In this document: positions 1-22,121 of the stretch, in pieces
Layout of the letters: each line of letters opens with the position of its first letter
Numbering within the stretch: the first letter of the stretch is position 1
Virus record (IMG/VR): IMGVR_UViG_3300035698_017728
Location: 1 to 22,121 of that record
Origin: a virus
Length of the DNA: 22,121 nt
Strand: one strand, 5' to 3'
Notes under the pieces: generated by a model
Told to the model about the DNA's origin: nothing
Database searches by the model: none
Seen by the model: only the letters and a program-made list of their open reading frames with translations
Program-made: the position numbers and the translations under genes

Positions 1-1
1 T

Positions 2-592
2 ATGCCAACTTCTTTTGAAAATGCTAGAGAGAATATAGATGAAGAGGGGTTTTTATTAAGTAGCTCAAAGTTCATGTATGCTTGGGGTTCCATTGGGATG
101 CTCTCTAAGGGGGCTACACGCGGTTATTATGCTCCCATTCCAGGTATAAAATTAGCTGGGAGATATCTTGGTGGTGTAAAAAAAGTTCGTAATATGTGGC
201 ATAAGTCTGCACTTGGTCCAATACAAGGTAAGGCTACAAGACAGGCAATGCGTAAAGTTGGAATGGGTGCTATAACTAAAGCTGTTTTTGGAAAGGGAAC
301 CGGGACTATCACGAAAGCTATGGCAGGTAAATTATTAGTTGGTAGGGTAGCAGGATTGGTTCATCCAATATTTAATATATGGTTTGCATCACAGCTTTTG
401 TCAATGCCCATTCAAGCATATAAAGGACTCACCCAGGCAGTTAGAGCAGGCAGAGGTATAGAAATGGGCGGTTATTTCCCTGAAAGTAAAATGTCTTATA
501 CTTCTAGACAAAGAAGTGTGCAGGCAATAACTGCATCGAGATTGCAAGCTAGAAGCGCTATCGGTAATGAAGCTATGCTGTTTCATAGATAA
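2..592 (+). CDS. Probable virion-associated protein, possibly C-terminal part of a larger gene
   Basis: I do not recognise a named family with confidence. The frame is open from the left edge, so the ATG at position 2 may be an internal Met of a longer gene; no ribosome binding site can be seen. The 196 residues are very basic and rich in Gly, Ala, Lys and Arg. Residues about 110-140 form a hydrophobic, probably helical stretch (around LVGRVAGLVHPIFNIW). The tail (residues about 160-196) has the pattern YTSRQRSVQAI...RSAIGNEAMLFHR, a Met/His-ending form I associate from memory with the C-termini of giant phage virion proteins lying just before HNH-terminase genes. Its stop overlaps the HNH start by one base, so the two are translationally coupled. 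A role in the virion, for example with injected or tail-interior proteins, is inference. Confidence 0.6.
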   Translation: MPTSFENARENIDEEGFLLSSSKFMYAWGSIGMLSKGATRGYYAPIPGIKLAGRYLGGVKKVRNMWHKSALGPIQGKATRQAMRKVGMGAITKAVFGKGTGTITKAMAGKLLVGRVAGLVHPIFNIWFASQLLSMPIQAYKGLTQAVRAGRGIEMGGYFPESKMSYTSRQRSVQAITASRLQARSAIGNEAMLFHR

Positions 593-921
593 TGTTTAAA
601 GTAAGTAGGGCCTGGGCTAGATGGCGCAAGAGTGTATACAATAGAGACAACAGACGTTGTGTTTTGTGTGGTCGCAAGAATAAGAGAATGGCACCACATC
701 ATATATTACCAAAGAGAGATTATCCAAAATTAAGATATGTAGTCTCAAATGGTGCAACGCTTTGTTGGAAGTGTCATAAGAAAACTATTGGTAATGAGCA
801 TAGATTTATTGATAGGATAGTCAAGAAACTTTTTGGGAGCATGAAAAAATGGAAACTTACAAAACACTATCGGAAGCACAAGATGCAAAGAAGAAGGGTA
901 AGTGGATTCAAAAAGCGGTAA
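592..921 (+). CDS. HNH endonuclease, terminase-associated
   Basis: The 109-residue protein has the full HNH layout: a CxxC pair (C23, C26), the H36-H37 core in APHHILPKRDYP, N53 in VSNGATLC, and a second CxxCH (C58, C61, H62) followed by GNEH. The four Cys should bind a structural zinc, and His36/His37, Asn53 and His62 would form the beta-beta-alpha metal nuclease site. Small HNH proteins next to the large terminase are common in tailed phages, and in HK97-like phages such a protein is needed for terminase cutting and packaging. The start overlaps the preceding stop (TAATG) and has no strong ribosome binding site of its own. Its last 73 bases overlap the next small gene. A selfish homing role is possible but less likely given the position directly before the terminase. 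Confidence 0.88.
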   Translation: MFKVSRAWARWRKSVYNRDNRRCVLCGRKNKRMAPHHILPKRDYPKLRYVVSNGATLCWKCHKKTIGNEHRFIDRIVKKLFGSMKKWKLTKHYRKHKMQRRRVSGFKKR

Positions 922-1034
922 ACCCAAAACATAAGGGTTATTGTACACCCATGACTAAGAAAACATGTACACCAAAAAGAAAAGCCCTTGCTAGAACATT
1001 TAAAAAAATGGCTAGAAGAAGAAAGAAAAAATAG
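849..1034 (+). CDS. Small basic conserved phage protein
   Basis: This 61-residue protein is extremely basic: it ends in a run of about nine Lys/Arg and has two Cys in the central signature HKGYCTPMTKKTCTPKRKA. I recognise this signature from small genes near terminase genes in many phages, where it has no assigned function. It overlaps the 3' end of the HNH gene by 73 bases in another frame, and GGGAG at 835-839 lies nine bases before the ATG, which supports real translation. Nucleic-acid binding is plausible from composition only. It is too short and lacks the helix-turn-helix and oligomerisation parts expected of a small terminase. The frame after its TAG stays open for ten more codons, again Lys-rich, so rare readthrough would simply extend the basic tail. 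Confidence 0.75.
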   Translation: METYKTLSEAQDAKKKGKWIQKAVNPKHKGYCTPMTKKTCTPKRKALARTFKKMARRRKKK

Positions 1035-1159
1035 TGGACTGCTTTTAAAAGTAAAGGAAAGAAATAAATTTTTGGGTGATAAGGACTGGGCCACGAAGTA
1101 ACAAGTGTGTTTCTTAAACAGGGTCATTATGTCACCAATGTCACCCGCTTATTTGTATT
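1035..1159 (+). promoter_or_regulatory. Terminase leader with two alternative helices
   Basis: This 125-base stretch has no gene. GGGTGATA (1074-1081) can pair with TGTCACCC (1139-1146) as an eight-pair helix with one G-U. The 3' partner is duplicated: TGTCACC occurs at 1130-1136 and again at 1139-1145, so a second, exclusive seven-pair helix is possible. Between them, AAGTAAC and GTTTCTT (within about 1096-1115) can form a hairpin with one mismatch. The helix ends 13 bases before the terminase ATG, which has no Shine-Dalgarno sequence. A role in controlling terminase translation is inference. A ten-base palindrome CTTTTAAAAG lies at 1042-1051. Confidence 0.4.
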
Positions 1160-2995
1160 ATGAAAAAAATAGATATACATCCATTTTGCCGAAAGTGTTT
1201 AAAAGAACATGTAGGTAAATGGTATCTGAAAAATGGTAAGGTTTGGGTAAAAGATGCCCTTGATATGGAACCTCTTCTAGTGTGTAGTCTAATAAAGACA
1301 AAGCTAGATGTAGGCCCAGAAGCAGAGAAACAGCTCAATAAAGAAGAAATTGATTTTGTAAATTTTATCTTTGATCCAATAAAGTGGTCTAAAGTTGAGA
1401 TGGACTGGGAAGCACGTTGGTATCAGGACAATATGCTCAGGTGTACTGCTATCAGAAAAGTTAGCAGGATAGGGCGTCGAGCTGGCAAGACTGAATCTAT
1501 TTGTATAAAAATGCTTCATTATGCTTATACCCATGAAAATGTAATAGTATTAGTAATTGCTCCTTACAAGAGTCAAGTTGGATTGATCTTTGACAAGTTG
1601 GATTTATTTTTAGGACGAAGTCAGTCTCTTAGGGCGTCAGTGCGAAGAAATACAAAAAATCCATATCGTCTTGAATTTCATAATGGTTCTAGGATATTAG
1701 GATTTACTGCAGGAACAAGAACTGGTAGTAAGTCAACTGGTATTCGTGGTCAAGATGCTCATATGATTCTCATAGATGAAGCAGACTTCTTAAGTGAAAG
1801 CGATTTTGAGGTTATACTTGCGATACAAGCTTCAAGACCGGATGTTAATATCTGGGCTTCTTCTACTCCGACTGGAAAAAGAGATATGTTCTGGAGATTT
1901 TGTACTGATACTGATTTAGGATTTAAAGAGTTTCATTTTCCTTCGAGTGTATCTCCTACATGGACAAGACAAACAGAAAGACTGGAGAAAGCACAGTATT
2001 CTGAACAAGGATATGCCCATGAGTTTGACGCAGATTTCGGTGACGAAGCAGAGGGTGTGTTTCTTGATAAGCTTGTTGATGAAGCTATGGAAGATTACTC
2101 ACTAGACAAGACTAAAAGAGATAAGAGCTCGGTTTGTACGTTTGGGGTAGATTGGAATACGGCCGGGAATGGTACTTGCATAGTAATAATGGAATGGAAT
2201 CAAAACTTTAAGGGCGGTAGAGGTGCTTTTAAAGTAGTAAAGAAGATAATAATAAGCCATACTGAATTTACTCAAGTAAAGGCTTGTGAAGAGATAATCA
2301 GGCTTAATGCTACTTGGGATCCATCTGCAATTTATGTTGATCAAGGATATGGTCAAACACAAATAGAAATGCTTAGAAAGTACGGCCTAGAAAACCCTAA
2401 AACAGGCCTAGCCAATAAGTTAAAAGGTATTTATTTTGGCGATATGATGGAAATTAGGGATCCAGTAACTAAACAGCGAGTAAAGAAACACATGAAACCT
2501 TTCATGGTTAATCTTGCTGTAAGAAGACTTGAAGATGATCAAATTGTACTTCCAGATTCAGAAGATATTAAGAATGGACTTGTTGGACAGATAAGAGATT
2601 ATACCGTAATAAGAAGAACGGCATTAGGTCAACCCATTTATAGCGATAATAATGATCATGCTTTAGTGGCGTGGATGTTGGGTATTTTAGCGGCAACCAT
2701 GGAATATAGTGATATTACAAAGCAGGATAGAGTAATGAATGTTGGATTGGGTGGAAGGTTTGGTCAAAAGCAAGATAAAGATTTTAAATTAAATAAAAAC
2801 ATAATAAATCAAGAAAAGAAAAAAGCACTTTCTCTCGTTCCTAGATGGTTTCCTTCGAGGACTTTTAAAGAAAGTACTCTTAGAAATAATTTAGATTTTC
2901 TGAAAAAAAGACAAAATACAAGAAGAATGACAGAGCGAGCGGACAAGAGAACAAAAGCAGTGCGTAAAGCTATTCAAAATAGAATAAAATTTTAA
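1160..2995 (+). CDS. terL: Terminase large subunit (packaging ATPase and nuclease)
   Basis: The motor protein that pumps DNA into the prohead through the portal and cuts the concatemer. The N-terminal ATPase has Walker A GRRAGKT (residues 105-111), Walker B MILIDEAD (202-209, with D206 and E207), and the coupling motif SSTPTGK (234-240). The RNase H-like nuclease follows: D331 in GVDWNTAGNGT, D394 in YVDQGYGQT and D499 in DNNDHALVAW are the expected three metal-binding acids. The length of 611 residues is somewhat long for the family because of an N-terminal extension with Cys/His (FCRKC near residue 10) and a very basic C-terminal tail after about residue 520. ATG 1160 is chosen as the first Met in frame, but no ribosome binding site precedes it; the open frame reaches back to 1118 without a normal start codon. 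Confidence 0.96.
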   Translation: MKKIDIHPFCRKCLKEHVGKWYLKNGKVWVKDALDMEPLLVCSLIKTKLDVGPEAEKQLNKEEIDFVNFIFDPIKWSKVEMDWEARWYQDNMLRCTAIRKVSRIGRRAGKTESICIKMLHYAYTHENVIVLVIAPYKSQVGLIFDKLDLFLGRSQSLRASVRRNTKNPYRLEFHNGSRILGFTAGTRTGSKSTGIRGQDAHMILIDEADFLSESDFEVILAIQASRPDVNIWASSTPTGKRDMFWRFCTDTDLGFKEFHFPSSVSPTWTRQTERLEKAQYSEQGYAHEFDADFGDEAEGVFLDKLVDEAMEDYSLDKTKRDKSSVCTFGVDWNTAGNGTCIVIMEWNQNFKGGRGAFKVVKKIIISHTEFTQVKACEEIIRLNATWDPSAIYVDQGYGQTQIEMLRKYGLENPKTGLANKLKGIYFGDMMEIRDPVTKQRVKKHMKPFMVNLAVRRLEDDQIVLPDSEDIKNGLVGQIRDYTVIRRTALGQPIYSDNNDHALVAWMLGILAATMEYSDITKQDRVMNVGLGGRFGQKQDKDFKLNKNIINQEKKKALSLVPRWFPSRTFKESTLRNNLDFLKKRQNTRRMTERADKRTKAVRKAIQNRIKF

Positions 2996-2997
2996 TT

Positions 2998-3082
2998 TGG
3001 TGCGCAGGATTCCGCCTAACTTCTCGCGAGGAGACCGCTGATAGTTAAGACTTCCCCCCTGCTTGCTGTCGGCGGCGCATCA
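2998..3082 (+). ncRNA. Candidate structured RNA in a GC-rich intergenic element
   Basis: The 105 bases between the terminase and the next gene contain an 85-base element with 51 G/C (60%), far above the AT-rich surroundings. Its ends pair: TGGTGCGC (2998-3005) with GCGCATCA (3075-3082), eight pairs including one G-U. Immediately inside, CGCC (3013-3016) pairs with GGCG (3071-3074). Further in, TAACT (3017-3021) can pair with AGTTA (3043-3047), or CTTCT/AGGAG can form a hairpin with a CGCG loop (3020-3033). A C6 run lies at about 3054-3059. The nested pairing suggests a conserved RNA fold in the 5' leader of the next gene, or a DNA site; I do not recognise the class. Confidence 0.4.
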
Positions 3083-3100
3083 CTAAGAGGATAACAGAGG

Positions 3101-4813
3101 ATGGCTCTAAATAAAAAAGATTCTGCTAAAGTCTCATATAAGGCTAAAATAGATTGGTATAAGGAGAGATTCGCTTCGGTTATTAAAGGGGAACCCCTTG
3201 ACGGAGAATTGCCTGATAAAGATGTTTCAGTATTTTCTGAAGATGAAACAAGAATATTGAGCAAAGAAGAGCGAGAATTCCTATCTACCGTATCGACTCC
3301 AGATGAATTGATTGAAGTACTTGGAGATCTTACCAGCAAAGCAGAAAAACTGGACAAGAGAATAGATAAAGAATCGGATGGTCTAAAGATAGCCGTAGAT
3401 AAAGAAAAAAATCCTTTAATTTCTGAATATGTAGAAGAATTAGATAGCGCAAGTAAAGGGGAGTATATTTCCTATGATTTATATAAGAGACTTTCAGAGC
3501 AACAAGAATTAGCTTTATCTAAAATAGAAATAAATGATTTGATAGATGGTTTAAGCATAAGTGATGACTCTAATTCTATTATTATTAATTCTAAATTGTC
3601 TGAGGGTCTAGCTGAATATAACGATATTAAACCTCTAACCGCCAAAGATGATAATGAAGTAGAGAGGTATTCAAATAGATATTTAAATAATGCTTCTTCT
3701 TGGAACGAACATGATTATAATACAAAGCAAATAATGAACTTTGCTGATAATTATTTAGGAATGTTCCCGGATCCAGCTTATATTCCCTGGGCATTAAAAA
3801 GAGATGTTAGAAGTGAAGTTGTTAGTTCCAAGAATTTGGGAGATTTTTGGAAATCTTTTTCTTCACACTTTACTGGCCAAGCTAATAAAATAGTAAGTGG
3901 AGTAACTGGGCTATCTAAACTAGATTCTGATAAAAGGATACATGACTTAACTAAGCGTACTATTCATTATTGTAATAATTTTTTAAATGGTATAGATCAG
4001 ATTTTTGAGATGAACTATGGTGCTGATCTTATTTGTTGTTTTATAAAGTGGTCTGGTAGTTTAGATACTAAAGCCTTAAAAGGGCTAAGAGCGTTACTGC
4101 AATTATTTAGAAATGGTTTGTCCCTCGATTTTGGTGATATACTTGCAAGCCTGGGTGATATAATAAATAATATTTTTAGAGGTCTATTAACCGATCAACT
4201 GGTTGGGGTTATAAAACAAATATCTCAAAGGTTAGTGGATCCCATAAAGCGCTGGATTAACAATCCAGATCCAAGATGGAAAAAGATATTTACCTGTACA
4301 CCAATTGATGAATTTATTAATAATTTTGTAGTTTATTCTGTAGAATATGTTGAAAACTTATTAGTTAAGTTAATTCAAAACTGGTATAAGAGTATTGAGC
4401 TAAAGAGAATAAAAAATGATTTAAAGATAGAACTTTTTGGAAATCAAAAACAGCTTAGTATTTTTATACAATTATTAGATTTAGTTATATCTGCGCTTGA
4501 AAGATCAGCTATTTGTGGAACATCTTCTTCTCCCACCGGTGATGAAGTGCAGAAAATAATGAGTGCCTATAAAATAGGACCTGCTAAACCGTATGTTTAT
4601 CCTAAAGAGGATGATCCTAATATATATAATAGTTTTATTCCCGTAAGTCCACCGGAAGCAAGTGATGAAAGTCTGGCAGAAAAAACATCAGCTAAATTTG
4701 ATACCGGAACTCTGATGGGAGGGGTTGGAGATGGTGTGTCAAGGTTTGATGAATGTTTACAAAAGGTTATGCCAGAAGACGTGGTGAAGCTTACTGACTG
4801 GATGAGGAAATAA
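3101..4813 (+). CDS. Conserved phage protein of unknown function between terminase and portal
   Basis: I do not recognise a named domain in these 570 residues. The first 130 residues are charged and helical, with coiled-coil-like stretches rich in Lys, Glu and Asp. The centre (about 290-480) is hydrophobic and helical and carries striking segments such as GADLICCFIKWSGSLDTKAL, NNPDPRWKKIFTCTP and SAICGTSSSPTGDEVQ, which look conserved rather than low-complexity. The C-terminus is Pro/Ser-rich and loosely structured. No signal peptide is seen. AAGAGG at 3085-3090, ten bases before the ATG, supports this start. Its place between terminase and portal suggests a role in the head or portal vertex, such as portal assembly, an internal head protein or a packaging cofactor, but that is from context only. 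Confidence 0.75.
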   Translation: MALNKKDSAKVSYKAKIDWYKERFASVIKGEPLDGELPDKDVSVFSEDETRILSKEEREFLSTVSTPDELIEVLGDLTSKAEKLDKRIDKESDGLKIAVDKEKNPLISEYVEELDSASKGEYISYDLYKRLSEQQELALSKIEINDLIDGLSISDDSNSIIINSKLSEGLAEYNDIKPLTAKDDNEVERYSNRYLNNASSWNEHDYNTKQIMNFADNYLGMFPDPAYIPWALKRDVRSEVVSSKNLGDFWKSFSSHFTGQANKIVSGVTGLSKLDSDKRIHDLTKRTIHYCNNFLNGIDQIFEMNYGADLICCFIKWSGSLDTKALKGLRALLQLFRNGLSLDFGDILASLGDIINNIFRGLLTDQLVGVIKQISQRLVDPIKRWINNPDPRWKKIFTCTPIDEFINNFVVYSVEYVENLLVKLIQNWYKSIELKRIKNDLKIELFGNQKQLSIFIQLLDLVISALERSAICGTSSSPTGDEVQKIMSAYKIGPAKPYVYPKEDDPNIYNSFIPVSPPEASDESLAEKTSAKFDTGTLMGGVGDGVSRFDECLQKVMPEDVVKLTDWMRK

Positions 4814-4839
4814 AAGCTAAATCTAATGGGAGACCATAA

Positions 4840-6678
4840 ATGAATCTATTCTCTATAGGTAGCGGGTTAATTGATAAGCCTAGAAGAACAAGAATAAAAA
4901 CATCTAGAAGACCAATAATAACATCCAAGGTGGGCTCTGCCGGAGTTGTGTATGGGGCCTTGGGAAATACTGTAAGCAGAAGTAGTTTTGAAAAGGCTGA
5001 ATACAATCTTGGTGAAATATCTAAAGTATTGGATATTGAAGCTTATGTTAGACAAGCCTTTGATAAACATGTAGAAATGTGCCTTAAAGAGGGGTATGAG
5101 TTAAGTTCTAGAAATGAAAAGGCTACTGTTTATATAAAGAAAAGACTTAGAGAAATGTCAGAGGCTTCTGCGGTAACATTTGATATGATTATTAGAAGTA
5201 TAACTCAGAATATGGTGGCATATTCTAATTCTTTTATTGTTAAGGTTAGAGATGCAAGAAGGTCGTCGGGAAATCCAATAATGAGAACTGCTGGTGAGAT
5301 TTTGCCTCCAGTAGCTGCATATTTTCCGTTAGATCCTACGTCAGTCCAAATAAAAAGGAATATGCATGGTAAGGTTTTGCGATACCTGCAAAAGATTCCA
5401 GGTAATCCTAGGGCACCAGAGTTTCGACCAGAGGATATGGTACATATATATTATGATAGAAAAGAGGGTTTTGCTTTTGGGACACCTTATTCGATCCCGG
5501 TTCTGGATGATATAAGATCGTTAAGGAGACTAGAAGAAAGTATAGAAATGCTTATGAATCAACATCTATTCCCACTGTTTCAATATACTGTTGGAACTGA
5601 AGATAATCCCGCTGAAATGTATGATGATGGTACCACTGAAGTTGATTACATTAAAGAGCAAATAGAAAATATGCCCACAGAAGGAAGTATCGTAACTCCA
5701 GAGAGACATGATATAAAGGCTATTGGAGCAGAAGGAAAAGCATTAGAGGTTTCTAAATATTTAGAATATTTTGAGAAACGTGTTCTTGCTGGCTTAGGGA
5801 TTTCAGAGATAGCCTTAGGTAGGGGCGGTACGGCCAATAGAAGTACTGCAACTGTAATAGATAAGATGATGCAGGATAGATGCAAAGACTTTCAAGATGT
5901 GATGGAAGGTTTTATAAATGAGTTTATACTTAAAGAATTGCTTTATGAAGGTGGTTTCATAATAGATGAAACGGAAGACAATTTTGTTAAGTTGAAGTTT
6001 AAAGAAATAGATATTGATACGATGTTGAAGTTTGAAAATCATTCTGTGTATAAGTATGAGCATGATGCAATTACAGAAACAGAATTAAGAGAGTTGCTTG
6101 GTAAGGATCCGATAAGCGAAGAGCAGCGCGGCGATATGTACTTTGAGAAGATAACAAAGCCTAAGGCTATTATATTGGCAGTTGATGAACCATATACGGC
6201 TGAAGCTAAGGCCAATGGTGCAATCAAAAAGGTATCAAAGGAAGAAAAGAAAAAAAGGGAAACCAGCAATAGAGAAAAACCAACTAACCAACACGGTACA
6301 AAGCCTGCTAAAACACGATCCAAACAAGATGTGTCAGATAATATAGAAAGAATTTTAGCACATCTATGGTACCTTACCCAATTAGACGTTGTAGATCTAG
6401 TGAGTGACTCGGATAATTTGAGCGAAATGAAGCTAGAAAAATTAAAACCTATAGTGAATATAACGTATGATGATATTATTTCTAGATTATCTGGTTTTGA
6501 AATAGACCATAGCTTATTAGATTTTGGCATCAAGGATATATTGAATGATTTGGGTGATTACATTTGTGTTATTGCAAGAAAGATAAAAAAGAGAGATGAA
6601 GTTATTAGTAAAATACCTGGAGTTTTTGGAGCCCTAAGATATAGGCTTAGAGAATTATCAGAGAAAATAATTAAATAG
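4840..6678 (+). CDS. Portal protein
   Basis: The dodecameric ring at one head vertex through which DNA enters and leaves, and onto which the neck assembles. The 612-residue sequence shows the usual portal pattern: an N-terminal clip/wing part, the segment EFRPEDMVHIYYDR followed by FGTPYSIPVLDDIRSLRRLEE (about residues 198-235), then the stem/crown region with GLGISEIALGRG and a helix that binds neighbouring subunits (about 320-370), ending in a TETELRELLGKDPIS segment near 420-435. Residues about 455-510 form a Lys/Glu-rich linker, and a further helical domain of about 100 residues follows, which is longer than many portals and could contact the internal core. The following small gene's AGGAGG overlaps its TAG stop, so translation is tightly coupled. 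Confidence 0.9.
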   Translation: MNLFSIGSGLIDKPRRTRIKTSRRPIITSKVGSAGVVYGALGNTVSRSSFEKAEYNLGEISKVLDIEAYVRQAFDKHVEMCLKEGYELSSRNEKATVYIKKRLREMSEASAVTFDMIIRSITQNMVAYSNSFIVKVRDARRSSGNPIMRTAGEILPPVAAYFPLDPTSVQIKRNMHGKVLRYLQKIPGNPRAPEFRPEDMVHIYYDRKEGFAFGTPYSIPVLDDIRSLRRLEESIEMLMNQHLFPLFQYTVGTEDNPAEMYDDGTTEVDYIKEQIENMPTEGSIVTPERHDIKAIGAEGKALEVSKYLEYFEKRVLAGLGISEIALGRGGTANRSTATVIDKMMQDRCKDFQDVMEGFINEFILKELLYEGGFIIDETEDNFVKLKFKEIDIDTMLKFENHSVYKYEHDAITETELRELLGKDPISEEQRGDMYFEKITKPKAIILAVDEPYTAEAKANGAIKKVSKEEKKKRETSNREKPTNQHGTKPAKTRSKQDVSDNIERILAHLWYLTQLDVVDLVSDSDNLSEMKLEKLKPIVNITYDDIISRLSGFEIDHSLLDFGIKDILNDLGDYICVIARKIKKRDEVISKIPGVFGALRYRLRELSEKIIK

Positions 6679-6686
6679 GAGGCATC

Positions 6687-6842
6687 ATGGCAGCAGGATT
6701 AGGAACCTCTAGAGGAGTAGGCCCTTATGATCCGAGAAAAAATGAAAGAGGACAATACATGCAACAAGTTCAAAAAGATTTAAATAAAAGGTTTGGTAAA
6801 AAAGGAATGAAGAAGAAAACCTCACCCGCTAAGGAAAAATAA
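6687..6842 (+). CDS. Small basic protein of 51 residues
   Basis: A short gene directly after the portal, with a very strong ribosome binding site: AGGAGG at 6677-6682, four bases before the ATG and overlapping the portal stop. The protein begins MAAGLGTSRGVGPYDPRKNE and ends in a Lys-rich tail (KKGMKKKTSPAKEK). It is hydrophilic, with no membrane segment or Cys. The strong start signal, and a gap of only 18 bases to the next start, argue that it is translated. The function is unknown; a small virion or core component binding DNA or the portal would fit its charge, but that is a guess. Confidence 0.65.
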   Translation: MAAGLGTSRGVGPYDPRKNERGQYMQQVQKDLNKRFGKKGMKKKTSPAKEK

Positions 6843-6860
6843 TAATTTTGGAGGCATAAA

Positions 6861-7568
6861 ATGGCAATAAGACCAAATGCAGAAGGGTTAGTTGATTATC
6901 TACCGACCAAGTCTTTAACTGCTAGGCAGATAGCATATAATAATACTCTAGATAGAATGAGAATGGAGCTACCCCCGTCGGGTGACCCTGGGTCCAGTGG
7001 CGTGGTTCAAATAAATTTAGATAATTTAGATGGAGCAGTACCCGTCATAATACGAGATAGAGCAGGTGATGAGATTGAAGTTACAGATAACGGGATAGTT
7101 ACGGTGGATACCGGATATCATCAGGTGCTTGAGGGTGATTACTATAGTGTAAGCAAAATAAATCCTTCGTTGCCAACAGCTAGTTCCCATGTATATCTTA
7201 TAGATATGGATCCTGCATATGATCTGTCACTAGTGTCAACCATTAAAGGGGTTGGAGAGTTTCACGTAGAGATGTATGAAGGCGCATCTGTTTCTGGAAG
7301 TGGAAATCTTTTATATCCTCATAACTTCAAGAGGACAAGTGCCAGTGGGGTTTCAACTAGATTTTACGATAATTCATGGGTGAATCCGAGTGGAACTAAG
7401 ATTTATGAAAGCATTACAAGTGATGATAAGTCAGATATGTCTACAGAATCAGTTTCTTTCTGGTATTTGGATGCTACACAAAACTTCTATGTTGTTTCAG
7501 TAACCAATCAGAATTCAGGTAATGCGGCTTCCTCTGTTGAATTTAAGTGTAAAGAAATAGCTGTATAA
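6861..7568 (+). CDS. Beta-rich virion protein, possible head fibre or decoration
   Basis: The 235-residue protein begins with a short helical part (about 1-40), then changes to a beta-rich segment: VVQINLDNLDGAVPVIIRD, then a run of short strands with Gly, Ser and Thr turns. The part around residues 125-165 (GVGEFHVEMYEGASVSGSGN... followed by FYDNSWVNPSGTKIYES) resembles, in my recollection, small phage surface proteins encoded near capsid genes, where a strand-rich domain follows an EGA-type motif. No enzymatic motif, signal peptide or membrane segment is seen. GGAGG lies about seven bases before the ATG. Position between portal and protease suggests a head component exposed on the capsid. 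Confidence in it being a gene is high; the specific role is inferred. Confidence 0.7.
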   Translation: MAIRPNAEGLVDYLPTKSLTARQIAYNNTLDRMRMELPPSGDPGSSGVVQINLDNLDGAVPVIIRDRAGDEIEVTDNGIVTVDTGYHQVLEGDYYSVSKINPSLPTASSHVYLIDMDPAYDLSLVSTIKGVGEFHVEMYEGASVSGSGNLLYPHNFKRTSASGVSTRFYDNSWVNPSGTKIYESITSDDKSDMSTESVSFWYLDATQNFYVVSVTNQNSGNAASSVEFKCKEIAV

Positions 7569-7617
7569 TAATACGTGAGTAAGTTTTACAATAATTAGGG
7601 CTAACTAGGAGATAATT

Positions 7618-9126
7618 ATGGCTAAACAATTAGAAATATATGATACTTTTCCAATTAAAGTGGCAATGAACAAAGATAAGAAAAGTGTTATAATGTCTGA
7701 TGCAGATGGTATTAGAAAAGATTATAGTCTTGTTTGTGAGGTGGACGCCACGCATTCTGGAACACTTATTAATAATAGGGTTTATCCCCCACAATCAATG
7801 AAAAAGGGTATAAAAACATGGACTTCTCCATATAAGAAACCTGTTTTGACTAACCATGATGATGGTCAGGATCCAATAGGGAGAGTAATGAAAGCTAAGT
7901 ATGTGAAGACTCCCAAGGCTATGGAGTCGGATGAGTATAAACCTGTACTGAAAAAAAGTGACGGATATGGCTATCAACAGTTAACTTTAAAAATAACAGA
8001 TGCAACAGCAATACAGAAGATACTTGATGGTAGATATGAAACTGTATCGGTAAGAATGTCTACTGATCATGCTTTTTGTTCTGTTTGTAATGCTGATTGG
8101 AGCACAGAAGGCCCTTGTGAACATACTCCCGGTCAGTTTTATGATAAAAAATTGGCATATATTACGACTGGCGATCTATCTTATAAGGAGATGTCTTTTG
8201 TTAATATTCCTGCCGATGAATATGCTGGTGTAAAAGAAGCAATATTAACAGAAAATAAAGATGCTTTTTTAAGTGCTACAGAACTATCTATATATGCTAA
8301 TAATTCAGAAGAGAAAGTTTTTTCTGATTTAAGATCTGCTGATGATTTTAATTTGTATAATACTTTAAATGGTGAAATTGAAGAAGAAGATGATATCGTG
8401 TTACATCTTCTTGATAACGCTGGTAAAATACAAAAAGCCCATGACAAGGAGGATGAAGTGAAATTAGAAGATTTGACCAAAAGCCAACTAGGAGAAATAA
8501 AAGCAGTTCAAGAACTCATTACAGAGGGAGCGAAGAAAGAAGTAGAAGCGGCTTCTGTAAAAGCGTCTGAAGCTTGTAGTATAAAGGTTGAAGAGGCAAA
8601 GACTAGTTGTCAAGAAGAAAAAGATAATTTAAAATCGGATTTAGCGGCATGTTCTAAGGTAAGAAATGATCTTAACGTTGCTAATGCTGGGCTAGAGAAA
8701 GAGAAGAAAGACCTTCTTGAAAAAAATAAACAAGCAGCTAATGAAGTTGTAAAGAAGGATGAAGATAGAAAGAGGGTTTTGGATGAAAATATTAAATTGA
8801 ATTCAGACCTACATAAGATGGTAGCAGAGAGATTGTATGATCTGAAAAAGACTCTTCGTAAGCCAGATGTTGCGGACATTAAGACCCCTGATGAACGTAG
8901 CAAGAAAGTAGAAGAACTTTCTCAGAGAAGCGTGGACTCTCTCAAGGATCAAATTGTTGATCTCCTCTTAGAGCACGAGACACTATTAACAACTAACTAC
9001 TTTGGAAAAAAAATTAGCAATCCTGGAGCCGCTCCTTCTGACGAGACCAATGAAGTTGACTCAGAAAAGGCCCCTAAAAAAGAAGGTAAGAAGGAAACGC
9101 TAAATAGACTTTTCTCGAAGAGTTAA
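7618..9126 (+). CDS. Prohead protease fused to a coiled-coil scaffold
   Basis: Residues about 30-215 form a prohead maturation protease: CEVDATHSGTLINNRVYPP, then His80 in PVLTNHDDGQDPIGRV, Ser144 in YETVSVRMSTD, and the closing strand EMSFVNIPADEYAG. His80 and Ser144 are the likely catalytic pair of the S78/S80-type fold. Just after the Ser comes C154xxC157...C167xH169, a probable zinc-binding insert. Residues about 275-430 are a long, charged coiled coil, the expected scaffold that guides capsid assembly and is then digested. The 502-residue length fits a protease plus scaffold in one chain. An internal in-frame GTG at 8458 with an excellent ribosome binding site could make the scaffold alone. 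AGGAG precedes the main ATG. Confidence 0.88.
   Translation: MAKQLEIYDTFPIKVAMNKDKKSVIMSDADGIRKDYSLVCEVDATHSGTLINNRVYPPQSMKKGIKTWTSPYKKPVLTNHDDGQDPIGRVMKAKYVKTPKAMESDEYKPVLKKSDGYGYQQLTLKITDATAIQKILDGRYETVSVRMSTDHAFCSVCNADWSTEGPCEHTPGQFYDKKLAYITTGDLSYKEMSFVNIPADEYAGVKEAILTENKDAFLSATELSIYANNSEEKVFSDLRSADDFNLYNTLNGEIEEEDDIVLHLLDNAGKIQKAHDKEDEVKLEDLTKSQLGEIKAVQELITEGAKKEVEAASVKASEACSIKVEEAKTSCQEEKDNLKSDLAACSKVRNDLNVANAGLEKEKKDLLEKNKQAANEVVKKDEDRKRVLDENIKLNSDLHKMVAERLYDLKKTLRKPDVADIKTPDERSKKVEELSQRSVDSLKDQIVDLLLEHETLLTTNYFGKKISNPGAAPSDETNEVDSEKAPKKEGKKETLNRLFSKS
8446..8460 (+). promoter_or_regulatory. Internal ribosome binding site and GTG start for free scaffold
   Basis: AAGGAGG at 8446-8452, a full anti-Shine-Dalgarno match, lies five bases before an in-frame GTG at 8458-8460. 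The codon is residue 281 of the protease-scaffold protein, exactly where the protease part has ended and the coiled coil begins. Initiation here would make a 222-residue scaffold ending at 9126. Nested scaffold starts are established in phage lambda (C and Nu3). The out-of-frame ATG at 8453 gives only two codons. Confidence 0.6.
8458..9126 (+). CDS. Nested scaffolding protein from internal GTG start
   Basis: This 222-residue product would start with MKLEDLTKSQLGEI and comprise the charged coiled coil followed by a flexible, acidic and basic C-terminus (ending NRLFSKS), which is the classical make-up of a capsid scaffold. Scaffold is usually needed in much larger amounts than protease, and an internal start gives that ratio from one message. 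The evidence is the position of a strong ribosome binding site in frame at the domain boundary. A chance occurrence of an AAG-GAG-Gxx codon run in a Lys/Glu-rich segment is the main alternative. Confidence 0.5.
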   Translation: MKLEDLTKSQLGEIKAVQELITEGAKKEVEAASVKASEACSIKVEEAKTSCQEEKDNLKSDLAACSKVRNDLNVANAGLEKEKKDLLEKNKQAANEVVKKDEDRKRVLDENIKLNSDLHKMVAERLYDLKKTLRKPDVADIKTPDERSKKVEELSQRSVDSLKDQIVDLLLEHETLLTTNYFGKKISNPGAAPSDETNEVDSEKAPKKEGKKETLNRLFSKS

Positions 9127-9132
9127 GCAAGC

Positions 9133-9153
9133 TAATAAAAACAAAAAGGAGGA
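9133..9153 (+). repeat. Leader repeat copy 1 (ribosome binding site region)
   Basis: A 21-base A-rich sequence whose last 20 bases are AATAAAAACAAAAAGGAGGA. It is identical to 14850-14870. Both copies sit just before a structural gene's ATG (here the 265-residue head protein), so this is probably a translation-enhancing leader. Confidence 0.7.
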
Positions 9154-9160
9154 TATATAA

Positions 9161-9958
9161 ATGGCTAATAGAATTCCTAGAGGCTATGAGCGTAATAGTA
9201 ACCTAAAGAGGGAATTTTTAGAAATATCGCAAGGTGAAAGACCAGCTCTTGAATTAAAGCCAGCACAGTATTTGCCGGTTAAAAGGCAGGATCAGTATTT
9301 GAACGATTGGGTTGTAATATCTGCAGGTACTATTGTGGCAGTAGATCCTAGTGGAGATCTTGTATGGGCGAATGGTGCTGTTGCAACAACTATTACATAT
9401 ACAGCTGATGATATCGGTCTTACTGTTGAGGTCAATACAAATGGCCATGATTCATATGTAACGACAGCTGGAGCTTCTGCTAGTGGTATGTTTGCAAATA
9501 AGCCAATTGGAGTCGCACCGTATGATTATTATCAAAATCTTAATCAAGGTTATGACGTTGCTAGTCCTGGTGGTTTAACGAAATACAATAACTATCAAGT
9601 GCAAGATAAAGTTACTATTCTTTGCGATTACTTGATTGAATTACCGGTTAAAACAGCTGTTACAGCAGCTGGTGCTAATGATTCATCCGGTGTTATTATA
9701 GCTGGTGACCTTGTTCAGGCAAATACGAACGGTGCATTTGTTAAATGGAATGAAGGTTCAAACCCAGTAGAGCAGGTAGTTGGAAGATGTATACATAGAA
9801 GCGCTGTAAGCGTAAAAGATAATCTAGATAAAGTACAAACTGTTCCAGGTCTTGGTTTATCTGGTACTGATACTAGTGGTTATCCACAGCACTTGTATGA
9901 TTATGACAACGATGACGCATATGGTTCTAAAGTATTAATCCAGCTCATGGTAGCGTAG
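9161..9958 (+). CDS. Probable head decoration or minor capsid protein
   Basis: The 265-residue protein lies directly before the major capsid gene. It starts with a basic segment (MANRIPRGYERNSNLKREFL), then becomes rich in Gly, Ala, Thr, Val and Asn with many short predicted strands (VVISAGTIVAVDPSGDLVW and DLVQANTNGAFVKW are typical). The pattern of 'value, initial state, no longer pristine' strands is common in capsid-stabilising decoration proteins of the lambda gpD/capsid-cement type, but it is longer than gpD (about 110 residues) and I see no diagnostic motif. It is preceded by a very strong AGGAGG and the A-rich leader repeat, pointing to high expression. A minor capsid or other surface role is the alternative. 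Confidence 0.65.
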   Translation: MANRIPRGYERNSNLKREFLEISQGERPALELKPAQYLPVKRQDQYLNDWVVISAGTIVAVDPSGDLVWANGAVATTITYTADDIGLTVEVNTNGHDSYVTTAGASASGMFANKPIGVAPYDYYQNLNQGYDVASPGGLTKYNNYQVQDKVTILCDYLIELPVKTAVTAAGANDSSGVIIAGDLVQANTNGAFVKWNEGSNPVEQVVGRCIHRSAVSVKDNLDKVQTVPGLGLSGTDTSGYPQHLYDYDNDDAYGSKVLIQLMVA

Positions 9959-10003
9959 TAGTTACTTTTGAGAAACTAGTATATAAAAGGAGGACAAATA
10001 ACT

Positions 10004-11317
10004 ATGTCTGAAGAAAAATTGGTGGTTTCTGATGAATTAATTGGTAGCATCACTGCCAAGGTTTCTGAAAAAATAGGGAAGGAAGAGATTGCCAGAACCG
10101 AGAAAAGGGAATTTTCAGATAATACATTGCAAGATAAATATGAAAATACCCAGAAAATATGGACGAATAATGGTTTTGAGCATATAGAAGATCAATTTGA
10201 TCCTAGGAAGAAAGATCAGAAAATTGGTTATAAGGATTTGGTTGATGCACTTTCTACCCCTGATGCTTCGATACTTATTGGTAGGGTTGTATCCAATGTA
10301 GTAAAAGAAGCTATGGAACCTTTGTTAGTGGGTACCAGCTTATTGCATACCATCAGGTTTTCTGCCGGACAACAGATAACATTTCCAGCAGCTGGAGCTT
10401 TCACAGCTGAAGATATCCCAGAAGGCGGAGAGTACCCGGAGAGAAAGCTAGAAGTAGCCGGCACGGTAACCGCGTTTATTGGAAAGTCTGGTGTTAAGGT
10501 CAGAATAACTGATGAGATGCTTAGGTATTCGCAATACGATGTAATGAGTATGCATATTAAAGCTGCAGGTCGAGCTTTAGCAAGGCATAAAGAAACAAAG
10601 ATATTCAACATGATTAACAACTTGGGTAATACTATTTTTGATAATAACGTAGCTAATACGCAAACATCTGGCAGAGATAATGCCGGTAATGGTAATGGTA
10701 CTATAACATTAGATGATTTGTTAGTTATGTACGCAAAGATAGTGCAACAGGGTTTTGTTCCAAACTCTCTTTTAATGAGTCCTCTTGGATGGTTGATTTT
10801 CGCAAGAGACCCGATACTAAGAGCGTTTGGTTTTGCAAATGGAGGCCCAATATTTTCTCCGATGCAGGGTAAAGCTGGTTTAGCAAGAAGCTGGTATTCT
10901 GGAGGAATGAATACAGGTCCTACAGCTCAAGCACAAAACATTAGCACTACTTCTGCAAATGTTCCTAATTTATTCCCGGCACCTTTAAGGATTATTGTAA
11001 GCCCGTTCTGTTCTTATACAGCTGCTTCCGGTGCTACACCGGCAAAAACTAACATTATCATGGCTGATAGCAATGAGCTTGGTATATTAGTTGTTGATGA
11101 AGATGTAACGAACGAGGAATGGGATGATCCTAATAGGGATATTAGGGCAATTAAATTTAGAGAAAGATATGGTCTTGGTATTTTGAACGAAGGAAACGCA
11201 ATAGCAGTAGCTAAGAATGTTGATATCGAGAAAGCATACGCTCTTGACGACCTATTAACTTGGGACGCACAGGGTGGAGCTTTACCGTCAATCAATCAGG
11301 CTGGCGTAACTGTGTAA
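10004..11317 (+). CDS. Major capsid protein, HK97 fold
   Basis: The shell protein of the head. The N-terminal arm (about 1-95) is charged and may be removed by the prohead protease. The HK97-type features follow: an E-loop/P-domain segment FSAGQQITFPAAGAFTAEDI with PEGGEYPERKLEV (about 120-150), KSGVKVRITDEMLRYSQYDV leading into the long spine helix (about 165-205), then the A-domain with FVPNSLLMSPLGWLIFARDP (about 247-266) and the closing DEDVTNEEWDDPNRDIRAIKFRER region, which resembles the capsid proteins of many myoviruses and siphoviruses. AGGAGG at about 9989 precedes the ATG. Residues 1-95 contain no obvious unique cleavage site that I can name. A stable hairpin follows the gene. Confidence 0.9.
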   Translation: MSEEKLVVSDELIGSITAKVSEKIGKEEIARTEKREFSDNTLQDKYENTQKIWTNNGFEHIEDQFDPRKKDQKIGYKDLVDALSTPDASILIGRVVSNVVKEAMEPLLVGTSLLHTIRFSAGQQITFPAAGAFTAEDIPEGGEYPERKLEVAGTVTAFIGKSGVKVRITDEMLRYSQYDVMSMHIKAAGRALARHKETKIFNMINNLGNTIFDNNVANTQTSGRDNAGNGNGTITLDDLLVMYAKIVQQGFVPNSLLMSPLGWLIFARDPILRAFGFANGGPIFSPMQGKAGLARSWYSGGMNTGPTAQAQNISTTSANVPNLFPAPLRIIVSPFCSYTAASGATPAKTNIIMADSNELGILVVDEDVTNEEWDDPNRDIRAIKFRERYGLGILNEGNAIAVAKNVDIEKAYALDDLLTWDAQGGALPSINQAGVTV

Positions 11318-11336
11318 CTATATATAATAACGTTAT

Positions 11337-11370
11337 AATCTTGGTGGGGTGTTTTTACCCTACCAGGATT
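11337..11370 (+). promoter_or_regulatory. Stable hairpin after the capsid gene, no U-tract
   Basis: AATCTTGGTGGGGT (11337-11350) pairs along all 14 positions, two of them G-U, with ACCCTACCAGGATT (11357-11370), around a GTTTTT loop. The bases after the stem (GTAATGTACT) contain no U-run, so it is not a typical intrinsic terminator. A 3' hairpin after a highly expressed capsid gene could protect or process its mRNA, or act as a partial terminator. Confidence 0.6.
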
Positions 11371-11394
11371 GTAATGTACTAGCAAGGAGGAATA

Positions 11395-11916
11395 ATGGAA
11401 TTGGTGAAGAGGGGAGATAGAGTTAGCTTGAATATCCGTAAGAGATTGTATTATTTTCAAGGAGCACGTGGGATTAACCTAAAAGTTGATGGTGAAGAAA
11501 GTACAATTATTCCGGAAGACATAGATGATAAAAATTTACAAAGAATTAATTATTCTATAAGATTAGAACAGCTTATATCCGGTGGAACGCCTGAAAAAAC
11601 AAAACCTAGTCCTAAAGATGATAAATTAGGTGAGGCTTTGTATCAGGGCAGAAATAAGATAGAAGATGTTGTGTACGGAATAAGAATGGACAAAAGTATT
11701 AAGGATGAAGAAAAAATAACTAAGTTAGAGAAATTATTAAAACTAGAACAAGAAGGTAAGAACAAAGCTGGTAAGTCAAGGGTGAGTGTGATAACAAAAA
11801 TAGAATATGCATTATCAAAAATTGCTGGTATTTCACCGGTAGTTAGTGAAGAGGGTGAGGAAAAGATAGAAATTAGCTTCACCAAGGGAACAGAAGAAAA
11901 TAAACAGGGAGAATAA
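11395..11916 (+). CDS. Hypothetical protein after the capsid gene
   Basis: I do not recognise a family for these 173 residues. The first 60 residues are a compact, strand-rich segment (KRGDRVSLNIRKRLYYFQGA..., then TIIPEDIDDKNLQRINYSIR) of the kind found in small phage head and neck proteins. The rest is charged and probably flexible: a Pro/Lys linker, a Lys/Glu-rich helix (about 100-120) and an acidic C-terminus. AAGGAGG lies four bases before the ATG, and the stop overlaps the next start by one base (TAATG), linking it with the connector gene that follows. A capsid-accessory or head-completion role fits the position but is unproven. Confidence 0.6.
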   Translation: MELVKRGDRVSLNIRKRLYYFQGARGINLKVDGEESTIIPEDIDDKNLQRINYSIRLEQLISGGTPEKTKPSPKDDKLGEALYQGRNKIEDVVYGIRMDKSIKDEEKITKLEKLLKLEQEGKNKAGKSRVSVITKIEYALSKIAGISPVVSEEGEEKIEISFTKGTEENKQGE

Positions 11917-13298
11917 TGGCTGCACCAACTATAAGTAGTAGAACCCCGGCTATAAATGCTACTAATGTTTATCTGAATCAGCTTATATACATTACGTTCG
12001 ATCAGGCTATGTCTTCAGCTAGCTTCACAGATAATACATTAATATTATATAGAACATCTGATTATGCTATAATAGATAAAACTATCAGCTATGATAGCGA
12101 TACCTATAAGGTTACTATTACTCCAGATGTTATATTTGATGAGAACGCTACTTATAATATGGTGGCTGTTGGACTAGACCAGTCATCAACCTGTATAAAG
12201 AATTCAAGCGCAGAAAGTTTGGTTGCTACTGCAACATGGTATTTTACCACTGGTATCGAAGTGTATGAGGCTCCAGAGGATACGGTAACCGAAACCCAAC
12301 CAGAGGCACCAGTTGCAGATACACCGGTAGCTAAGGTGCTTGAACCCAGTGCTAGCACTACATTTTCTATTACAGCTACTGATCCTGAAAATTACGAGTC
12401 TGATATTGGAACCCTAAATTCAAATCTTACTACAGCTACATGGTCTGGTCCCATTACAATTACGTTCAATAGGCTTTTAGCTAGCGGATCTGCGATTAGT
12501 CAAGATTGGATTAGCCTATCGGGAGATGCAGTAGATGGTGATCCAGCTATTACATCGACACTTCCTAGCGGAGCTCTTTCAAACGATAGTGGAAAAATTT
12601 TAACATATGCTATACCAACATATCAATCTAATAATGCTTTATGGTATGCAAATAATGAAATAACTGTTACAATATCAGAAGATGTGGAAGATTACGAAGG
12701 AAATGCGCTAGGTGACAATTATCAATTCATGTTCACCACCCCATATAGACCACTCTATTGTACTATAAAAAAGATAAGAGCAGTTATAGGTCCGTTCATT
12801 AGGGATATCAATGATGATGTTATAAATAGAAACATATATCTAAATTCTGTAGAAGCATATAATGTAGCGAATACTATATATAATCAAACTAGTTGGGACG
12901 ACATGGATTCACCAACTTTTGCAGCTAAGATGTATGTGTGCTGTAAGACACAATACGATCTTCTATATGCAAAGTTATTAGATATTTCTTCCACGGGCGG
13001 TGGACAGATGAAGAGGCTAGGAGATTTCACTCTTCAAGATGGAACAGATTTAAGAGAGGGAATAAAAGGGGCAATCCAAAAAGCTTTATATTGTGCAAAT
13101 GCTTGGTTTAAACAGCTTCTTGGGAAACACAGAAGGGCTAAAACAAAAATGGTAGTCAAAGGTGTTTCCTCGCCAGTTACCCCGCTTATGAGGGGCGTAA
13201 GGACATGGTCTGCTCCAGGGGAATCGGAAAAACCAGGTTCTAATAAAAGAGCTGAGAGACATATAAAATCACCCGGACTTTATGACGAGTGGTCATAA
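11916..13298 (+). CDS. Two Ig-like domains fused to a head-tail adaptor-like domain
   Basis: Residues about 4-113 look like a Big_5/SbsA-type Ig-like domain: it opens with SRTPAINATNVYLNQLIYIT, has the FDQAM segment and closes with the strand pattern ATWYFTTG. After an acidic linker, residues about 145-277 repeat the pattern, with FNRLL in place of FDQAM and YQFMFTTP at the end. Residues about 281-385 are helical (KIRAVIGPFIRDINDDVI, then SPTFAAKMYVCCKTQYDLLY, then GGQMKRLGDFTLQDGT); this resembles gp6/gp15-type adaptors that sit on the portal and have a comparable 'K-x-x-GDF/Y' motif. The last 70 residues are basic and flexible. So the protein probably sits at the neck and displays two Ig-like domains. 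Its start overlaps the previous stop. Confidence 0.65.
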   Translation: MAAPTISSRTPAINATNVYLNQLIYITFDQAMSSASFTDNTLILYRTSDYAIIDKTISYDSDTYKVTITPDVIFDENATYNMVAVGLDQSSTCIKNSSAESLVATATWYFTTGIEVYEAPEDTVTETQPEAPVADTPVAKVLEPSASTTFSITATDPENYESDIGTLNSNLTTATWSGPITITFNRLLASGSAISQDWISLSGDAVDGDPAITSTLPSGALSNDSGKILTYAIPTYQSNNALWYANNEITVTISEDVEDYEGNALGDNYQFMFTTPYRPLYCTIKKIRAVIGPFIRDINDDVINRNIYLNSVEAYNVANTIYNQTSWDDMDSPTFAAKMYVCCKTQYDLLYAKLLDISSTGGGQMKRLGDFTLQDGTDLREGIKGAIQKALYCANAWFKQLLGKHRRAKTKMVVKGVSSPVTPLMRGVRTWSAPGESEKPGSNKRAERHIKSPGLYDEWS

Positions 13299-13308
13299 GG
13301 AGGCATAA

Positions 13309-13905
13309 ATGGCTGTTCCGTTGTGGCCTAAGGGCGGAATAAAAAAGAAAACTATTCAATTATACAATTCTATTCCGAATTCTGGTGAATTGGATCTCAG
13401 GAAAGAGTTTAATAAATTATTGGATGGTGACGACTATTCTCCCCAAAGAGGTCACTGGGTATTGTTAAGAAGGATGGAAACTACTCAAAGATGTTCTTGC
13501 TGGAATAAGCGTGCCGCAGGTACCGACAAATATTTAGATGATAATAGAAAATATGATGAACCTGATGAAAATTGTACTGTGTGTAATGGGGAAGGTTGGA
13601 TATATGATGATGAGCTACATCTTGTTAGGCGAAGGATTTCAGCTCCCCCAATAGGTCTTGCAGGACAAGAAGAACATTCAGAGATAGGCATAACCAATGT
13701 TACTTATTTAGTTTACTACTTTAAGTATTATGTAAATCCCACTAAAAGAGATAAAATAATAGAAATAGAAAATGATAGATTGGGCGAGCCAATAAGACCA
13801 TTTGTTCAGAAAGAAATTCATGACATATCTGTAGCAGAGCCCCTCAGGGATCAAAAGGGTAGAATAGAATACTGGAGATGCGCCGTTAAGATGGAGGTTG
13901 TATAG
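13309..13905 (+). CDS. Neck protein, probable head-closure or stopper, with Cys motif
   Basis: The 198-residue protein follows the adaptor-like gene, where the stopper is expected. In the middle it has a likely zinc site: CxC at C62 and C64, then C89xxC92 in NCTVCNGEGW, the latter close to the DnaJ-type CxxCxGxG zinc knuckle. The C-terminal half is strand-rich with TKRDKIIEIENDRLG and AEPLRDQKGRIEYWRCAVK, resembling phage neck proteins in my recollection. A stopper closes the portal channel and gives the tail its docking platform. AAGGAGG precedes the ATG by six bases. Its TAG overlaps the GTG start of the next gene by one base, tying the two neck proteins together. Confidence 0.65.
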   Translation: MAVPLWPKGGIKKKTIQLYNSIPNSGELDLRKEFNKLLDGDDYSPQRGHWVLLRRMETTQRCSCWNKRAAGTDKYLDDNRKYDEPDENCTVCNGEGWIYDDELHLVRRRISAPPIGLAGQEEHSEIGITNVTYLVYYFKYYVNPTKRDKIIEIENDRLGEPIRPFVQKEIHDISVAEPLRDQKGRIEYWRCAVKMEVV

Positions 13906-14852
13906 TGGCAGAGCTAGGGGAAAAACTAGAGAGTTATAGTGATTCAACTTATTTCCTTCAAAATCCTTCACGGGATGATATGCGGAAAGCAGATAGGAAT
14001 GCATCGCTTTCTAATGTAAGTACATATATCTATCAAAGTTTAATTGATTTTCAGGGTAAGTGGACTCAATCTGATAGAAGCGTTTGGATTATATATATGC
14101 CTAATGCTAGATATTTGAGTATTGGCGATGTAATTAAGAATATAACTACTGGACAAATATACAGGATCTCTCAAGTAATAAGCAGTAGAGACAAGCTTAT
14201 AAAACTGAGTGGAATTACTGCTCCAGTTCTAGGTAACATATTAGAGTTAACTGGAGATAATGTAGTAAATTTTGTTTCGGGTTATTCCAAAGAATATAAA
14301 GATAAACCTCATAATAAATGGGTTGATACTGTAACATTTAAGATAAAGAGAAGGGAAGCAGGTACTATTGGAAAACATCCCTTCGATCCCCCTACTGAAA
14401 TAAAGCCGAGGGTTCGAGAATATGTAATTGATCCGGATTATACAGATTGTCATGTAATGGTTTTGGGTCAATGGTTTGACAATTTAATTCAGTTTGATTG
14501 TTGGGCTAAGACAAACAATAGAGCTGATGATTTAGTAGAATGGTTTGAAGATTTTATGTATAGATATACGTGGGTTTGGAAGAAAAACGGGGTCAATGAA
14601 ATACTTTATTGGATGAGAACTCAGGATGAAGAAGTAAGCAAGTGGAGAGTTGATTTAGCTGATAGAACTCTTATTTATTACTTCAGGACTGAAAAGATAT
14701 TAACAGTAAGAGAACATGACTTTAAACAGATAGATTTATATTTAGAGGTATTAAATACATTACCCTCAGGATTTACCGGGGTCGGGTACAATGATTTACC
14801 ACCTTCTGGATATAATGAATTTATGGATGAGAGTTTTAGTGTGTTAGTATAA
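13905..14852 (+). CDS. Neck or tail-completion protein, GTG start
   Basis: The 315-residue protein lies just before the tail sheath gene, where a tail terminator or neck protein is expected. The N-terminal half is strand-rich (SVWIIYMPNARYLSIGDVIK, then TGQIYRISQVISSRDKLIKL), and the middle carries EYVIDPDYTDCHVMVLGQWF followed by LIQFDCWAKTNNRADDLVEW and FEDFMYRY, a pattern like tail-terminator domains in which a polymer-capping strand is followed by an amphipathic helix. GTG at 13905 is chosen because GGAGG at 13893-13897 lies seven bases upstream and the preceding stop overlaps it. I am fairly sure of a tail/neck role; terminator versus other neck component is open. Confidence 0.65.
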   Translation: MAELGEKLESYSDSTYFLQNPSRDDMRKADRNASLSNVSTYIYQSLIDFQGKWTQSDRSVWIIYMPNARYLSIGDVIKNITTGQIYRISQVISSRDKLIKLSGITAPVLGNILELTGDNVVNFVSGYSKEYKDKPHNKWVDTVTFKIKRREAGTIGKHPFDPPTEIKPRVREYVIDPDYTDCHVMVLGQWFDNLIQFDCWAKTNNRADDLVEWFEDFMYRYTWVWKKNGVNEILYWMRTQDEEVSKWRVDLADRTLIYYFRTEKILTVREHDFKQIDLYLEVLNTLPSGFTGVGYNDLPPSGYNEFMDESFSVLV

Positions 14853-14870
14853 TAAAAACAAAAAGGAGGA
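14850..14870 (+). repeat. Leader repeat copy 2 (ribosome binding site region)
   Basis: Exact 21-base match to 9133-9153, ending in AGGAGGA and lying seven bases before the tail sheath ATG. It overlaps the last bases of the preceding gene's stop. Confidence 0.7.
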
Positions 14871-14877
14871 ACTAACA

Positions 14878-16242
14878 ATGCCAACCTTTGCTAATTTACC
14901 AGGAGCAACGGTAGAGATACTAGATCAAGGTCTACGCATCAGTAGACCACCCTCTGGTCCTAAAGTCCTCCTACTAGGTATGACTACTTCAACTGACGCG
15001 GATGCTGTTCCATACGTTCCATATTCTATGGCTACAAGTTCATTTACAGATACATATTTAATATTTAAAAATGCTGACGGGTCAATAAGCGAGATGAACC
15101 AAGCATTGTGTGAATGTTATGTTGCTGGTGGTAGGGATATAGAACTTATGAATATCCTACCAGTTGGATCTGGAGCTTTGAGATCTGACAATGATAGATA
15201 TGGGTATTTAGGAGAAGCGTATGATACAATAATGAATTATCCGGTTGATATTGTTGTGCCTGTTAGTGGACATTTGGATGCGTCTATTACCGCGAATTAC
15301 CATGATTTAGCTGGTGCGGCATCGGCGTGGAGCTACGGTTATCAATTAGCTAATTTCTGTTATCAAGCTACAAAAAATAATAATACATGTTTAGGTATAA
15401 TAGGTGTTAATAGTGCTACTAATAGTCCTTCAGGATCACCAACTCTTTCGGAAGTAGAAAGTTGGATACAGGATTTAGAAGCGTATACCAATTGTTCTTA
15501 TTTTGATGGAACAACAAACACTTCTGGTGGTACTCCAGGCAATTATTGTTTGGTTGCAACTAGTTATGAAGGACAACCGGCTAATTATGCTGGTGGTGAT
15601 GTTAAGGATTCTAAAGGAAATAAGGTTGATATAGGTGCTTATATTTCTATTGTTGCTGCTAATACTAGGGCAGCAAACACTTCTTCTGTAGAATTGTATC
15701 CAACACTTGGATATTATAATTCAGATGGTGCTGCTGCATATGCTGGTTTGATTGCTTCGTTGCCTGCTAAGAGTGCCCCAACTAATAAAGTTTTAGATGG
15801 AGTAACACTACAGCAGAATATTTCTGAAGCACAAGCAAATAGATTGGCTGGCGGTAGGTATGTTACTCTTTTGTCTAAAGCTAAGGGTATAGTTATTGCA
15901 AGTGCAATGACTGGTGCATACAATATAAGTCAGTATTATCGATCTGATTTTGTTAGGTTAACAACTGTTAGAATAGTACATGATGCTGTAAATTATGTAA
16001 GAGAAGTAGCAGATCAGTTCATTGGTGAGCCTAATAGTGCTCCTCAGAGAAATGCAATGGCTACAGCTATTGAAAATGCTCTAAAGTCAATGCAAGAAGG
16101 TGGAGCTTTACGTAGATTTGATTTTAATGTATATGCATCGCCCACAGATCAAGTATTGGGTAATGCTACTGTTGAGTTGGTTTTAGTTCCAGCGTTTGAA
16201 TTGCAACAAGTAACTGTAGTTGTTGCCCTTACCTCTGAATAA
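14878..16242 (+). CDS. Contractile tail sheath protein
   Basis: This is the outer polymer of the tail that contracts to drive the tube through the host envelope. The 454-residue protein begins with the usual sheath opening MPTFANLPGATVEILDQG, a segment near the N-terminus that extends into neighbouring subunits. The C-terminal part is the recognisable conserved sheath domain: TTVRIVHDAVNYVREVADQF (about 362-381), then a segment ending in ENALKSMQEGGALRRFDFNV (about 400-419) and a final strand AFELQQVTVVVALTSE. Between them lie variable surface regions rich in Ala, Gly, Ser and Thr. The gene shows that the phage has a contractile (myovirus) tail. The A-rich leader repeat and AGGAGG upstream indicate strong translation. 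Confidence 0.9.
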   Translation: MPTFANLPGATVEILDQGLRISRPPSGPKVLLLGMTTSTDADAVPYVPYSMATSSFTDTYLIFKNADGSISEMNQALCECYVAGGRDIELMNILPVGSGALRSDNDRYGYLGEAYDTIMNYPVDIVVPVSGHLDASITANYHDLAGAASAWSYGYQLANFCYQATKNNNTCLGIIGVNSATNSPSGSPTLSEVESWIQDLEAYTNCSYFDGTTNTSGGTPGNYCLVATSYEGQPANYAGGDVKDSKGNKVDIGAYISIVAANTRAANTSSVELYPTLGYYNSDGAAAYAGLIASLPAKSAPTNKVLDGVTLQQNISEAQANRLAGGRYVTLLSKAKGIVIASAMTGAYNISQYYRSDFVRLTTVRIVHDAVNYVREVADQFIGEPNSAPQRNAMATAIENALKSMQEGGALRRFDFNVYASPTDQVLGNATVELVLVPAFELQQVTVVVALTSE

Positions 16243-16263
16243 GACTAGAAAAGGAGAATAAAC

Positions 16264-16875
16264 ATGCCAGTTAGCGAATATACGAGAAGTTATAATTCTT
16301 TCTCCGGCGTTGATATAAAAGCAACGTTCGGTGGAAAAGTTATTGGAGAACTTCAGGGTGTGTCCTATTCTGTGACAAGGGAAAAAGCCCCGATATATAC
16401 TATGGGATCAGCTGATCCTCGTTCTTTTTCTAGAGGAAAAAGAGGAATAGCTGGAACCGTAATATTCACAGTATTTGACAGGAGTGCTCTGTTAGAAATT
16501 TTTAGAAGTATGGAAGATAGATCTGGCTGGTTCTTTGCTCACGATACTGATGTTCAAAAACATACAGCAGAAGAAGCAAAAGGTAGTCAGGTTTGGCAAG
16601 ATGTAAATACAGATAACTCATGGCAACCACCATGGTATCCTGACCAAATTCCGCCGTTTGATATTGTTTTAACTGCGGCAAATGAATATGGTCAAGTAGC
16701 GCAAATGTCTATAAGGGGTGTAGAAATTCTAAATGAAGGATCTGGAATGTCGATAGATGACATTGTAACCGAGGAAACTATGACTTTTGTCGCTCGCGAG
16801 ATCCTACCTTGGAAAGCATCTTACTCTGATGTATCATCTACTAAGACTTGGGCTGGAACCGGTGGAACTGCTTAA
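16264..16875 (+). CDS. Tail tube protein (paralogue A)
   Basis: The gene directly after the sheath is the expected place for the tail tube. The 203-residue protein has SFSGVDIKATFGGKVIGELQ followed by SYSVTREKAPIYTMGSADPR and SRGKRGIAGTVIFTVFD (about 12-75), then the C-terminal block IPPFDIVLTAANEYGQ, MSIRGVEILNEGSGMSIDDI and EETMTFVAREI (about 130-190). These alternating strands are typical of tube subunits that form stacked rings. The same blocks are found in the next gene, and weakly in the third. GGAG precedes the ATG. A very stable hairpin follows the stop, as after the capsid gene. Being shortest and followed by that hairpin, it is my best candidate for the main tube protein. Confidence 0.8.
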   Translation: MPVSEYTRSYNSFSGVDIKATFGGKVIGELQGVSYSVTREKAPIYTMGSADPRSFSRGKRGIAGTVIFTVFDRSALLEIFRSMEDRSGWFFAHDTDVQKHTAEEAKGSQVWQDVNTDNSWQPPWYPDQIPPFDIVLTAANEYGQVAQMSIRGVEILNEGSGMSIDDIVTEETMTFVAREILPWKASYSDVSSTKTWAGTGGTA

Positions 16876-16886
16876 TAAATAATTGA

Positions 16887-16918
16887 CTAGGGTCTTCGGA
16901 TTGCTCCGTAGGCCCTAG
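16887..16918 (+). promoter_or_regulatory. Very stable hairpin after tail tube gene A, no U-tract
   Basis: CTAGGGTCTTCGGA (16887-16900) pairs with TCCGTAGGCCCTAG (16905-16918) with a single U-U mismatch and one G-U, around a TTGC loop. No run of T follows (CGCAACATGG), so it is not a typical terminator. Its place mirrors the hairpin after the capsid gene; mRNA stabilisation or partial termination is the likely role. Confidence 0.65.
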
Positions 16919-16935
16919 CGCAACATGGGAGATAT

Positions 16936-17715
16936 ATGGGATTTCTTACTGGCTGGGAAAACGATATAAATGAGTTAATCCATACCCCTTATTGGTGGCC
17001 CCTAGGGGATAAGGGATATTCTAAAAATCAGACAGAGAATGAAAAGAAAGCCAGAAGAAGGGCTCAAGAGGGAGTGCAAAACTATTCTAGCAATAGTTAT
17101 GGATTCTTTAATTCGTTTTCTGGGGCTGATATAATAGCTTATATACACATCCCACCACAGGAAATAAGCGGTAACGATATAGCAGGGCCACATTCTAAAA
17201 CAGAAGCAGTGGTTGGTGTTTTAGGAACGTTACAAACTATAAGTTATAGTACTTTTAGAGATGTCCAGCCCGTAAGAGCATTAGGTAAGACTTATCCATT
17301 ATCATACACTAGGGGACCTAGAACAATAGCAGGCACAATGATTTGGACTACGCTTGATCAATATGTTTTAGCGGAAGCATTAAAATATTCCTACGTAGAT
17401 AGCTATGATCCCACCACCATCTTAATAGACCAAATCCCTCCATTTAATATCATAATCACTTTCAACAATGAATATGGCGATGTTGCAACTATGGGAATAT
17501 ATGGGATAAGAATGGTGAACGAAGGCAGTACCTTTAGTATAGATGATATGATAACTGAGCAAACCAATACTTATGTAGCTTCTGATATAGATATGTTGCA
17601 CAAGGGCCCACCATTTAGAAAGAGTAAAACACTTCCAGGCCTTAGGACTGGTACGGATGTTTTGCTAAAAGAAGCTAGGAAAAGAATGAGCTCACACAGG
17701 AGTACCTTACAATAA
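16936..17715 (+). CDS. Tail tube-like protein (paralogue B)
   Basis: A clear relative of the preceding gene. Shared blocks are FNSFSGADI versus YNSFSGVDI; TISYSTFRDVQPVRALGKTYPLSYTRG versus the VSYSVTREKAPIYTMG...SFSRG block; GPRTIAGTMIWT versus GKRGIAGTVIFT; and DQIPPFNIIITFNNEYGDVA followed by GIRMVNEGSTFSIDDMITEQ versus the matching block in A. It is longer (259 residues), with about 55 extra N-terminal residues, an insert after SGADI (IPPQEISGNDIAGPHSKTEA) and a basic C-terminal tail. It is likely a specialised tube subunit at an end of the tail (initiator or completion ring). GGGAG lies just before the ATG, and its stop overlaps the next start (TAATG). Confidence 0.75.
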   Translation: MGFLTGWENDINELIHTPYWWPLGDKGYSKNQTENEKKARRRAQEGVQNYSSNSYGFFNSFSGADIIAYIHIPPQEISGNDIAGPHSKTEAVVGVLGTLQTISYSTFRDVQPVRALGKTYPLSYTRGPRTIAGTMIWTTLDQYVLAEALKYSYVDSYDPTTILIDQIPPFNIIITFNNEYGDVATMGIYGIRMVNEGSTFSIDDMITEQTNTYVASDIDMLHKGPPFRKSKTLPGLRTGTDVLLKEARKRMSSHRSTLQ

Positions 17716-18479
17716 TGGAATTAGGTAACAGTAATTATTATGAAAAAGGGTCTGTAAATAAGTTTGATTTTTATTCTGGGTCTCAAATTACCATATGGTT
17801 TGGTGATATTATGGTAGATGATATAGGCGCGATACAGTGGAATAGGACCCAAAATAAACGTCCTATCTACGGGTATGCTTCGCAACAGTTTGATGCTGTT
17901 GCAAATGGTACCATAATGATTCAAGGGAATTTTATTATAAATTTTAGACAGCGTGGTTATCTTTCAGTAATCCTTAATGAAATAAAATATCTGTACAAAA
18001 GGTACACTGGGAGCACAAAAGATGATGAAATAGAAAGCCCAAACATGGATCGCTGGGGTACAGTTAGAGAGTTGGTTGGTTTACATTTAAGAAATGGAAC
18101 ATTTGGTCCAGGCACAACAGCTGAAATAAAAAATATAGGCGATAGTCCTGACTTCATGCATCTAGCAAAAGTGTATGAAGATGTTATATGGGGAGAAAAG
18201 GATAAGGGAAGTTATCCAGAATACAACCAAATATGGCCAGCAGATGTTCAGCAATCAAGAAATATTCCAGATGGTTTTAATATACTAATAACTTATGGAG
18301 ATACTAGCGGGAACGAAGCCAGGACACTTAATGATCAACTTCAATCCACAACAAAATCACTTGTTGGAGTACATTTGACTGGCGAATCACAGATAATACA
18401 GGTTGGAGGACAACCCACTCAAGAACAGTATGATTTTATAGCAAGAGGTACTGATGAATATATCGGTACTACAACGTAA
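17715..18479 (+). CDS. Tail tube-like protein (paralogue C, divergent)
   Basis: A more distant relative in the same series. FDFYSGSQITIWFGDIMVDD aligns with the NSFSGVDIKATFGGKVIGEL block of A; GAIQWNRTQNKRPIYGYASQ aligns with the VSYSVTREKAPIYTMGSA block; NGTIMIQGNFIINF aligns with the IAGTVIFTVF block; and IPDGFNILITYGD with the IPPFNIIITF block, followed by SLVGVHLTGESQIIQ where A and B have their MSIRGVEILNEGS-type strand. The 254-residue length includes a charged insertion around 90-190. A position as an end-of-tail or baseplate-proximal tube subunit is plausible. AGGAG at 17698-17702 lies 12 bases before the ATG; translational coupling through the overlapping stop is likely. Confidence 0.65.
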   Translation: MELGNSNYYEKGSVNKFDFYSGSQITIWFGDIMVDDIGAIQWNRTQNKRPIYGYASQQFDAVANGTIMIQGNFIINFRQRGYLSVILNEIKYLYKRYTGSTKDDEIESPNMDRWGTVRELVGLHLRNGTFGPGTTAEIKNIGDSPDFMHLAKVYEDVIWGEKDKGSYPEYNQIWPADVQQSRNIPDGFNILITYGDTSGNEARTLNDQLQSTTKSLVGVHLTGESQIIQVGGQPTQEQYDFIARGTDEYIGTTT

Positions 18480-18493
18480 GGAGGGGTAGAAAT

Positions 18494-18838
18494 ATGCAAG
18501 AGAAAGATAATCCATTAGAAATAGTTAACGGTCCGACTCAAGAAAAGATTAATGAATGGAAGGTTAAATTTGGTGATATATTTGTTACTAGCTTAGGCAA
18601 CGATAAGTATATTTATAGACCATTGAAGAGATTTGAATACAAACAAATTCTCCAGACAGCTCAAAACCCAGAAAATAAAGCATTCGCTGAGGAAAAGGTT
18701 GCAGAGAAATGTATTATTTGGCCTAAATTAGACGCTGCTAAATTTTCTATGTTAAAAGCTGGCACAATATCTACTTTGGTTGATTTGGTAATGGTAGCTT
18801 CTGATTTTGGCGTTAGCGAAGAACCAAGAAAGTTGTAA
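18494..18838 (+). CDS. Tail assembly chaperone 1
   Basis: A short protein (114 residues) between tube genes and the giant gene, where tail assembly chaperones lie. It has KINEWKVKFGDIFVTSLGND, KYIYRPLKRFEYKQIL and a helical C-terminal half (EEKVAEKCIIWPKLDAAKFS). These features match the next protein: RWKNKYKNIYCVKVRDN, FYIFRLLTRGEYLNIF and LEECLLHP. Such proteins keep the tape measure soluble while the tail is built and are not in the finished virion. AAGGAGGGG is placed 9 bases before the ATG. The stop TAA at 18836-18838 is in the same frame as the next gene. Confidence 0.7.
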   Translation: MQEKDNPLEIVNGPTQEKINEWKVKFGDIFVTSLGNDKYIYRPLKRFEYKQILQTAQNPENKAFAEEKVAEKCIIWPKLDAAKFSMLKAGTISTLVDLVMVASDFGVSEEPRKL

Positions 18839-18844
18839 CATGAA

Positions 18845-19450
18845 ATGCAAGAAATATATGAATACATAAAATCTCATTCTTTATACGATGATCTTTTAAG
18901 ATGGAAAAATAAATATAAGAATATATATTGCGTAAAAGTCAGAGATAATTTTTACATATTCCGGCTTTTAACGAGAGGTGAATACCTAAATATATTTAAT
19001 TTACAACAGCACTCTTCTTACAGTATTGACGATATGGTATTGGAAGAATGTTTATTGCATCCTTTATATAAAAAAGAATGGATGGACAATCGATTAGCTG
19101 GAGAGATAGATTTTTTATCCAAATCTGTTGTAAAGGTTTCTGGTTTTTCCAGAGAAAATGAGTTATTAAATGATGTGGAGCAAGAAAGATCTAAGATAGA
19201 AAGATTGGATAATCAAATATTAGTATTGATTTGTAAAGCGTTTCCTCATCTAAACCTAGAGGATGTCGATAATATGGACTATCCTACATTACTTCGATAT
19301 CTAACAATAGCAGAAACCATTTTAGACGTAAAATTAACCATAGAAAAACCACAAAAACAAGGAAAAATAGATTTTGATAAAGAAAACTACAAGTTAACTG
19401 GTAGTAGTAAATCTATTTTTAATACTAAAAAACCAAAAGAGGAGATGTAA
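18845..19450 (+). CDS. Tail assembly chaperone 2 (extended paralogue)
   Basis: This 201-residue protein repeats the chaperone pattern of its neighbour in residues about 12-100, then adds a charged helical region (ENELLNDVEQERSKIERLDN, about 103-122), a compact helical segment (AFPHLNLEDVDNMDYPTLLR) and a Lys-rich tail. In lambda the second chaperone is made as a G-T fusion by a -1 frameshift; here the second gene lies in the same frame as the first, two codons after the first's TAA, so a frameshift cannot fuse them and only readthrough or reinitiation could. The start has no strong ribosome binding site (weak AAGAAAG 12 bases upstream), so coupling to the first gene is likely. Confidence 0.7.
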   Translation: MQEIYEYIKSHSLYDDLLRWKNKYKNIYCVKVRDNFYIFRLLTRGEYLNIFNLQQHSSYSIDDMVLEECLLHPLYKKEWMDNRLAGEIDFLSKSVVKVSGFSRENELLNDVEQERSKIERLDNQILVLICKAFPHLNLEDVDNMDYPTLLRYLTIAETILDVKLTIEKPQKQGKIDFDKENYKLTGSSKSIFNTKKPKEEM

Positions 19451-19477
19451 AGCCACAATAGTCTCCTCTTTTTTTTT
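19435..19477 (+). terminator. Strong intrinsic terminator after the chaperone genes
   Basis: AAAAGAGGAGA (19435-19445) pairs perfectly with TCTCCTCTTTT (19462-19472) around a 16-base loop, and the 3' arm runs into nine consecutive T (19469-19477). The 5' arm lies inside the end of the chaperone 2 gene and its TAA is in the loop. This is the clearest Rho-independent terminator in the window. The giant gene's ATG is only 12 bases after the last T, so that gene must be reached by readthrough or antitermination. Confidence 0.85.
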
Positions 19478-19488
19478 ATAGGTGCAGT

Positions 19489-22121
19489 ATGCCATTTAAT
19501 TCTGATCGTTATTTAAATAATACAGAAGATACCATAGCCTCTCAGAAGAGAATTGAGAGGGATGGAAGTGGTGTGTATGGTGCAGCGGTATTGGCTGGCA
19601 GTGTTGCAGCATTTGTATTGTTACGTCGTAAAATAGCACTTACTAGATTATTCTCTAAACAGATTAAGAGTATTGGTCAAGCAGGAGAAGGGCTTTCAAA
19701 GCATATCTTGAGAGCTGAGATGGATACTACAAAGCCTTTTTTATCTAAGATTGCAGATGTAACACGAAATTGGTGGGAGGCAAGTAAAAAAGCATTACCA
19801 ACTGCAAGGGAACAATATGGTCTAGCTGTAAGTAGATACCAACAATATGAGAGTACTCTAAGTCGCGGAGCATCACGTCTCAATTTGTCAATGATGCCCA
19901 CCGTTGAAGAGGCTGGAATAAGTGGTTGGAATACGTTTTTAAAAGGTCCAGCAGTTGCAGCAATTGCGCCTCGTGCTACTATGGGTATTCCTGGACGTAA
20001 TTTAACATCTGGCGGATATGGTGGAATAGCCATTGGTAAGAATTTTTACAGAATAGGCGCTAAGGGAGATACCCGTAAAGTATTTAAGAATATAGAATTA
20101 AATATCCCAGCTATTGGCGGAAGAATGGAAGAATTGCGACTGGGATTAGTAGAACATGGTAAGGGGTATAGAACTACAGAAGAATTTATAGAGAAAGCTT
20201 TGATTCCTCGTGGAACACTTCAGGAGGAATCCAGGAGAATGGTTGCAGAGAAGTATTTAAAGGGTCTTGGTGTTACGCGTGTTGGTAGCAGCATAAAGGA
20301 AATGCTCCCAATAGAGGATGCCACTTATAAGCAAGTAATAGAAACTTTTAGTAAAATAAAAGAACAAAGACCAGACCTTTCTCATATAATTACTCCTGGA
20401 AAATTGTTCAAGAAAGAAGCTGGGGCTATCCAAACTTCTTATAAAAAAGCCCTAGAAACACTAGTAGCACAAGAGATAAAGAAACCAACGGTAAATGCAG
20501 CATACAAAGCCTATAGAGCACAGGTTGGAATTGGGATAGGGGAAATGTATGCGAGGCATGGTGCTGGAGGATGGCCCGTAGTCTCACCTAAATGGTGGAC
20601 AAAGCATATAGGAAAAGCCTTAGAATCTGGCTATAAACATCCTACAACTGGCAGATTTATGCCTACACAAGCAAGGGTATATGCTAAACCGGGGTTGCGT
20701 CCTTCCACTGTAGCTGGTATGTGGAGTCGCGGGGTTAAGGGGGAATTCTATGCAACTCAAGCTGGAAGAAGAGTTCAAAGAGCCCTTTTAAGTATTTCAG
20801 AAGGAACTTTTTATAGAGCAGGAGAAGAAATACTTGGTCTTGGAATAACAACTAGAAGAAATGTTGCTACAGATTTTATAAGCAATCTATTGAAGGCTCA
20901 TCCTCAATCTTGGACTGGATATGCAGTAAGAAGACATTTTGGTATGGCAAGGTTGGTTGGGTATGGTTTTGGTGCTTATCATACCTTTAGGTTTGTCAAT
21001 TACCTTGCAAGGCAAGCAACTGGTGGATGGGGCGTTACTGATGTTGCTGGTAAAATGTATACCAGTGGAAGAGAGCTTCAACAAAACTTATTAAATCAAG
21101 TTGGAGCCGTAAATACATTCAGGGAGATAGAAAAAGCTTTCCCTGGTACCATAAAAAGTCCAGTTTCGCATGCTATGAGAATGACTGCGCCAGTCTGGAT
21201 GGCTGCAGCTGGCTCACATGGAGTCGGTCCATCCAAAGGTTTGGAGTTGTTTGGTAAAAAAATAATACCAGGATTTAAAGCTTTTGGTTTTAAGGGTGCG
21301 GGAAGAAAGGGCGGACTAATTGGTCTTGCTCTTGGAATAGCTACGGCATTAATTACGTGGGGAGATATTACCCAAAGTCCAGAAGAACTACATAAGATAT
21401 TTACCGGAGAACAGGATGTACCAATAAGAAAAGGAAGATACTGGCCGTTTGGTAAGACACCCTTCTTTGGTGGCAAAGCAATGTATTGGCGTCCACATTG
21501 GTATCCTATGATGAGAAGCCGCTATAGGCATAGTGGTGACTTATGGGAATCAGAAACAGAAGAGATGGCCCAGGGTACTCCATTTTCTCCAATATTAGCT
21601 CCATTTTTGCAAGGAAGAATGTGGGATCCATATTATTGGGAAAAGAAGCATTACGCCGATAGGCCTTACCCAATGACAGGCGAGTTGTTTGAACCGACGA
21701 TGCCATTCGCATGGCTTGGTAATATGACCATCGGTCAACTTGTAAAGCCTCAAAAACCAATGCATCGGGAATATTGGGGAACACCGCAAGAAGAACCAGC
21801 GGATAGGGGAATCATTCCTTTTGCAGCAGGGTCCTTAGGGATGCGCCCATTGGCTCCAGAAGGTATGTTACCTACTGTTACGCCTGATTCTACCAATTGG
21901 AATGCTGGTATGGCAATGTATACCCTAACTGAGCAAATGGGTTTACGTGGTTTTATGCTTCAACAATTTGCAGAGGGTTTAACTGGTAGACCTGATTTTC
22001 TTCCAGAAGGACCAGTAGTTGAAAGTTCTCGTAAAGCAACTGGTTATGAAAGGGAATATTGGGGATTAAACATAGGTGATCCAGGTGGTTTTACTGAATT
22101 ATTTAGAAGGGTTCTTCCACA
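19489..22121 (+). CDS. Giant virion protein in tape-measure position (3' end outside window)
   Basis: An open frame of 877 codons with no stop to the window edge, so the protein is partial. It lies just after the tail assembly chaperones, the position of the tape measure, which sets tail length and is ejected with the DNA. A hydrophobic segment lies near the N-terminus (GVYGAAVLAGSVAAFVLL, about 29-46) and another at about 608-624 (GLIGLALGIATALITW). It is Gly/Ala/Arg-rich and basic. A striking region at about 643-680 (DVPIRKGRYWPFGKTPFFGG, then YWRPHWYP) is full of Trp, Tyr, Pro and His, unusual for the helical tape measures; I recall similar segments in large uncharacterised phage proteins. 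AGGTG a few bases before ATG 19489 is only a moderate ribosome binding site. Confidence 0.75.
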   Translation, partial: MPFNSDRYLNNTEDTIASQKRIERDGSGVYGAAVLAGSVAAFVLLRRKIALTRLFSKQIKSIGQAGEGLSKHILRAEMDTTKPFLSKIADVTRNWWEASKKALPTAREQYGLAVSRYQQYESTLSRGASRLNLSMMPTVEEAGISGWNTFLKGPAVAAIAPRATMGIPGRNLTSGGYGGIAIGKNFYRIGAKGDTRKVFKNIELNIPAIGGRMEELRLGLVEHGKGYRTTEEFIEKALIPRGTLQEESRRMVAEKYLKGLGVTRVGSSIKEMLPIEDATYKQVIETFSKIKEQRPDLSHIITPGKLFKKEAGAIQTSYKKALETLVAQEIKKPTVNAAYKAYRAQVGIGIGEMYARHGAGGWPVVSPKWWTKHIGKALESGYKHPTTGRFMPTQARVYAKPGLRPSTVAGMWSRGVKGEFYATQAGRRVQRALLSISEGTFYRAGEEILGLGITTRRNVATDFISNLLKAHPQSWTGYAVRRHFGMARLVGYGFGAYHTFRFVNYLARQATGGWGVTDVAGKMYTSGRELQQNLLNQVGAVNTFREIEKAFPGTIKSPVSHAMRMTAPVWMAAAGSHGVGPSKGLELFGKKIIPGFKAFGFKGAGRKGGLIGLALGIATALITWGDITQSPEELHKIFTGEQDVPIRKGRYWPFGKTPFFGGKAMYWRPHWYPMMRSRYRHSGDLWESETEEMAQGTPFSPILAPFLQGRMWDPYYWEKKHYADRPYPMTGELFEPTMPFAWLGNMTIGQLVKPQKPMHREYWGTPQEEPADRGIIPFAAGSLGMRPLAPEGMLPTVTPDSTNWNAGMAMYTLTEQMGLRGFMLQQFAEGLTGRPDFLPEGPVVESSRKATGYEREYWGLNIGDPGGFTELFRRVLP

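Follow-up and report, generated by a model that had tools for sequence, protein, structure and literature searches.

Does the 502-aa open reading frame at positions 7618–9126 encode one protein or two? The frame lies on the + strand of a 22,121-base stretch of viral DNA (the window), and a sequence-only reading had proposed that a second ribosome binding site and start codon inside it give rise to a free scaffold. From the comparisons of sequence described below, it is well supported that this frame is a real nested protease/scaffold gene pair, laid out like lambda C/Nu3 and Mu I/Z.

Genome context of the protease-scaffold gene

The window was found to contain the head and tail module of a myovirus, with genes for a terminase (1160), the portal protein (4840–6678, + strand), the protease-scaffold (7618), a 265-aa protein (9161), the major capsid protein (10004–11317, + strand) and a sheath protein (14878). 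The portal and the capsid protein, the latter of the HK97 fold family and the presumed partner of the scaffold, were assigned by family matches. The nearest cultured phages were Moorella phage MTATph1, Bacillus phage KLEB27-3 and Acinetobacter phage ME3. The full-length product of 7618–9126 was assigned as a head maturation protease-scaffold fusion, based on matches to phrog_18299 (head maturation protease, E=7e-4) and phrog_16951 (E=4e-13), an AlphaFold2 model and a fold match.

Several other genes of the window were recorded. The 265-aa protein between the protease-scaffold and capsid genes (9161–9958) had no family match and is perhaps, by its position, a head decoration protein. An HNH endonuclease ORF (592–921; Pfam HNH, E=7e-8) lies upstream of the large terminase. 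After the sheath gene, three consecutive genes of 203, 259 and 254 aa (16264–18479) are alike in sequence pattern and gave no Pfam match; they are perhaps tail tube paralogues. Two adjacent ORFs of 114 and 201 aa (18494–19450), which have similar N-terminal parts and precede a large ORF at 19489, are possible tail assembly chaperones; the 201-aa ORF has almost no Shine-Dalgarno (SD) sequence (−0.4).

A probable internal ribosome binding site in frame with the protease

The internal SD sequence AAGGAGG (8446–8452, + strand) is followed by the spacer ATGAA (8453–8457) and a GTG codon (8458–8460), all exact in the sequence, which confirmed the arrangement proposed earlier of a start codon five bases after the motif. 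The GTG is in frame with the ATG at 7618, (8458−7618)/3 being 280, and thus corresponds to residue 281 of the full-length product. The inner frame is 222 aa long, as had been predicted, and shares its stop codon (9124–9126) with the full-length frame.

The + strand of the window carries seven copies of AAGGAGG and the other strand none. Six copies are situated just upstream of gene starts (9161, 10004, 11395, 13309, 14878 and 18494), and the seventh is the internal one. The energy of the duplex with the anti-SD sequence was −11.4 for the internal site, compared to −7.3 for the weaker ribosome binding region of the full-length gene itself (AGGAG, 7603–7617, + strand). In all 14 close homologues for which this was computed, the internal SD was likewise stronger than the gene's own. 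The RNA accessibility of the internal site did not differ from that of synonymous shuffles.

Two further candidate signals were considered and rejected. The out-of-frame ATG at 8453 (ATG AAG TGA), a potential coupling device, was absent as a conserved feature in relatives. An internal promoter, as in herpesviruses, was not indicated, with promoter-like matches in 8150–9250 not above those in shuffles (4 vs 2.6).

Codon conservation in the close clade

Scans of viral contigs yielded a close clade of 17 sequences, pairwise more than 10% different at the nucleotide level and with a mean nucleotide identity of 61%. At the border, all 17 carried AAG GAG GA; the rest of the 5-nt spacer varied, and the codon after it was GTG (14 sequences) or ATG (L005, L030 and L060). 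The three homologues with ATG have a changed protein, KEDQMAK instead of KEDEVK, and the 5-nt spacing is unchanged.

Synonymous changes were then counted on the tree. Among 107 residue-invariant columns (Met and Trp left out), Lys277 and Glu278 were the only two with no synonymous change at all, compared to 2–6 changes at the other invariant Lys columns and 3–6 at the other invariant Glu columns. The Val281 column similarly showed 0 changes, against 1–8 at the other Val columns, and the windows of highest codon identity in the whole gene were those at the internal site. The expectation that AGGAGG and the start codon would be conserved beyond the need for Lys and Glu codons was therefore borne out, with AAG and GAG invariant in 17/17; synonymous changes that destroy the site, which the sequence-only reading had named as evidence against itself, were found in no close-clade homologue. 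Its remark that the surrounding residues (HDKEDEVKLED) are not otherwise a conserved protease motif needs correction. Close relatives do share these residues (K-E-[ED]-x-V/M-K-x-x-x-L-T-K), but their codons vary less than the amino acids alone would require.

A strong site was defined as a duplex energy of −9 or lower together with an in-frame ATG or GTG 35–100 residues after the protease core. Such a site was present in the linker of 17/17 close homologues, where 1.9 were expected from synonymous shuffles. Counted over the three frames, strong sites were distributed 18/4/0, showing a bias to the reading frame of the gene. Collectively, the sequence comparisons indicate that selection maintains the internal ribosome binding site, its conservation beyond the coding need being a direct observation.

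Sites in the wider family

A wider set of 26 relatives, about 33–45% identical across the protease core, was then inspected. A strong in-frame linker site was present in 14 of these, with 3.3 expected from synonymous shuffles, and the frame distribution was again biased (18/8/1). The remaining long ORFs of these loci, 52,550 codons in all, contained 6 such sites, or ~0.012 per linker-sized stretch of 105 codons. From this background, ~0.5 strong linker sites were expected in the close and wider sets, and 31 were observed. The residues that encode the site vary among branches (EGGKKHM, EEVIDSM, IKEENSM and RGGYSM), suggesting that selection acts on the RNA or nucleotide signal and not on the protein.

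Two cultured phages carry the site. In Bacillus phage KLEB27-3 it consists of GAGGAGG, an 8-nt spacer and GTG at residue 256, and in gp53 of Mycobacterium phage Phrappuccino of AAGGAGG, a 6-nt spacer and ATG at residue 321. Weaker but recognizable sites were seen in six relatives (L072, L074, L075, L083, L085 and L105). Inspection of the relatives' linkers revealed no convincing site in L017, L096, Moorella phage MTATph1 (L023) or Acinetobacter phage ME3 (L099), indicating that the family can do without it. A scan of genome contigs with the close-clade alignment gave no matches. Many distant relatives (L007, L070, L073, L074, L077, L085 and L097) have an extra segment (LP-x-S-x-FCGPGRSFPVPDCAHVTAARRLIGR...) between the protease and scaffold parts, for which L077 gave a weak DUF6582 match.

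There is perhaps an even chance that the nested start is ancient and widely distributed in this lineage of herpes-protease-like head proteases, and that it occurs in Bacillus phages and those of related hosts, in a mycobacteriophage and in numerous phages from the environment. It would have been kept while the surrounding residues turned over and lost or replaced by other schemes in some branches. It would then be a bacterial counterpart of herpesvirus UL26/UL26.5, with a ribosome binding site in the place of a second transcript.

Predicted structures of the protease and scaffold parts

The AlphaFold2 model of the full-length protein, built from a 33-sequence alignment, had pLDDT values below 50 for most of residues 276–313 (the stretch 276–308), followed by a 116-residue helix (297–412) and a short C-terminal helix (491–498). 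The model places the internal start in a flexible linker, with the beta-rich domain before it and the helical part after it. This agrees with the earlier proposal of a start at the border of the protease and the coiled-coil scaffold, residue 281 being in the disordered linker.

The protease domain (7618–8250, + strand) was also modelled alone, from 41 sequences, with a pTM of 0.73. Searched against BFVD, this model matched the prohead protease A0A6J5NJ62 best (E=7e-18) and many other viral prohead proteases. Against the PDB, the best match was the human cytomegalovirus (HCMV) protease, a weak one (E 0.04, prob 0.84, TM 0.32–0.34). In the 41 sequences, Ser144 was invariant and His80 at least 90% conserved; from this near-invariance and the fold, the two are probably the catalytic residues. 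The protease of lambda, C, is of the S49 type (SppA-like), and the Mu protease belongs to a family different from that of the window protease. No S49 match was found in Pfam for the window protein. Judged by its modelled fold, the protease differs in kind from lambda C (S49/ClpP-like); its matches are to prohead proteases and, at a weak score, to herpesvirus proteases.

The protease domain also contains a conserved C-x2-C-x9-C-x-H motif at window positions 8077–8124 (residues 154–169). Its residues C154, C157, C167 and H169 were invariant or at least 90% conserved in the 41 sequences, and the motif was seen also in KLEB27-3, ME3 and Phrappuccino. Its sequence suggests a zinc site, carried as an insertion within the protease.

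The nested gene (8458–9126, + strand), defined by its ORF, conservation and the AlphaFold2 model, would encode a flexible N-terminus, the long helix and a conserved C-terminal ...ETLNRLFSKS helix. The predicted inner product is scaffold-like, in that it is mainly helical with a conserved C-terminal helix. A family-profile sequence search of the PDB gave coiled-coil type matches only. The proposed scaffold role is drawn from the helix prediction and the gene position, not from likeness to a characterized scaffold.

Proposed mechanism and alternative explanations

It is highly probable that this one gene yields two proteins with a common C-terminus, a fusion in modest amounts and a more abundant free scaffold, which co-assemble in the prohead before cleavage. 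Ribosomes starting at ATG 7618 would produce the protease-scaffold fusion in modest amounts, and those starting at GTG 8458, with its stronger SD, would produce larger amounts of the 222-aa scaffold alone. Scaffold and capsid protein would together build a prohead, which the fusion would join through its identical scaffold tail, such that a few proteases are carried inside. The protease would then cleave the scaffold and itself, allowing DNA entry. The site and its position at the domain border are directly observed. The production of both proteins and their proportions are inferred, and the steps of assembly are modelled on those of lambda, Mu and the herpesviruses. Counting against the nested-gene reading are the mostly GTG start codon, the unremarkable RNA accessibility of the site and the relatives in which no site was recognized.

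The Lys-Glu-Glu and Val codons of a linker rich in Lys and Glu could mimic a ribosome binding site by chance. The window gene taken alone was only weakly significant against synonymous shuffles (p ~0.03–0.05), because the residues themselves permit the site. However, chance does not account for the lack of synonymous changes at codons 277 and 278 over 17 divergent sequences, for the independent encodings in distant relatives or for the excess of strong linker sites over the background ORFs, and it is the least probable of the explanations considered. Slightly less improbable, though still very unlikely, is an SD-like pause site, which would hold elongating ribosomes at the domain border and give the protease time to fold ahead of coiled-coil synthesis, with no second protein started. 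Its position at the border would fit such a role; a pause, however, needs no start codon, yet GTG or ATG occurs at a fixed 5-nt spacing in 17/17, including exchanges of GTG to ATG, and the strong sites are mostly in frame.

The third explanation follows the scheme of P2 gpO, in which a single full-length protease-scaffold is made and free scaffold arises solely by self-cleavage, the internal start being minor or unused. Some relatives have no site, such that cleavage alone can suffice in this family, but the scheme leaves the selection on the site and start codon unexplained and was given the same slight probability as the pause site. Release by cleavage and a nested start can coexist, and cleavage may be the sole scheme in the relatives without a site.

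If the nested-gene reading is correct, this is an example of the nested in-frame genes that genome annotation misses: in this lineage of mostly uncultured myoviruses, the scaffold gene is listed merely as part of the protease or as a hypothetical protein. The codon-level test provides a simple means to find such genes. The cultured carriers of the site, KLEB27-3 and Phrappuccino (the latter propagated on M. smegmatis mc2 155), allow the proposal to be tested directly.

Comparison with known systems

The overlap of lambda C and Nu3 was reported by Shaw & Murialdo 1980 (cited in PMC8508860). There too, the scaffold is made from an in-frame start within the head protease gene and the C-terminus is in common. 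The analogy drawn with lambda therefore holds for the layout and fails for the protease, the window protein having no S49 match and a prohead-protease fold with weak likeness to herpesvirus proteases. In Mu I/Z and in Mu-like Pseudomonas phages such as PaMx73, an in-frame start with an SD lies within the protease gene (PMC4378225). For PaMx73, the proposed start is a Val codon (Val177), as GTG is here, with the SD ACGAGGA and a 9-nt spacer, and the site was read in the Mu-like group (PMC4378225). The window site is the stronger (AAGGAGG), and its conservation was tested here at the codon level over a clade.

On the genome map of Bacillus thuringiensis phage 0305phi8-36, one gene is labelled 'protease with nested scaffold gene' (PMC2147016); as far as the map label tells, the layout within the head module is the same, together with a head decoration gene. 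The portal of that phage was compared with HF1 gp94 in the same source (PMC2147016). The window portal also matches HF1, and for ME3, which is related to the window, the annotation notes a portal and capsid in common with 0305phi8-36. By the portal, 0305phi8-36 and the window seem to share a broad lineage.

In the herpesviruses, UL26 encodes a protease with a C-terminal scaffold, and the shorter in-frame gene UL26.5 encodes the scaffold alone, the two being expressed from separate 3'-coterminal transcripts (PMC4498786). The logic of a protease fusion plus scaffold alone is shared with the window, as is, weakly, the fold of the HCMV protease, whereas the window would use an internal ribosome binding site in place of separate transcripts. 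In its portal, the haloarchaeal virus HRTV-8 is distantly similar to the window; it has a 253-aa protease gene followed by a separate acidic 143-aa gene, another gene and the capsid gene, the protease and acidic gene being in the corresponding order. By this likeness in gene order, separate genes and a nested start may be two ways of setting the same ratio. As nested scaffold starts are already known from lambda and Mu, by proposal from PaMx73 and by map label from 0305phi8-36, the window case joins a known kind. The conservation evidence for a nested scaffold start is unusually clear here.
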